A DNA stretch of 64,000 nucleotides from Vicinamibacteria bacterium (GTDB lineage Bacteria; Acidobacteriota; Vicinamibacteria; Fen-336), in contig JAMPXO010000008.1 of assembly GCA_023701125.1 (NCBI GenBank), positions 1-64,000 of the forward strand, given 5' to 3'. A program made the translations under genes and the position numbers. Each line of letters opens with the position of its first letter. Position 1 is the stretch's first letter. Positions 1 through 64,000 of the stretch are shown one piece after another. The notes beneath the pieces were generated by a model. The model saw only the letters and a list, made by a program, of their open reading frames with translations. It made no database searches and was not told the DNA's origin.

Positions 1-576
1 GAGGTGCTGCATTGCATGAAGCGGGTGCTCAAGCGGCTCGACGTGAGCGCGCGCAGCCTGCTGGCCGTGGTCGAGCCCGGTTCCTGCTTCGCCGGCAGCC
101 TGCTCGAACTGGCCTTCGCCGCCGATCGCACCTACATGAAGGACGAGGAGGGCGGCCCCGAGCTCGCCTTCTCGGCGCTCAACGACGGGTCGCTGCCGAT
201 GGCCAACGGCCTGTCGCGCCTCGCCACCCGCTTCCTCGCCGAGCCGGACAAGGCGAAGGCCCCGATCGGGGAGCGCTTCAACGCCGCCGCTGCGCTCGAC
301 GCCGGCTACGTCACCTTCGCCCCGGACGACATCGACTGGGACGACGAGGTGCGGCTGGCGATCGAAGAGCGCGCTTCGATTTCGCCCGACGCTCTCACCG
401 GCATGGAGGCGAACATCCGCTTCGCCGGCCCGGAGACGATGGAGACCAAGATCTTCGGCCGGCTGTCCGCCTGGCAGAACTGGATCTTCCAGCGCCCCAA
501 CGCCGTCGGCGAGAAGGGCGCTCTCACGCTGTACGGGAAGCCGGAGCGGCCGCGCTTCTCCTGGACCCGCACGTAA
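1..576 (+). CDS. boxC: Benzoyl-CoA-dihydrodiol lyase (BoxC), C-terminal part
   Basis: This is the 3' end of a gene that starts left of the window; the reading frame is open from base 1. About 191 residues remain of a family usually near 550. The fragment has the late crotonase-like region with VEPGSCFAGSLLELAFAADR (residues 24-43), characteristic of BoxC. BoxC opens the ring of 2,3-epoxybenzoyl-CoA to 3,4-dehydroadipyl-CoA semialdehyde plus formate in the cytoplasmic aerobic benzoyl-CoA pathway. The boxB start lies 19 bases downstream, so the two are probably one operon. The identification rests on recognised family sequence and on the boxB neighbour. Confidence 0.9.
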   Translation, partial: EVLHCMKRVLKRLDVSARSLLAVVEPGSCFAGSLLELAFAADRTYMKDEEGGPELAFSALNDGSLPMANGLSRLATRFLAEPDKAKAPIGERFNAAAALDAGYVTFAPDDIDWDDEVRLAIEERASISPDALTGMEANIRFAGPETMETKIFGRLSAWQNWIFQRPNAVGEKGALTLYGKPERPRFSWTRT

Positions 577-595
577 CGCCAACGGAGCCCGATCC

Positions 596-5309
<4,714 letters not shown>

Positions 5310-5328
5310 CGACGGTCCGGCTCGACAG

Positions 5329-5355
5329 GCCCGGCGCGTAGCCCACGCGCCGGGC
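5329..5355. terminator. Hairpin after katG
   Basis: A perfect 10-base stem, GCCCGGCGCG (5329-5338) with CGCGCCGGGC (5346-5355), around a 7-base loop, begins 20 bases after the katG stop and ends before the next gene. There is no T run, so it is a terminator-like or mRNA 3'-end-stabilising structure, not a textbook intrinsic terminator. Confidence 0.5.
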
Positions 5356-5405
5356 CCGACGATCGCCCCGGGCTCTCGCGCGATCCGGGGGACAATCTCC
5401 ACGCG

Positions 5406-6785
5406 ATGGCGGAGCGCCGGGCGGGCGAGCGGGAGGCGCTGTTCGCGACCACCCTCGCCTCGTTCCTCACGCCCTTCATGGGCTCGGCCACCAACGTCGC
5501 GCTGCCCGCGATCGGCCGCGAGTTCGCGGTCGACGCCGTCGTGCTGAGCTGGATCGCCACCGGCTACCTGCTCTCGGCGGCCGTCTTCCTGGTGCCCCTG
5601 GGCAAGCTGGCCGACCTGCGCGGCCGCAAACGGGTGTTCGTCAGCGGGCTCGTCGTGCACACGGCGACCTCGCTGCTGTGCGCGGTCTCCACGTCAGCGA
5701 CGCTGCTGCTGGCCGCGCGGGTGGCGCAGGGACTCGGCGGCGCGATGATCTTCGGCACCAGCGTGGCGCTGCTGACCTCCGTCTACCCGCCGGGACGGCG
5801 CGGCGCGGCGCTCGGCGTCAACGTCACCGCGGTGTACCTCGGGCTGACGGTCGGTCCGTTCGCGGGCGGCGTGCTCACCGAACAACTCGGCTGGCGCAGC
5901 GTGTTCTTCGCCAACGTGGTGCTGGGCGCACTGGCCGCGCTGGTGGCGAGCCGCGGCCTGATCGACGACAGGGCGGCGGCGGCGGGTCGACGCCTGGACA
6001 AGACGGGCTCGCTGCTCTACGGGGGCGGACTGGCCGCGACGATGCTGGGGCTCGGCCGCTTGCCCGGTGCCAGCGGGGGGCTGCTCCTGACCCTCGGCGT
6101 CGCCGGCCTCGTGGCCTTCGTCCGCTGGGAACTGGGCGCGGCCGACCCGGTCCTCGACGTCCGCCTGTTCCGCGACAACCGGGTCTACGCCTTCTCGAAC
6201 CTCGCGGCGTTGATCCACTACGCGGCGACCTACGCGGCGGGCTTCCTGCTGAGCCTGCAGTTGCAGTACGCGGGCGGGCTCTCGGCCCAGGCGGCCGGAC
6301 TGGTGCTGGCGATCCAGCCGCTGGTCCAGGCCGCGGTCTCGCCGGTCGCCGGTCGCCTGTCGGACCGCACGGACCCCCGTCTGCTGGCCTCGACAGGTAT
6401 GGGCGTGGTCGCGCTCGGCCTGGCGCTGTTGGCCGTCGTCGGGGCCGGTCCCGGCTTCGGCCTGGCGGCCGGCCTCGTGCTGCTCGGCATCGGCTTCGGC
6501 CTGTTCTCGTCACCGAACACCAACGCGGTGATGGCCAGCGTGGGGGCCGTAGGCTACGGCGTGGCTTCCGCGACGCTGGCGACGATGCGGCTGGTCGGCC
6601 AGATGCTCAGCATGGGGGCGGCCGGCCTGATGCTGACCACGTTCGTCGGGACCCAGGTCGTCGAGCCCGGCCGCACGGCCGACCTCGACGTGGCAGTGCG
6701 GGTCAGCTTCGCATTTTTCAGCCTGCTCTGCGTCGCAGGCGTGTTCGCCTCGCTCGCCCGCGGCCGCAGGCCGGCGGGGGGATGA
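5406..6785 (+). CDS. MFS drug/solute exporter, DHA2-like
   Basis: A 459-residue polytopic inner-membrane protein of the major facilitator superfamily. Motif A is seen as GKLADLRGRKR (about residues 62-72) between TM2 and TM3, with LLLAARVAQGLGGAMI and GLTVGPFAGGVLTEQLGWRS later in the first half, as in proton-driven QacA/EmrB-type exporters. The length fits 12-14 membrane segments. The substrate cannot be read from sequence and no EmrA-like partner lies next to it. It stands alone after katG. A peroxide-stress link is not evident. Confidence 0.85.
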   Translation: MAERRAGEREALFATTLASFLTPFMGSATNVALPAIGREFAVDAVVLSWIATGYLLSAAVFLVPLGKLADLRGRKRVFVSGLVVHTATSLLCAVSTSATLLLAARVAQGLGGAMIFGTSVALLTSVYPPGRRGAALGVNVTAVYLGLTVGPFAGGVLTEQLGWRSVFFANVVLGALAALVASRGLIDDRAAAAGRRLDKTGSLLYGGGLAATMLGLGRLPGASGGLLLTLGVAGLVAFVRWELGAADPVLDVRLFRDNRVYAFSNLAALIHYAATYAAGFLLSLQLQYAGGLSAQAAGLVLAIQPLVQAAVSPVAGRLSDRTDPRLLASTGMGVVALGLALLAVVGAGPGFGLAAGLVLLGIGFGLFSSPNTNAVMASVGAVGYGVASATLATMRLVGQMLSMGAAGLMLTTFVGTQVVEPGRTADLDVAVRVSFAFFSLLCVAGVFASLARGRRPAGG

Positions 6786-6829
6786 GGCTGCGGAGCGCCG
6801 GTCGGCGCCGGCACTCCGCGGGCTTGCAG

Positions 6830-7333
6830 CTACCTCGCGCGGAAGGAGTCGAGGATCTTGGCCGCCGCGTCCGCGCCCTTCTTGTCCTTGGCGTCGGCCG
6901 CGTACCAGATCTCGGCGATGCCCCCGTTCTTGAGCTCGAACCACGCCATCGCGAACACCCCGGGCGCGCCCGTGTTCTTGTCGACGCCCGTGCCGCGGGC
7001 GAACGCGCCGCTCATGCCGGCCTGCTCGACCTCCTCGGCCGGCTCGAGCTGGACCTTCTTGTAGTTCTCGTTGAGGAACTCCATCGACTCCTCGATCGCA
7101 GCATCGAGGTCGCCGCCCTCGACCGTCCGGAACGACAGCACCACGCCCGTCGGGCCCGTCACCGAGAAGAAGCCGCCCGGCTCCTCGGCCTGCTCCAGCT
7201 CCCAGTTGTCCGGCACGTCGATCACGAAGTCCGGCTTCTTGGTGGTCGGGTACGCAATGGTGCCCGCCTCGGCGACGGCGCCAAACGCGATGGCGAACGC
7301 CACGGCCAGACTGGTGAGGGTCTTCGAGCGCAT
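6830..7333 (-). CDS. Secreted protein of unknown function, 167 aa
   Basis: The ATG at 7333 follows AAGGAGA and opens a Sec signal peptide (MRSKTLTSLAVAFAIAFG, cleavage probably near AEAG). The mature part of about 145 residues has FVIDVPDNWELEQ near its start and ends in KILDSFRAR. This pattern (a short domain with a DxPxxW motif and a final helix with an aromatic) recalls PsbP/DUF1795-like small periplasmic domains, but that is only a resemblance. An in-frame extension upstream to 7483 exists; it lacks a signal peptide and is rejected. No operon partners; function unknown. Confidence 0.7.
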   Translation of the reverse strand: MRSKTLTSLAVAFAIAFGAVAEAGTIAYPTTKKPDFVIDVPDNWELEQAEEPGGFFSVTGPTGVVLSFRTVEGGDLDAAIEESMEFLNENYKKVQLEPAEEVEQAGMSGAFARGTGVDKNTGAPGVFAMAWFELKNGGIAEIWYAADAKDKKGADAAAKILDSFRAR

Positions 7334-7849
7334 CGAGAATTCTCTCCTTGGTAAAAGACGCGGGAGTCTACTCGAATCCAGGGGGCGTCGAAGGGGACCT
7401 GGCTCAGCCGGCGGCCAGGACCAGCAGCCGGGTGGAGACCTCGCCGCCGGCATCGCCTCCAGCTTGTGAGTCCTCTCCGACACGGGGCTTGCGTCGCCGG
7501 CCGCGCCCCCGGCCTGCTGGATCCGTCGCTCGGCCAGCCGGCGCTGGATCGCCAGCTCTTGCGATCCGTCGGCGCTTCGAGTCCATCAACCCCGATCTCC
7601 ATCGCCTGGCGGTCGGCGGCGGGCGCGAGCAACGTGTGGACGCGCCGCAGAAGATCGACCCGGCCACGAGGGGATGGAAACGGACAGTGGGCAGGCTCAC
7701 GAAACGACCCTGCACGAGGCGACGAGCCCTCGGGTCGACGCCGTTCACGCTACCGACTGCTCCGCGGTGGCCCGCGTCGCCGTCGGCGAGCGAGTGGGCG
7801 GCACGTCCCGTGGGGAGCGTGCCGCCTTCACTTCGACCGCTGGTCGCGC
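7334..7849. other. 516-base gap without an intact gene
   Basis: This is the largest gap of the window. It lies between two minus-strand genes. The left few bases hold the ribosome-binding site of the secreted protein. The remainder shows no full ORF with family resemblance, no tRNA and no clear hairpin with a T run. The minus strand between about 7680 and 7404 has stretches of protein-like composition in different frames, listed separately as a possible decayed gene. Confidence 0.5.
7404..7680 (-). pseudogene. Possible decayed coding remnant with frameshifts
   Basis: On the minus strand a protein-like reading can be followed only by changing frame. One frame gives VDLLRRVHTLLAPAADRQAM and continues to about 7570. 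A second frame then gives QELAIQRRLAERRIQQAGG, a charged helix or coiled-coil type sequence. A third frame ends STRLLVLAAG at a TGA at 7404. None of the segments is assigned to a family. It may equally be chance open frames in GC-rich DNA, so the call is weak. Confidence 0.22.
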
Positions 7850-9628
7850 TTACGGCTCGTAGCGCATGGGCAGGTACTCGGGCGCCCACATCGCGTGCTC
7901 GACCGTCTTCTCGAGGTGCTCGAGGATGTCGGCGTCGGCATGGCCCTCGTCGACCGCGCGGCGGATCGTCGCGCAGGCGACCTTGAACGAGCAGTCGCGG
8001 ATGCGCGCCAGCTCGGGGTAGACGGCGCCGCTCTCGATGTCGGACGGCAGCACCTCGTGGGCCAGCGCCTTGGCCGCCTCCAGGAACATGCCGTTCGAGA
8101 CGTGGGTGGCGCGCGCGATGGTCAGGCCCAGGCCGATGCCCGGGAACACGAACGCGTTGTTGCACTGGCCGATGCGGAAGCGCTTGCCGTTCATCTCGAC
8201 CGGCGCGAACGGGCTGCCGGTCGCCACGATCGCCCGCCCGTCCGACCAGCGCATCGCGTCCTCGGGCGTGCACTCCGTCTTCGAGGTCGGGTTCGAGAGC
8301 GGGAAGATGATCGGTCGTTCGTTGATCTTCGCCATCGCCCGCACCACGGCCTCGTCGAACGTGCCCGGCGTCGCCGAGGTGCCGATCAGCATCGTCGGCC
8401 GCGCGTTCTCGACGGTCTCGGCCAGGCTGATGCGGTCGGTGTCCTTGACCTTCCAGCCCGCCACCTCGTCGTGGGGCCGCGCGTAGGTGGCCTTGAAGTC
8501 CTCGAGGTTGGCGCGGGTCGTGGTGACGAGGCCCTTGCTGTCGGTCGTCCAGATGCGACGGATCGCCTCTTCCTTGGTGAGGCCGTCCTCCATCAGCGCC
8601 GCCACCAGCAGGTCCGAGATGCCCTGCGCCGAGGCGCCGGCGCCGGCGAACACGATGCGCTGGTCGCGCATCCGCTTGCCGGTGATGCGCAGCGCGCCGT
8701 AGACGCCGGAGACGACGACGGCCGCCGTGCCCTGGATGTCGTCGTTGAACGTGCAAAGCTCGTTGCGGAAGCGGGCGAGCTGGTGCAGCGCGTTGCCCTT
8801 GAGGAAGTCCTCCCACTGCAGGACGACGTGCGGGAACACCTTCTTGACGGCCGCGACGAAGGCGTCGACGAACTTCTGGTACTCCTCGCCGCGGATGCGC
8901 TTGTGGCGCATGCCCAGGTACAGCGGGTCGTTCAGCCGTTCCTCGTTGTCGGTGCCCGCGTCGAGCGTGATCGGCAGCGTGCTGTAGGGCGAGACGCCCG
9001 CGCACAGCGTGTACAGCGAGAGCTTGCCGATCGGGATGCCCATGCCGCCGGCGCCCTGATCGCCCAGGCCCAGGATGCGCTCGCCGTCGGTCACCACGAT
9101 CACCGACGGGCTGGCGATCTCGGCGTTCTCCAGGATCGCCTGGATCTGGTCGCGCAGCTCGTAGGGGATGTAGAGACCGCGACCGCGGCGATAGATGTGG
9201 GAGTACTTCTGGCACGCCTCGCCGACGACCGGGGTGTAGACGACCGGCATCATCTCGTCGATGTGCTCGAACACCAGCCGGTAGAACAGCGTCTCGTTGC
9301 GGTCCTGCAGGCTGGACAGGTAGATGAACTTCTCGAGCGGTGTCGTCTTGGCCTGGAAGCTCTCGTAGGTCCGCACCAGTTGCTGCTGGATCGTGCACAC
9401 GGCCGGCGGCACCAGCCCGTGCAGGTCGAGCTCGGATCGCTCGCGCATCGAAAACGCCGACCCCTTGTTGGTGAAGGGATTCAGGAGCAGCGGCCGGCCC
9501 TTCTCGGAGACGGCCATGTACCGCTGTCCGGTGGCGGGGTCGACCTTGATGCAGAAGTTTCCGCCGACGTGATGCGGGTGGGGCTCGGCGTGCCCGACCT
9601 GGTCCGTCGACTCCGTAGTGACACTCAT
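7850..9628 (-). CDS. NAD-dependent malic enzyme, large type
   Basis: A 592-residue enzyme of the malic oxidoreductase family. It decarboxylates L-malate to pyruvate and CO2 with reduction of NAD(P). Visible are the malic N-terminal domain with KFIYLSSLQDRNETLFYRL and MPVVYTPVVGEACQKYSH, GLGDQGAGGMGIPIGKL, the metal-site region CTFNDDIQGTAAV, and the Rossmann motif FAGAGASAQGISDLL. The length and N-terminal domain match the SfcA/MaeA and eukaryote-like class rather than the short MaeB core. The ATG at 9628 follows GGGAGGAAGG; a longer in-frame form to 9742 has no such site. Monocistronic; it probably links the TCA cycle to pyruvate. Confidence 0.93.
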   Translation of the reverse strand: MSVTTESTDQVGHAEPHPHHVGGNFCIKVDPATGQRYMAVSEKGRPLLLNPFTNKGSAFSMRERSELDLHGLVPPAVCTIQQQLVRTYESFQAKTTPLEKFIYLSSLQDRNETLFYRLVFEHIDEMMPVVYTPVVGEACQKYSHIYRRGRGLYIPYELRDQIQAILENAEIASPSVIVVTDGERILGLGDQGAGGMGIPIGKLSLYTLCAGVSPYSTLPITLDAGTDNEERLNDPLYLGMRHKRIRGEEYQKFVDAFVAAVKKVFPHVVLQWEDFLKGNALHQLARFRNELCTFNDDIQGTAAVVVSGVYGALRITGKRMRDQRIVFAGAGASAQGISDLLVAALMEDGLTKEEAIRRIWTTDSKGLVTTTRANLEDFKATYARPHDEVAGWKVKDTDRISLAETVENARPTMLIGTSATPGTFDEAVVRAMAKINERPIIFPLSNPTSKTECTPEDAMRWSDGRAIVATGSPFAPVEMNGKRFRIGQCNNAFVFPGIGLGLTIARATHVSNGMFLEAAKALAHEVLPSDIESGAVYPELARIRDCSFKVACATIRRAVDEGHADADILEHLEKTVEHAMWAPEYLPMRYEP

Positions 9629-9776
9629 CTCGCACCTTCCTCCCGTGACCTGCAGGCGTTGCGCCAGGCGGGTATGGTCCGGGTCAGGAGGGCTCGGGGC
9701 AGACCGCAAGCCCCCGAATAGGGTACCCCGTGCAAAACCCACGCCGCCGGCCGGCGAACAGAATGCCGGGGGAAGA

Positions 9777-11834
9777 TCAGGGAATCCGCTGGAACAGGCG
9801 CTCGCGGGTGATCAACTCGCGGATGTGCGGGTCGGCCGCCCGCTTCGCTGCCTCCAGCCGCTCCCGCTGGTCGGGTTCGTTCAGCAGCACGCTCACCTGC
9901 GCGCGCTTGAACAGCGCCATCGGGTGGCCGGGGTGGCCGGCCGGCACCTGGTCGAGCTCGCGGCGGGCGTCCTCCAGCCGGCGTGCGGCGAGGTACACGA
10001 CGCCCAGCTCGAGATGATGCTCGAACGCTGCGCCCTGCTTGGTGCGGGCCTTCTCCAGCGACTCGATCGCCAGCTCCGTCCGCGCCAGGGTCATCGCCAT
10101 CGAGGCCAGTTGCAGCAGCTCGATAGCCGAGGGCTCGCGCAGCGCGTACACCCGCTGGCGCAGCGCGATCGCCTCGTCCCAGCGCTGCTGGCGCTCGCGC
10201 AGGCCCGCAAGACCCTCGAGCGCCGGCAGTCGGTCGGGCGCCTCGGTCACGCTGCGCTCGAGCAGCGGAATCGCGCGCTGCCAGTCGCGGGTCCGGGCGT
10301 AGTGCAGTCCGAGGTAGGTGCGCACGTCCGGCGAGCCCGGCGCAATGTCGCGGGCCTTCGCGAACGCCGCCTCGGCCGCTGCCTCCTGGCCCAGCGACGA
10401 GTGCGCGGTCGCCAGCCGCAGCGCGGCGTCGAGATTGCCCGGGTCCTCGCGCAGCGTGCGCTGCAGCAGCGGGATCACCTTGCGGTACTCGCCGCGCACG
10501 AACAGGTTCGAGGTCTCCTCCATCACCGCGAAGAGGGCGGTCTTGTCCGCCGGCCGCGGCGCGTCGGGCCGCACCACGGGGGTGGCTCCCGAGGCGACGT
10601 AGCCGAGGCTGGCGAGCTGCCGCCGTTCCTCTTCTCCGAGCGCCTCCTGGGCGGGCGGGCCGTCGGGGGAGGGCACCGGGTACTCGCGCAGGGCGTCGCG
10701 CAGGCGGCGCTCCGGCGGCCCCTGGGCCGACAGGTCGCTGGCCTCCGCGGGGTCGGCGACGACGTCGTAGTGCTCGATGAGTCCGGCGAGGATCGCCTTG
10801 CCGCGGCCCGCCACCGCCATCACCTGCGGCTGCCAGCCGTAGGCGAGGAAGGGCTTCATCGCCTCGCCCATCACGACCTCCGACGACGTGCCGCGCAGGC
10901 TGTCCTTCGCCTCCAGGCCGGCCCAGTCGAGCAGCGTGTGGAACACGCGACGCTGGCTGACCGGCGCGTCGCTGGTGCCCGGCGCCACGCCGGGGCCGGC
11001 GATCACCAGCGGCACGTGCATCGTGCCCTGGTAGAGCAGGTGGCCGTGCCCGGCCTCGCCGTGTTCGCCCAGGCCCTCGCCGTGGTCGCCCACGATCAGG
11101 ATCGCGCGCGGCGGCGGCGCCTGCTCCTCGAAAGTCTTGACGAGCCGGCCGAGCTGCTCGTCCATCGCGGCCACCTCGCCCAGGTAGGGCGAGCCGGGGT
11201 ACTGGCTGCGCCACGGCTCCGGCGGGGCGTAGGGCGCGTGGGGGTCGAAGTAGTGGACCCACATCAGGAGCGGGCGGGCCGGCGTGGCCGGCGGGGTGGC
11301 GAGGAACGCGAGGGCGCGCTCGGTGGTCTGAGCCGCGCTGCGCTCGGCGCTGCCCGCTGGCATCTGGTCGTCGTAGTGCTCGAAGCCGCGGGCGATGCCG
11401 AAGCGGCGGGCAAGCACGAACGAGCTGACGAACGCGGCCGTCCGATAGCCCGCGGCCGACAGTCGCTGGGCCACGAGCGGGTGACGGGCGGGCACGCTGC
11501 GGGCGTTCTCGTGGACGCCGTGGCCCGCTGGATAGAGGCCGCTGAACATCGTCGTGTGCGCGGGCAGCGTTTCCGGCACGGACGAGTAGGCCTGGCGGAA
11601 GCGGAGGCCGCGGGCGGCGACGGCGTCGAAGGCCGGCGTGCGGACGCCACGGGCCTCGGGCCCGATCGCGTCGGCCCGGGTGGTGTCGAGCGTGACCACG
11701 AGGATCGACGGGTGCGGCTGGGCCGTCGGCCCCGGGGTCGTCGGTTCGCTGGCCCGGCAGCCGCCGATTCCGAGGGCCAGCCCCCAGGCCGCTCCAGCCA
11801 TTTGTATATTCTTGTGAAGATATTTCGTAAGCAT
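9777..11834 (-). CDS. Sulfatase-like (alkaline phosphatase superfamily) lipoprotein with TPR tail
   Basis: A 685-residue protein. The N terminus carries a lipobox, LGIGGC, with Cys26 the predicted lipidated residue. Residues 42-400 form a sulfatase-like domain: VVTLDTTRADAIG metal-binding start and later ILIVGDHGEGLGEHGE. The family nucleophile motif C-x-P-x-R is here T89-L-P-A-H93, so formylglycine cannot form. Members with Thr at this site are better read as phosphotransferases or hydrolases than sulfatases. From about residue 440 the protein is a run of TPR-like helices. It is divergent from the TonB receptor gene. The substrate is unknown. Confidence 0.8.
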   Translation of the reverse strand: MLTKYLHKNIQMAGAAWGLALGIGGCRASEPTTPGPTAQPHPSILVVTLDTTRADAIGPEARGVRTPAFDAVAARGLRFRQAYSSVPETLPAHTTMFSGLYPAGHGVHENARSVPARHPLVAQRLSAAGYRTAAFVSSFVLARRFGIARGFEHYDDQMPAGSAERSAAQTTERALAFLATPPATPARPLLMWVHYFDPHAPYAPPEPWRSQYPGSPYLGEVAAMDEQLGRLVKTFEEQAPPPRAILIVGDHGEGLGEHGEAGHGHLLYQGTMHVPLVIAGPGVAPGTSDAPVSQRRVFHTLLDWAGLEAKDSLRGTSSEVVMGEAMKPFLAYGWQPQVMAVAGRGKAILAGLIEHYDVVADPAEASDLSAQGPPERRLRDALREYPVPSPDGPPAQEALGEEERRQLASLGYVASGATPVVRPDAPRPADKTALFAVMEETSNLFVRGEYRKVIPLLQRTLREDPGNLDAALRLATAHSSLGQEAAAEAAFAKARDIAPGSPDVRTYLGLHYARTRDWQRAIPLLERSVTEAPDRLPALEGLAGLRERQQRWDEAIALRQRVYALREPSAIELLQLASMAMTLARTELAIESLEKARTKQGAAFEHHLELGVVYLAARRLEDARRELDQVPAGHPGHPMALFKRAQVSVLLNEPDQRERLEAAKRAADPHIRELITRERLFQRIP

Positions 11835-12035
11835 GGATCCAGAAATGCGAACCGGCCACTGGAATGGATCGGTCGGCGACCGTGCCCAGAATCATAACTC
11901 GTTGTCCTGGTCGCAGTTCCGTCTATTTTACGAAGCGCCACATCTGGCACGCAGGCTGCAATACAGGGAAGCGTCAGAGTCGGGGGTCTTCCCGGACTCC
12001 CCGTAGTCGTTTCTCACAATGGAGGAAGAAGCAGA

Positions 12036-14951
12036 ATGAATTCCAACAGCCGGAGGCCCCTGTTCGCGGTGGCCTTGGCCCTCACCCTCGCCCTCGTGTT
12101 CGCCCCCGTGGCGGCGATGGCGCAGGGCGTCCAGACCGCGACCCTCGCGGGCACGGTCAACTCTTCCGACGGGCAGCCGCTGCCCGGTGCGACGGTTTCG
12201 ATCACGTCCAGCTCCCTCCAGGGCGAGCGCACGGCGGTCAGCGACGCCAACGGCAATTATCTGTTCCGTGGGCTTCCCACCGGCACCTACAAGGTGGCCT
12301 TCGCGTTGTCGGGCTTCGCGACCGTCGAGCGCAGCGTCGTGCTGCAGCTCGGTGACGCGCCGACGATCAACGCCACGATGTCCGTGCAGAGCGTCGAGGA
12401 GACCATCACGGTCACCGCGACCGCCCCGTCCGTCCTGAACACCAGCACGGTCGGCGCCACCTACAAGGGTGAGTCGGTCGACAAGCTGGCGATGGGCCGC
12501 ACGCTGGCCGCGATCGCCGAGTTGGCCCCGGGCCTGACGGACGCGACCCCGAACGCCGGCCAGGTCACGATCCAGGGCGCGATGGCCTTCGACAACGTGT
12601 TCCTGCTCAACGGCGTCGACATCAACGACAACCTGTTCGGCACCGCCAACAACCTGTTCATCGAGGACGCGATCGAGGAGACCCAGGTCCTGACCTCGGG
12701 CATCTCGGCCGAGTACGGCCGCTTCTCCGGCGGCGTCATCAACGCCATCACGAAGCGCGGCGGCAACAGCTTCTCCGGCAGCTTCCGCACCGACTTCACG
12801 AACTCCGCCTGGACGGACGAGACGCCGTTCCAGAAGGAGCGCGGCCAGGAGCAGACCTCCAAGCTGAACAAGGTCTACCAGGGCACCCTCGGCGGTCCGA
12901 TCATCAAGGACAAGCTGTGGTTCTTCGGCGCGACCCGCATCACGCCGGTCGCCACCACGTCGCAGACCTTCGCCTCGACGGGCATCCCCTACGAGACGCT
13001 CCTCAAGAACCGGCGCTACGAGGGCAAGCTGACCGGTTCGATCAACCCGAACCACACGGTGACGGTCAACTACGCGAAGAACTCGACCGACCAGACCCAG
13101 CCGTCCTTCGGTTTCTCGATCGACCCGCGCACGATCATCTCCCGCTCGCTGCCGAACGACCTGCTGGTGGCCAACTACAACGGCGTGCTGTCGGCCAACC
13201 TGTTCTTCGAGGCGCAGTACTCGCAGAAGAAGTTCGGTTTCCGTGACTCGGGCAGCTCCTTCACCGACATCAAGGACTCGCCGATGCTCGCGCTGGGCCA
13301 GACCAGCGTGGCGGCGGTCAGCCACTACAACGCGCCCTACTTCGACAACTCCGACCCGGAGAACCGCGACAACAAGCAGATCACCGCGGCGCTGTCCTAC
13401 TTCCTGTCGACCGCGGACCTGGGTCGCCACGACCTCAAGCTGGGCTTCGAGAACTACACCTCGACCCGCACGGGCGGCAACAGCCAGTCCTCGACCGGCT
13501 ACGTGTTCGACGTCGACCCGGTCGTGTCCGGCGGCACCGTCGTGCTCCAGAACGGTCGCCTGATCCCGCGCTTCGTCAGCGGCGCGTCGCTGCTCGAGCG
13601 CTGGGACCCGGTCCGCAACGCCGAGGTCAACATCACGACCCGGAGCCTGTACCTGAACGACCGCTGGACGCTCAACGAGAACTGGAGCTTCAACCTCGGC
13701 GCCCGCTACGAGAAGATCGACAGCGAGGCCACGCAGGTCCAGGAGGGCGCTGACACGTCCGCGCTCGTGCCCCGGCTGGGCGCGACCTGGGACATCAAGG
13801 GCGACGGCAAGCACCGCATCTACGCCACCTACGCCCACTACGCGGGCAAGGGCTCCGAGACCCAGCTGGCCGAGAACTCGAACGTCGGCACGCCGAACTA
13901 CCGGCTGTACGTCTACACCGGTCCGACGGGCCAGGGCCTCGACTTCGCGCCCGGCTTCGACGTCAACAACTACGAGCTGATCGACGGCTCGTTCCCCACC
14001 GCCAACGTGTTCCTGGGCGACGGGCTCGGCACGCCGCGCACCAAGGAGTGGACGCTGCAGTACGGCGCCCGCCTCGGCAACAAGGGCGAGTTCAAGGTCA
14101 GCTTCACCAACCGCACGATGGGTGACCTGGTCGAGGACTTCATCGACGACCCGTCGGCCGCCGGCAAGACCACCGTCATCGTCGACGGCGTCAACTTCGG
14201 CACGTTCGACAACGTCGTGATGCGCAACAGCGACTTCGCCGAGCGCAAGTACCAGGGCCTGCAGTTCGAGATGAACTACCGGCTGACGGACAACTGGACG
14301 ATCGCCGGCCACTACACGAACCAGCTCAAGAACGAGGGCAACTACGAGGGTGAGGGCGCCAACACGCCTGGCAGCCCCTCGATCATCGGCGACCGCCCGG
14401 AGATCTACAGCGAGGCTCGTCACTTCCCCTACGGCAAGACCAACGACTACCAGCAGCACAAGGCCCGCGCCTGGACGACCTACAACCTCGACCTGGGCAA
14501 GGGCGGAGACCTGTCCCTGTCGGCGCTGTGGCGCTTCAACTCGGGTCTGGCCTACAGCCTCGCGGCTGCGGGCGGCGGCGCGACGAGCATCCAGCGCGCG
14601 CTCAACCCGGGCTACGCGTCGATGCCCGGCGCGCAGACGATCTTCTTCGGCGGCCGCGGCTCCGAGGAGTTCGCCTCGCTCCACCTGTTCGACTTCGCGA
14701 TGAACTACGAGGTCAAGGTGTGGAGGACGTTCCGTCCGTGGTTCAAGGCGGAAGTCCGCAACGTCCTGAACAACGACAAGCTGGCCACCTGGAACACCAC
14801 CATCACGGCGGTCCGCACGGCGGGCGCCCCGGTCGACAACCTCGGCCTGGCGACCACCTACGTGAAGGGTGCCAACTTCGGCAAGGCGACCGGCAACGCG
14901 AACTACGCGACGCCGCGCACGTTCCAGGCCTCGGTCGGCTTCCGCTTCTAG
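12036..14951 (+). CDS. TonB-dependent receptor with carboxypeptidase-regulatory-like domain
   Basis: A 971-residue outer-membrane transporter. Sec signal peptide in residues 1-29 (ends AAMAQ); a CarboxypepD-reg-like beta-sandwich about 31-115 (LAGTVNSSDGQPLPGATVSI); a plug about 125-235 (NGVDINDNLFG, SAEYGRFSGGVINAITKRGG); then a 22-strand-type barrel ending ASVGFRF with the terminal Phe typical of BAM substrates. The ATG follows GGAGGAAG. This Oar-like architecture is expanded in Acidobacteriota and is generally linked to uptake of oligomers or peptides. It is a single-gene unit with its own terminator. The ligand is not deducible. Confidence 0.9.
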   Translation: MNSNSRRPLFAVALALTLALVFAPVAAMAQGVQTATLAGTVNSSDGQPLPGATVSITSSSLQGERTAVSDANGNYLFRGLPTGTYKVAFALSGFATVERSVVLQLGDAPTINATMSVQSVEETITVTATAPSVLNTSTVGATYKGESVDKLAMGRTLAAIAELAPGLTDATPNAGQVTIQGAMAFDNVFLLNGVDINDNLFGTANNLFIEDAIEETQVLTSGISAEYGRFSGGVINAITKRGGNSFSGSFRTDFTNSAWTDETPFQKERGQEQTSKLNKVYQGTLGGPIIKDKLWFFGATRITPVATTSQTFASTGIPYETLLKNRRYEGKLTGSINPNHTVTVNYAKNSTDQTQPSFGFSIDPRTIISRSLPNDLLVANYNGVLSANLFFEAQYSQKKFGFRDSGSSFTDIKDSPMLALGQTSVAAVSHYNAPYFDNSDPENRDNKQITAALSYFLSTADLGRHDLKLGFENYTSTRTGGNSQSSTGYVFDVDPVVSGGTVVLQNGRLIPRFVSGASLLERWDPVRNAEVNITTRSLYLNDRWTLNENWSFNLGARYEKIDSEATQVQEGADTSALVPRLGATWDIKGDGKHRIYATYAHYAGKGSETQLAENSNVGTPNYRLYVYTGPTGQGLDFAPGFDVNNYELIDGSFPTANVFLGDGLGTPRTKEWTLQYGARLGNKGEFKVSFTNRTMGDLVEDFIDDPSAAGKTTVIVDGVNFGTFDNVVMRNSDFAERKYQGLQFEMNYRLTDNWTIAGHYTNQLKNEGNYEGEGANTPGSPSIIGDRPEIYSEARHFPYGKTNDYQQHKARAWTTYNLDLGKGGDLSLSALWRFNSGLAYSLAAAGGGATSIQRALNPGYASMPGAQTIFFGGRGSEEFASLHLFDFAMNYEVKVWRTFRPWFKAEVRNVLNNDKLATWNTTITAVRTAGAPVDNLGLATTYVKGANFGKATGNANYATPRTFQASVGFRF

Positions 14952-14972
14952 TTCTTCCCGCTGGACCAAGGC

Positions 14973-14992
14973 CCGGCGCCACGCGGCGCCGG
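14973..14992. other. Short GC hairpin downstream of the TonB receptor
   Basis: CCGGCGCC (14973-14980) pairs perfectly with GGCGCCGG (14985-14992) around ACGC. It lies between the receptor stop and the strong terminator at 15005. No T run follows; it may only help stabilise the transcript end. Confidence 0.4.
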
Positions 14993-15004
14993 ACCGGTTC
15001 GCGC

Positions 15005-15040
15005 ACGGGCCGGGGCTCACGCCCCGGCCCGTTCGTTTTT
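15005..15040 (+). terminator. Intrinsic terminator after the TonB receptor
   Basis: A perfect 12-base stem ACGGGCCGGGGC (15005-15016) with GCCCCGGCCCGT (15021-15032), tetraloop TCAC, followed by TCGTTTTT. It is the clearest Rho-independent terminator in the window and separates the receptor gene from the UroD-like gene. Confidence 0.88.
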
Positions 15041-15084
15041 GGTGCGTGCCTCTTCACGTCCCGCTCGTGCGACGATCCCCTGCC

Positions 15085-16281
15085 ATGAACGGCCGCGAAC
15101 GGATGGACGTCGCCATGCGCCTGGGGACGCCGGATCGCGTGCCCCTGATGTGCCAGCTCTCGCTCGGCCACTACTTCCTCGACGCGGGGCTCGACGCGAT
15201 CGAGGTCTGGCACGACTCGGAGGCCTTCGCCGAGGCGCTCGTCCGGCTGCAGGCGCGCTACGGGTTCGATGGCCTGCTGGTGAACCTGCCGGGTCGCGAT
15301 CCGGGCTGGCGACGCCACGTGCTCGCCGTCGCCGCCGGCGCCGACGGCGAGCGCACGATCCGCTGGCGCAACGGCTGGGTCACGGAGTGCCCGGCCGACG
15401 ACAACCCCCACGTCTTCCGCGACGGTCGCCGCTACCACCCCGCGTTCGAGCAGGTCGACCCGGACCGCCTCTACTACGTCGAGCCCCACGACGCGGCGGG
15501 CCTGACCTGGCCCCAGGCGTGGGACTTCGGCGCGTGGCAGCCGCGGCCCGGTGATCGCGACTTCTTCCCGCCCTGGCACTTCGAGACGCTGCGCCGCGTG
15601 TCGGCGCGCGTCGGCGCCACGGTCTCGATCCACTCCGAGGTCTTCTCGCCCTTCTCCCAGTTCCTCGAGCTGCTCGACTACGAGCCCGCGCTGCTGGCCC
15701 TGATGGACGCCCCCGAAAAGGTGAAGGCCTGCCTGCAGGCGCTGTGCGCGGGCACCGTCGACCTCGCCTGCCGCCAGGTCGAGGCCGGGGCTCACGCGGT
15801 GCTGATCTCGTCGGCCTTCGCGGGCGCCGGCTTCCTGTCGCCCGACCACTACCGCGAGTTCGTGTTGCCCTTCGAGCGCGCGGTCGTCGCCGGCCTGCGG
15901 GCCCGTCACGACGTGCCCGTGTACACCCACACCTGCGGCGCGATCGGCGACCGGCTCGAGCTGATGCTCGAAACCGGGACCTGCGGCATCGACACGCTGG
16001 ACCCGCCGCCGCTCGGCACCGTCGAACTGGGCGAGGCCAAGGCGCGCACCACGGGGCGCGCCTTCCTGAAGGGCAACCTCGACCCCGTCCACACCCTGTT
16101 GAGGGGCGACCGGGCCTCGATCCGCGCCGCGGTGGCCGAGCGCATCGCGCAGGCCGGGCCCGGCGGCGGTTACGTCCTCAGCAGTGCCTGCTCGGTGCCG
16201 CCGCGCACGCCGCCCGCGAACCTGCTCGCGCTGCGCGAGGCAGCGACGGAGTTCGGCGCCTACCCGCTGCGGCTCGCGTAG
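15085..16281 (+). CDS. Uroporphyrinogen decarboxylase-family protein (MtaA/CmuA-like)
   Basis: A 398-residue TIM-barrel protein of the UroD family. The C-terminal half has HTCG (about residue 278) and later SSACSVPPRTPPANLL, the His/Cys...Cys pattern that binds zinc in corrinoid:thiol methyltransferases such as MtaA, in place of the arginine-rich site of true HemE. It also has FLKGNLDPVHTLL, typical of the MtaA/CmuA branch. A role in methyl transfer from a corrinoid or a related small molecule is inferred; no corrinoid protein is encoded nearby. The ATG at 15085 is chosen because the upstream in-frame extension runs through the terminator and receptor gene. Confidence 0.8.
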   Translation: MNGRERMDVAMRLGTPDRVPLMCQLSLGHYFLDAGLDAIEVWHDSEAFAEALVRLQARYGFDGLLVNLPGRDPGWRRHVLAVAAGADGERTIRWRNGWVTECPADDNPHVFRDGRRYHPAFEQVDPDRLYYVEPHDAAGLTWPQAWDFGAWQPRPGDRDFFPPWHFETLRRVSARVGATVSIHSEVFSPFSQFLELLDYEPALLALMDAPEKVKACLQALCAGTVDLACRQVEAGAHAVLISSAFAGAGFLSPDHYREFVLPFERAVVAGLRARHDVPVYTHTCGAIGDRLELMLETGTCGIDTLDPPPLGTVELGEAKARTTGRAFLKGNLDPVHTLLRGDRASIRAAVAERIAQAGPGGGYVLSSACSVPPRTPPANLLALREAATEFGAYPLRLA

Positions 16282-16286
16282 CCCCG

Positions 16287-18917
16287 CTAATCGGCGCGCA
16301 GGGCCGTCGCCGGGTCGGTCCGCGCCGCGCGCCGCGCCGTCGGCAGCGCCGCCAACGTGCCGCCGGCGACCAGCAGCGCCGCCGCCACGGCCAGCGACGG
16401 CAGGTCGAGGGGCGTCAGCCCGACCAGTTGCGCCTCCAGCGTCCGCGCCAGCAGCAGGGCCAGCGGCAGCCCCAGCCCCGCGCCGACCAGGACCTGGCGT
16501 CCCGACTCCGACAGCACGAGTCGGGCCAGGCGGCGTGGCTCCGCGCCCAGGGCGAGCCGCACCCCGAGCTCGGGAACGCGCCGCGACACCGCGTAGGCCG
16601 CCGTCCCGTAGACGCCCAGCAGGGCCAGAAAGAGCGCGACGAGCGCCAGCCCCGCCAGGCCGCGGGCCGAGAAGCGGCGCGGGGCCAGGTCGCGGTCGAG
16701 AGCCTCGGCCAGGGTGGCGATGCGGTTGAGCGGCTGCTGCGGGTCGAGGGCCCACACCTCGCGCTGGATCGCGGCCACCAGCGACTGGCCCTCCGCGCTG
16801 CGCACCGCGAGCTCGGAGAGCCGCACCGGGTAGAGCGCCGTCTGCGCGGCCGAGTAGTAGACCTGGGGCGCGGCCGGCAACCCGGGCCCGTCGCGGCGCA
16901 GGTCGCGCACGACGCCGACGATCCGCGTCCACGGCGCCTCGCTGTGACGCCGCAGGCGGCGGCCGAGCGGGTCGCGACCGGCCAGGTGCTCGCGCACGAA
17001 CGCCTCGTTGACGACGACGACGGGCTCGCCGAGGCCGTCGTCGGTCGGCAACAGACCGCGGCCGGCGAGCACCGGCACGCCGAGGGTCTCGAAGTAGGAC
17101 GGGCTCACGGCCTGGGCGTCGGCTTCCCGCGGCCGCGAGCGCTCGGGCATGCCGTCGACGAACACGCCCGTGCCCCAGCCGCCGCGCAACGGGAAGCGGT
17201 TGGCGAACCCGGCCCCCTCCACGCCCGGCAGGGCCGCCACCCGCTGCTGGAGCGTCGCGAAGAACTCGAGGCGGCGCCGGGCGTCGGGGTAGCGCGAGGC
17301 CGGCAGGTCGATCGTGACGCACAAGACGCGAGCCGTGTCGTAGCCGAGCGGCACCGCCTCGACTGCGGCCAGGCTGCGCACCAGCAGCACGCCGCCGCTC
17401 AGCAGCGCCAGCGCGATCGCGGCCTGGGCTGCGACCAGTCGTGCGCCCCAGCTCCGCCCGGGCACTGCCCGGCGGTCGTCGACGCGCAGCACGTCCGCCG
17501 GGGCGTGGCGCAGCACCCGCAGCGCGGGCAGCAGACCGGTCGCCAGCGCGCAGAACGCGCCGAGCATCGCCGCTGCCAGCAGCGCGCGCGCGTCGATCGT
17601 GGCCGCGCCGAGCAGGGGCGTCCCCGCCGGGGCGGCGCCGCGCAGCAGCCCGAGCAGGGCGGGGGCGAGCGCCGCACCGAGAGCACTCCCCGCCGCGGTC
17701 AGCAACAGGGCCTCGGCCAGCGACTCGCGAACGAGCGCCCCCCGGCGCGCGCCGAGCGCGCTGCGCAGCGCCAGCTCGCGGGCCCGGGCCAGGCCGCGGA
17801 CGACCATCAGCCCGGAAATGTTGGAGCAGCCGATCAACAACACCGCACCTGCCGCGACCTGCAGCAGCAGCATCACACCTCGCGCATCCCCGACCAGCGC
17901 GTCGCGCAGCGGAAGGGCGACCGACCGCACCTCGCGGTTCTCGGGGAACTGCGCTGCGAGCCGCGTGGAGGCCGCGTCCAGTTGTGCCCGGGCCTGATCC
18001 AGCGTCGCGCCTGGTGCGAGCCGTGCGAAGGCGTCGAGCAGGTGCTCGCTGCGGCGTTCCATCATGTCGCGCGGCAGCCGCGCGGGCAGGTGGACGTCGA
18101 ATGCGCGCGCGCGCCGCAGGTCTCCCGGGGTACGCAGGTCGGGCGCCAGGATGCCGATCACCTCGTGGAGCTGGCCGCCGAGGCGGATCTGGTGGCCGAC
18201 GAGGCCGGGGTCGGCGCCGAAGCGTCGTCGCCAGAGCCCGTCCGAGACGATCACCACCGCGGGGCCGGTGGGATCGAAGTCCGCGGCCACGAAGGCGCGA
18301 CCCCGCGCGGGCCGTGCCCGCAGCACCTCGAAGTAGCCCGGACCGACGACCTGGCCCGCGAGGGTCTCGGGCTCGCCCGCTCCCGCGAGGTCGAAGTGGT
18401 CCGCTGCCCACGCGCCGACCGCCTCGAACGCCGGCACCTGCCAATCGCGAAGGTTGGCGGGCGACACCGCCATCGACTCGCCCGTGGCGCGGCGCACCTC
18501 GTCGAGCGAAACCAGGGCCTCGGACTGCGACCAGGGCAGCGGCCGGAACAACATCGCGTCGAGCGCGGCGAACAACGCCGTGTTGGCGCCGACGCCCAGC
18601 GCCAGCGTGGACAGCGCCACGAGGCAGAAGACCGGAGCCCGCCGCAGCCGACGCCCCGCCAGCCGCAGGTCGCGGCCCCAGTCCTCCAGCCGGGCGAAGA
18701 CCAGGGCGTCGGTGCTGGCCTCGCGCAGCGCCTCCGGATTGCCGAAGGCCAGCCGGGCGGCGCGACGTGCGGCGTCCGGCGGCAGCCCGGACCGCTCGTG
18801 CTGCTCCGCCTGCATCTCGAGGTGGAAGCGCAACTCCTCTTCGTGCTCGGCGCGCACGCGGTCGCGCTGGAGGTACACCCGCAGCCGCGCCCGCCAGCCC
18901 GCCCAGGGCCCGCTCAT
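16287..18917 (-). CDS. ADOP-type ABC transporter permease (MacB/FtsX-like)
   Basis: An 876-residue membrane protein of the acidobacterial duplicated orphan permease family. Residues 1-90 form the charged N-terminal region found in PadR-linked members (EEELRFHLEMQ, ARRAARLAFGNPEALRE). Then a TM helix (FCLVALSTLALGVGANTAL), a MacB-like periplasmic domain, an FtsX core near residues 340-490, a second periplasmic domain, and a second FtsX core to the end (LALFLALLGVYGTAAYAVS). No ATPase is encoded beside it, as usual for the family. Its ATG overlaps the padR stop as ATGA, so the two are translationally coupled. The transported substrate is unknown. Confidence 0.9.
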   Translation of the reverse strand: MSGPWAGWRARLRVYLQRDRVRAEHEEELRFHLEMQAEQHERSGLPPDAARRAARLAFGNPEALREASTDALVFARLEDWGRDLRLAGRRLRRAPVFCLVALSTLALGVGANTALFAALDAMLFRPLPWSQSEALVSLDEVRRATGESMAVSPANLRDWQVPAFEAVGAWAADHFDLAGAGEPETLAGQVVGPGYFEVLRARPARGRAFVAADFDPTGPAVVIVSDGLWRRRFGADPGLVGHQIRLGGQLHEVIGILAPDLRTPGDLRRARAFDVHLPARLPRDMMERRSEHLLDAFARLAPGATLDQARAQLDAASTRLAAQFPENREVRSVALPLRDALVGDARGVMLLLQVAAGAVLLIGCSNISGLMVVRGLARARELALRSALGARRGALVRESLAEALLLTAAGSALGAALAPALLGLLRGAAPAGTPLLGAATIDARALLAAAMLGAFCALATGLLPALRVLRHAPADVLRVDDRRAVPGRSWGARLVAAQAAIALALLSGGVLLVRSLAAVEAVPLGYDTARVLCVTIDLPASRYPDARRRLEFFATLQQRVAALPGVEGAGFANRFPLRGGWGTGVFVDGMPERSRPREADAQAVSPSYFETLGVPVLAGRGLLPTDDGLGEPVVVVNEAFVREHLAGRDPLGRRLRRHSEAPWTRIVGVVRDLRRDGPGLPAAPQVYYSAAQTALYPVRLSELAVRSAEGQSLVAAIQREVWALDPQQPLNRIATLAEALDRDLAPRRFSARGLAGLALVALFLALLGVYGTAAYAVSRRVPELGVRLALGAEPRRLARLVLSESGRQVLVGAGLGLPLALLLARTLEAQLVGLTPLDLPSLAVAAALLVAGGTLAALPTARRAARTDPATALRAD

Positions 18918-19246
18918 GACGGCCCCAGGACGTCCAGCACCGCGCCGGCCACGCGCCGGAACTGGGCTTCGCCACGCGCCAGCTCGCGGCGCCCGCCGGC
19001 CGTCAGCGTGTAGTAGCGGGCGCGCCGCTTGTTCTCGGACAGCCCCCACTCGGCGGCAACCAGGCCACGCGCCTCGAGCCGGTGCAGGGCGGGGTAGAGC
19101 GAGCCCTCCTCGACGCGGAGCACCTCGCGCGACAGCAGGTGGATGGACTGGGCGATGCCGAAGCCGTGGGCCCGCCCGCGGGCGAGCACGCGCAGGACGA
19201 GCACCTCGAGCGTGCCGGGGAGGAGGTCGGGATCGGTCTTTCCCAT
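18914..19246 (-). CDS. PadR-family transcriptional regulator
   Basis: A 110-residue winged-helix regulator with the PadR core: LLPGTLEVLVLRVL, then GFGIAQSIHLLS, EEGSLYPALHRLEARGLV and RRARYYTLTAGGRREL. It lacks the long C-terminal domain of PadR subfamily 1, like other regulators paired with ADOP permeases. It likely controls its own operon with the downstream permease. The start codon sits inside a perfect palindrome (19242-19260) and no Shine-Dalgarno is visible, so the mRNA may be leaderless or nearly so. Confidence 0.93.
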   Translation of the reverse strand: MGKTDPDLLPGTLEVLVLRVLARGRAHGFGIAQSIHLLSREVLRVEEGSLYPALHRLEARGLVAAEWGLSENKRRARYYTLTAGGRRELARGEAQFRRVAGAVLDVLGPS

Positions 19247-19260
19247 AGAGTGTCTATGGG
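19242..19260. promoter_or_regulatory. Palindromic operator candidate over the padR start
   Basis: CCCATAGA (19242-19249) and TCTATGGG (19253-19260) are perfect inverted repeats around a 3-base centre. On the minus strand the ATG of padR is inside the right arm as read in that direction. A dimeric regulator bound here would block initiation, which fits PadR autorepression. Palindromes of this size and AT content stand out from the surrounding GC-rich sequence. The assignment to PadR is inference. Confidence 0.55.
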
Positions 19261-19307
19261 AAGGTCGGCGCCGCAGGCCCGGCTGTCAAGCTTCAGTATT
19301 TTGAGTG

Positions 19308-20285
19308 CTAGCGCTTGCGCTCGGAGACCAGCGCCAGCCGATCGCCCTTCGGGCTCACGGCGAGGCGGGTGATCGCCTGCAGGCCGGGCTCGGCAAAGGC
19401 CTTGACCAGCAGCCAGCCGTCGTCGGCGCCCGGCTGGTGGCGGAACAGGCGGTTTCCGCTGGCCATCAGCAGCGTGCCGTCGGGCGTCCACGCGAAGTCC
19501 ATCGACTTTTCGAGGCAGCGGGCGAACGAGGTCACGTGGCCGCGCCCGAGGTCGACCTCGCGGATCCAGCACTCGGAGCCGTTGAAGCCCGTGAACGCGA
19601 TCGCCTCGCGGCCGGGCGAGCGCTGGATCGAGCGCCCCGCACCGCGGAACACGATCTCCGCCTTGCCGCTCTTGCGCGAGGCCAGGCGCAACGTCGGCTG
19701 GTCCGCGTCGCCTTCTCCCGGCAGCACGAACAGCGCCGCGCGGTCCGCGTCGCCCCAGGCGTAGTAGCCGACCGGCTTGACGCGCTCGAAGATCGGGTAG
19801 GGAGCACCGCTCCACGGCAGCGCCCACAGGCGCTGCGTCCCGTCCGGCTCCACCCGCACCACCGAGAGGCCCGAGCCGTCGGGCAGCACCTGCGGCGAGT
19901 ACTCCGACTCCGGCGTCTCGCGCACCACCTTCGCCTGCCGGGTCTCGATCTCGTAGCCGACGACATCCGTCTGGCCGGCGTTGTGGGCGGTCCAGTACAG
20001 GACCTTGCCGTCCGGCGAGAAGGCGGGCTGGTTCTGGTAGGCCTCGCGGTCGGTCAGTCGCACCGGGCTGCCGAGCGCGAAGCCCTCTCGCCGCGGCTGC
20101 AGCTTCAGCAGCCAGATGTCGAGAGCGGGAGTCGGGGTGGGCGTCGGCGTGGGGGTCGCCTGCACGATCGCGACGACCTCGACGCTGGGCGCCGGGGTCT
20201 GGGCCCCCGCAGCCAGCGTGAAGGCCACGAGCGCGCCAAGGCCGGCGCTCAGGACGCCGGTGCCGGTGGAGGACGGGGTACTCAC
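19308..20285 (-). CDS. Secreted TolB/PD40-like beta-propeller protein
   Basis: A 325-residue protein with an N-terminal signal sequence (LSAGLGALVAFTLAAGAQT) followed by a Thr-Pro repeat linker (about residues 43-53) encoded by a short GC microsatellite near 20125-20160. The rest is made of WD40/PD40 blades with motifs such as NQPAFSPDGKVLYWTAHN, YSPQVLPDGSGL, DFAWTPDGTLLMA and LAVSPKGDRLALVS. Such propellers are usually periplasmic binding scaffolds. It ends before the padR promoter and follows the DUF4129-like gene by 13 bases on the same strand, so it may be the last gene of the MoxR operon. No enzymatic motif. Confidence 0.75.
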   Translation of the reverse strand: MSTPSSTGTGVLSAGLGALVAFTLAAGAQTPAPSVEVVAIVQATPTPTPTPTPALDIWLLKLQPRREGFALGSPVRLTDREAYQNQPAFSPDGKVLYWTAHNAGQTDVVGYEIETRQAKVVRETPESEYSPQVLPDGSGLSVVRVEPDGTQRLWALPWSGAPYPIFERVKPVGYYAWGDADRAALFVLPGEGDADQPTLRLASRKSGKAEIVFRGAGRSIQRSPGREAIAFTGFNGSECWIREVDLGRGHVTSFARCLEKSMDFAWTPDGTLLMASGNRLFRHQPGADDGWLLVKAFAEPGLQAITRLAVSPKGDRLALVSERKR

Positions 20286-20298
20286 GGGATGCGGTGCA

Positions 20299-21468
20299 TC
20301 ATAGCGCGCGCCTCCGCTTCGCCCCGCGGGCGGGGGCGAGCCCGCCGCGGGCTTCGACAGCCGCCCGCTCGGCGGCGAGCGCCTCGCCTTCGGCGGGGTC
20401 GAGCGGACCGTAGCGCGCTGCCTCGAACAGCCCGGTCAAGGTCTGGACGGCGGCTCGCGCCGCCCCCAACCGCGGCTCGAGCTCGCGAGCGGTGTCGGCC
20501 GGTCGCCGACGGTGGCCGAGCGCCTCGGCCGCGGCCAGCAGGCGTGCGTACGCCCGGACGACCCGACCGCGGGTCCCGGCGAGCCCGGACTCGTCACCGG
20601 TCGTGGCCTCTGGCAGCGCTTCGTCCTCGACGGCCGCCGACTCGAGGCCTTCGAGCACTGCCTCGCGCGCACCGTCGCCGCGGCGCAGCAGGCGCGCCAG
20701 GCCGAGGGTGGCACCGGCGCCGAACAGCGCCAGCAGCACCAGTCGCCGGTAGGCGGCCTCGATCTCCGCCCGCATCGCCCGCAACTGTTCGAGCGGCAGC
20801 GCCTCGACCGCGTAGGGCGCGGCCGGCACGGCCACCGCCGCCACGGCCAGCAGCAGCGCGGTCGGCAGCGCGTACCGGCTCGCGCCGCGGAAGGCGGCGC
20901 CGAACAGTGGCGCGACCCGCGCGGGGTAGGCGAGCAGCCGCGCGGCGGCGTGGTCGAAGGCGAGCAGGTACGGGATCAGCAGGCCGGCCCCGGTCACGGC
21001 CCAGGCCGCGGCGCTGCCGCCGCGCAGCGAGGTGATCACGACCAGCAGCAGCACGTTGGCGAGTCCCACCAGCCCGCGCCGGTCGAGGCCGGCCAGCAAC
21101 AGCAGCACGCCCTGGGCCGCCGTCGCCGCCAGCGCGATGCGACGCAGCAGGTTGGGCTGCGGGCTGACAACGGCCAGGCCCAGCGCCAGCCCGGCGACGA
21201 GGCCGTAGAGCAGCGCGCCCAGCAGTGCGCCGCGCTCCCGCTCCCGCCGCTCGATGCGGTCGAAGGCGGGGGCCGCCAACAGCCCGAGCACGGCGAAGAG
21301 CGCGAGGCCCGCCGCGAGCGCGACCAGGGAAGCACCCGAGGCGCCGGCCCAGGCGATGCATGCGCCGCCGCCCGCGTGCACCGCGAGCAGGAACAGCGCG
21401 GCCGTGCGCCCCAGCTCGAGCGGCGCGAGAGCTTCGCCGAGGGAGAGCCGCGGCCCCGGCCGTGTCAT
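20299..21468 (-). CDS. Membrane protein with C-terminal DUF4129-like region (MoxR cluster)
   Basis: A 389-residue protein with roughly eight hydrophobic helices in residues 15-260 and a cytoplasmic or exposed C-terminal region (about 285-389) with RRPADTARELEPRLG and LTGLFEAARYGPLDPAEGE, resembling the DUF4129 tail that ends TgpA-type transglutaminases. No transglutaminase Cys-His-Asp core is present, so this looks like the membrane and tail parts without the catalytic domain. The ATG at 21468 overlaps the DUF58 stop as ATGA. Function is inferred only from the MoxR-DUF58 context. Confidence 0.65.
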   Translation of the reverse strand: MTRPGPRLSLGEALAPLELGRTAALFLLAVHAGGGACIAWAGASGASLVALAAGLALFAVLGLLAAPAFDRIERRERERGALLGALLYGLVAGLALGLAVVSPQPNLLRRIALAATAAQGVLLLLAGLDRRGLVGLANVLLLVVITSLRGGSAAAWAVTGAGLLIPYLLAFDHAAARLLAYPARVAPLFGAAFRGASRYALPTALLLAVAAVAVPAAPYAVEALPLEQLRAMRAEIEAAYRRLVLLALFGAGATLGLARLLRRGDGAREAVLEGLESAAVEDEALPEATTGDESGLAGTRGRVVRAYARLLAAAEALGHRRRPADTARELEPRLGAARAAVQTLTGLFEAARYGPLDPAEGEALAAERAAVEARGGLAPARGAKRRRAL

Positions 21469-22732
21469 GCGAAGCCGGTCCAGGCCTCGGCGCGGCCGAG
21501 CACGCCGCCGAGGTCGTCGTCCGCTCCGATCACCGCGCCGGCGACGCCCCACGCTCGCAACAGCGCCCGCAGCTCGTCGCGCCGGGCGGCCGCCAGCTCC
21601 GGGTGCAGCGCCAGCCGCGACATCGGGGCGAAGCTCTCGGAGTCGACGAACACGGCCAGCGGCGCGACCTCGCGTGCGCGCAACGCGGCGAACGCCGCGT
21701 GCAGCGCCGCGGGCTCGACCCGGATCGTGGCGAACAGCAGGGCGGCGACGGAGCCGCGGGGAATTCGCGAGGCGTGGGCGTCCGCGACCTCGAGCAACTC
21801 GCGGGTGCCGTCCTGGCCCGCGCGCACCAGTGCCTCCCAGCACAACGCGACGTGGGCTGCGCCGCGTCCCGGTGGCACCTGCAGCAGCCGCGCGCTCGAG
21901 GCGACCAGCTCGACCAGGTCGCCACGCCGCGCCGCCGCCTCCACCACGCCGCAGGCGGCACGCAGCACGTACTCGCGGGTCGAGCGGCGGCCGGTGCCGG
22001 CGCGGTGGGCGCGGGCGAGGTCCACGAACAGGCTCAACTGCGGCGTCAGGTCCAGCTCGTGCTCGCGGACCACCGGCACGCCGCGGCGCGCCGTCGCCGG
22101 CCAGTGGATGCGCCGCACGTCGTCGCCAGCGCGGTACTCGCGGGTGCCGAGGTAGGCCAGGCTGGCGCCGGGCCGGGCCGCGCTGCGGTCCTCGAGCGCG
22201 AAGCTGCGGCGGCTGCCGAGCCGCTCCAGGCCTGCGACCGCGGGCGCCCGCGGGTAGACGACGAAGGGGGCGATGGCGCCGAAGGGGCGCTGGTGGTGGA
22301 CGAGGCCGAGTGGGTCCGCGAGCTCGAGCGTCAGCGGACCCAGCGTGAAGGCGCCGAAGCCGCGGCCGCAGTGGGCGCGGTAGCGCAGGCGCCGTCGCCG
22401 CCGCCCCGGCAGCGGCCCCGGCTCCAGCAGCCGGTGGCGGAAGGCGACGCCGGGCCCGAACGTGTCGCCCAGCAGCAGCAGGTGCAGGGCATCGCGGCCG
22501 CGGTTGTCGACCACCAGCGTGACCGGCGCGGTGTCGTCCTCGAAGGCCGAATCCGCCGCTTCGCGCGAGAGCGACAGCAGCGCCATCTGGCGCCGGGTCC
22601 AGAGCGCGCCGGCGAGCGTCCAGCCGGCGAATGCAAGACCCAGCGCCGCGAGCGCGAAGATCCGCAGCTGCAGGCCGAGCACGAACAGCAGCCCCGCGGC
22701 GAAGAGCAGGAAGCCGCGGTGGCGCGAGGGGC

Positions 22733-22736
<4 letters not shown>
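21465..22736 (-). CDS. DUF58 domain protein
   Basis: A 423-residue protein starting at a GTG that overlaps the moxR stop (GTGA). Two N-terminal hydrophobic helices (GFLLFAAGLLFVLGLQL and the next segment) anchor it. The DUF58 signature lies at about residues 210-240: TREYRAGDDVRRIHWPATAR. A vWA-like fold follows (PQLSLFVDLARA). DUF58 proteins are regular partners of MoxR AAA ATPases, in systems thought to assemble or activate envelope protein complexes. It is the middle gene of four overlapping genes with nudix, moxR and the DUF4129-like gene. Confidence 0.88.
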
Positions 22737-23673
<937 letters not shown>

Positions 23674-23674
<1 letters not shown>

Positions 23675-24225
23675 CAGCAGCCGAGCCGGGTGCGGGCCTT
23701 GGCCAGCGCCCGCCGCAGGCCGGGGTCGAGGCCGAGCGCCGCCAGCTCGTCCCAGCCGAAGTAGCGCAGGTCGGCGGACTCCTCCTCCTGGCGGCGGGGC
23801 TGCGCGTCGCGTGGGGCCAGCACGAGGTAGCGCAGGTCGAGGTGGGCGTGCGCCGGCTCGTCGCGGCGGGCCGGGATCGGGTGGACGTCGACGTCGAGCA
23901 GCAGCGGTGGCCCCGGGTGCAGGCGCAGCCCGGCGATGCCCGTCTCTTCGAGCGCCTCGCGCAGCGCGACCTCGGGCCCGGAGCGCTCGCCCGGTTCCGC
24001 GTGGCCGCCTGGCTGCAGCCAGCGCTCGAGCTTGCGATGGTGCAGCAGCAGCACGCGGTCCCCGCTCTCGCACAGCACGACGGCGCTGCCCGTCAGGTGG
24101 CCCTCGGCGATCCGGCGGTCGAAGGGGTCGGGATGGCGGGCGACGAAGGCGCGAATGGTCTCGAGGTCGCGGGCCTCCGCCGGGTCGGCGGCCGCGTGGT
24201 CGCGCAGTTCCTGTTCGAGGGTCAC
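23674..24225 (-). CDS. Nudix hydrolase
   Basis: A 183-residue protein with a complete Nudix box at about residues 74-96: GGHAEPGERS, then REALEETGI, giving the G-x5-E-x7-REUxEExGU pattern. It has a helical N-terminal extension of about 45 residues before the fold. The enzyme probably hydrolyses a nucleoside diphosphate linked to another moiety; the substrate is not predictable. It begins with GTG at 24225 and is the first gene of the overlapping nudix-moxR-DUF58-DUF4129 unit, an arrangement whose purpose is unclear. Its start lies 69 bases from the divergent phosphatase gene. Confidence 0.88.
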
Positions 24226-24294
24226 CGCCCCATTCTACGGGCGGGCTTCGCGGCCTTCGTGGCAAACTCGGCGACTCGCGGCGGAGGACGATTC

Positions 24295-24765
24295 ATGGAA
24301 GCGGTGGCGATCAACGACGAGGGCACGCTGCTCGTCTCGGGCGAAATCGACGACTGGACGCTGGTCCGCGAGCTGCGGGTCGACACCATCATCGACATGG
24401 ACGGCGACGTCGACGAGGGCGTGCCCGAGGCGCCCAACGAGCTGCTCTACATCTACTATCCGATCCGCGACGAGGAGCTGCCGAACCTGCGCAAGCTGGA
24501 TGCGCTGGGACGGATGGTCGCGGACCTGCTCGAAGCGGGCCACGTCGTGCTCGTCCACTGCCGGATGGGTTTCAACCGCTCGATGCTGGTCGCCACCACG
24601 GCGCTCACCTACCTCGGCTGGACCGGGCGGCGGGCACTGCACCGGGCCCGCCAGGCGCGGGCCGGGGCGCTCTTCAACGACGCGTTCGCCGCCCACGTCG
24701 AGTCGCTGCCCGCGCGGCGGCTGCGGCTGGAAGTGCTGGCACCCGGGCCGGGAGAGGTGATGTGA
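24295..24765 (+). CDS. Dual-specificity protein phosphatase-like protein
   Basis: A 156-residue cysteine phosphatase of the DSP fold. The P-loop is VHCRMGFNRS with Cys89 and Arg95 in the C-x5-R spacing, and an upstream Asp candidate lies in YPIRDEELP (D59). It probably dephosphorylates Ser/Thr/Tyr or a small phospho-compound in the cytoplasm. The ATG at 24295 follows GGAGG. Its end overlaps the GTG start of the trpF-like gene by four bases. Its own N-terminal lead (LLVSGEIDDWTLV) is typical of small DSPs. Confidence 0.85.
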   Translation: MEAVAINDEGTLLVSGEIDDWTLVRELRVDTIIDMDGDVDEGVPEAPNELLYIYYPIRDEELPNLRKLDALGRMVADLLEAGHVVLVHCRMGFNRSMLVATTALTYLGWTGRRALHRARQARAGALFNDAFAAHVESLPARRLRLEVLAPGPGEVM

Positions 24766-25478
24766 AGTCCGCCGCGCGCCCGCGGATCAAGGTCTGCTGC
24801 ATCGCGAGCCGCGAAGAGGCAGAGCTGGCGATCGCCCTCGGTGCCGACGCGCTGGGCCTGGTCTCCGCGATGCCGTCGGGTCCCGGCGTGGTCGCCGAGG
24901 ACGTGATCGCGGACGTGGTGTCGCGGGTCCCGCCGCCGGTGGCGACCTTCCTGCTCACCAGCCTGGTCGAGGCCGACGCGATCCTCGCCCAGCAGCGCCG
25001 GCTCGGCGCGACGACCCTGCAGCTCGTCGATCGCACCACGGTCGCCACCCGGCGCGCGCTGCGCGCGGCGCTGCCCGGCGTGCGCATCGTGCAGGTGGTC
25101 CACGTCGTCGGCGCGCCGTCGCTCGACGAAGCGCTGGCGGCGCAGGAGGCGAGCGACGCGTTGCTGCTCGACTCCGGCAACGCGGACCTGGCCGTCAAGG
25201 AGTTGGGCGGCACGGGTCGCGTGCACGACTGGGTGACCAGCGCCCGCATCCGCGAGGCGGTGGACGTCCCGCTGTTCCTCGCCGGCGGCCTGCGCCCCGA
25301 CAACGTCGCGGCGGCGGTGCGCGAGGTCGGCCCGTTCGGCCTGGACATCTGCTCGGGAGTCCGCACGGACGGCCGCCTGGACGGGACGAAGCTGCGCTCC
25401 CTGATCACGGCGGCCCGCGGGGCCCAGGCGGGCTTCCGACGACGTCAGGAGCTGCCACTGGGGACCGAGCGGCGTTAA
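24762..25478 (+). CDS. Phosphoribosylanthranilate isomerase-like protein (TrpF family)
   Basis: A 238-residue TIM barrel. The N-terminal strand IKVCCIAS aligns with the KICG strand that carries the general base Cys of TrpF (C12 or C13 here), and DALLLDSGN has Asp137 where TrpF has its general acid. The phosphate site is FGLDICSGVRTDGRLD. TrpF isomerises N-(5-phosphoribosyl)anthranilate in tryptophan synthesis, but no other trp gene is near and the first motif is altered (VCCIAS instead of KICG), so a different substrate is possible. The GTG start at 24762 overlaps the phosphatase stop as GTGA. Confidence 0.72.
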   Translation: MKSAARPRIKVCCIASREEAELAIALGADALGLVSAMPSGPGVVAEDVIADVVSRVPPPVATFLLTSLVEADAILAQQRRLGATTLQLVDRTTVATRRALRAALPGVRIVQVVHVVGAPSLDEALAAQEASDALLLDSGNADLAVKELGGTGRVHDWVTSARIREAVDVPLFLAGGLRPDNVAAAVREVGPFGLDICSGVRTDGRLDGTKLRSLITAARGAQAGFRRRQELPLGTERR

Positions 25479-25512
25479 CCTCGACGAAGACCGAGATCCC
25501 CGGAGGAACCCG

Positions 25513-25965
25513 ATGAACACGGCTTCGCTGTCCACGTTGGCCCTGGCGCTGGCTCTCAGCCTGCCCGCCGCCGCGCAGTCGAGCGTCGCACCCGAGGACG
25601 CGGAGGGCATCCGCCGCGCCGCGCTCGATTACGCCGAGGGCTGGTACGCGGGCGATCCTGCGCAGATGGAGCGGGCGCTGCACCCCGACCTCGCCAAGCG
25701 CATCGCGCAGCCGGGCAAGGACGGCGGCCGCGCCCGGCTCGAGCACATGGGGGCCCTGCAGCTCGTCCAGGGCGTGCGCGCGGGCTACGGCAAGAACACG
25801 CCCGCGGACAAGCAGTCGAAGGACGTGACGATCCTCGATGTCACGGGCAACGCGGCCACGGTCAAGCTGGTGATGGCGGGCTGGGTCGACTACCTGCACA
25901 TCGCCCGGCTCGACGGGAAGTGGAAGATCGTGAACGTGCTGTGGGAGATCACGACGCCGCGCTGA
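25513..25965 (+). CDS. Secreted NTF2-like (lumazine-binding type) protein
   Basis: A 150-residue protein with a Sec signal peptide (LALALALSLPAAAQS, cleavage near residue 21). The mature part is a cone-shaped NTF2-like fold with IRRAALDYAEGWYAGDPAQMERALHP at the start and WVDYLHIARLDGKWKIVNVLWE at the end, matching the putative lumazine-binding (PF12893-type) group. Such proteins bind small ligands or act in the periplasm; no catalytic residues can be named. The ATG follows CCGGAGGA. It lies between the trpF-like gene and the DsbA-like gene, all on the plus strand. Confidence 0.75.
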   Translation: MNTASLSTLALALALSLPAAAQSSVAPEDAEGIRRAALDYAEGWYAGDPAQMERALHPDLAKRIAQPGKDGGRARLEHMGALQLVQGVRAGYGKNTPADKQSKDVTILDVTGNAATVKLVMAGWVDYLHIARLDGKWKIVNVLWEITTPR

Positions 25966-25996
25966 GGGTTATGCTCCGGGACTCCAAGGAGCCCCG

Positions 25997-26860
25997 ATGA
26001 GACAGACTCGCTGGATCGCCGCAGCCCTCGTCCTGTGCGCCGCGCTCGCCGCGTCGCCCGCCTTCGCCGCCGAGCCGTCCGCCGAGCTGAAGGCGCGGGT
26101 CGAGCGCTTCCTCGTCGACCACTTCCGGCTGGCGCCGCCCGACAAGGCCGAGGTGCTGTCGGCGTGGACGGCCGAGCCGCCGGAGCAGTGGCGCTTCCTG
26201 GTGCGACTGACCCGCGGCGGCAAGGCGGAGGAAGCGGTGTACGCGGCCACCGCCGACTTCAAGGTGTTCGCGCTCAGCCGGCTGTTTTCGTTCCGCGACA
26301 TCCGTGCGGAAAACCGCGCAAAGGTCTCGCTCGAAGGCGCGCCGGTGCGCGGCGCCGCAGCAGCACCGGTCGCGATCGTCGCCTTCTGCGACCTGCAGTG
26401 CCCCGACTGCGCCGCGGCGATGGGCAAGCTGAAGGCCGTGCTGCCGGCGTACGAGGGTCGCGCGCGCCTGGTCTTCAAGAACTACCCGCTCAACCACGCC
26501 CACCCGTGGGCGGAGTCCGCCGCGATCGGCGCTCGCTGCGCCTACGAGCAGAAGCCCGAGGCGTTCTGGGCGCTGCACGATCACTTCTTCGAGAAGCAGG
26601 CCGACGTCAACGTCCGCAACGTGCGTGACGTGGTGGCGGAGGTGGCCGCGAAGGCCGGCGCCGATCGCGCGAAGGTGCTCGCCTGCTACGACGCGAAGGC
26701 CACCCTCGGCGTCGTCCAGCGCGACGTCTACGACGCCAACAAGCTCGGCGTGCGCGGCACGCCGACGTTCGTGATCGACGGCCGCTTCGTGTTCAGCGAG
26801 ACGTTGACGGAGGAGCAGTTCAAGGAACTGATCGAGGAGGCCCTCGCCGCCCGGAGGTAG
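25997..26860 (+). CDS. DsbA-family thiol-disulfide oxidoreductase
   Basis: A 287-residue exported protein. Signal peptide in residues 1-24 (ends AFAAE). An N-terminal domain of about 90 residues precedes a thioredoxin fold with the active site CPDC (C135-C138; a further Cys at 131) and the cis-proline loop GTPTFVI (about 254-260). The insert AHPWAESAAIGARCAYEQ is typical of the DsbA/DsbG-like group with four-residue Cys motif. It likely makes or shuffles disulfides in the periplasm. The DsbB-like protein at 61848 could be a distant partner. The ATG is preceded by AAGGAG. Confidence 0.9.
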   Translation: MRQTRWIAAALVLCAALAASPAFAAEPSAELKARVERFLVDHFRLAPPDKAEVLSAWTAEPPEQWRFLVRLTRGGKAEEAVYAATADFKVFALSRLFSFRDIRAENRAKVSLEGAPVRGAAAAPVAIVAFCDLQCPDCAAAMGKLKAVLPAYEGRARLVFKNYPLNHAHPWAESAAIGARCAYEQKPEAFWALHDHFFEKQADVNVRNVRDVVAEVAAKAGADRAKVLACYDAKATLGVVQRDVYDANKLGVRGTPTFVIDGRFVFSETLTEEQFKELIEEALAARR

Positions 26861-26867
26861 CGGGTCT

Positions 26868-27194
26868 TCAGGCGGCCGCGGGCGCCGTGCCCGCGCCGCC
26901 GACCAGCTTGACCGCTGCCCACACCAGGGCGCCCACGAAGAGGAACGGCAGCAGCGGGATCATCACCAGGGCGAACACGGCCAGCACCGCCAGCGCCAGC
27001 ACCCCGAAGATCGAGAACGCCAGCTTGGCGATCGCGGCGAACAGGTTCCAGACCAGGCCGAAGGCGAGGCCGAGGATCTTGAACGGGAGCCAGACCGCGA
27101 ACGCCACCACGCCGAACACCAGCTTCAGCAGCAGCAGCGGCAGCAGCACCAGCAGGCCCACCCCCAGCACGAGCCCGACCAGCAGCTCCAGCAT
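26868..27194 (-). CDS. Small hydrophobic membrane protein, 108 aa
   Basis: Almost the whole length is hydrophobic, in about three membrane segments (LLVGLVLGVGLLVLLPLLLL, VFGVVAFAVWLPFKILGLA, LAVLAVFALVMIPLLPFLFV), ending GGAGTAPAAA. The ATG at 27194 follows GGGGGGAGGAT. It is convergent with the dsbA-like gene, with seven bases between stops. No family assigned and no function can be stated. Confidence 0.65.
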   Translation of the reverse strand: MLELLVGLVLGVGLLVLLPLLLLKLVFGVVAFAVWLPFKILGLAFGLVWNLFAAIAKLAFSIFGVLALAVLAVFALVMIPLLPFLFVGALVWAAVKLVGGAGTAPAAA

Positions 27195-27278
27195 TCGATC
27201 CTCCCCCCGTGACTTCCGTCACGTTCCTTCACAAGCGAATACGCGGGGAGGGGGCGGGGAGTTCCCCGGACCGGGGGG

Positions 27279-28097
27279 TCAGGGCCTGAGGCCGAAGACG
27301 TTGACGTTCTTCTCCTGCAGCTCGTCCAGGATCGCGATGCCGGTGTCCACGTGGATCGCCGTGTGCTTCTCGAACACCGAGCGGGCGCTCTCCTTGGTCT
27401 TGACCCCGCCCACACTCAGCGGCAGGTCCGAGATCAGCATCAGCGCGCCGAGGGCGATCTGGCGGGCGTAGGCCGCCGTGAACAGCGTCGCGCACTCCAT
27501 GTCGATGGCCTGCGCCCGCTCCTCGTGCAGGCGGGCGCGGAACGCCTCGTCGAACTCCCAGAAGCGGACGTTCGTCGTGTGGATCACGCCGCTGTGGTAG
27601 ACGAGCTCGCGGCGCTCCAGCTCGCGGCAGACGTAGCGCTGGATCGGGAACGAAGCCAGCGCCGGGCAGGCCGGGGGCAGGAAGAAATCCGACGTGCCCT
27701 CGTCGCGGATGGCGGCCACGGGGTTGAAGAAATCGCCGACCCGGTAGCTGTCGCGCAGGCCGCCGCACATGCCGAGCAGCAGCACCGCGTTGGGCCGCAC
27801 GAACGACAGCAGCTCCACGATCAGCGCGGCGGTGGGCGAGCCCACGCCGACGTCGACGATCGACAGCCGCCGCCGCGGCGCGTGGCAGGCCTGCATCACG
27901 GAGCCCCTGCGCAACTCCACCCCGAAGCGCCCGGCGAAGGCGTGCACGTAGCGTTCGAAGTTGGTCAGCAGGATGTAGGGCTGGAACTCCGCCGCCTCGC
28001 TGCCGGTGTAGCGCTCGAGGGTGCCCAGGCCCACCCGGTCGCGGGTCATCCGGTCGAGCTGGGCGGTGTCGGAATCGGAGAGGGCGAGCTTCTTCAT
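27279..28097 (-). CDS. AMP nucleosidase, short form
   Basis: A 272-residue purine nucleoside phosphorylase-like protein. It has EFQPYILLTNFERYVHAFA, the core SIVDVGVGSPTAALIVELL, VLLLGMCGGLRDSYRVGDFF, and AIDMECATLFTAAYARQI with the Glu/Met ribose site. These match the short AMP nucleosidase seen in Bacteroidetes and others, which lacks the N-terminal regulatory domain of E. coli Amn. It hydrolyses AMP to adenine and ribose 5-phosphate. The ATG follows AGGAGG. The FAD-protein gene starts upstream on the same strand and ends 38 bases from this gene, so they may be co-transcribed. Confidence 0.85.
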   Translation of the reverse strand: MKKLALSDSDTAQLDRMTRDRVGLGTLERYTGSEAAEFQPYILLTNFERYVHAFAGRFGVELRRGSVMQACHAPRRRLSIVDVGVGSPTAALIVELLSFVRPNAVLLLGMCGGLRDSYRVGDFFNPVAAIRDEGTSDFFLPPACPALASFPIQRYVCRELERRELVYHSGVIHTTNVRFWEFDEAFRARLHEERAQAIDMECATLFTAAYARQIALGALMLISDLPLSVGGVKTKESARSVFEKHTAIHVDTGIAILDELQEKNVNVFGLRP

Positions 28098-28135
28098 GCG
28101 TCCTCCTGGCCGGACGCCGGGATGCTAGCCCGGGC

Positions 28136-29449
28136 CTACGGCGTGCGGCCGAGGTGACCCAGCACGGCGTCGGCCGCGCGCCGGCCGGAGTGCAGCGCGC
28201 CCTGGATCGACGCGGTCTCGCGGTGATCGCCGCAGACGAACAGCCCGTCGCCGAGCGCGACCGGCCGCTCCGCGGGCTCCAGCGCGCCGGGGTCCTGGCG
28301 GGGCTGGGCCGCGGGGATGCGGTCGAGTCGCAGCAGGCGCCAGTCGCGCACGGGCGAGCCGAACCACTCCCGCATCTGCTCGCGGGCGGCGTCGACCAGT
28401 CGCGCGGCCGGGCCCTGGTGCGCAGCCCCCGCGACGAAGGCCGGTTCGAGTCCTGCGTCGAGCCCGAGGGCCGCGGCCGCTTCCGACAGCACCGAGGCCG
28501 TCACCAGGTGCTGGCCCGGTGGCGCATACGTGGGCGCCACGAGGCTCATCGGCGCGACGTTGTTGACCGGGCCGCGGCCGTCGCCGTCGAGCACCAGCAG
28601 CGGCTCATCGACCGGCGGACGCCGCGCCGCGAAGTGCAGCGCGAACACGGAGCGTTCGCCCGGGTCCTTGACGGCCGTGCCGAGCAGGCGGTGGGCGGCA
28701 TGGCCCTCCGTGGCGACCACGATGGCGGGGGCACCCAGCGTCTCGCCGTCGCGCAGGCCGACTCGGCCGCGCTCGACGCCAGCGACGGCCGTCTCCAGTC
28801 GCAGCGCGCCAGCGGGGAGCCCGGCCGCGAGCTGGCGCGGCAGCTCGCCCATGCCCCACGCCGGCACCGCGACGTCGCCCGCGCCCATCATCTGGAACAC
28901 GAACTCGAACATGCGGCTCGACGCGCCCAGCCCGCGGTCGAGCATCACGCCGCCCAGCAGCGGCCGGAAGAAGGCGTCGATCATCGCGTCCGAGAAGCCG
29001 CGGCGGCGCAGGTCGTCGAAGGTCGACGTCTCCGGTCGCCCCAGCACGGTCTCCAGCGGGATGCCGGACAGCTCCGCCCGCAGCTTCGCGATCCGCAGCT
29101 TGTCCGCCAGCGAGCCGACGCCGGCGAACAGCGTGCCGAGCGCCGAGGCCGGGTCGCGCCAGGGGTCGCCGAGGCGGTGGAAGCGACCGCCGCGACGCAC
29201 GATCGAGCCGGGCTGGAAGCGGCGCAGGTCGAGCGCCGCGTAGTCGAACGCGGCCCGCGCCTCCGGGTAGGCGGTCAGCAGCACCTGGAAGCCGCGGTCG
29301 AGGCGGAAGCCGTCGACGATGTCGGTGCGCACCCGGCCGCCCACGTCGTCGGAGGCCTCGAGCACCTGGACGGCGACGCCCGCCCGATGCAGCGTCCGCG
29401 CGCAAGCCAGGCCGGCGAGCCCGGCCCCGACGACGATCACCTCGGCCAT
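28136..29449 (-). CDS. FAD-dependent amine oxidase/phytoene desaturase-like oxidoreductase
   Basis: A 437-residue flavoprotein. It starts with the dinucleotide-binding motif VIVVGAGLAGLACARTLHRAG (G8-x-G10-x-x-G13) and has GGRVRTDIVDGFRLDRGFQV and a C-terminal FAD-contact motif LFVCGDHRETASIQGALHSG. This is the general pattern of protoporphyrinogen oxidase, phytoene desaturase and amine oxidase relatives. The substrate is not clear; no carotenoid genes are adjacent. The ATG follows AGGAGGG. It lies 22 bases after the stop of the epimerase fusion and in the same direction, so it may be a distal gene of the PYP operon. Confidence 0.85.
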   Translation of the reverse strand: MAEVIVVGAGLAGLACARTLHRAGVAVQVLEASDDVGGRVRTDIVDGFRLDRGFQVLLTAYPEARAAFDYAALDLRRFQPGSIVRRGGRFHRLGDPWRDPASALGTLFAGVGSLADKLRIAKLRAELSGIPLETVLGRPETSTFDDLRRRGFSDAMIDAFFRPLLGGVMLDRGLGASSRMFEFVFQMMGAGDVAVPAWGMGELPRQLAAGLPAGALRLETAVAGVERGRVGLRDGETLGAPAIVVATEGHAAHRLLGTAVKDPGERSVFALHFAARRPPVDEPLLVLDGDGRGPVNNVAPMSLVAPTYAPPGQHLVTASVLSEAAAALGLDAGLEPAFVAGAAHQGPAARLVDAAREQMREWFGSPVRDWRLLRLDRIPAAQPRQDPGALEPAERPVALGDGLFVCGDHRETASIQGALHSGRRAADAVLGHLGRTP

Positions 29450-29471
29450 CGGACCCTCCTCGCCTGGGGCG

Positions 29472-30935
29472 TCAAGCCCGCCCGAGCACGTGGCGCAGCG
29501 CCGGCTCCAGCTCCGCGAAGCGGAAACGATAGCCGCTGGCCAGCAGCTTCGCGGGCAGCACCCGCTGGCTGCCGAGCAGCAGCGCCCCGGCCATCTCGCC
29601 GAAGGCCAGCTTCAGGGCGAATGCCGGAGCCGGGAACGGCGTCGGCCGTCCCAGCACGCGGCCGAGCCCGCCGGTGAACTCGGAATTGCGCACGGGGCTC
29701 GGGGCCGTGACGTTGACGGCGCCGGCCAGCGAGTCCGTGACGAGTGCATGTTGGATCGCGCCGATCGTGTCGTCGATCGCGACCCAGCTCATCCACTGTC
29801 GGCCCGAGCCGAGCGGCCCGCCGAGGCCGAGCGAGAACGGCGTCAGCATCTTCGCGAGCGCGCCGCCGCGCGGGCTCAGCACGATCCCGAAGCGCAGGTG
29901 GACGACGCGCACGCCGGCCCGGGCGGCCGCCGCCGTCGAGTCCTCCCACGCGCGGCCGAGGTCGGCGAGGAAGTCGGCGCCGAGCGGGCTCGTCTCCACG
30001 AGTTCCTCGTCGCCGCGATCACCGTAGACGCCGATCGCCGACGCGCAGACCAGCGTGCGCGGGCCGCCCTCGACGGAGGCCAGGGCGCCGGCCAGCGTCG
30101 CCGTCGGCAGCGTGCGGCTGTCGCGCAGCGCGCGCTTGCGGGCCTCGGTCCAGCGGCCCGCGGCGACGTTCTCGCCGGCGAGGTGGACGACGGCATCGAT
30201 GCCGCGCAGAGCGGACGCGTCGAGCGTGCCGCGCGCGGGGTCCCAGGCGATCTCGTTCTCGCGGGCGGCCCGTCCGCGGACGAGGCGCACCACCTGGTGG
30301 CCGCCCGTCTCCAGCAGCGGCGCGAGCGCCTGCCCGATCATCCCGCTGGCGCCCGTGATCGCGATCCGCATGGCTGGCCTCCCCCGCGTCGCCGCGTGCG
30401 CGGCGAGGTCGTCCGCCAGCACGCGGTGCCGGTAGCGGAACACCCGCTCCAGCTGGCCGCGCGCGAAGCGGCCGCCTGCCGCGGCACCCAGGGCGCCCAG
30501 AGGTAAAGCGTACTCGATGCGGTCGACCAGCCTCGCCCCGCCGCCCGGGCGCGCTTCGATCAGGTGGCGGTGGTCCCAGGCCGCGAACGGGCCCGAGACC
30601 TGGACGTCGCGGAAGCCGAGTACGCCCGCGACGTCGAGCGCGCGGTGCTCGGCCACCCAGCGCTGGCGCAGGGGGCCATCGGGTTCCGACGCCGGGCGGA
30701 GCCCGTCGCCGGTCCCATGGGGGCTATGTCGCGAACGGACGCTCCTCCGCCCCCAAACCCCCGTCGGCATCGACAGTACGACCCGGGCCCCGGGCTCGAT
30801 CCCGCCCGTGCGGGAGATCACGCGCACGTCGTCCCAGGGTGGCGCGAGGCGCTCGAAGGCCCCCGGCGCCTGGTGCCAGCGCAGCACCTCCTCGGGCGCG
30901 GCGGCGAGGTCGACCCAGCGCTCGAAGACCGGCAT
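29472..30935 (-). CDS. SRPBCC domain fused to TIGR01777-type sugar-nucleotide epimerase-like SDR
   Basis: A 487-residue fusion. Residues 1-178 are an SRPBCC/START-like lipid-binding fold (WHQAPGAFERLAPPWDDV, QVSGPFAAWDHRHL). Residues 188-487 form an extended SDR with AITGASGMIGQAL, DAVVHLAGENVAAGRWTEARK, RLRFGIVLS-type region (HLRFGIVLSPRGGALAKML) and WMSWVAIDDTIGAIQHAL, the TIGR01777 (YfcH/SulA-like) signature. Between residues 59 and 88 the SRPBCC domain contains a foreign-looking insertion, see the repeat entry. The gene starts 11 bases after the SDR stop on the same strand. Its substrate is unknown. Confidence 0.85.
   Translation of the reverse strand: MPVFERWVDLAAAPEEVLRWHQAPGAFERLAPPWDDVRVISRTGGIEPGARVVLSMPTGVWGRRSVRSRHSPHGTGDGLRPASEPDGPLRQRWVAEHRALDVAGVLGFRDVQVSGPFAAWDHRHLIEARPGGGARLVDRIEYALPLGALGAAAGGRFARGQLERVFRYRHRVLADDLAAHAATRGRPAMRIAITGASGMIGQALAPLLETGGHQVVRLVRGRAARENEIAWDPARGTLDASALRGIDAVVHLAGENVAAGRWTEARKRALRDSRTLPTATLAGALASVEGGPRTLVCASAIGVYGDRGDEELVETSPLGADFLADLGRAWEDSTAAAARAGVRVVHLRFGIVLSPRGGALAKMLTPFSLGLGGPLGSGRQWMSWVAIDDTIGAIQHALVTDSLAGAVNVTAPSPVRNSEFTGGLGRVLGRPTPFPAPAFALKLAFGEMAGALLLGSQRVLPAKLLASGYRFRFAELEPALRHVLGRA
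30675..30758 (-). repeat. 84-base in-frame palindromic insertion inside the epimerase fusion gene
   Basis: Where relatives read PTG directly followed by PLRQRWVAEH, this gene inserts about 28 residues (60-87), rich in Arg, Gly and Pro. On the minus strand the DNA holds TGGGGGC and GCCCCCA as inverted arms, and a second hairpin formed by CGACGGGC and GCCCGGCGTCG. G-rich palindromes of this look are typical of intergenic repeat families. The frame is kept on both sides. The comparison with relatives is from memory of the family, so the borders are approximate. Confidence 0.5.
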
Positions 30936-30946
30936 CGGTCCGATTG

Positions 30947-31684
30947 TCAGCCCCGCGAGCGCACGGACGAAAGCCCGCCGTCGACGGCCAGCACCTGGCC
31001 CGTGACCCACGACTGGGCCGGGTCGAGCAGGAAGGCGAGCGCGCGCGCGACCTCGTCGGGCTCGCCGACGCGGCCCATCGCGTGCAGCGCCGTCGAGGCC
31101 GCGAGTGCCGGCTCCGACTGCGTGATGCGCCCGGCCAGCGGCGTTCGCACGAGGCCGGGCGCCACCGCGTTGACGCGCAGCTTCGGTGCGTAGGTCGCGG
31201 CAGCGGAGCGCACCAGGCCCTCGACTGCGGCCTTGGCCGCCGCGATAGCCTCGTGGTTGGGCAAACCGATACGGGCGGCGGCCGAAGAACACAGCGCGAT
31301 GCTGCCGGCGGGCGACAGCGAGCGGGCGCCGGCGCGGACCGCGGCAAAGGCCGTCTTCAGGTTGGCGGTGACGGTCTGCTCGAACTCGTCGTCGCGGGTA
31401 AGGTGGGCGGGCTTGAGCAACAGCGAGCCGACGCAGCAGGCGATGCCGTCGAGCCGGCCCAGCTCCGCGGCCGCGCGCGCCGCGACGGCCTCCACCTCGG
31501 CGAAGCTCGCCGCGTCGACGAGGGCGAAGGCCGCGCCCAACTCGTCCGCGAGCGACTGCAGCGGCTCCGCGCGGCGGCCCGCCAGCAGCACCCGGGCGCC
31601 GCCCGCGGTGAGCTGCCGCGCGAGTGCAGAGCCGATCCCGCCGGCGCCGCCCAGCACCAGGTGAGCGCTGCCCTCCAGGCTCAA
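30947..31684 (-). CDS. Short-chain dehydrogenase/reductase
   Basis: A 245-residue classical SDR. The cofactor motif is VLGGAGGIGSALARQL (TGxxxGxG type, with Gly in the first place). SIALCSSAAARIGLPNHEAIAAAKAAVEG contains the Ser (SSA) and Lys (AAAK) of the active site; the usual catalytic Tyr is replaced by a His-Glu-Ala stretch (NHEAIAAAK), so activity may be altered. VNAVAPGLVRTPLAG and the C-terminal TGQVLAVDGGLSS are standard. The start is a TTG at 31684 overlapping the stop of the 51-residue gene (TTGA). It belongs to the PYP operon; the substrate is unknown. Confidence 0.85.
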   Translation of the reverse strand: MSLEGSAHLVLGGAGGIGSALARQLTAGGARVLLAGRRAEPLQSLADELGAAFALVDAASFAEVEAVAARAAAELGRLDGIACCVGSLLLKPAHLTRDDEFEQTVTANLKTAFAAVRAGARSLSPAGSIALCSSAAARIGLPNHEAIAAAKAAVEGLVRSAAATYAPKLRVNAVAPGLVRTPLAGRITQSEPALAASTALHAMGRVGEPDEVARALAFLLDPAQSWVTGQVLAVDGGLSSVRSRG

Positions 31685-31836
31685 GCCTCCTCCTCGGGCT
31701 CCCACGGGAAGTCGCGGAAATAGCGCTCCGTGCTGCACAGCGGCGACAGCAACTCGTCCTCGGGGTCATAGTCCCAGGCGACCTGGTCGAGCACGTCGGC
31801 CGCGGGCGCGTCGGCCGGCTGCGGCGCCGGCTTCAC
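31681..31836 (-). CDS. 51-residue acidic protein of the PYP operon
   Basis: A small gene between the PYP-V4R gene and the SDR gene. GTG start at 31836 overlaps the PYP-V4R stop (GTGA), and its own stop overlaps the SDR start (TTGA). The protein has 14 Asp/Glu and only three basic residues, with VAWDYDPEDELLSPLCSTER in the middle and an aromatic/acidic end (FPWEPEEEA). No family is recognised. The double overlap argues that it is a real translated gene. It could be a partner or inhibitor peptide of the neighbouring sensor; that is speculation. Confidence 0.6.
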   Translation of the reverse strand: MKPAPQPADAPAADVLDQVAWDYDPEDELLSPLCSTERYFRDFPWEPEEEA

Positions 31837-32816
31837 GCCCCGACCTCCACCCGTGGCCGCACGCCGAGCGCCACCAGCAGGTCGGCGTCGGCCGAGCCGG
31901 CGACCGGGTCGAGCAGCCGTTCCAGGCGGGCCTCGGTGCCGATCGCGAAGCGGCACGGCGCGGGCGGCACGGTTCCGCACTGCAGTTCGAGCCCTGCCAG
32001 CGGCCGGCCCGAGAGGTGGCCGAGCACGCCCGCGTGGAAGCCGGCCAGCAGCGCGCAGCAGCGCTCGCCCGCTTCACCGGCGATCGCCTGCGGGCTGTCC
32101 GTGTGGGTGACGACCAACAGGCCGCGGCGACGCCAGGCGAGATCGACCTCGGCCCGCCCCAGGCCGATCAACGCCAGCGAGCCCGTGACGTACTCGAGCG
32201 CGACGTGCAACTCGACCTCGCGCATCGCCCGCTGATGATCGCGCTGGATCATCGCCTCCAGCCGCAGTGCGTGGCGCTGGCCCCACTCGACGCCCATGCG
32301 CTGCAGCGTCTGCTCCCGCAGCGAGGAGCCGCGGCCGCCGAGCGCCACGTCCATCGCGCGCAGGAAGTCGGCGCCGAGCGCCAGCACCCGCTCGTCCGCG
32401 CCGTCGGCCAGCAGCCGGCGCTCGAGGTCCGGCGTCACGCCGGGCGTCGCCGCCAGCTTCAGGTCGTGGACGCGGTTGACGGTGACGATGATCTCGTCCT
32501 CCAGTGGCGAGCGGACCAGGCCGATGCGGACCTTCTGCGCGCCGTGGCGGAAGCGGAACTCGAAGTCGAACGCGAGCGTGGGCTCGGCGATGCGGCCCGA
32601 CGCGAAGTCGCGGAAGCGGCCCTCGAACTCCTGGACCTGGGTGCACGGCGCCACTTCCTTGAAGAAGTTGCGGCCGAGCACGCGGGTCGGGTCGGTGCGG
32701 GCGAGGTCCGCCTCGTAGCGGTTGTACTTGCGGATCTGGCCCTCGCGGTCGAGGCCGATGAAGCCGAACGGCAGGGCGTCGATCTCGGCGGCGGTAAGGC
32801 GCGAAAGGTCGGTCAT
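31833..32816 (-). CDS. Photoactive yellow protein domain fused to V4R-like domain
   Basis: A 327-residue soluble protein. Residues 1-120 align without gaps to Halorhodospira PYP at an offset of 11: Y31, E35 and C58 correspond to Y42, E46 and the p-coumarate-binding C69. The signature GRNFFKEVAPCTQ matches GKNFFKDVAPCT. T50 and R52 of PYP are Ala39 and Thr41. Residues 140-327 include a helical linker and a V4R-like ligand-binding domain with ERCCALLAGFHAGVLGHLSG and ELQCGTVPPAPCRFAIG (C253, C254, C280, C288). The ATG at 32816 shares a base with the upstream stop (TGATG). Likely a light or small-molecule sensor; photoactivity is inference. No tyrosine ammonia-lyase or coumarate-CoA ligase gene lies in the window. 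Confidence 0.85.
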   Translation of the reverse strand: MTDLSRLTAAEIDALPFGFIGLDREGQIRKYNRYEADLARTDPTRVLGRNFFKEVAPCTQVQEFEGRFRDFASGRIAEPTLAFDFEFRFRHGAQKVRIGLVRSPLEDEIIVTVNRVHDLKLAATPGVTPDLERRLLADGADERVLALGADFLRAMDVALGGRGSSLREQTLQRMGVEWGQRHALRLEAMIQRDHQRAMREVELHVALEYVTGSLALIGLGRAEVDLAWRRRGLLVVTHTDSPQAIAGEAGERCCALLAGFHAGVLGHLSGRPLAGLELQCGTVPPAPCRFAIGTEARLERLLDPVAGSADADLLVALGVRPRVEVGA

Positions 32817-33967
32817 CAGGCGTGCTCCGTCGAGGCCGGGTGCAGTCCCAGCTCCTTGTAGAAACCGAGCGACTCGAGGTCGCCGTGGACGGCCTCGGAG
32901 AGGAGGGCGAGGCGGGACAGCGCGAAGCGGCCGGGGAACGCGCGCTCGAGTCGCGCGAACAGCCGCTTGAGCCAGGCGGCGGTGGCAGCGACCAGGGGCT
33001 CGTGAACCTCGCGGGTGGCGCCGCCCAGCGCGACCTGGCCGCCGGGCGCCACGATGAACTCGCCCAGCGCCGGGTGTTCGGCCAGCAGCGCCGTGCGGGC
33101 CTCCACGAGCGCGGCCTCGAGCAGCGACGGGGACGCGTGGTTGGCTGCGTACGCGGTCGCGACGTTGAGCAGCGTCAGCGCGCGGTGAGCCGCCAGCAGC
33201 GCGAGCGGTGGCGCGGGCGGCGGGTCCTCGAGCGCCGCGAAGGTGGGGCGTCGCCCGTCGCGTTCCGCCTCGTCCTGGCGGCGCGCGGCCTCCAGCAGCA
33301 GGCCGGTCGTGGAGGTCTCGATCCGGCGCGGCACGTCGACCGCGCCGAAGCTCATCTCGAACGAAGCGTCGCGCCAGCCGAACAGGTCGACGACGGCGTC
33401 TTCCCCGCGCAGGCCCTCGTGGGTCTCGGCGTCGATCACCTGGCCGGCGCTGATCCACACCACCGCGCGCCGCTCGCCGTCGCGCAGCAACAGCACGCCG
33501 GTCCGCCGCGAGCCCTCCAGCGTCTGCAGCAGGTCGGGCAGCGCCAGCAGTGCGAGCGAGCCGGCGAGCACCGACGCGCCGCGTCGGGTCTCGGCGGCGC
33601 GCTGCGCGGCCTCGGCCACCGCGGCCAGCACGGCGTCAGCCGGCCACGGCGCCTCGACCTTGCGGGTCAGGCCCAGGTGCAGGGCGCGGGCCGGGTCGCC
33701 CGCTCCGACGCCGGCCAGCAGCAGCACGGGGATGTCGCGGGTCAGCGGGTTGTCGCGCAGCCGCCGCAACAGCGGGGCCCCGCCATCGGCGCCGAGTCCC
33801 AGCAGCACGACATCCGGCAACAGGGCGCGACCGCCCCGCAAGTGGGTCAGCAGCCCCTCCTGCGAGGTCGCCGCCAGGACCTTGTAGCCGGCGGCGTCCA
33901 GGGCCGACCCCAGGCGCGCGGTCACGGCGGGGTCAGGATGCGTCAGGAAGACGAGCTCACCGGCCAT
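32816..33967 (-). CDS. Pseudo-receiver plus DUF4388 (PATAN) protein
   Basis: A 383-residue first gene of the PYP operon. Residues 4-120 fold like a CheY receiver (LVFLTHPDPAVTARL, LPDVVLLGLGADG, IPVLLLAG) but the phospho-acceptor position is Gly57 and the acidic pair is mostly lost, so it is probably not phosphorylated. Residues 128-235 match the DUF4388/PATAN domain (SLALLALPDLLQTLEGSRRT, GVLLLRDGERRAVVWISAGQ). The rest is a helical region. PATAN-receiver proteins regulate phototaxis in cyanobacteria (PixG/PixE type), while DUF4388 is also widespread in other bacteria. No clear Shine-Dalgarno precedes the ATG. Confidence 0.75.
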   Translation of the reverse strand: MAGELVFLTHPDPAVTARLGSALDAAGYKVLAATSQEGLLTHLRGGRALLPDVVLLGLGADGGAPLLRRLRDNPLTRDIPVLLLAGVGAGDPARALHLGLTRKVEAPWPADAVLAAVAEAAQRAAETRRGASVLAGSLALLALPDLLQTLEGSRRTGVLLLRDGERRAVVWISAGQVIDAETHEGLRGEDAVVDLFGWRDASFEMSFGAVDVPRRIETSTTGLLLEAARRQDEAERDGRRPTFAALEDPPPAPPLALLAAHRALTLLNVATAYAANHASPSLLEAALVEARTALLAEHPALGEFIVAPGGQVALGGATREVHEPLVAATAAWLKRLFARLERAFPGRFALSRLALLSEAVHGDLESLGFYKELGLHPASTEHA

Positions 33968-34187
33968 GCAGGCAGGTTAGGCGCAACCCGCCCGCACGTC
34001 AAGTTATTGAATAGATTTTGCAAAGAACTCGAGCCGGGCCACCGAGCGGCGGTCGGCCCGGGGACTCCCGGGCGGGCCTACTTCTTCTCCGACGGCGACG
34101 GCGAAGAAGACTCTGCGGTTCACGATCGGACTTCCAAGGATGTTTCCCCAACGACGTCGCCTCGCCCGGCGATCCGCCAGGCGGCGC
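33968..34187. promoter_or_regulatory. Intergenic region with hairpins and an AT-rich promoter-like block
   Basis: The 220 bases between the mla-type operon and the PYP operon, both minus strand. A hairpin of CTTCTTC (34081-34087) with GAAGAAG (34103-34109) and a GC stem CCGGGCC (34034-34040) with GGCCCGG (34055-34061) could end the upstream transcript. The block at about 34000-34022 is unusually AT-rich for this genome and lies 35-55 bases before the PYP operon start, where a promoter would be expected. No exact -35/-10 pair was assigned. Confidence 0.4.
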
Positions 34188-34802
34188 TCACCTTGACGGC
34201 TCCGGTGCGGGCAGCGCCTTCAGCGCGTCGGCGATCTCCTGGCTGAGCGCGGCGAGCGCCTCGCTGACGCCTGCGACCGCGCCCTTCGGGCCCGCGGGCG
34301 CCGCCGCCCGATGGGACGTGCGGCGCCGCGCCAACACGGCGCCGCCCTTGCCGACCACGTCCCAGCGCGCCTCGACGAGAATCGCGCCGTCCGGCTGGCG
34401 GCTGGCGTCGACCACCGTCAGCGCGAGCCGCTGGTCGACGGCCTCGCGCGGCGCCACCGGTGCCGCCAGGATGCGGCGGTCGGGGCACAGCGCGGCGAGG
34501 TTCTCGGCCACCACCCGCTGCACGCCCTTGGCGAACGGCTCGCCCCACAACGAGTACTCGTCGGTCACGATCTCGCCCGCGGCGCCGCGGCCCGTGACCT
34601 GCGGGCGGTCGAGCCAGTCGGGCACGATCACCTTGTCCACGGAGATGGCGGACAGCGGCGCGGGTGCGGGCTCGGCCGCGCGCTGGACCGCGAGCGGGTC
34701 GAGCACGTAGGTGCGGGCCGCCTTCGTGCGACCGAGCAGGCAGCCGCCCGCGGCCAGCCCCGGCAGCGAGACGGCGAGGACGGCGAGGGTGCGCGCGCGC
34801 AT
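34188..34802 (-). CDS. ABC-type transport auxiliary lipoprotein (PqiC/YmbA-like)
   Basis: A 204-residue lipoprotein: signal sequence with lipobox AAGGC near residue 20, then an ABC_trans_aux fold (RTYVLDPLAVQ at the start, ISVDKVIVPDWLDRPQVT and EYSLWGEPFAKGVQRVVAENLA, VDQRLALTVVDAS). PqiC-like proteins sit at the outer membrane and work with MCE proteins in phospholipid transport. The start is taken as ATG 34802, which shares a base with the mlaD-like stop (TGATG); a GTG at 34805 is an alternative. Last gene of the MlaE-MlaD-PqiC-like operon. Confidence 0.82.
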   Translation of the reverse strand: MRARTLAVLAVSLPGLAAGGCLLGRTKAARTYVLDPLAVQRAAEPAPAPLSAISVDKVIVPDWLDRPQVTGRGAAGEIVTDEYSLWGEPFAKGVQRVVAENLAALCPDRRILAAPVAPREAVDQRLALTVVDASRQPDGAILVEARWDVVGKGGAVLARRRTSHRAAAPAGPKGAVAGVSEALAALSQEIADALKALPAPEPSR

Positions 34803-35788
34803 CACGGCTTCTCCTTCGGCTCGGGCTTGCCCAGCAGCACGGACTCGGGGTTGCGGTGGAGCGTCTCGGTCACGCGGCGCAGCGAGCGCAGCAGCTCGTT
34901 CATCTCGTCCAGGTTGCGCATCGCCTCGTGCTGGGCCTCGCCGGTGCGTTCGAGGCTGCGGTCGGCGGTCGTCAGCGTGGCTTCGACCTTCGCCAGCGTC
35001 GCGTCGAGCCTCCTGAACGTGTCGTCGGCGCCGGCCAGAGTTGCGGCGACCTGGTCGGCGACGCCGTCGAGCCTGTCGAGCGAACGCTCCGCGCGCCCCA
35101 GCAGCCTCTCGGCGGCGACGAGACTGCTGCGGAGCTGCTTCATCGAGGCCTCGACGTCGCCCTTGTCGAGCAGGCGCTGGGTGCTGGCCAGCGTCGCCTG
35201 CAGTTGCAGCAGGACCTCGTCGATCGGCACGTCCACGATCTTGGCGATCGCGGCCTCCACCTTCTCGCGAATGATCTCGAGATCGGTCGGCGCGGTCGGG
35301 ATCTCGGGGTAGGGGAGCTCGGCCAGGCCCGAGTACCGCGCCGTGACCGCCGGGTCGAAGTCGAGGTCGAGGTACTTCTGCCCCGCCAGCGGGCTGGTCG
35401 AGCGCACCGTCGCCCGCAGGCCGGCGCGTGAGAGCTCGGCGGCCAGCTCGGCGTCGTCCATCGCCGACATCGACGCCCCGCCAAGGCCGCGCAGCACCCG
35501 GCGCCGCACCGAGATCACGACCTGGACCTCGGACTTCACGCCGCGCCCCGTGAACACCAGCTCGACGTCGCTGACCTCGCCGAGCGGCGTCTGCCGAAAC
35601 GTGACCGGCGCTCCCTGCCGCAGTCCGACCGGGTTGGGGAAGTAGACGACGAAGCGACGCCGGTCCTCGAACCAGGAGACTCCCGTCACGGTGCCCAGCA
35701 CCAGCACGATCAGCAGCAGCCCGACCAGGGTGAACACGCCGACTCGCGTCGAGCGCGGGTCACGACCCACCGGGTTCGCCTCGTCCAC
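34802..35788 (-). CDS. MlaD-family MCE domain substrate-binding protein
   Basis: A 328-residue membrane-anchored protein. An N-terminal helix VGVFTLVGLLLIVLVLGTVT (about residues 15-35), then an MCE domain (RFVVYFPNPVGLRQGAPVTF; GVKSEVQVVISV; TSPLAGQKYLDLDF) and a long helical C-terminal half (about residues 170-320) resembling the hydrophobic barrel-forming needle of MCE proteins. It transfers phospholipids between membranes in Mla/Pqi-type systems. The GTG at 35788 follows AGGAGG; a GTG one codon upstream is possible. The permease gene ends 17 bases upstream. Confidence 0.87.
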   Translation of the reverse strand: MDEANPVGRDPRSTRVGVFTLVGLLLIVLVLGTVTGVSWFEDRRRFVVYFPNPVGLRQGAPVTFRQTPLGEVSDVELVFTGRGVKSEVQVVISVRRRVLRGLGGASMSAMDDAELAAELSRAGLRATVRSTSPLAGQKYLDLDFDPAVTARYSGLAELPYPEIPTAPTDLEIIREKVEAAIAKIVDVPIDEVLLQLQATLASTQRLLDKGDVEASMKQLRSSLVAAERLLGRAERSLDRLDGVADQVAATLAGADDTFRRLDATLAKVEATLTTADRSLERTGEAQHEAMRNLDEMNELLRSLRRVTETLHRNPESVLLGKPEPKEKP

Positions 35789-35805
35789 CACTCCTCCTGG
35801 CCCGC

Positions 35806-36639
35806 CTACAGCCGAACCCACTTGAACACGAACGTCAGCACCAGGTCGGCCACCGCGACCGACGCGGCCGCGGCCACGACCGCGCGTCGCACGGCTCGTC
35901 CCAGGCCCCACGGCCCCGCCTCCGCGCCCATGCCGTGCCAGGCCGAGGCCACGCCGACGACGAACCCGAACGCGGCGCCCTTGATCAGACCGGCCAGCGC
36001 GTGGTCGATCGCCAGGGCCGAGGTCGTGGTCTCGAGGTGGGCGCGGACCGTCAGCTCGGACAGCCAGGTGAGGTCGGTGACGATCACGCCGGTGATCGTC
36101 GCCGCCAGCAGGGCGAAGGCATCGGCATAGGCGACGAGCAGTGGCCCCACGAGCGTCAGCGCGAGCACCCGGGGCGCCACCAGCACGTCGTGCGGCGAGT
36201 GGCCCGCGGCCCGCAACTCGGCGGCCTGGCCGCTGGCGACCGCGTGCGCGATCTCCACCGCGAAGCCCGAGCCCACCCGGCCCGCGAGCGCGATCCCCGT
36301 CATCAGCGCCGCGAACTCGCGCAGGATCACGATCCCGACCAGGCGCGGCGCCAGCCCGGGCAGCCCGACCCGCTCGAGTTGCTGGGTCGCGAGCAGGCTG
36401 AGCGCGACCCCGGTGGCCACGGCGAACACCGCGACGACGGGCAGCGAGCCCACGCCCGCGCGATCCAGGTCGACGGCCAGGTCCACCGCCGGGTGCCGGT
36501 TCCGTCGCTGCAGCAGCCGCAGCACGCCGAGCACCGTGTCGCCCAGGAACGCGAGCCGCGCCCGCACGCCCTGCCCGCGCTCGAGCGCCCAGTCGCCGAG
36601 CGCGGCAGTCGGGTCCAGCGGCCGTGCGACGTCTGGCAT
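35806..36639 (-). CDS. MlaE-family ABC transporter permease
   Basis: A 277-residue polytopic permease. GVALSLLATQQLERVGLPGLAP, VGIVILREFAALMTGIALAGRVGSGFAVEIA and LIKGAAFGFVVGVASAWHGM are MlaE signatures (the E-x-x-x-L-x-x-G...GRxGSG loop contacts the ATPase). It forms the inner-membrane channel of a lipid transporter with the MlaD-like protein. No MlaF ATPase gene is adjacent, so the energising subunit must be encoded elsewhere. The gene is divergent from ettA. Confidence 0.88.
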   Translation of the reverse strand: MPDVARPLDPTAALGDWALERGQGVRARLAFLGDTVLGVLRLLQRRNRHPAVDLAVDLDRAGVGSLPVVAVFAVATGVALSLLATQQLERVGLPGLAPRLVGIVILREFAALMTGIALAGRVGSGFAVEIAHAVASGQAAELRAAGHSPHDVLVAPRVLALTLVGPLLVAYADAFALLAATITGVIVTDLTWLSELTVRAHLETTTSALAIDHALAGLIKGAAFGFVVGVASAWHGMGAEAGPWGLGRAVRRAVVAAAASVAVADLVLTFVFKWVRL

Positions 36640-36662
36640 GCCGTATCTTCACCCGAGAAGGC

Positions 36663-36687
36663 CCCCGCCGGCCCGGCACCGGCGGGG
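36663..36687. other. GC hairpin in the mlaE-ettA divergent region
   Basis: CCCCGCCGG (36663-36671) and CCGGCGGGG (36679-36687) form a perfect 9-base stem around a 7-base loop. It sits about 57 bases upstream of the ettA start and 24 bases from the mlaE start. It could be a leader structure for either gene. No protein partner is suggested by the sequence. Confidence 0.4.
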
Positions 36688-36743
36688 CGTGAGAGAATCG
36701 CAATCCCGCCGCAGTACCGCCGGCGTTTTTCGAAAGGACGGGC

Positions 36744-38401
<1,658 letters not shown>

Positions 38402-38402
<1 letters not shown>

Positions 38403-39307
38403 TGCTCCGCCGCCTGCTCGCCGCCCCCGATGTCGCCCTCGACGTCGGCACCGCCACCACCCGGCTGGCGGTGGCGGGGAGCGGGCGGGTGTTTGCGGCG
38501 CCCTCGTGCGACCCGCTGTCGGGCGTTCATGCGCTGCGCAACGGGGTCGTCTGCAGCATCGAGGCGGCGGCCCGCGTGCTGCGACCGCTGGTCCAGTCGC
38601 AGCGCGGCCTCAGGCCGCTGCCGCCGCGCGCGTTGTGCGGCGTGCCCTCGGACGCCACCGCTGCCGAGCGCGAGGCATTGTGCTCGGCCGCGCGCGCCGC
38701 GGGCGCGGAGCCGATTGCGCTGGTCGCCGAGCCGATCGCTGCCGCGGTCGGGTCGGGGCGCGACCTGGCCGACCCACGGGCGCTGCTGGTCGTCGATGTC
38801 GGCGACGGCGTCACGGACATCGCCCTGATCCGCGACAGGGAAGTGGTGCGCTCGCACGCGGTGCGAATCGGCATCGCGGACCTGCGCGAGACCGCGCTCG
38901 GCGCAGCGCTGGTGGCCCTGCGCTCGCCGGTCAGCGCGCAGGCGGCGGAGTTCCTCGTGGGCCAGGTCGGCGCGACGCGCGCGGGCGGAAACCCGGAGTT
39001 GGCGGTGCCTGGTGCGGGCGGGCGCACGCTGCGCGCGGCGTTCCTGCGTGATGCGCTGCGGCCGCTGCTGGCGCGGCTGTACGCCGCCGTCAACGCGGCC
39101 TTCCTCGGCCTGCCCGACCGCGACGCGGTCGAGGTGATCGAGCGCCGCGTGCTGCTGACCGGCGGCGGGGCACTGCTGTCGGGGCTGCCCCCGGCGCTGG
39201 CCGAGGTCACCGGCCTCGACCTGTCGCTCGCCCCGGACCCGCTTCACGCCGTGGTCGACGGCGCCCGCGCGATCCTCGAGACAGCGGGAGACCGCCTCTT
39301 CGCCTGA
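38402..39307 (+). CDS. MreB-like actin-fold protein, short
   Basis: A 301-residue protein of the actin/Hsp70 ATPase fold. Phosphate 1 is ALDVGTATTRLAV (D14-T20), the catalytic-like Glu lies in LVAEPIAAAVG, phosphate 2 is LVVDVGDGVTDIALI, and the adenosine loop is VLLTGGGALLSGL. These match MreB, but it is about 45 residues shorter than usual and the region between phosphate 2 and the adenosine loop (subdomain IIB) is poorly conserved. It may be a divergent MreB paralogue not able to polymerise normally. Coupled to ettA by TAATG. A role in cell shape is inference. Confidence 0.7.
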
Positions 39308-39352
39308 CCGGAAGAGTGCGCCGAAGGCGCGAGGGGCCGAGCCGCGCGCCGG

Positions 39353-40852
39353 CTAGGAACGCAGTGACGCGGGCCGTAGCGCCCGGTCGAGTTCGCGGCC
39401 GAGGCGGGACACGATGCCGGGCAGCGCCGCCACGTCCGCGCTCGTCGTCCGGAAGTTGACGATGCAGGCGCGCAACAGAAAGCGACCGCCGACCACGGCG
39501 TTCGACACGAACGCCTCGCCCCCGCCCTGGATCCTGGCCAGCAGCTCCCGGTTCAGTTCGTCGAGGTAGGTCGCGACCTCGGCTTCGTCGGTGCGCCCCG
39601 CCAGGTCGGCGGGCCGGTAGCGGAAGGTCGAGATGCTGAGCCCGAGCGTCGCCGCCTCCAGGTCGGCCGCGGCCGCGACGTGGCCGTGCAGCTCGCGGGC
39701 CAGGGCGATGTCCTCGTCGATCATGCGGGCGTACCCGTCGCGGCCGGCGTGGCGGAGCTGCAGCCACACCTTCAGCGCGCGGAAACCGCGCGAGTTCTGC
39801 ATCCCCGCGTCCACGAAGTTCTGCGCCTCCTCGCCGAAGAAGTAGTAGGGCGGGTGGTACGAGAACGCCGCCGACAGGCGCTGCGGGTCGCGCACCAGCG
39901 TGCAGCCCGCCTCGAGCGGCGCATAGAGCCACTTGTGCGGGTCGACCGCGACCGAGTCGGCCAGCGCCAGGCCGCGCAGGTCCGCGGGCACGTCGCGGGC
40001 GGCGGCCGCGAAGCCGCCGTACGCGCCGTCGACGTGGAACCACAGCCCCTGCTCGCGGCACAGAAGGGCGATCGCCGGCAGCGGGTCGACGGCGCCGGTG
40101 CTGACCGAACCGGCGGTGCCGACGACGAGGAAGGGCTGCAGGCCAGCGGCGCGGTCGCGCGCGATGTGGTCGCGGAGTGCGCCCACGTCCATCCGCAGTT
40201 CGTCGTCCGTCGCGACCCAGCGCACGGCGTCGGTGCCGAGCCCGAACAGGTCCGCGGCCTTCTGGATCCAGGTGTGGGTCTCGGCCGACACGTAGGCGGT
40301 CAGTGGCCGGGCCCCGGCAGCGCGCAGGCCCTTCGCCCGCACGTCCCAGCCCGCCTGCGCCTGCCGCGCCGCCAGGAAGGCGACGAAGTTGGCCATGTTG
40401 CCGCCGCTGACCAGCACGCCGCCGCAAGTGCCCGGGAACCCGATCAGCTCGGCGATCCAGCGCACGGTCTGCACCTCGATCTCCGTCGCCATCGGCGACA
40501 GCGTCCAGGCGCCGACGTTGGGGTTGGCCGCGGAGGCCAGCAGGTCGGCCAGCACGCCGATCGGGGCCGGGCCGGCGGTGATGTAGCCGAAGAAGCGCGG
40601 GTGGCCGTTGAACAGCGAGTGCTCGGCCAGCAGTCGATGCGCTTCGTCGAGCAGGGCGCCGGGCTCGCTGCCCGCGGCCGGCAGCGGCGCGTCCGCGCCG
40701 AGCGCGTGTCGGACCTCGGACGGGCGTTCGCCGCGGGTCACGGGTCGCGCCGGCAACGTGGCCAGCAACTCGGCGACGCGGTCCACGAGGGCATGCCCCA
40801 GCTCGCGGAAGCGCTGGGCGTCGATGTCGAGGGGGGTAGGGCGCTCTCTCAT
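39353..40852 (-). CDS. PLP-dependent aromatic-L-amino-acid decarboxylase-like enzyme
   Basis: A 499-residue group II decarboxylase. It has the N-terminal swap region, HPRFFGYITAGPAPIGVLAD, GGVLVSGGNMANFVAFLAAR, LWFHVDGAYGGFAA (the Asp and His of the PLP site) and the Schiff-base Lys in SVAVDPHKWLYAPLEAG. Members decarboxylate aromatic amino acids or glutamate, or act as aldehyde synthases; the specificity cannot be fixed from sequence alone. The ATG at 40852 follows GGAGGT. It is 19 bases downstream of the PIG-L gene on the same strand and may share its transcript. Confidence 0.88.
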   Translation of the reverse strand: MRERPTPLDIDAQRFRELGHALVDRVAELLATLPARPVTRGERPSEVRHALGADAPLPAAGSEPGALLDEAHRLLAEHSLFNGHPRFFGYITAGPAPIGVLADLLASAANPNVGAWTLSPMATEIEVQTVRWIAELIGFPGTCGGVLVSGGNMANFVAFLAARQAQAGWDVRAKGLRAAGARPLTAYVSAETHTWIQKAADLFGLGTDAVRWVATDDELRMDVGALRDHIARDRAAGLQPFLVVGTAGSVSTGAVDPLPAIALLCREQGLWFHVDGAYGGFAAAARDVPADLRGLALADSVAVDPHKWLYAPLEAGCTLVRDPQRLSAAFSYHPPYYFFGEEAQNFVDAGMQNSRGFRALKVWLQLRHAGRDGYARMIDEDIALARELHGHVAAAADLEAATLGLSISTFRYRPADLAGRTDEAEVATYLDELNRELLARIQGGGEAFVSNAVVGGRFLLRACIVNFRTTSADVAALPGIVSRLGRELDRALRPASLRS

Positions 40853-40871
40853 GCGACGACCTCCGATCCTG

Positions 40872-41684
40872 TCAACGCAGGCCCTCGAACAGGTCCTGCT
40901 CCCGAGCCCGTCCGCCGTTCACCAGGCTCATCGCGCGATAGAACTCCACCACGCCCCACAGCCCGCGATGGTCTTCATCGGACAACGTCGCCAGCGGTCC
41001 GTAGATCATCATCTGTGACTCGTGGCACTGCACGGCGCGCCACACGGTGGGCCAGTGGGCGGCGGTGTCGACCACCGTCGTGATCAGCCAGTCGGGCCAG
41101 GGCGAAGCCTGCCGCTCGACGCCATCGACCCTGGAGACCAGCTTCTTGAAGGCCGCCTGGTAGGCCGCCCACTTCGCCGCCGACCACGCCATGTAGTAGA
41201 GCTTCGACACCACGTGGGCCGGAGTGGCGGGCTGGGAGCGAGGATCGGCGGCGGCGACGACGGCGGCGGTGGCGAACTGGCTGATCGCCACGTGGTCGGG
41301 GTGGCCGTAGGCCCCGTCGGGCGCGAAGGTGAGGACCACGTGAGGGCGGATCTCCCGCAGGTGGAGCGCGATCTCACCGATCACGCGCTGCGGGTCGGCC
41401 TGGTCGAGGGCGCCGTCCCGGTAGTCGAGCAGCCGCACCTCGCGCACGCCGAGTACCGCCGCCGCGGCGCGCAGTTCCGCCTCGCGGATCCGGCCCAGCG
41501 CCTCCGGTCCGGGGTGCGCCGAGTTGTCGCGATAGCGGCCGGCCTGGCCGCGGGTGGCGGTGATCACGAAGGTGGCGATGCCCTCCGCGGCCGCCCGCGC
41601 CAGCGCTCCGCCGACGCCGAGCGTCTCGTCGTCGGGGTGTGCCAGCACGCAGGCCAGTCGGAGTTCATCTGCCATGGTGCTCAT
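40872..41684 (-). CDS. PIG-L family N-deacetylase
   Basis: A 270-residue zinc hydrolase of the LmbE/PIG-L superfamily. AHPDDETLGVGG (about residues 15-26) holds the His-Pro-Asp-Asp metal and catalytic motif and GAYGHPDHVAISQ supplies the second His set. Family members deacetylate GlcNAc-linked lipids, mycothiol or bacillithiol precursors and related molecules; the true substrate is unknown. Two Met candidates lie three codons apart at the start. It lies between the glycosyltransferase and the decarboxylase, all on the minus strand. Confidence 0.88.
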   Translation of the reverse strand: MSTMADELRLACVLAHPDDETLGVGGALARAAAEGIATFVITATRGQAGRYRDNSAHPGPEALGRIREAELRAAAAVLGVREVRLLDYRDGALDQADPQRVIGEIALHLREIRPHVVLTFAPDGAYGHPDHVAISQFATAAVVAAADPRSQPATPAHVVSKLYYMAWSAAKWAAYQAAFKKLVSRVDGVERQASPWPDWLITTVVDTAAHWPTVWRAVQCHESQMMIYGPLATLSDEDHRGLWGVVEFYRAMSLVNGGRAREQDLFEGLR

Positions 41685-41699
41685 GCTAACGGGTCGCGG

Positions 41700-42704
41700 T
41701 CAGGCGGCGCAGACGTAGTCGGCGCCGTCGACGAAGCCCATCGCGGCGAGGGCGGCGCGGATCTCGGTGCGCGGACCGGCGCGGGCGACCGAGACGACGA
41801 TGCGGTGGGGCGCCAGCGCAGGCAGCGCGTGGATCGGCACGACCGGCGCGCCGTGGATCGTGTTGCCGATCCGGGTCGGCATCACCTCGACGATGTGGGA
41901 GGGGGTCTTGCCGAGTGCGGCCAGGGCCCGACGCAGTTCGCGGCCCGTGCGGCCGTATCCCCACAGCACGTAGCGGGCGTCGTCCGCCAGGAAACCCGTG
42001 GCCAGGTGGTGCGCCTTGCAGTCGGTGAAGCGGGCCACGGCGTAGCGCTCGTCGCGGCGGCTGAGGCTGTCGGGCCGGTGCCGCCAGGCGAGCAGGCGTC
42101 GGCGCACCACGCCGATCCGGAGGCCCGCGGCCAGCGCCCGCAGCACGAGGTCGTAGTCCTCCGGCCAGCCCACGTCGCGATACCCGAGGTCGGCCATCTC
42201 GCGCCGCATCATCAGCGTCGGATGGGCGACGGGGCACTCCACGAACGCGTCGCGCGCCACGCTGTCGGCGGAGCCCAGGCCGTTGATCCAGGCCTCGTAC
42301 TCGCGCAGCCGCGGCGACACGCTCGCACGTGGGAACAGCCGCACGTGGCAGCCGACCGCCGCCAGCGTCGCGTCCTGCTCCAGCGCGGCCACCTGGGCGG
42401 CGAGCCGGTCGTGGTGCATCAGGTCGTCCGCGTCCATGCGCGCCACCAGCGGAGCGCGGCAGTGGAGCAACCCCTCGTTCAGGGCCGCCACGATGCCGCC
42501 GTGGGGCCGGCTGACGACGCGCAACCGGGCGTCCCGCCGCGCGTGGTCGGCGGCGATCGCCGCGGTGTCGTCCGTCGAGTCGTCGTCGAGGAGGACGCAC
42601 TCCCAGTCGACCAGGGTCTGACGGCCAAGGCTCGCCAGGCACGGTCGCAACGTCGAGGCCGCGTTCCAGGCGGGCAGCAGGACGGACACGAGGGGCTGGC
42701 GCAA
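41700..42704 (-). CDS. Family 2 glycosyltransferase with extra C-terminal domain
   Basis: A 334-residue protein. The GT-A fold begins VSVLLPAWNAASTLRPCLAS, with LLDDDSTDDT, GIVAALNEGLLHCRAPLVARMDADD (the DxD) and the acceptor region GWPEDYDLVLRAL. Residues from about 240 form a small Rossmann-like tail (YVLWGYGRTGRELRRAL), also seen in some wall-polysaccharide transferases. Cytoplasmic or membrane-associated transfer of an activated sugar is likely. No Shine-Dalgarno is seen; the TTG at 42704 is the earliest reasonable start and the GTG at 42689 an alternative. Confidence 0.82.
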   Translation of the reverse strand: MRQPLVSVLLPAWNAASTLRPCLASLGRQTLVDWECVLLDDDSTDDTAAIAADHARRDARLRVVSRPHGGIVAALNEGLLHCRAPLVARMDADDLMHHDRLAAQVAALEQDATLAAVGCHVRLFPRASVSPRLREYEAWINGLGSADSVARDAFVECPVAHPTLMMRREMADLGYRDVGWPEDYDLVLRALAAGLRIGVVRRRLLAWRHRPDSLSRRDERYAVARFTDCKAHHLATGFLADDARYVLWGYGRTGRELRRALAALGKTPSHIVEVMPTRIGNTIHGAPVVPIHALPALAPHRIVVSVARAGPRTEIRAALAAMGFVDGADYVCAA

Positions 42705-42784
42705 GAGTGGAAAGTATAGGGGGCGCGCCGCAGGGCCGGGCCCCCACGGGCCAGCCGTGATACGTTCCGCGCGCGGAGGTCTTC

Positions 42785-45700
42785 ATGCGCGTGGCTCGCC
42801 GTTTCGCTCGCTTCTTCCTCTTCGCTCCCACCCTGGTGGCCGCAGCCCTCGCCGCCGGCGCCGCTCCGCCGAGCAAGGCCGCCCCGCCCGTCGCGGCGCT
42901 CGGCGCCGAACAGCTCGCGGGCCTCGAGTTCCGCTCGATCGGGCCCGCGCTGATGGGCGGGCGGATCGACGACTTCGCCGTCGTCGAGAGCGACCCCGCC
43001 ACGTTCTACGTGGCGACCGCGTCAGGCGGGGTGTTCAAGACGACCAACGGCGGCACCACGTTCGTGCCGGTCTTCGACGACCAGGCGACGTCGTCGATCG
43101 GCGACGTGACGCTGGCGCCGTCCGACCCGCAGATCGTGTGGGTCGGCACGGGCGAGCCCAACAACCGCCAGTCCTCGTCGTGGGGCAACGGCGTGTACCG
43201 CAGTGCCGATGGCGGCGCGACCTGGACCCACGCAGGGCTGGCCGAAACCCACCACATCGGGCGCATCGTCGTGCACCCGACGAACCCCGAGGTCGCGTAC
43301 GTCGCGGCACTGGGGCGGCTGTGGGGGCCGAACCCGGAGCGCGGCCTGTACAAGACCAGCGACGGCGGCCGCACCTGGACGCTGTCGAAGTTCGTCGACG
43401 CCGACACCGGCTTCGTCGACGTGGCGATCGACCCGCACAGCCCCGACACGATCTACGCCGCGTCCTACCAGCGCCGTCGCACGCCGTTCGGCTACAACGG
43501 CGGCGGCCCCGGCAGCGGGATCTGGAAGACCACCGACGGCGGCCGCTCGTGGAAGAAGCTGACGAAGGGGCTGCCGACCGACGGCGACGTGGGCCGCATC
43601 GGCCTCGCGGTCTACCGCCGCGACCCGCGCATCGTCTACGCGCTCGTGGAACACGCGAAGGAGCAGGGCATCTTCCGCTCGGAGGATCGCGGCGAGACGT
43701 TCGTCAAGATGTCGAACACCAACCCGCGCCCGAGCTACTACAGCAAGCTCCACGTCGACCCCAACAACGACCTGCGGATCTGGGTGCTGGGCGCGCCGAT
43801 CTTCTTCTCCGAGGACGGCGGCAAGACGTTCAAGACCGACCGCGGCGAGAAGATCCACGGCGACTACCACGGGCTGTGGATCGACCCGGCGGATTCCGAC
43901 CACATGCTGGTCGGCACCGACGGCGGCATCCACGTGAGCCGCGACGCCGGCCGCAACTGGGACTTCGTCAACACCATTCCGCTGGCCCAGTTCTACGAGG
44001 TCTCCGTCGACAACCGGCGGCCGTACCGCGTGTGCGGCGGCCTGCAGGACAACGGGAGCTGGTGCGGGCCGAGCCGCACGTTCACCCGCCAGGGCGTCAG
44101 CAACGAGGACTGGTTCCGGGTCGGCGGTGGCGACGGGTTCTTCGTGCGCGTCGATCCGACGGACCCCGACACGGTCTACCAGGAGAGCCAGGACGGCAGC
44201 CTCGGCCGCGTCGACCTGCGCACGGGCGAGCGGCGCACGCTGAAGCCGGAGCCGCCCGCGGGCGAGAAGTACCGCTTCAACTGGAACTCGCCGGTCGAGA
44301 TCTCGGCCCACGATGCGAAGGTCGTCTACTACGGCGGCAACCGCCTGTTCCGCTCGACCAACCGCGGCGACGACTGGACGCCGATCAGCCCCGACCTGAC
44401 CCGCGGCGAGAAGCGCGACGACCTGACCATCTTCGGCAAGGCCGCCAAGGACTTCCTGTCGCGCAACGACGGCGTCGTGCACTGGGGCACGATCACCACC
44501 TTCGCCGAGTCGCCGAAGGACGCGAACGTGCTGTGGGCGGGCACCGACGACGGGCGCCTGCACGTGACGCGCGACCTCGGCGCGACCTGGACCGAGCTCC
44601 TGGCCCCCGGCGTGCCGAAGGGCACGTACGTCAGCCGCGTCGAGGCCGGGCGCGCCGCCGCCGGCACCGCGACGGTCGCGTTCGACGGCCACCGCGGCAA
44701 CGACTTCACGCCGTGGGTGTTCCGCACCGACGACTTCGGCAAGACCTGGGTCCGCATCTTCACGGCGCTGCCCGAGGGCTCGACCGTCAGCGTCGTGCGC
44801 GAGCACCCGCAGAACCCGCAGGTGCTGCTGGCCGGCACGGAGCGCGGGTTGTGGATCAGCTTCGACCGGGGTGCCTCCGCCGTGCGGATGACCGGCAAGC
44901 TGCCGATGGTGCCGGTCGACGATCTCGTCTTCCACCCGACCGAGGGCGACCTCGTCGTCGGCACCCACGGCCGCGGCGTGTACGTGCTCGACGACGCGTC
45001 GCTGCTGGCCCGCGTCGAGCCGGCGCTGGCGCAGGCCGAGCTGACGGCGTTCGAGCCGAGGCCCGCCGTGGCCTGGCGCCTCGCCAACCACAAGGGCGAC
45101 AACGGCGCCCGCTTCTTCGTCGCCCAGAACCCGCCCGACGGCGCGCTGGTCAGCTACTTCCTGAAGACGAAGCCCGGCGACAAGGACAAGGTCGAGGTCG
45201 TGGTCAAGGACGCCGCGGGCGCCGTCGTGCGCAAGCTCGAGGGCCCGAAGGCGCTCGGCCTCAACCGCGTCGCCTGGGACCTGCGCACCGAGGCGCCGGT
45301 GACGCCGGAGCCCGGCGCTGGCGGAGGCTTCGGTGGCCCGCCGCGCGGCCCGCTGGTCGATCCCGGCAAGTACACCGTCGACATCACCGCTGGCGCCGCG
45401 AAAGCGTCGGTGAGCGTCGCGGTCGAAGAGGACCCGCGGCTGACGATTTCCGCGGCCGAGCGTGCGGTGTGGTCGCAGGCCGTGCGCGCCGCGGCAAAGG
45501 TGTGGGCCCGGGTCGACGCGGCGGACAAGCGCGTGGCGGCCGCCGAAAAGCAGTTGAAGGAGCTGCAGACCGCGCTGGGCAAGGCGCCGAAGGCCTCCGA
45601 CAAGCTGAAGGAGGCGGTCAAGGCCGCGCTGGCGATGGTCGAGCCGCAGGCCCGTGCGCTGCGCCGCGACGTGCCGCTGGGCTTCGCGGGCGCGCCGCTG

Positions 45701-45931
45701 GCCAGCGAACCCGAGCCGCTGCTGCCACGCGCCCGCGGCCTCTACTTCGCGTTGTCGTCGTACACCGCGCCACCGACGGCCCAGCAGGCCCGCGTTGCCG
45801 AGCAGGTGGCGAAGCAGGTCGACGCTGCCGTGGCCGGCGCCAACGCGATCTCGAAGACCCTGGCCGAGCTGAACCGCCAGCTCCTCGACGAGGGCTTCGG
45901 CCGTCTCGACCCCGGTCAGCCGATCGATTAG
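42785..45931 (+). CDS. Large secreted BNR/sortilin-type beta-propeller protein
   Basis: A 1048-residue exported protein with a signal peptide in residues 1-26. Repeated BNR motifs SxDxGxTW run through residues 60-730: YRSADGGATWTHAG, YKTSDGGRTWTL, WKTTDGGRSWKK, FFSEDGGKTFKTD and HVTRDLGATWTE. A C-terminal part (about 780-1000) has an Ig-like sandwich (AGAVVRKLEGPKALGLNRV) and a coiled helix. Such proteins are often labelled glycosyl hydrolase, but no catalytic site is evident; they are abundant in Acidobacteriota. The ATG follows GGAGGT. It precedes the sodium/solute symporter gene by 18 bases, probably in one operon. Confidence 0.85.
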   Translation: MRVARRFARFFLFAPTLVAAALAAGAAPPSKAAPPVAALGAEQLAGLEFRSIGPALMGGRIDDFAVVESDPATFYVATASGGVFKTTNGGTTFVPVFDDQATSSIGDVTLAPSDPQIVWVGTGEPNNRQSSSWGNGVYRSADGGATWTHAGLAETHHIGRIVVHPTNPEVAYVAALGRLWGPNPERGLYKTSDGGRTWTLSKFVDADTGFVDVAIDPHSPDTIYAASYQRRRTPFGYNGGGPGSGIWKTTDGGRSWKKLTKGLPTDGDVGRIGLAVYRRDPRIVYALVEHAKEQGIFRSEDRGETFVKMSNTNPRPSYYSKLHVDPNNDLRIWVLGAPIFFSEDGGKTFKTDRGEKIHGDYHGLWIDPADSDHMLVGTDGGIHVSRDAGRNWDFVNTIPLAQFYEVSVDNRRPYRVCGGLQDNGSWCGPSRTFTRQGVSNEDWFRVGGGDGFFVRVDPTDPDTVYQESQDGSLGRVDLRTGERRTLKPEPPAGEKYRFNWNSPVEISAHDAKVVYYGGNRLFRSTNRGDDWTPISPDLTRGEKRDDLTIFGKAAKDFLSRNDGVVHWGTITTFAESPKDANVLWAGTDDGRLHVTRDLGATWTELLAPGVPKGTYVSRVEAGRAAAGTATVAFDGHRGNDFTPWVFRTDDFGKTWVRIFTALPEGSTVSVVREHPQNPQVLLAGTERGLWISFDRGASAVRMTGKLPMVPVDDLVFHPTEGDLVVGTHGRGVYVLDDASLLARVEPALAQAELTAFEPRPAVAWRLANHKGDNGARFFVAQNPPDGALVSYFLKTKPGDKDKVEVVVKDAAGAVVRKLEGPKALGLNRVAWDLRTEAPVTPEPGAGGGFGGPPRGPLVDPGKYTVDITAGAAKASVSVAVEEDPRLTISAAERAVWSQAVRAAAKVWARVDAADKRVAAAEKQLKELQTALGKAPKASDKLKEAVKAALAMVEPQARALRRDVPLGFAGAPLASEPEPLLPRARGLYFALSSYTAPPTAQQARVAEQVAKQVDAAVAGANAISKTLAELNRQLLDEGFGRLDPGQPID

Positions 45932-45949
45932 CCCCTCGGAGAACCCCGC

Positions 45950-47704
45950 ATGACCGCGCTCGACTGGTCCGTCGTCGCCGCCTACTTCGTCTTCTCGGCC
46001 TGGATCGGGCTGCGTTACGCGAAACGCGCGGGCGGCTCGACCGAGGAGTTCTTCCTCTCCGGCCGCAACCTGCCGTGGTGGCTGGCGGGGACGTCGATGG
46101 TGGCGACGACGTTCGCGGCCGACACCCCGCTGGCGGTGACCGAGCTGGTCGCGCAGAGCGGCGTGGCCGGCAACTGGCTGTGGTGGAACGCGGTCTGCGG
46201 CGGCATGCTGACCGTGTTCTTCTTCGCCCGGCTGTGGCGGCGGGCCGGGATCATGACCGACGTCGAGCTGGTGGAGTTGCGCTACGCGGGCCGTCCCGCG
46301 GCGTTCCTGCGCGGCTTCCGCGCGCTGTACCTCGGCCTGTTCATGAACTGCGTCGTGATGGCGTGGGTCAACCTGGCGATGGCCTCGGTGCTCGAGGGCA
46401 TGTTCGGCATCGCGCGCGAGGACGTCTGGATGTACGTGGCCGTGGCGCTCGCCATCACTGCGGTCTACTCGGCGGTGTCCGGGATGTGGGGCGTGGCCGT
46501 CACCGACGCCTTCCAGTTCCTGCTGGCGATGACCGGCACCGTCGTGCTCGCCGTGGTCGTGCTCGGCCTGCCCGAGATCGGCGGCCTGTCCGGCTTGCAG
46601 GCGAAGCTGCCGGAGTGGTCGCTGCGGATGACGCCGACGTTCGGCGACGCGGGCACGGCCGCCCAGGGCTTCGCGCTGTCGCTGACCGCGTTCCTGGCCT
46701 ACGTCGGCGTGCAGTGGTGGTCGTCGTGGTACCCGGGGGCCGAGCCGGGCGGCGGCGGCTACATCGCGCAGCGGATGATGTCCGCGAAGGACGAGAAGCA
46801 CTCGCTGTTCGCGACGCTGTGGTTCACGATCGCCCACTACTGCGTGCGACCGTGGCCGTGGATCCTGGTCGGTCTCGCGACCCTCGTGCTGTACCCGGAA
46901 CTGCCCGCCGACCAGAAGCGGCTCGGCTACGTTTACGCCATGCGCGACCACTTGCCGACCGGACTCAAGGGCATGCTGGTGGCCTCGTTCTTCGCGGCCT
47001 ACATGTCGACGATCGCGACCCAGCTCAACTGGGGCGCCTCCTACGTGATCAACGACTTCTGGCGCCGCTTCGTGCGCCCGGGATCGACCGAGCGCGACCT
47101 GGTCAAGGTCTCGCGGCTGGTGACGATCCTGGTGATGGGCCTGTCGCTGGTGGTGACGCGGCTGATCGAGACCATCTCCGGCGCGTGGGCATTCATCCTC
47201 GAAGCCTCGGCCGGCCTCGGCCTGGTGCTGATCCTGCGCTGGTTCTGGTGGCGGGTGAACGCGTGGAGCGAGATCGCGGCGATGGTGGCGCCGATCGTCG
47301 CGCTCGTGGGCCTCAAGGCGTGGTGGCCCGGGCTCGCGTTCCCGGAGAACCTGTTCGTGATCGTGGCCCTCACCACCGTCGCCTGGCTGGCGGCGACTTT
47401 CCTCACCCCGCCGACGGAGCGTGCAACGCTGCGCGCGTTCTACGAGCGGGTGCACCCGGGCGGCCCGGGCTGGAAGGCGATCGCCGCCGAGCTGCCGCAC
47501 GTGAAGTCCGACACGGACTTCGGCGGCCTGTTCGTCGACTGGGCCGCCGGCGTGGTGCTCGTCTACGCGACGCTGTTCGCCAGCGGCCGGCTGCTGTTCG
47601 GGCACACCGCCGAGGGGCTCGGCTTCGCGGCGCTGGCGGCGGCCGCGGCGTTCGTCATCTACCGCGACCTCGGCCGGCGCGGCTTCGAGACCCTCGCCCG
47701 CTGA
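45950..47704 (+). CDS. Sodium:solute symporter family transporter
   Basis: A 584-residue protein with about 13-14 membrane helices and SSS-family motifs: VVAAYFVFSAWIGLRYAKR at the start, FLSGRNLPWWLAGTSMVATT in the first half, SGMWGVAVTDAFQFLLAM around TM6 and AYMSTIATQLNWGASYVIND in the later half. Na+-coupled uptake of an organic substrate into the cytoplasm is likely; the solute cannot be named. GGAG precedes the ATG. The upstream BNR protein may supply a peptide or sugar product, but this is only suggested by adjacency. Confidence 0.9.
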   Translation: MTALDWSVVAAYFVFSAWIGLRYAKRAGGSTEEFFLSGRNLPWWLAGTSMVATTFAADTPLAVTELVAQSGVAGNWLWWNAVCGGMLTVFFFARLWRRAGIMTDVELVELRYAGRPAAFLRGFRALYLGLFMNCVVMAWVNLAMASVLEGMFGIAREDVWMYVAVALAITAVYSAVSGMWGVAVTDAFQFLLAMTGTVVLAVVVLGLPEIGGLSGLQAKLPEWSLRMTPTFGDAGTAAQGFALSLTAFLAYVGVQWWSSWYPGAEPGGGGYIAQRMMSAKDEKHSLFATLWFTIAHYCVRPWPWILVGLATLVLYPELPADQKRLGYVYAMRDHLPTGLKGMLVASFFAAYMSTIATQLNWGASYVINDFWRRFVRPGSTERDLVKVSRLVTILVMGLSLVVTRLIETISGAWAFILEASAGLGLVLILRWFWWRVNAWSEIAAMVAPIVALVGLKAWWPGLAFPENLFVIVALTTVAWLAATFLTPPTERATLRAFYERVHPGGPGWKAIAAELPHVKSDTDFGGLFVDWAAGVVLVYATLFASGRLLFGHTAEGLGFAALAAAAAFVIYRDLGRRGFETLAR

Positions 47705-47725
47705 CCGCGCGCGGCCCGCGTCCGC

Positions 47726-48340
47726 TCAGGCCGCGGGCTTGCGCAGGCGGATGCGGCGGAACAGACCGCCGGCGACAGGCTCGTCGCTCTCGACGACCAG
47801 CGACGCCCCGCTCGCGGTCAGGATGTCGCCGAAGCGGCGGTCGAGGTGGGTGAAGAAGACGGCCGCGACGCGGCTCGCGGCGCGGCGGAAAAGGCTCGGC
47901 TGACGGTCGTCGGCCACGAACTTGTCGAACACCGAGAGCACCCCGCCGGGCTTGAGCACGCGGGCGGCCTCGCGCACGCAGGCGGCGGGGTCGGGGATCA
48001 CGGCGACGATCAGGTGCAGCAGCGCCGCGTCGAAGCAGGCGTCGGGCAGCTCCAGCGCGTGGCCGTCCATCACCCGCAGCTCGATGCCGGGGCGCAGCCG
48101 TGGCCGGGCGCGCTCGAGCATCGCGGGCGTCAGGTCGGTCGCCAGCACCGCAACCCCGTCGGGCACGAACGGCAGGTCCGCACCGGTGCCGGCGCCCACG
48201 ATCAGCAGCCGCTGGCCCGGCTTCAGGTCGAGCGCCGCGATCGCCGTCCGCCGTGCGCCGTCGAACACGCGCACGAACGGGTGGTAGAGCGGCGCCCACA
48301 ACGAGTAGCGCAGGCGGTTCCACCGGTTGGTGTCGAACAA
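47726..48340 (-). CDS. Class I SAM-dependent methyltransferase
   Basis: A 204-residue methyltransferase of the UbiE/Methyltransf_11 type. LLIVGAGTGADLPFV holds the glycine-rich SAM motif, VAVLATDLTPAMLERARPR the adenosine acid, and DACFDAALLHLIVAVIPDP plus REAARVLKPGGVLSVFDKF the later motifs. The start at TTG 48340 (GAGGG upstream) is preferred. A longer in-frame form beginning at 48418 would run into the tRNA-Val gene and is rejected. The target is unknown (lipid or quinone are typical for the family). It is convergent with the symporter gene, 21 bases apart. Confidence 0.82.
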   Translation of the reverse strand: MFDTNRWNRLRYSLWAPLYHPFVRVFDGARRTAIAALDLKPGQRLLIVGAGTGADLPFVPDGVAVLATDLTPAMLERARPRLRPGIELRVMDGHALELPDACFDAALLHLIVAVIPDPAACVREAARVLKPGGVLSVFDKFVADDRQPSLFRRAASRVAAVFFTHLDRRFGDILTASGASLVVESDEPVAGGLFRRIRLRKPAA

Positions 48341-48365
48341 GGGCCCTCGCGCGAGAGGCGGGAAG

Positions 48366-48440
48366 TGGTGGGCGCTATAGGATTCGAACCTATGACTTCC
48401 ACCGTGTGAAGGTGGCACTCTACCGCTGAGTTAAGCGCCC
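48366..48440 (-). tRNA. tRNA-Val (CAC anticodon)
   Basis: The minus strand folds into a complete cloverleaf: acceptor GGGCGCT pairs with AGCGCCC, D stem ACTC/GAGT, anticodon stem CCACC/GGTGG with loop TTCACAC (anticodon CAC), and T arm ATAGG-TTCGAAT-CCTAT. Discriminator A at 48369. The 3' CCA is encoded (48366-48368). It reads GUG valine codons, common in this GC-rich genome. The methyltransferase start lies about 25 bases downstream. Confidence 0.95.
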
Positions 48441-48497
48441 GCGACGCGGGGACGAAGAATATAGGGCGAGCCCGGCCCGGGGGTCAAGCCCGCGACG

Positions 48498-50801
48498 TCA
48501 GTGGAGCTGGCAGATCTCCATCGGCTCGGTGCCAGCGATGAAGGCCTCGGCGAAGCGGTGGGGGCAGCGCGAGTTGGCGCGGAAGCCGGTCTCCTTGTCG
48601 ATCTCGACGAAGACCACGTTCTCCGGCGGCGGCCGCAGCTCGGCCGGCGTGGTCCCCGACAGCGCCGACTTCATGAAGTCGATCCAGATCGGCAGCGCTG
48701 CCCGCGAGCCGGGCAGGTTCAGCGCGGTGTTGTCGTCGAAGCCGACCCACACGACGGCCAGCAGGTCGCCCGTGTAGCCGATGAACCAGGCGTCGCGCAT
48801 GTCGTTGGTCGTGCCGGTCTTGCCCGCGATGTCGCCCTGCAGGCCCTGGGCCCGGATGGCCGCCGCCGAGCCCTCGTTGACGACGCTGCGCAACATGTGG
48901 GTGACGAGGAACGCCGACTCCTCGTGGACCACGCGCCGCGGCGGCGGCGGGTTGTACTGCTCGACCACCTGGCCGCTGGCGTCGGCGACCTTCAGGATCG
49001 TGACCGGGTCGACCTTGAGGCCGTTGTTGGCGAACACGGTGTAGGCCGAGGCCATCTGCAGCGGCGTGACCTCGAACGAGCCCAGCGCCAGCGCGGGGTA
49101 GGGCTTGACGTCGCCGCCCACCTTCACCCGCTTGTTCCACAGGTCTGCCACCCGCGAATAGCCGACCATCTCCGCCACCTTCACGGTCGCCACGTTGAGG
49201 CTCTTGGCCAGCGCGCGGCGCAGGGTGACGTGGCCGAGGTACTCGTCCTCGTAGTTCTGCGGGATGTACTCCTTGTCCTCGTAGAAGAACACCCACGGCG
49301 TGTCCTCGACCACCGTCGCCGGGGTCACCGGCGGCAGCGAGGGGTCGTCGAACGTGGCCTCGAACGCGGCCAGGTACACGAACGGCTTGAAGGTCGAGCC
49401 GGGCTGGCGCTTCGCCTTCAGCGCGCGGTTGTACTGGCTGGCCCCGTAGGAGCGGCCACCGACCAGGGCCAGGATCGAGCCGGTGCGCGGCTCGATGACC
49501 AGGATCGCCCCCTGCACCGGCTGCGACCGCGGCTTCTTGAACAGCTTCTCGACATTCTCCAGCCCGCGCGCCAGCGACTGCTCCGCCAGCGTCTGCAGGT
49601 GCAGGTCGAGCGAGGTCTGGACCTCGAGGTTGCCGCCCAGCAGGTCCTGGTTCGCGTAGCGCTCGCCGAGCTGGGAGCGGACCAGGTCGACGTAGTAGGG
49701 CGCGTCGGTGCGGGCCTTGCTGCGCTCCGCCTTGACCGGCTCCTTCTTCGCGACGTCCGCCGCCTCCGCTTTCAGGTAGCCGGCCTCGACCATCGCATCG
49801 AGGACCTGGTTACGCCGCTTCTGCGCGCGCTCGGGGTGACGGAACGGGTTGTACGGGTTGGGCGACTGGATCATGCCGGCGAGCAGCGCTGCCTCGACCA
49901 GGTTGACGTTGCCAATGTCCTTGTCGAAGTACAGCCGCGAAGCCTCGCCGACGCCGTTGATCGAGAACGAGCCGACCTGTCCGAGGTAGATCTCGTTGAG
50001 GTAGAGCTCCAGGATCTCCTGCTTGGTCGCGCGCCGCTCCAGCACGAAGGCGAACAGCGCCTCGTGCAGCTTGCGCGTCAGCGTGACTTCCGGGGTCAGG
50101 AAGAAGTTCTTGGCGAGCTGCTGGGTGATCGTCGAACCGCCGTGCGGGCGCCCCTCGTTGCGCATGTTGCGCACCGCCGCGCCGATGATGCGGAACGGGT
50201 CGAGCCCGGCGTGGCTGAAGAAGCGCCGGTCCTCGATCGCCAGCACCGCCTGCACGAGGTGCTCGGGCAACTGCTCGAACTGGACCCGCCGTCGCTTCTC
50301 GCGGTTCTCGTCGAACAGCGCGGTCAGCAGGGCCCGCTCGAGGGTCAGCTCGCGGTAGGCCGCCCGGGTCTTCTCGCCGCGGATCTCCTTCAGTCGGCCC
50401 TTGTCGAAGACGGCGACCAGCGGCTCGCCGGGCACGTCGCCGACCGGGCGCGGCATGAAGCGCAGGCGACCCGCGGCCGGCGGCACGTACTGGCCCGGGC
50501 CGGGCGTGCCGTCGGCCTTCTCCTCGTAGTGCAGCGCGTTGAAGAAGCGCTGCAGGTCGACCTCCTGCAGCGTCATCCCCGCCCGCACCGTGACCGGCCG
50601 CGAGAACAGCCGCGACGGCGCCAGCCAGCGCTCGCCCTGCAGCCGCTGCTCCACCTGCACGCTGTAGCGCAGGTAGTAGTAGATGAGGGTCGAGGTGCCG
50701 ACGACCAGCGGCAGCGTGATCAGCGTCAGCAGGATCACGACCAGCCGCAACCGCCGCGGCGAATAGGTGCGCCCGCGGGGGGCGGCGGGAGGCGATGTCA
50801 T
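48498..50801 (-). CDS. Class A penicillin-binding protein (PBP1b-like)
   Basis: A 767-residue bifunctional peptidoglycan synthase. An inner-membrane helix (VVILLTLITLPLVVGTSTLI, about residues 20-40) is followed by a UB2H-like segment (RLFSRPVTVRAGMTLQEVDL). The GT51 domain has EDRRFFSHAGLDP and HGGSTITQQLAKN with the catalytic Glu, and the transpeptidase has the SxxK motif in PGSTFKPFVY, SLN in AKSLNVATVKVAE and KTGTT in DIAGKTGTTNDMRDAWFIG. It polymerises and cross-links glycan strands in the periplasm. The start at 50801 lies 57 bases from the divergent outer-membrane protein gene. No lipoprotein activator gene is adjacent. Confidence 0.93.
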   Translation of the reverse strand: MTSPPAAPRGRTYSPRRLRLVVILLTLITLPLVVGTSTLIYYYLRYSVQVEQRLQGERWLAPSRLFSRPVTVRAGMTLQEVDLQRFFNALHYEEKADGTPGPGQYVPPAAGRLRFMPRPVGDVPGEPLVAVFDKGRLKEIRGEKTRAAYRELTLERALLTALFDENREKRRRVQFEQLPEHLVQAVLAIEDRRFFSHAGLDPFRIIGAAVRNMRNEGRPHGGSTITQQLAKNFFLTPEVTLTRKLHEALFAFVLERRATKQEILELYLNEIYLGQVGSFSINGVGEASRLYFDKDIGNVNLVEAALLAGMIQSPNPYNPFRHPERAQKRRNQVLDAMVEAGYLKAEAADVAKKEPVKAERSKARTDAPYYVDLVRSQLGERYANQDLLGGNLEVQTSLDLHLQTLAEQSLARGLENVEKLFKKPRSQPVQGAILVIEPRTGSILALVGGRSYGASQYNRALKAKRQPGSTFKPFVYLAAFEATFDDPSLPPVTPATVVEDTPWVFFYEDKEYIPQNYEDEYLGHVTLRRALAKSLNVATVKVAEMVGYSRVADLWNKRVKVGGDVKPYPALALGSFEVTPLQMASAYTVFANNGLKVDPVTILKVADASGQVVEQYNPPPPRRVVHEESAFLVTHMLRSVVNEGSAAAIRAQGLQGDIAGKTGTTNDMRDAWFIGYTGDLLAVVWVGFDDNTALNLPGSRAALPIWIDFMKSALSGTTPAELRPPPENVVFVEIDKETGFRANSRCPHRFAEAFIAGTEPMEICQLH

Positions 50802-50858
50802 CGTGCGTCCGCGATCATAGCGCGGGGGTGCCTCGGCCCCGTGTTAACTTGCCGCGCG

Positions 50859-51671
50859 ATGTTTCGAGGCCGCTGCGCTGCGCTGCTGTGGCTCGCCGCG
50901 GTTCCGCTGGCGGCGCAGGAAGGGGCGTTCCAGGCCGAGCCCGCGGGCTGTGTCCCCGGCACCCGGGTCGAAGCCGGCGCCCAGGTGCTCACCGCCGAGC
51001 CCAATTTCCTGAACCTCGACGAGCGCACGCGCTGGGACGGGCCCGTGCTCCGCGCCAGCACCTGCCTCGACGGCCGAGCGGAGTTCGAGCTGGAGTGGAC
51101 CGCCCGGGTCGGCGTGTTCGGGGACTACACGAAGGGGGCCGTCTCGGACTTCGGCGACGCCGTGGTGCGCGGCAAGCTGCGGCTGCTGGGCGACGTTCGC
51201 GACGAGCCGCAGCTCGCGGTCCTGTTCGCGACCACGCTGCCGCAGACCCGCGAGGACGAGGGGCTCGGGCCGAACACGCTGCGCTTCGCCGCGCAGTTGC
51301 TGTTCTCCGCGCCGGTGGGCGTCGGCCGGGTCCACCTGAACACGGGCGTCTCGATCCTCGACGAGGCGTTCCGGCCCCACGAGCAGCGCGACCTGGTGGC
51401 CTGGGGCGTGCAGTTCGAGGTCCCGCTGCGCGACGACGCGCGGGCGCCGTGGTTCGTGGTCGAACTGGCCGGCCGCTTCGGGGACGGCATGCCGGGCACC
51501 GACGCTCGCGGCGAGTTGCGGGCCGGACTGCGCCTGCCGCGCGGGCGCGCGACGTGGAGCGCTGCGCTGCGCCGCGGCCTGCTCGACGCCGACGGCCGCT
51601 TCGGCGCCGTCGTGTTCCTGTCGTTCAGGCCCGCCCGCAGCGGCGAGCGGCCGCAACGTCACCAGCCGTAG
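50859..51671 (+). CDS. Predicted outer-membrane beta-barrel protein
   Basis: A 270-residue exported protein. Signal peptide in residues 1-19 (LLWLAAVPLAAQE). The mature part is built of alternating amphipathic strands (FELEWTARVGVFGDYTKG, GKLRLLGDV, LAVLFATTLPQTRE, RVHLNTGVSILDE) and ends AVVFLSFRPARSGERPQRH. It resembles acidobacterial hypothetical barrel proteins sometimes named after phenol-degradation or transport porins; the role is unknown. The ATG at 50859 is the only good start after the divergent PBP gene. No Shine-Dalgarno stands out. Confidence 0.6.
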   Translation: MFRGRCAALLWLAAVPLAAQEGAFQAEPAGCVPGTRVEAGAQVLTAEPNFLNLDERTRWDGPVLRASTCLDGRAEFELEWTARVGVFGDYTKGAVSDFGDAVVRGKLRLLGDVRDEPQLAVLFATTLPQTREDEGLGPNTLRFAAQLLFSAPVGVGRVHLNTGVSILDEAFRPHEQRDLVAWGVQFEVPLRDDARAPWFVVELAGRFGDGMPGTDARGELRAGLRLPRGRATWSAALRRGLLDADGRFGAVVFLSFRPARSGERPQRHQP

Positions 51672-51694
51672 TTGACTCGCTCCGGGTCGCGATT

Positions 51695-52888
51695 CTACGG
51701 GCGTGCCGCCTGGCGCTCCTCCGTCAGGCGCTCGCGCAGCCACGGCACTGCCGCGCTGAGGGCCAGCAGCGTGGCCGCGGCCGCGGCCAGGAACACGAGG
51801 CGCGGGGCGTGGGCGGGGGCCGCGGGATCGCGAGTCAGCGCCATCAGCAGCGCGGCCGAGGGCGGGCCCGTCAGCATGCCGAGGCAGCCGGCCGCATTGA
51901 CGAGCCCCATCGCGCGGCCGCGGGCGTGCGGCTCCGACAGCGCCGCCGCGTAGGCGAGGGTCGGCGCGTAGAGCAGCGCCGAGGCCAGGCCGGCGAGGCC
52001 GAGCACCGGCGCCAGCAGCGCGGTCGGCGCGAAGCCGAGCAGCGCGAAGCCCGCGGCGTAGAGCAGGGCACCCGCCGCCAGCACCTGGGCCCGTGACAGC
52101 CGGTCCGACAGCCGGCCCACCGGCGCCATCGCCAGCGCGAACGGCAACGTCATCGCGGAGTAGAGGAAGCCGATCGCCGTGTCGGACAGGCCGTGGACCC
52201 CGCGCGCGAACAGCGCGAAGGTGACGACGAACAGCCCGACCGTGTAGCGCTCGACGAACGCGAACAGCAGCGGGACGCGCAGCCGCGCGGTGTCGGGCGC
52301 CGTGGGTACGTCGCCCGCCGGTCGCGGCGGCAGCGGCAGCGCGGGCACCAGCAGGGCCGAGGCGGCGAGCAGCGCGGCGCCCAGGGCGAACGGCCCGCGC
52401 GGCCCCCAGGCCAGGGCGAGACCACCCAGCGCGGAGCCGATGGCGATCGCGAAGATCAGGCCGCCGCCGGCGAGGCCGAGCGCTGCGCCGTGGCCCTCGC
52501 GCTGCAGTCGCGCCGCCGCCGCCATCAGCAGCGTCGTGCCGCCGACGTGGGCGGCGCCCTCGAGGATCCGCAGCCCGAGCACGAGGCCCGTCGGCAGCGG
52601 CATCGCGACCGCGAACAGCAGTACCGCGTCGATCAGCAGCAGGCCGGCCAGCAGCCGGCGGATGCCGAAGGCGTCGGCGTGGCGGCCGAGCCACGGCGCC
52701 GCGACCAGGCCGCCCAGCATGTTGAGCGCGGCCAGCGCGTGCATCGTCGGCTCGTGGCCGCCGTGCTGCGCCACCACCAGCGGCCGCAGCGCCGGCGCCA
52801 CCAGCGTCGCGGGCAGGGTCTGGACGAACACGGCCAACGCCAGCCGCCGCAGCCCCGGGGTCCTCGTGGCGGTGGCCGCAGCGCTCAG
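51695..52888 (-). CDS. MFS transporter, 12-helix type
   Basis: A transporter of about 397 residues. PWLGRHADAFGIRRLLAG (about residues 60-77) is a motif-A-like loop, and LRILEGAAHVGGTTLLMAA, GRLSDRLSRAQVLAAGALLY and HARGRAMGLVNAAGCLGMLTG complete the MFS pattern. The start is uncertain: a CTG at 52888 overlaps the rlpA stop by four bases (CTGA) and would give the full first helix, while the next usual starts (TTG, GTG near residues 18-20) cut into that helix. It could also use another start upstream. The substrate is unknown. Same strand as rlpA. Confidence 0.78.
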   Translation of the reverse strand: MSAAATATRTPGLRRLALAVFVQTLPATLVAPALRPLVVAQHGGHEPTMHALAALNMLGGLVAAPWLGRHADAFGIRRLLAGLLLIDAVLLFAVAMPLPTGLVLGLRILEGAAHVGGTTLLMAAAARLQREGHGAALGLAGGGLIFAIAIGSALGGLALAWGPRGPFALGAALLAASALLVPALPLPPRPAGDVPTAPDTARLRVPLLFAFVERYTVGLFVVTFALFARGVHGLSDTAIGFLYSAMTLPFALAMAPVGRLSDRLSRAQVLAAGALLYAAGFALLGFAPTALLAPVLGLAGLASALLYAPTLAYAAALSEPHARGRAMGLVNAAGCLGMLTGPPSAALLMALTRDPAAPAHAPRLVFLAAAAATLLALSAAVPWLRERLTEERQAARP

Positions 52889-53295
52889 CCGATCACCTCG
52901 AGGCGGACCCGGCCGGTGCCGGGGCCGATCAACCCGATCACCTTCGCCGCGCCGCGCGAGAGGTCGATGGCGCGCTTCTTGTGCTCGGGGAAGCGGTCGT
53001 TGATGCGCACGACCACGCTCTTGCCGGTGCTCAGCAGCGTCACCTTCACCTTCGTGCCGAACGCCCAGTTGGGGTGCGCCGCGGTCAGCGCGTCCTGGTC
53101 GAACTTCTCGCCGCTCGCGGTCTTCTTGCCGTGGTAGCCGGGGCCGTACCAGGAGGCGATGCCCTCCGTGACGCGACCCGTGGACGGCGCCTCGACGGGC
53201 TTCCACTGGTACGAGCTCGCGCAGGCGGCCAGGCCGAGCACCGACGCCAGGGCCAGCGGCAGCGCGGCGCGACGGAGCAGGGGGATGACGCGCAT
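52885..53295 (-). CDS. RlpA-like lipoprotein
   Basis: A 136-residue lipoprotein. Lipobox LAAC near residue 25 (LASVLGLAAC), then a double-psi beta-barrel: TEGIASWYGPGYHGKKTASG, ALTAAHPNWAFGTKVKVT, SVVVRINDRFPEHKKRAIDLS with the catalytic-type Asp. RlpA is a lytic transglycosylase for denuded glycan strands at septa. It has no SPOR domain, so targeting may differ from E. coli. The ATG at 53295 is preferred because it opens a compact signal sequence; ATG 53310 is an alternative. The stop overlaps the downstream MFS gene. Confidence 0.85.
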   Translation of the reverse strand: MRVIPLLRRAALPLALASVLGLAACASSYQWKPVEAPSTGRVTEGIASWYGPGYHGKKTASGEKFDQDALTAAHPNWAFGTKVKVTLLSTGKSVVVRINDRFPEHKKRAIDLSRGAAKVIGLIGPGTGRVRLEVIG

Positions 53296-53324
53296 GGGCG
53301 CCGTCAGCATAAGGACGCCCGCGT

Positions 53325-55496
53325 TCAGAAGCGAGCGGACAAGGACAGCAGGGCGGTGAAACCGGGCGCCAGCGCCGCGTTCTCGTCGGCCGTCTGGCGG
53401 TACGCCTGGTCGAGCAGGTTCTTGAGGGTGAGCCGCGCCTGCAGCTGCTCGGCGAATCGCCACGAGCCGCCGGCCTCCAGCGTGAAGGCGCCGTCGAGCG
53501 AGATCTCGGTCGGCCCGAAGTCCGGGTCGTCGGCCCGCCAGGTCGCCCGCGCGTAGACGTCGCCGCGTTCACCGAGGCGCTGGCGCAAGGTCGCGCTCAG
53601 GCTCTCGGCCGGCGTGTCGGCGACCGGCGCGCCGTCCTCCGTCTCGCCGCGCGCGGCCTGGGCGGCGAGCTCCAGCGTGGTGGTCTCGCCGAGGTCCGCC
53701 TGCAACTCCAGTTCGGCGCCGCGCAGGATCGCCTCGCCGCGGTTGCGGAAGCGGAAGTCGGAGCCCACGCGGTAGCGCTCGACCAGGTCCTCGATCGTGT
53801 AGTGATAGAGGTAGAGCGAGGCGCGCACGCGCCCCGTGTGGCGCAGCGCGAGGTCGAACTGGCGTGCGCGCTCGGGCTCGAGCGCCGGATTGCCGATCAC
53901 GAAGCCGCGGCCGCCGATGCCGCGGAAGTAGCGGTCGGAAAGGGTCGGGTCGCGGAAGCCGGTGGCGGCCTGCACGGTCGCGGTGGTGCCGAACCACGGG
54001 CCCAGCAGCAGCGAGGCGAAGCCCGAGGCGGCCTCGTGCGACTGCTGGTCGTCGCCGTAGAAGCCGCCCGAGTTGTGGGCGTCGACGAAGTCGAGTCGGC
54101 CGCCGGCGGTCACCCCGGCGAAGCGGGCGAGGCGGCCGTCGATGGCCACGAATGCGCCGAGGTCGCGGCGCCCGGCCTCTTCGATCGCCTGTTCCTCCGT
54201 GACCGTGGTCGGTTCGTCCGCCAGCGAATAGTGCTGCACCGAGCCCGTCGCCTGCAGGTCGAAGCGGCCGGAGAAATCGAGCCCGCCTTCGACCCGGAAG
54301 CCGCCGATCGCCGATGAGCCCGAGGCGCGCAGCCCCCAGTCCCTGGCGTCGACGTCGGAGGCCGCGACCTCGCGGGCGGCGGTCGCCGTGGGCAGGCGCT
54401 CGCGCTCGGTCAGCAACCGATAGCGGCCGAAGAAAGCGCTGGCTCCCCAGCGCGAGAAGACGCCGCGCGGGTCGCCCTCGTAGACGAGCGTGAAGCGGTC
54501 GGAGTCCTCGACCGGGTAGGACGTGGGCTGGGTCAGCGCGTCGAGGCCCGGCTTGCCCGTGTCGCGGCCGCGGTCGAACTGGAGCGCGACGCCCAGCCGG
54601 CCGGGCCCGACTTCGTGGTCGAGCCGTAGCCGCGCCCCGTAGTCCTCGAACGAGGAGTTGACCGCGTCGCCCTCCGGCGTGCGGTAGTCGCCGGACTGCC
54701 GCCAGCGCGCCTGCAGGATGGCGCCGCCCTGCTCGAAGCCGCGCGAGAGCTGGCCGGCGAGGCCGCGCTCGGGTACACCGGCGCCGGCCGCGGCCTCGAG
54801 CCGGCCCTCGAGCGGCGTGCCCGGCGCGGCCTGGCGGGTGCGGGCGTGGATCACGCCCCCGAACGCGTCCGATCCGTAGGCGACGGCGCCGGGGCCGCGG
54901 CTGACCTCGATGCCCTCGAGGAAGAACGGGTCGAGGAAGGTGGCCGAGGGCCCGGCGCGGCGCTCGGCCGTGACGCGCTGGCCGTCGATCAGGATCAGCG
55001 TGCGGCCGCGGGCCAGGCCGCGGATCGCCGGCACCGAGGTGTGGCCCTCGTCGATGCGGCTGACGCCGGGCAGCGCCTCGACCGCCTCGGCCAGCGTCTC
55101 GGGCCGGCGTTGCTCCAGGTCCTGGCGGCCGACCATCGTCCCCGCGTTGGCCGGCGGCGCCTCGGTGAACGGCGTGCTGCCGGAGTCGACGGTCACCGAC
55201 TCGCTGACCAGGCTGCGCAGCTTGATCGTCAGCGGCCCGCTGGTGGGCAGCACCTCGACCAGCACGGGTGCCGCCACCAGCCCGCCCTGCAGCACGACCA
55301 GCACCTCGAACGGCGGCACCGGGTCGGGGACCAGTCGGAACTCGCCCGCGGCGCCGCTGCGGGTCGAGCCCGCGCGGCCGAGGACCGAGATCGTCGCGTC
55401 GGCCGCGGGCGAGCCCTCGGGCAGCAGCACGACCCCGTCGAGCGCGAGGGCCGATGGGGCGAGGAGCCCGAGGACGAGTGCGATCCAGACACGCAT
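53325..55496 (-). CDS. TonB-dependent receptor
   Basis: A 723-residue outer-membrane receptor. Signal peptide in residues 1-18 (ALVLGLLAPSALA). A small carboxypeptidase-regulatory-like domain (residues about 20-90) is followed by the plug (TLAEAVEALPGVSRIDEGHTSVPAIRG...GQRVTAERRA; GPGAVAYGSDAFGGVIHART) and the barrel, ending LSARF with the C-terminal Phe. The plug resembles ferric-siderophore, vitamin and sugar receptors; the ligand is unknown. It is 29 bases upstream of rlpA on the same strand. Confidence 0.87.
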   Translation of the reverse strand: MRVWIALVLGLLAPSALALDGVVLLPEGSPAADATISVLGRAGSTRSGAAGEFRLVPDPVPPFEVLVVLQGGLVAAPVLVEVLPTSGPLTIKLRSLVSESVTVDSGSTPFTEAPPANAGTMVGRQDLEQRRPETLAEAVEALPGVSRIDEGHTSVPAIRGLARGRTLILIDGQRVTAERRAGPSATFLDPFFLEGIEVSRGPGAVAYGSDAFGGVIHARTRQAAPGTPLEGRLEAAAGAGVPERGLAGQLSRGFEQGGAILQARWRQSGDYRTPEGDAVNSSFEDYGARLRLDHEVGPGRLGVALQFDRGRDTGKPGLDALTQPTSYPVEDSDRFTLVYEGDPRGVFSRWGASAFFGRYRLLTERERLPTATAAREVAASDVDARDWGLRASGSSAIGGFRVEGGLDFSGRFDLQATGSVQHYSLADEPTTVTEEQAIEEAGRRDLGAFVAIDGRLARFAGVTAGGRLDFVDAHNSGGFYGDDQQSHEAASGFASLLLGPWFGTTATVQAATGFRDPTLSDRYFRGIGGRGFVIGNPALEPERARQFDLALRHTGRVRASLYLYHYTIEDLVERYRVGSDFRFRNRGEAILRGAELELQADLGETTTLELAAQAARGETEDGAPVADTPAESLSATLRQRLGERGDVYARATWRADDPDFGPTEISLDGAFTLEAGGSWRFAEQLQARLTLKNLLDQAYRQTADENAALAPGFTALLSLSARF

Positions 55497-55533
55497 CGCT
55501 ACATCGTAAGACACCCGCCCCGAGACGCCGCGT

Positions 55534-56505
55534 TCAGACCGCCGCGAGCAGGGTCCGGCAACTGGTTGCGGGCAGCCGCGCCGCGTTGCGGGCGGCGTGG
55601 GTCACGGCGCCCTCGTACAGCGACCACATCGCCGCCTGCGCCGCCGCGTCCAGCAGCGGCGAGCGCCGCGAGAGGTCCCAAGGCGGGCGGCGGCCGTTGC
55701 CGCTCGCGTAGACCGTGAGCCACGCCGAGTCCTGCGCGAAGAAGTCGTTGTCGTGCATCTTGACGCCGACCACGAACGGCGCTCGCCCGCCCCGCACCGC
55801 GGGCGCTTCGGCCGCCGCGGCCTCGATCAGCGCGGCGGGGTCGGCGCCGACGTGCTCGAACAGCTTGAGGTCGACGTGCTCGGGCCGCACGTAGAGGCTG
55901 TTGCGCCGCTCGCCGAGGTTGGCGGCGCGGCCGTGGACGACGCCGAACGTCGCGCCGAGATCGTGGAACACCGTGTCGGCCGCCGCCTGGACCGCGGCGT
56001 CGCAGGCGATGCCCACGCACGGCGGGGCGTAGCCGAGGCGGTCGACCAGCGCCGCGTAGCCGCCGTCGGCCGCGCTCGGCTGGCCGCTGACGAGATCGAG
56101 GCCGTGGGTCTCGTAACGGCGCACGAGCGCCTGCTGGTCGCCCGCGCTCATCGCGGCCACGTCGAGCCAGTCGCAGAGCGCGTGGTACGGCGCCGGCGGA
56201 CGCACGTGGTAGCAGACCGTCGCCAGCGTCGACACCCGCAAGCGCTCGAACAGCTCGGGGAAGTCGCGCCAGAACAGGTCGGACTGGGTCGTGGTCAGCG
56301 AGATGTCGACGGGTATGCCGAGCGCCTCGTGCAGGTCGAGGGCGCGGAAGACCAGTTGTGCCGACAGATCCGGCCAGGCGAAGTCCTGCACGTTGAGCGA
56401 GAAGAGCAGGGACGTGTCCGCGGCGGCGTGGGCGCGGCGCGCCGGCCAGCTCGCGGCGGCCAGGGCGCCGAGCGAGGTCGCGAGGAAGCGGCGGCGAGTG
56501 GTCAC
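55534..56505 (-). CDS. Tat-exported protein of unknown function
   Basis: A 323-residue protein with a twin-arginine signal: TTRRRFLATSLGALAAASW, predicted cleavage near residue 28. The mature protein has YVRPEHVDLKLFEHVG, VVGVKMHDNDFFAQDSAWLT (with HDND) and ends in a helical tail. A polysaccharide-deacetylase or hydrolase-like fold is possible but not established. The GTG start at 56505 overlaps the upstream gene stop (GTGA). It is the second of two coupled secreted-protein genes. Confidence 0.55.
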   Translation of the reverse strand: MTTRRRFLATSLGALAAASWPARRAHAAADTSLLFSLNVQDFAWPDLSAQLVFRALDLHEALGIPVDISLTTTQSDLFWRDFPELFERLRVSTLATVCYHVRPPAPYHALCDWLDVAAMSAGDQQALVRRYETHGLDLVSGQPSAADGGYAALVDRLGYAPPCVGIACDAAVQAAADTVFHDLGATFGVVHGRAANLGERRNSLYVRPEHVDLKLFEHVGADPAALIEAAAAEAPAVRGGRAPFVVGVKMHDNDFFAQDSAWLTVYASGNGRRPPWDLSRRSPLLDAAAQAAMWSLYEGAVTHAARNAARLPATSCRTLLAAV

Positions 56506-57479
56506 GGGCGCACCACCACGGGCGCCTGGCCGTACTCCTCGCGCCACGTCCGCAGCACCGTCGGCAGCGTCGCCCACACCAGGTCCCCGGTCGCCACGTC
56601 CGGCGCGAAGCGGTCGAGGATCGCCGCGATCGCCGGTTGCAGCGCCGCGTCGGAGTCGAGGTTGCACTGCTGGATCATGATCGTCGCGGTGTACATGCGG
56701 CCGGGCTCGAGGCGGTTCGTGCGCAGCCGGTCGAGCAGGTCGGCGAGGCCGTCGCCCGCGGCCTCGTCCGAGGTCCAGCCGCCGATGTGGGGCAGCGACT
56801 GCGCGGGGTCGTCCTCGAAGAAGCGCTCCGGATCGCGCGGCCGCCACACGCCCGTGGCGTCCGGGTCGTCGCGATGGCCGGGCGAGGCCGCGCCCCACAG
56901 CGCCTGCGCCTGCCACACGGGATACGGCGCTCGGCGGCCGACGAGCGGTGCCCGCAGCCGGGTCCACACCTCCAGGCTGGCCGGGCTGGCGATGAAGCCG
57001 CCGACGATGCCGTTGGGCGGCACGCCCAGTTGCTGCAGGGAGTACGCCACGTCGGCGTAGTTCCAGCCGCTGTGCTCGTGGGAGTGGGCGTCGACCGCGA
57101 TCCGATCGGGTGCGATCTCGGCCAGCCAGCGCACGACGTTCTTGCCGTCGGTGGTGGCGATCGCCGCCGCGTCGTCCCACGCCGCGACGGCCTGCAGGTA
57201 CTGCCACTCGGACTGGAAGTCCCACGCGCCGCCGCGCTCGAGCACCAGCCGTGCGGTGTCGAGCACGGCCGCGCGGTTGGCGAGATAGCGCTCGCGCTGC
57301 GTCACCACGGGCGCGCACGGCGGGTTGCTGATCGCCTCCTCGTTGTGGGAGACGAACGTGGCGTAGACGCGAGCGGGTGGTGCGCCCTGGGCCGCCGCGT
57401 CCCCGCTGCCCACGCCCGCCCCCGCGCCGACCAGGGCGACCAGCGCCGCCACCGACACTCCCCGCAGAACCTTGGGCAT
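56502..57479 (-). CDS. Secreted protein, polysaccharide-deacetylase-like (tentative)
   Basis: A 325-residue protein with a Sec signal (VAALVALVGAGAGVGSGDAAAQ). The mature part starts YATFVSHNEEAISNPPCAPV and has DRIAVDAHSHEHSGWNYADVA, a His/Glu-rich turn that may bind a metal, followed by LQQLGVPPNGIVGGF and a helical end. The fold may be NodB-like but the canonical motifs are not clear, so the name is tentative. ATG 57479 follows AGGAGAAG. Coupled to the following Tat protein (GTGA) and divergent from the M14 peptidase gene. Confidence 0.5.
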   Translation of the reverse strand: MPKVLRGVSVAALVALVGAGAGVGSGDAAAQGAPPARVYATFVSHNEEAISNPPCAPVVTQRERYLANRAAVLDTARLVLERGGAWDFQSEWQYLQAVAAWDDAAAIATTDGKNVVRWLAEIAPDRIAVDAHSHEHSGWNYADVAYSLQQLGVPPNGIVGGFIASPASLEVWTRLRAPLVGRRAPYPVWQAQALWGAASPGHRDDPDATGVWRPRDPERFFEDDPAQSLPHIGGWTSDEAAGDGLADLLDRLRTNRLEPGRMYTATIMIQQCNLDSDAALQPAIAAILDRFAPDVATGDLVWATLPTVLRTWREEYGQAPVVVRP

Positions 57480-57620
57480 CGCCTTCTCCTGTTGCCCGGG
57501 TTGGACCGGGACGCCCCGCCAGGGTTGGCGCGCAGGCGCGTGGGGCACCGGGCACCTGTGTGCTACAACACAGCGGCCATCGCCCGGCGCGCCGCTTCGG
57601 GCTCGCTCCTGGAGAACTCC

Positions 57621-60284
57621 ATGCTCACGACCACGCTTGCCCTGCTCCTCGCTGCCGCCCCGGCCGCAGCGCCCTTCGAGCTCGTGCCCGGGACTCGCCA
57701 CGACGCCCGCATCCCGGCGCCGGAGGCGGTGCTCGGCCACGACTTCGGCGAGGTGATCACCCCGCCCGAGGGCATTGCGCTCTACCTGAAGGCGCTGGCC
57801 GCCGCCGCGCCGGAGCGCACAAGGCTCGTCGAGTACGGCCGCTCGTGGGAGGGCCGGCCGCTGCACGTGCTGGCGATCGGGGCGCCGGAGCGGATCGCCG
57901 CGCTCGACGCGGTCAAGGCGAAGCTGCGCCGCTTCGCCGACCCGCGCACCCACGCGGCGGGTGAAGCCGAGGCGCTGGTCAAGGAGCTGCCGGCGGTGAC
58001 CTGGCTGCTGCACGCCGTGCACGGCAACGAGATCAGCTCGTCCGACGCGGCGCTGGTGGTGGCCCGTCACCTGCTGGCGGCGCAGGGCGACGCCGACGTC
58101 GACGCGGTGCTGCGCGAGTCGATCGTGCTGATCGACCCGCTCGAGAACCCGGACGGCCGCGCCCGCTACCTCGCCCAGAACGCGCTGGGCCAGGCCGCGA
58201 CACCCGACCCCGAGCCGGCCTCGGCCGAGCACGACGAGCCGTGGCCCGGCGGCCGCTCCAACCACTACCTGTTCGACATGAACCGCGACTGGTTCGCGCT
58301 GACCCAGCCCGAGACCCGCAGCCGGGTCAAGCTGGCGCTCGAGTGGTTCCCGCACGTCACGGTCGACCTGCACGAGATGGGCGGCGACGCCACCTACTAC
58401 TTCGCGCCGCCGGCCGACCCCGAGAACCCGTACATCACCGAGGCCCAGCGCCGCTGGTTCGACCGCTTCGGGCGCGCCAACGGCGACCGCTTCGATGCCC
58501 GCGGCTTCGCGTACTTCGTGCGCGAGGTGTACGACTCGTTCTACCCGGGCTACGGGGAGAGCTGGCCGATCTTCCAGGGCGCGATCGGCATGACCTACGA
58601 GCAGGCCTCGCCGCGCGGGCTCGTCTACCGCCGCCGCGACGACAGCGTGTTGACCTACGCCCAGGCCGTGCTGCAGCACGCGACCGCCGCGCTGCAGACC
58701 GCCGTGACCGCGGCGAAGAATCGCGAGCCGCTGCTGCGCGACTACCTCGAGTACCGGCGCAGCGCCGCCACCGCTCCCGGCCCGAAGGAGTACGTGCTGG
58801 TGCCGGGCGCCGACCCGTCGCGGGCCACGCGGCTCGCCGAGCTGCTGGCCTTCCAGGGCATCGACGTGCGCCGCGCCGAAGAGCCGGTGAAGCTCGCCAC
58901 CCGCACGCTGCCCGCGGGCTCGTACCTCGTCTCGGCGGCGCAGCCGTCCGGGCGCATGGTCCGCAACCTGCTCGAGCACCACGTGCCGCTGCCCGAGGAG
59001 TTCGTCAAGCGCCAGCTCGAGCGGCGCGCGAAGCGGATGCGCGACGAGATCTACGACGTGACCGCGTGGAGCCTGCCGCTGCTGTTCGACGTCGAGGCGG
59101 TGACCGCGGACCGGCCCTTGAGCGTGAAGACGAGCGCCGTCGCCGGCGTGCTCGACGACTTCGGCTCCGCCGCGTCGGCGACCGCCGCCAAGGCGCTGCC
59201 CGCAGCCCGCGTCGGCTACCTCGTGCCGTGGGGCGCGGCCGCCGCGGAGACGGTTGCCGAGGCGCTGCGCGCGGGTCTGAAGGGCCGTGTCGCCGGCGAG
59301 GGATTCAAGCTCGCGGGCCGCGACCACGCGATCGGCACCGTGCTGTTCCGCACCTCCGACAACGGGCCCGGGCTGGCCGCGACGCTGGGTGCCTTCGCCG
59401 GCCGTCACGGCGCGGAGGTGGTGGCGGTCGACAGCGGCTACGTCGACGACGGCATCTCGCTCGGCAGCGGTGACGTCCACGCGCTGCGCGCGCCGCGCGT
59501 GCTGCTGGTGTGGGACACGCCAACCTCCTCGCTGTCCGCCGGCTGGACGCGCTGGGTGCTGGAGCGCCGCTTCGGCCAGCCGGCCAGTGCCGTGCGCACG
59601 GCCACGCTGCGGCGGGTCGACCTGCGCCGCTACGACGTGATCGTGATGCCCTCGGGCGACTACTCGGACGCGCTCGGCGGCGAGGCCGTGCGCCGGCTCA
59701 AGGACTGGGTGCGCACGGGCGGCACGCTGGTCACCCTCGGCGAGGCCTCGCGCTGGGCCGCGAAGGAGAAGGTCGGCCTGCTCGCGACCCGCACCGAGCT
59801 GAAGGACGGCAGCCCCGAGGTCGAAGAGGAGGAGGGCACCGCCGCGGACAAGGGCAAGAAGCCGGCGGCGAAGGACGAGGCCGGAAAGCCCTTCGACTAC
59901 GACAAGGCGATCACGCCCGAGAAGGAGCGCCCCGACCTGACGCCGGGCGCGCTGCTGCGGGTGAAGGTGGAAACGGAGCACTGGCTGTCCGCGGGCAGCG
60001 ACGGCGAGCTGGCCGCGATCGTCGAGAGCCAGCGCGTGTTCACGCCGATCAAGCTCGACAAGGGCCGCAACGTCGCCACCTACGCCGAGGCCGACAAGCT
60101 GGTGACGAGCGGCCTGGCCTGGGACGAGGCGAAGTCCCGGCTCGCCCGCAAGTCGTACCTGATCCACCAGCCGTCGGGCGACGGCCACGTGATCGCCTTC
60201 GCCGAGGACCCGAACTATCGCGGCTACGCGGAGGCGACCTCGCTGCTGTTCATGAACGCGGTGCTGTTCGGCCCGGCGTTCTGA
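57621..60284 (+). CDS. Large M14-family zinc carboxypeptidase
   Basis: An 887-residue exported protein; signal peptide in residues 1-18. The M14 catalytic domain (about 45-370) has HAVHGNEISSSDAALVVAR with the HxxE zinc pair, DPLENPDGRARYLAQNALG, and DLHEMGGDATYYFAPP with the second zinc His region; the downstream Glu general base is probably in the EVYDSFYPGYGESWP region. The C-terminal half includes a DJ-1/GATase-like fold (VLLVWDTPTSSLSAGWTRWV) and a lysine/glutamate-rich linker near residue 735. It probably cleaves peptides in the periplasm. The ATG is preceded by CTGGAG. An Npt-type transporter follows after 8 bases. Confidence 0.88.
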   Translation: MLTTTLALLLAAAPAAAPFELVPGTRHDARIPAPEAVLGHDFGEVITPPEGIALYLKALAAAAPERTRLVEYGRSWEGRPLHVLAIGAPERIAALDAVKAKLRRFADPRTHAAGEAEALVKELPAVTWLLHAVHGNEISSSDAALVVARHLLAAQGDADVDAVLRESIVLIDPLENPDGRARYLAQNALGQAATPDPEPASAEHDEPWPGGRSNHYLFDMNRDWFALTQPETRSRVKLALEWFPHVTVDLHEMGGDATYYFAPPADPENPYITEAQRRWFDRFGRANGDRFDARGFAYFVREVYDSFYPGYGESWPIFQGAIGMTYEQASPRGLVYRRRDDSVLTYAQAVLQHATAALQTAVTAAKNREPLLRDYLEYRRSAATAPGPKEYVLVPGADPSRATRLAELLAFQGIDVRRAEEPVKLATRTLPAGSYLVSAAQPSGRMVRNLLEHHVPLPEEFVKRQLERRAKRMRDEIYDVTAWSLPLLFDVEAVTADRPLSVKTSAVAGVLDDFGSAASATAAKALPAARVGYLVPWGAAAAETVAEALRAGLKGRVAGEGFKLAGRDHAIGTVLFRTSDNGPGLAATLGAFAGRHGAEVVAVDSGYVDDGISLGSGDVHALRAPRVLLVWDTPTSSLSAGWTRWVLERRFGQPASAVRTATLRRVDLRRYDVIVMPSGDYSDALGGEAVRRLKDWVRTGGTLVTLGEASRWAAKEKVGLLATRTELKDGSPEVEEEEGTAADKGKKPAAKDEAGKPFDYDKAITPEKERPDLTPGALLRVKVETEHWLSAGSDGELAAIVESQRVFTPIKLDKGRNVATYAEADKLVTSGLAWDEAKSRLARKSYLIHQPSGDGHVIAFAEDPNYRGYAEATSLLFMNAVLFGPAF

Positions 60285-60292
60285 GCCCGGCC

Positions 60293-61660
60293 ATGGCCTC
60301 CTCGGCGAGCGACGACCGGGACCGATGCGGCCCGCTCGACCGCCTGCTCGGGGCGTTCTCCGACGTGCGGCCGGGCGAGGGCGCGCGAGCGCTGATGATG
60401 CTCGCCAACATCTTCCTGATCCTGGTCTCGTACTACATCATCAAGACGGTCCGCGAGCCGCTGATTCTCAACACCGAGGTGCCCGAGTTCCTGCAGGCGT
60501 TGGGCATCCGCGGGCCCGCCGAGGTCAAGACCTACGCCGCCGCCGGCCAGGCCCTGGTGCTGATGCTGTTCATCCCGGCCTACAGCTGGTTCGCCTCCCG
60601 GGTCGACCGCATGCGGCTGATCGTGGGCGTCACGCTGTTCTTCGTCGCCAACATCGTCGCCTTCGCGCTGGCGGTGACGCTGGGGGTGCCGTTCGTCGGC
60701 GTCGCCTTCTACGTGTGGGTGGGTTTCTTCAGCCTGTCGGTGATCGCGCAGTTCTGGTCCTACGCGAACGACATCTACAGCAAGGACGCCGGGAACCGGC
60801 TGTTCCCCATCATCGGCATCGGCATGACCGCGGGCACGCCGGTCGGGGCCTGGATCGCGGCCCAGCTCTTCAAGGCCCACGTGCCCGTGCAGACGCTGCT
60901 GTACGTCTCGGCTGCGCTCCTGTTCGGCAGCCTCGCCCTCTACGTCGTGGTCAACCGCGGCGCGCACCACGCCGACCCGGGCGGCTCCGCGGGCGCTGCG
61001 ATGGCGACGGGGGACGGCTTCTCGCTGGTGCTCCGCAATCGCTACATCGGCCTGATCGCGCTGCTGCTGGTCGTGCTCAACATCGTCAACACCACCGGCG
61101 AGTACATCCTCAGCGACCTCGTGGTCGAAGAGGCGAAGGCGCTGGCCGCGTCGGACGCGGCGTTCGACAAGAACGGCTACATCGGCGCCTTCTACGGCAG
61201 CTATTTCTTCTGGGTCAACGTCGCGGCCGTGTTGCTGCAGGCCTTCGTCACCTCGCGCCTGGTCAAGCGCTTCGGCCTGGCCGGCGTCCTGTTCGCGCTG
61301 CCGCTGACGGCGCTGGCGGCGTACGGCTTCGTGGCCGTGGGCGCCACCATGGCGATCGTGCGCTGGGCCAAGACGGCCGAGAACTCGACCGACTACTCGG
61401 TGATGAACACCGCGCGGCAGCTGCTGTGGCTGCCGACGACCCGCGAGGAGAAGTACAAGGCCAAGCAGGCGGTCGACAGCTTCTTCGTGCGGCTGGGCGA
61501 CCTGGCCGCCGCCTTCGTCGTCTTCGCGGGCACCGCCTGGGTCGCGCTCGGCGCCAGCGGCTTCGCCATCGTCAACCTCGGCTTCATCGTCCTCTGGCTG
61601 GCGCTGGCCGTGGCGCTGGTGCGTCGGAACCGCGCGCTGTGCGCGGACGGGTCCTGCTGA
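60293..61660 (+). CDS. Npt1/Npt2-family (ATP/ADP translocase-like) transporter
   Basis: A 455-residue 12-helix membrane protein of the TLC family. ALMMLANIFLILVSYYIIKTVREPLIL, FWSYANDIYSKDAGNRLFPIIGIG and STDYSVMNTARQLLWLPTTREEKYKAKQAVDSF are characteristic; the last corresponds to the conserved C-terminal helices of nucleotide translocases. In free-living bacteria the family's substrate is unclear. It begins 8 bases after the peptidase gene stop on the same strand, so it may be part of one transcript. No nucleotide-utilising neighbour was found. Confidence 0.85.
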   Translation: MASSASDDRDRCGPLDRLLGAFSDVRPGEGARALMMLANIFLILVSYYIIKTVREPLILNTEVPEFLQALGIRGPAEVKTYAAAGQALVLMLFIPAYSWFASRVDRMRLIVGVTLFFVANIVAFALAVTLGVPFVGVAFYVWVGFFSLSVIAQFWSYANDIYSKDAGNRLFPIIGIGMTAGTPVGAWIAAQLFKAHVPVQTLLYVSAALLFGSLALYVVVNRGAHHADPGGSAGAAMATGDGFSLVLRNRYIGLIALLLVVLNIVNTTGEYILSDLVVEEAKALAASDAAFDKNGYIGAFYGSYFFWVNVAAVLLQAFVTSRLVKRFGLAGVLFALPLTALAAYGFVAVGATMAIVRWAKTAENSTDYSVMNTARQLLWLPTTREEKYKAKQAVDSFFVRLGDLAAAFVVFAGTAWVALGASGFAIVNLGFIVLWLALAVALVRRNRALCADGSC

Positions 61661-61661
61661 G

Positions 61662-61842
61662 AGCCTGAAGCGCCGGCGCTACTTCGGGGACGCCGCCGCG
61701 GAGTTCCTGTCGGCCGCCGACTACTTCGCGGGGCGGCTGCCGACGCTCGACGGCTTTGCTGGTGTTCGCCCGCTCCGAGGGCAGCCTGAAGCGGCCCTAC
61801 GAGTACTGGGTGCTGGGCGAAGGCGCCCGCGACCCGCGCTGA
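61662..61842 (+). pseudogene. Frameshifted gene fragment
   Basis: Directly after the Npt-type gene one frame reads SLKRRRYFGDAAAEFLSAAD up to about 61760. A second frame then reads LLVFARSEGSLKRPYEYWVL to a TGA at 61842. Both are protein-like and join well if one base is removed near 61762. There is no start codon, so this is the C-terminal remnant of a decayed gene. The product is not recognised. Confidence 0.4.
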
Positions 61843-61847
61843 TCAGG

Positions 61848-63314
61848 CTACCGGGCGAAGGTGGTGACCGTGCCGTCTTCGCCGAGCACGAGCCACTCGC
61901 CGTCGCGCAGGGCGAGGCCCGTGGGACGCGTCACGCCGTCGAGGGCGTGGGCCGCGACCACCTCGTGCGTCGCCAGGTCGATCTCGAGCAGCGTCGAGAA
62001 AGCCGCGCTCAGCGCGTGCAGCCGGCCGGCCTCGACCGCGATGCCGGTGACGAAGTACTCGTCGAGCGCGCGGCCTTCAGCCGCCAGCGCGAGACCGGCG
62101 CCGAGCGCAGGCAGGAACTCCTCCGACAGCGTCATGTCGCGGCGGTCGAAGCGGGACACGACCAGCTTCTTGTAGCGGCGGCTGGGGACGGTGACCGTGT
62201 AGAGCGACCGGCCCGCCGCGTCGAAGGCCAGCGCGCCGACGTAGTTCATCCGCGCCCGCACCGTGGCGAAGCGGCCGCGGCTCCTCTCCTCGAAGCGCTC
62301 ACCGCCTGCCAGGAAGAAGCGCCAGTTCTTCGCGCGATCGGCGCCCTCGTTCTCCGCCAGCACGACGTAGCTCTTGTTCTCGCCGAGCGCGGCGACCGTG
62401 GTCGGGTCGAGCCAGGCGACGCCCGGCAGGCCATCGCCGAGGCTGACCGAGAAGCCCGGGTCGACGCGCACCTGGTTGAGGACGCGGGCCAGCGAGGCGT
62501 CGAGGATCGCGACCTGGTGGCGGTCGGTGGTGACCAGGAAGCGGCCCGTCGAGCCCTCCCAGGCGAGGTCGGCCGGCGCCCCGTCGAGGGCGGCCGCGAT
62601 CTGCGTCCGCGACTTCGGGGCGAGCCGCGGCAGGTCGCGCAGCGGGCCGCGCGCGGGATCCGCCTCGAGGCCCGCGAGCGACGGCTTCTCGACGTCGTAG
62701 CGACCGCGCAGCGAGACGGGCGACGGCTCCCACTCCTCGAGCGACCAGACCCAGGTGGCGGGGTCGAACGAGAAGCGGACCGGGTCGCTCTGGCCCATGT
62801 AGGGCGGCGGGCCGGTCGAGGCGAAGGCCTGGATCACGTTGCCCGCGATGGCGAACAGGAACACGCCGATCGCCAGCCGCCCGAGCGGGCCAGGGTCGCG
62901 CGGCTCGGCCGTCGCTGCGCCGTCGCGCATCGCCAGCAGCAGCAGCGCGATCGCCACCACGAACACCCAGAAGATGAACGCCGACCAGGTGTAGGTGTGG
63001 GCGCCGAAGAACAGGCCGGCGAAGCCCTGGCCGACGTCGCGCACCCAGTGCAGGGCGGAGTGGCGCACGCCCATGTACAGGCCGTGGGCGGCGATCAGCA
63101 GGCCGAGGCCGATGTAGCGCGGCCGCGGCCCGAAGCGGAGGATGAACGCGCACACCAGCCCGACCAGCGCCATCGCCGTCCGCTGCTGCCAGCACAGCAC
63201 GCAGGGCGACTCGCCGTGGACGAAGCCGAGCCACCACGCCGCGACCCCGATCGGCGCGATCGACACGGCGAGCAGCAGCACCGCGAGCAGTCGATACAGG
63301 CTCTCGTTGCGCAT
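61848..63314 (-). CDS. DsbB-like membrane domain fused to a beta-propeller
   Basis: A 488-residue protein. Residues 1-160 hold about five membrane helices and the DsbB-type motif SPCVLCWQQRTAM (C38, C41), as in the quinone-reducing cysteine pair of DsbB. The second periplasmic cysteine pair of E. coli DsbB is absent. Residues 200-488 are a soluble propeller with blades around FLVTTDRHQVAILDASLARV, GVAWLDPTTVAALGENKSYV and GLALRDGEWLVLGEDGTVTT. It may oxidise or sense thiols at the membrane. It could pair with the DsbA-like protein at 25997. The 55-residue membrane gene lies just upstream. Confidence 0.7.
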   Translation of the reverse strand: MRNESLYRLLAVLLLAVSIAPIGVAAWWLGFVHGESPCVLCWQQRTAMALVGLVCAFILRFGPRPRYIGLGLLIAAHGLYMGVRHSALHWVRDVGQGFAGLFFGAHTYTWSAFIFWVFVVAIALLLLAMRDGAATAEPRDPGPLGRLAIGVFLFAIAGNVIQAFASTGPPPYMGQSDPVRFSFDPATWVWSLEEWEPSPVSLRGRYDVEKPSLAGLEADPARGPLRDLPRLAPKSRTQIAAALDGAPADLAWEGSTGRFLVTTDRHQVAILDASLARVLNQVRVDPGFSVSLGDGLPGVAWLDPTTVAALGENKSYVVLAENEGADRAKNWRFFLAGGERFEERSRGRFATVRARMNYVGALAFDAAGRSLYTVTVPSRRYKKLVVSRFDRRDMTLSEEFLPALGAGLALAAEGRALDEYFVTGIAVEAGRLHALSAAFSTLLEIDLATHEVVAAHALDGVTRPTGLALRDGEWLVLGEDGTVTTFAR

Positions 63315-63317
63315 CGG

Positions 63318-63485
63318 CTAGTAGTTGAAGGGCGGCAGCACGGAGCCGCGCGAGCCGACGAAGAAGAGGAAGGCCGTCAGCGCCGCGCTCAGCAGCAGCA
63401 GGCGGAATGCCAGCGACTCCTTCTCGGGCCGCCGCAGCACGAGGAATCCGGTCGTGAAGATGAGCGCGAAGTTGAGGAACTCCAT
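63318..63485 (-). CDS. Small membrane protein, 55 aa
   Basis: A short gene upstream of the DsbB-like gene on the same strand. The product starts MEFLNFALIFTTGFLVLRRP, has a second hydrophobic stretch around LLLLSAALTAFLFFVGSRGS, and ends FNY. Its stop is three bases before the next gene's start codon, so the two are probably co-translated. No Shine-Dalgarno stands out. The close packing, sequence character and fit to the next gene support its reality. Confidence 0.55.
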   Translation of the reverse strand: MEFLNFALIFTTGFLVLRRPEKESLAFRLLLLSAALTAFLFFVGSRGSVLPPFNY

Positions 63486-63607
63486 GGCGGGCGACGCTAC
63501 GCCTCGCTCGTCGGAGGGTCAATCCCGGGCGTCACGCAGGGAACCGGGCCGCGAGGACCGTGACAAGCGGGCGCGAAGGGTCCAGCATCGAGTCAGGGGA
63601 GGGGCCC

Positions 63608-64000
63608 ATGAGCCGAAGCGTCGGGCGGTGCGCGCTGCTGCTGGGTGGCGCGTTGGTGGTGGCCTGCGGTGGTGGACAGACCGGAGCGCCGCCCGCGAGC
63701 GCCCCGCCGCCCGCCTCGACGGTGGTGGCGTCGCCATCGCCGTCCGTCGCCGCGGTCCCGACGGCGCCCGCCGCATCGCCCGCGGCGGTGGCCCCCGCGG
63801 CTCCGACCCGTCCGCCCGCGGCGCCCGATTCGACGCTGCCCGCGAAAGTTTCCTCCACGCCCTCCACGCCCGCCGCGCCCGCGGCCACGCCCGCCCCAGC
63901 GGCGGTCGCTGCCGCGCCGGCTCCGCGCTCTTCGCCGGCGGCGCCCGCAGGCGTGATCACGTTGCCCGCCAAGCCAGGCACGGTGCACTTCGACCACGGT
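63608..64000 (+). CDS. Lipoprotein with Ala/Pro-rich linker, possible multiheme cytochrome (truncated)
   Basis: The ATG at 63608 opens a lipoprotein signal with lipobox VVACGG (Cys near residue 21). Residues 25-110 are a low-complexity Ala/Pro/Ser/Thr linker. The last visible residues, GVITLPAKPGTVHFDHG, resemble the start of the cytochrome c7/c3 domain that precedes CxxCH heme sites. The gene runs past the right end of the window, so no heme motif is seen and the cytochrome call is tentative. If correct, it would be an outer or periplasmic electron carrier. Confidence 0.5.
   Translation, partial: MSRSVGRCALLLGGALVVACGGGQTGAPPASAPPPASTVVASPSPSVAAVPTAPAASPAAVAPAAPTRPPAAPDSTLPAKVSSTPSTPAAPAATPAPAAVAAAPAPRSSPAAPAGVITLPAKPGTVHFDHG

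Follow-up and report, generated by a model that had tools for sequence, protein, structure and literature searches.

A putative dba–dsbI operon in an acidobacterium encodes a DsbB-like protein with a single loop cysteine pair and a predicted beta-propeller

The window analysed here, the whole 64,000-nucleotide stretch at the start of contig JAMPXO010000008.1 of a Vicinamibacteria bacterium, carries near its end two adjacent genes that, judged from sequence, appear to form an acidobacterial dba–dsbI operon of the kind known from Campylobacter and Helicobacter. Our confidence in this assignment is much higher than in the full mechanism proposed below. Single-pair, propeller-bearing DsbI accompanied by Dba is already known in Campylobacter and Helicobacter, as the available excerpts of PMC4460558 and PMC3167755 describe; this anatomy defines the DsbI family, so the architecture that had looked odd at first pass is not new. 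What may be new is the spread of DsbI to Acidobacteriota, Gemmatimonadota, Pasteurellaceae and a Salmonella plasmid, its possible kinship with propeller-less, DUF5993-linked DsbB proteins that have a cysteine pair in the tail, and the glutaminyl-cyclase-like fold predicted for its propeller. Among the matches listed in a search of the open-licence literature we found no paper on DsbI outside Campylobacterota, and the available part of PMC4460558 makes no mention of Pasteurellaceae, Acidobacteria or Gemmatimonadetes.

The locus and its predicted fold

61848..63314, minus strand: dsbI, DsbB-like five-helix domain plus predicted five-bladed beta-propeller, 488 aa (ORF, NCBIfam NF050065, Pfam DsbB, AlphaFold2 fold)
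62805..63314, minus strand: predicted five-helix membrane domain, residues 1–170 (AlphaFold2 fold)
63192..63203, minus strand: CVLC loop-1 redox pair, residues 38–41 (both cysteines in 45/45 non-redundant full-length proteins)
62988..63065, minus strand: loop-2 region, residues 84–109, the site of the second cysteine pair of classical DsbB, with none here (0/45 proteins with a cysteine)
61851..62642, minus strand: predicted five-bladed beta-propeller of glutaminyl-cyclase-like fold, residues 225–488 (AlphaFold2 model, VIA-align)
63318..63485, minus strand: dba, 55-aa accessory ORF (NCBIfam NF050061 match, position 3 nt upstream of dsbI)

The dsbI frame is open from an ATG start to a 488-aa product, residues 8–90 of which match Pfam DsbB above the curated cut-off (E = 3.6e-12). 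NCBIfam NF050065 (disulfide bond formation protein DsbI) aligns with residues 5–477 of 488 over positions 6–488 of its 498 (E = 7.1e-86); the score of 288.6 bits lies below the equivalog cut-off of 800 set for this Campylobacter-specific model, against which the Campylobacter locus L072 scores 900.9 and the trimmed Aggregatibacter locus L060 scores 314.2. Because of this cut-off, we file the window protein, on its sequence, in the wider DsbI family and outside the equivalog, Campylobacter DsbI proper.

Besides the CVLC pair, the only cysteine of the protein is C55 in helix 2; the loop-2 region (84–109), the tail and the propeller have none. The loop-2 region is nevertheless conserved, with H85, D93, G97 and T107 in invariant alignment columns. 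R45 aligns with an arginine of the Escherichia coli DsbB motif, in an alignment that is itself weak (E = 0.45). PMC4460558, as far as its excerpts go, describes DsbI proteins as having five helices, a CXXC and a conserved arginine, and, citing Raczko et al. 2005, as lacking the second cysteine pair and having a periplasmic propeller instead; it gives the same five-helix DsbB-like domain, one CxxC, conserved arginine and C-terminal propeller for DsbI of Campylobacter jejuni and Helicobacter pylori (HP0595). The window protein shows each of these marks: C38, C41 and R45 are invariant in alignments of both 17 and 30 rows, loop 2 has no second pair (the hallmark of classical DsbB), the AlphaFold2 model has five helices followed by a propeller, and dba lies directly upstream across a 3-nt gap. 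The first-pass annotation had thus correctly read a protein with only the first DsbB pair and an added propeller, features that hold across the family and that had already been stated for Campylobacter DsbI (PMC4460558 and PMC7089426, in excerpt); the 55-aa ORF upstream was absent from it.

That ORF matches the NCBIfam Dba model NF050061 over residues 1–54 of 55 (E = 5.4e-12), at 45.4 bits and thus below the model cut-off of 90. Its stop codon stands 3 nt before the dsbI start, and the two genes are probably translationally coupled. In Campylobacter, dba likewise lies directly upstream of dsbI (PMC3167755; 55 aa in L072); excerpts of the same paper place the C. jejuni genes 11 bp apart, report their translational coupling, and describe degradation of DsbI in E. 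coli when Dba is missing.

The AlphaFold2 model of DsbI, built from a 30-row alignment, has a mean pLDDT of 83 and a pTM of 0.74. Its helices span residues 3–32, 42–61, 65–93, 107–128 and 142–167, and the propeller occupies residues 235–488 with block pLDDT values of 81–98; the stretches of low pLDDT are 89–105 in loop 2, 174–179 and 193–207. Five blades is our reading of the strands listed for the model, and it agrees with the best fold matches. Among the top Foldseek chains, VIA-align ranked 2iwa and 3mbr best, both plant-type glutaminyl cyclases (Z 22.0, 213 and 212 residues, r.m.s.d. 2.6), followed by 3qqz, the C-terminal domain of E. coli YjiK (Z 21.4, 222 residues); all three we take to be five-bladed propellers. 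Further matches were clearly lower, at Z 16.5 or less. Although the propeller fold is alike across the plant-type glutaminyl cyclases and the YjiK domain (Z 20.9–22.0 over 211–222 residues), sequence identity to the DsbI propeller is only 11–18%, Pfam glutamine cyclotransferase is absent among the matches listed for DsbI (from which weak matches may have been filtered out) and the best hit of a PDB sequence search with the DsbI profile had an E value of 0.2. Because of this low identity and the lack of a listed sequence-family match, we describe the modelled propeller as glutaminyl-cyclase-like in fold and make no claim of enzyme identity.

Two other genes flank the locus. Beside dba, and divergent from it, a plus-strand gene at 63560–64000 runs on in the contig as far as about 64261 (L026:561-1262). 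Its product is a class III (c3/c7-like) cytochrome c; four CxxCH motifs can be read in it, and its start is lipoprotein-like. The rough gene calls beside dsbI in L029 and L052, the two most closely related named loci, do not include this gene. Downstream of dsbI and convergent with it is a plus-strand gene at 60290–61660 whose product is similar to nucleotide transporters of the ATP/ADP (TLC) type (Pfam TLC, E = 8.9e-12), which would be unexpected if the host is free-living.

Conservation and spread of DsbI

The closest named relatives of the window protein are encoded by the metagenome-assembled genomes Vicinamibacteria bacterium ACD1 (77% identity) and Acidobacteria bacterium ACD2 (76%). In a set of 198 genomes that includes the window's own, 24 match DsbI: 22 have the N-terminal part (21 at full length and one cut by a contig end), and the other two are G164, a C-terminal fragment lying at the end of a contig, and G018, a weak match to an ordinary DsbB. 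A scan of named organisms, which overlap with those of the 198-genome set, gave 51 dsbI loci from Acidobacteriota, Gemmatimonadota, Pasteurellaceae (Aggregatibacter and Pasteurella), Helicobacter and Campylobacter. One more locus lies on a Salmonella plasmid; its DsbI is 33% identical to that of the window. Against the loci found in Campylobacter and Helicobacter, which do not include C. jejuni and H. pylori themselves, identity is 29–35%. The presence of this gene pair in Acidobacteriota, Gemmatimonadota and Pasteurellaceae alike points to a module that is either old or often transferred and that functions beyond the Dsb network of epsilonproteobacteria.

The small upstream gene travels with dsbI. 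We found dba in the window and in all 21 relatives of the 198-genome set that hold the 5′ end of dsbI, and in 47 of the 51 named loci, with 55 aa in 45 of them and 54 aa in two. Among the other four, L054 begins close to the end of its contig, the 5′ end of L070 is broken, and the two Helicobacter suis loci (L068 and L069) lack dba. The Salmonella plasmid gene is preceded by a 59-aa dba-like ORF that matches NF050061 weakly (E = 0.018).

For cysteine counts, 64 full-length rows were collapsed to 45 at 97%, after exclusion of truncated, split, broken or unrelated rows (L023, L024, L025, L056, L058, L067, L070, L075, L076, L077 and L079); L051, in which CILC is present on reading, is also outside the counts. 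All 45 non-redundant proteins, the window's included, keep the CxxC. None has a cysteine in the loop-2 region (84–109) or in the tail (165–215; STGPPPYMGQSDP in the window protein), and three have two cysteines in the propeller. The residues invariant in the 30-row alignment include G30, S36, P37, C38, C41, W42, R45, H85, D93, G97, T107 and W110 in the membrane domain, and P211, D285, K314, T351, R353, P377, E399 and S436 in or before the propeller; several of them, such as H85 and D93 in loop 2 and K314, R353 and E399 in the propeller, offer themselves for mutagenesis.

Three trivial explanations were considered for the architecture. That the protein is a normal DsbB whose second pair had been misread is ruled out by the absence of loop-2 cysteines from all 45 proteins. 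An assembly artefact is ruled out by the fused frame itself, which occurs in 21 of the 198 genomes (own included; a 22nd is cut by a contig end) as well as in five named groups. A pseudogene is not supported, as the frame is open and 76–77% identical to those of same-genus genomes.

A fusion had also been open to doubt should relatives keep two separate genes, one of them a normal DsbB. The first part of this holds in 3 of the 51 named loci, two in C. gastrosuis (L076 and L077, the latter known from ORF coordinates and lengths alone, which give the same arrangement) and one in C. majalis (L079), where dba is followed by a DsbB half of ~240 aa and, as a gene of its own, a ~300-aa propeller whose beginning looks like a signal peptide. 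The second part does not: on reading, neither L076 nor L079 has a loop-2 pair in its DsbB half, and both are nested among fused DsbI rows in the tree. These two loci therefore speak for gene fission and do not refute the fusion; C. majalis also has a fused copy (L066).

Classical DsbB shares with DsbI the CxxC and arginine of loop 1, but has its second pair in loop 2, and its open frames of ~150–200 aa have no propeller. By reading of match ranges, 31 of the 198 genomes have one Pfam DsbB match each, 22 of them to DsbI and nine to classical-like proteins, and never both; the DsbI matches extend to about position 85 of the 148-position profile, and the other nine span it as classical DsbB does.

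DsbB proteins with a tail cysteine pair

A Vibrio campbellii record led us to propeller-less DsbB proteins of 179–204 aa in 22 plasmid records (seven from Serratia, seven from Salmonella, five from Pantoea and one each from Vibrio, Legionella and Pandoraea). We opened ten loci with 11 such genes, some of them near-copies of one another. Each of the 11 encodes the loop-1 pair and, immediately behind the stretch aligned with DsbI helix 5, a CGxxxC motif in the tail, and each has a small, hydrophobic ORF of 51–56 aa lying 7–13 nt upstream. Counted by reading the sequences, none has a loop-2 pair, and those of L098 and L112 carry a lone cysteine near the start of loop 2. The small ORF belongs to Pfam DUF5993 in the loci tested (one of the two in L028, and L099, L109 and L112) and, according to record annotation, in L096, L097, L098, L100, L110 and L111. 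The V. campbellii locus (L028) has two tandem pairs of small ORF and DsbB, whose DsbB proteins are 66% identical to each other, and on two Pantoea plasmids (L100 and L111) a phytochelatin synthase gene follows the DUF5993–DsbB pair, joined in L100 by one for gamma-glutamyltransferase.

These DUF5993-linked proteins, from plasmids of Pantoea, Serratia, Salmonella, Vibrio and Legionella, resemble DsbI in being DsbB-like without a loop-2 pair, but they have no propeller, and their second pair stands in the C-terminal tail where DsbI has its propeller; the CGxxxC after helix 5 is missing from the window protein. Aligned by hhalign, the profiles of the two groups match as far as and including helix 5 (E = 1.9e-22). 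A tree was built from 54 rows after four near-copies had been set aside from the whole set: 41 DsbI, 8 tail-pair and 5 classical DsbB, the last out of nine found among the 198 relatives. In it, DsbI and the tail-pair group are split from classical DsbB with support of 100/99, a value that comes with a program warning that the long branches of the tail-pair and classical groups meet. Monophyly of DsbI itself has support of 33/0 in the same tree, so a single gain of the propeller is not established, and a single clade of Campylobacterota DsbI is neither supported nor rejected (AU p = 0.335).

We tentatively suggest, while regarding it as somewhat doubtful, that a single family of five-helix DsbB proteins has split into two branches, DsbI and the DUF5993-linked proteins, its second redox module having moved from loop 2 to behind helix 5; there one branch would have it as a cysteine pair in the tail, while in the other a propeller that docks a partner would have taken its place. 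Each branch would need its own tiny membrane subunit, DUF5993 or Dba. The two small proteins are alike in size and place only; hhalign (P = 0.085) does not support them as one sequence family. If the two-branch reading is true, DUF5993 gains a function, and the sister group gives it a testable role; the tail-pair proteins would also be a natural comparison for a DsbB that works without the loop-2 shuttle. DUF5993 has three matches in the 198 relatives, none above the cut-off. In the literature found, as far as excerpts go, it appears only in an expression table, where its gene is among those differentially expressed under copper shock in Erwinia amylovora (PMC12542790).

Electron flow, candidate partners and rival readings

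The explanation that, taken as a whole, we lean towards is that DsbI, with Dba, would oxidise a dedicated thioredoxin-fold partner and pass the electrons to quinone, alongside VKOR. The loop-1 CxxC would be coupled to quinone by analogy with DsbB, and the partner would have to react directly with this pair, because there is no pair in loop 2 or the tail. The propeller, presumably facing the periplasm, would dock the partner, and Dba may be needed to make or stabilise DsbI. Electrons would usually run from partner to CxxC to quinone, leaving VKOR as the general oxidase. Against this stand profile scores far under the Campylobacter-specific cut-offs (288.6 of 800 and 45.4 of 90 bits for DsbI and Dba).

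VKOR occurs in 178 of the 198 genomes, with one match in the window's, and in 20 of the 22 that have a DsbI N terminus; it was not found in G117 or in G161, the latter 83% complete. The window's genome encodes four DsbA-like thioredoxin-fold proteins as well, and because of these and VKOR, whose presence in the host departs from the Campylobacter/Helicobacter type, DsbI looks like an accessory to a VKOR-based system. One DsbA-like protein with a CPDC motif (Thioredoxin_4, at about 25934–26860 on the plus strand) lies in the same window and is a candidate partner.

Gene neighbourhoods were surveyed through 131 genes, taken from rough composition-based calls after removal of five near-duplicate loci, low scores and genes of more than 1,100 aa; 117 were scanned, and the 14 omitted were mainly long ones together with two propeller pieces. 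No dedicated partner stands out: the 25 Pfam families listed, out of 132, each occur in 2 to 4 of the 117 neighbours, and no DsbA-like family is among them.

Running DsbB chemistry in reverse is energetically uphill, which counts against a reductive DsbI, whose single CxxC would take electrons from quinol and hand them to a partner able to repair thiols in the periplasm, giving protection against peroxide. We consider this reading rather unlikely, but the direction of DsbI is disputed in print. For C. jejuni, excerpts of PMC7089426 and PMC12428200 report no interaction of DsbI with DsbA1 or DsbA2, and propose a reductive pathway, the dsbI mutant having been the most peroxide-sensitive of the strains compared; AhpC/TSA and rubrerythrin, each in two of the 117 neighbours, would fit, as an anecdotal count with no background computed. 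The H. pylori data point the other way, as HP0231 accumulates in reduced form without DsbI (PMC3463561, in excerpt); in the same organism, according to the available text of PMC4597128, most HP0231 is still oxidised and motility is kept when DsbI is missing, which suggested other routes to its authors. Of the first-pass proposal that electrons pass from quinone to a bound partner rather than DsbA, a partner other than classical DsbA stays plausible, and the direction resembles the C. jejuni proposal (PMC7089426 and PMC12428200) and runs opposite to the HP0231 data (PMC3463561).

Oxidation of small thiols by DsbI, with the loop-1 pair acting directly on cysteine or glutathione and the propeller or tail gating access, is improbable. 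It draws on the phytochelatin synthase genes by the sister-group DsbB in two Pantoea loci, one with gamma-glutamyltransferase, on DMT-family transporters in five of the ten opened sister-group loci, and on a methionine gamma-lyase near the Salmonella plasmid DsbI. These neighbours belong to sister or distant genes on plasmids, for which the gene tables are incomplete, and not to the window. Least probable is a sensor of thiol or quinone state, with the CxxC sensing redox and the propeller signalling to a bound regulator. Propellers of this kind often bind other molecules, yet beyond the single CxxC and the propeller themselves we found nothing in favour of the thiol sensor raised at first pass; the 25 neighbour families listed, out of 132, contain no conspicuous regulator family, and DsbI is reported to affect the redox state of a thiol oxidase (PMC3463561, in excerpt).

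One cluster of molybdopterin oxidoreductase-like ORFs lies near dsbI in L056, L066, L076, L077 and L078, as read from a six-frame clustering that otherwise consisted mainly of shadow ORFs and served for nothing else; Pfam Molybdopterin occurs in 3 of the 117 scanned neighbours. On the Salmonella plasmid (L027:2616-7942), dsbI lies near genes for pflB, acetate kinase and methionine gamma-lyase.
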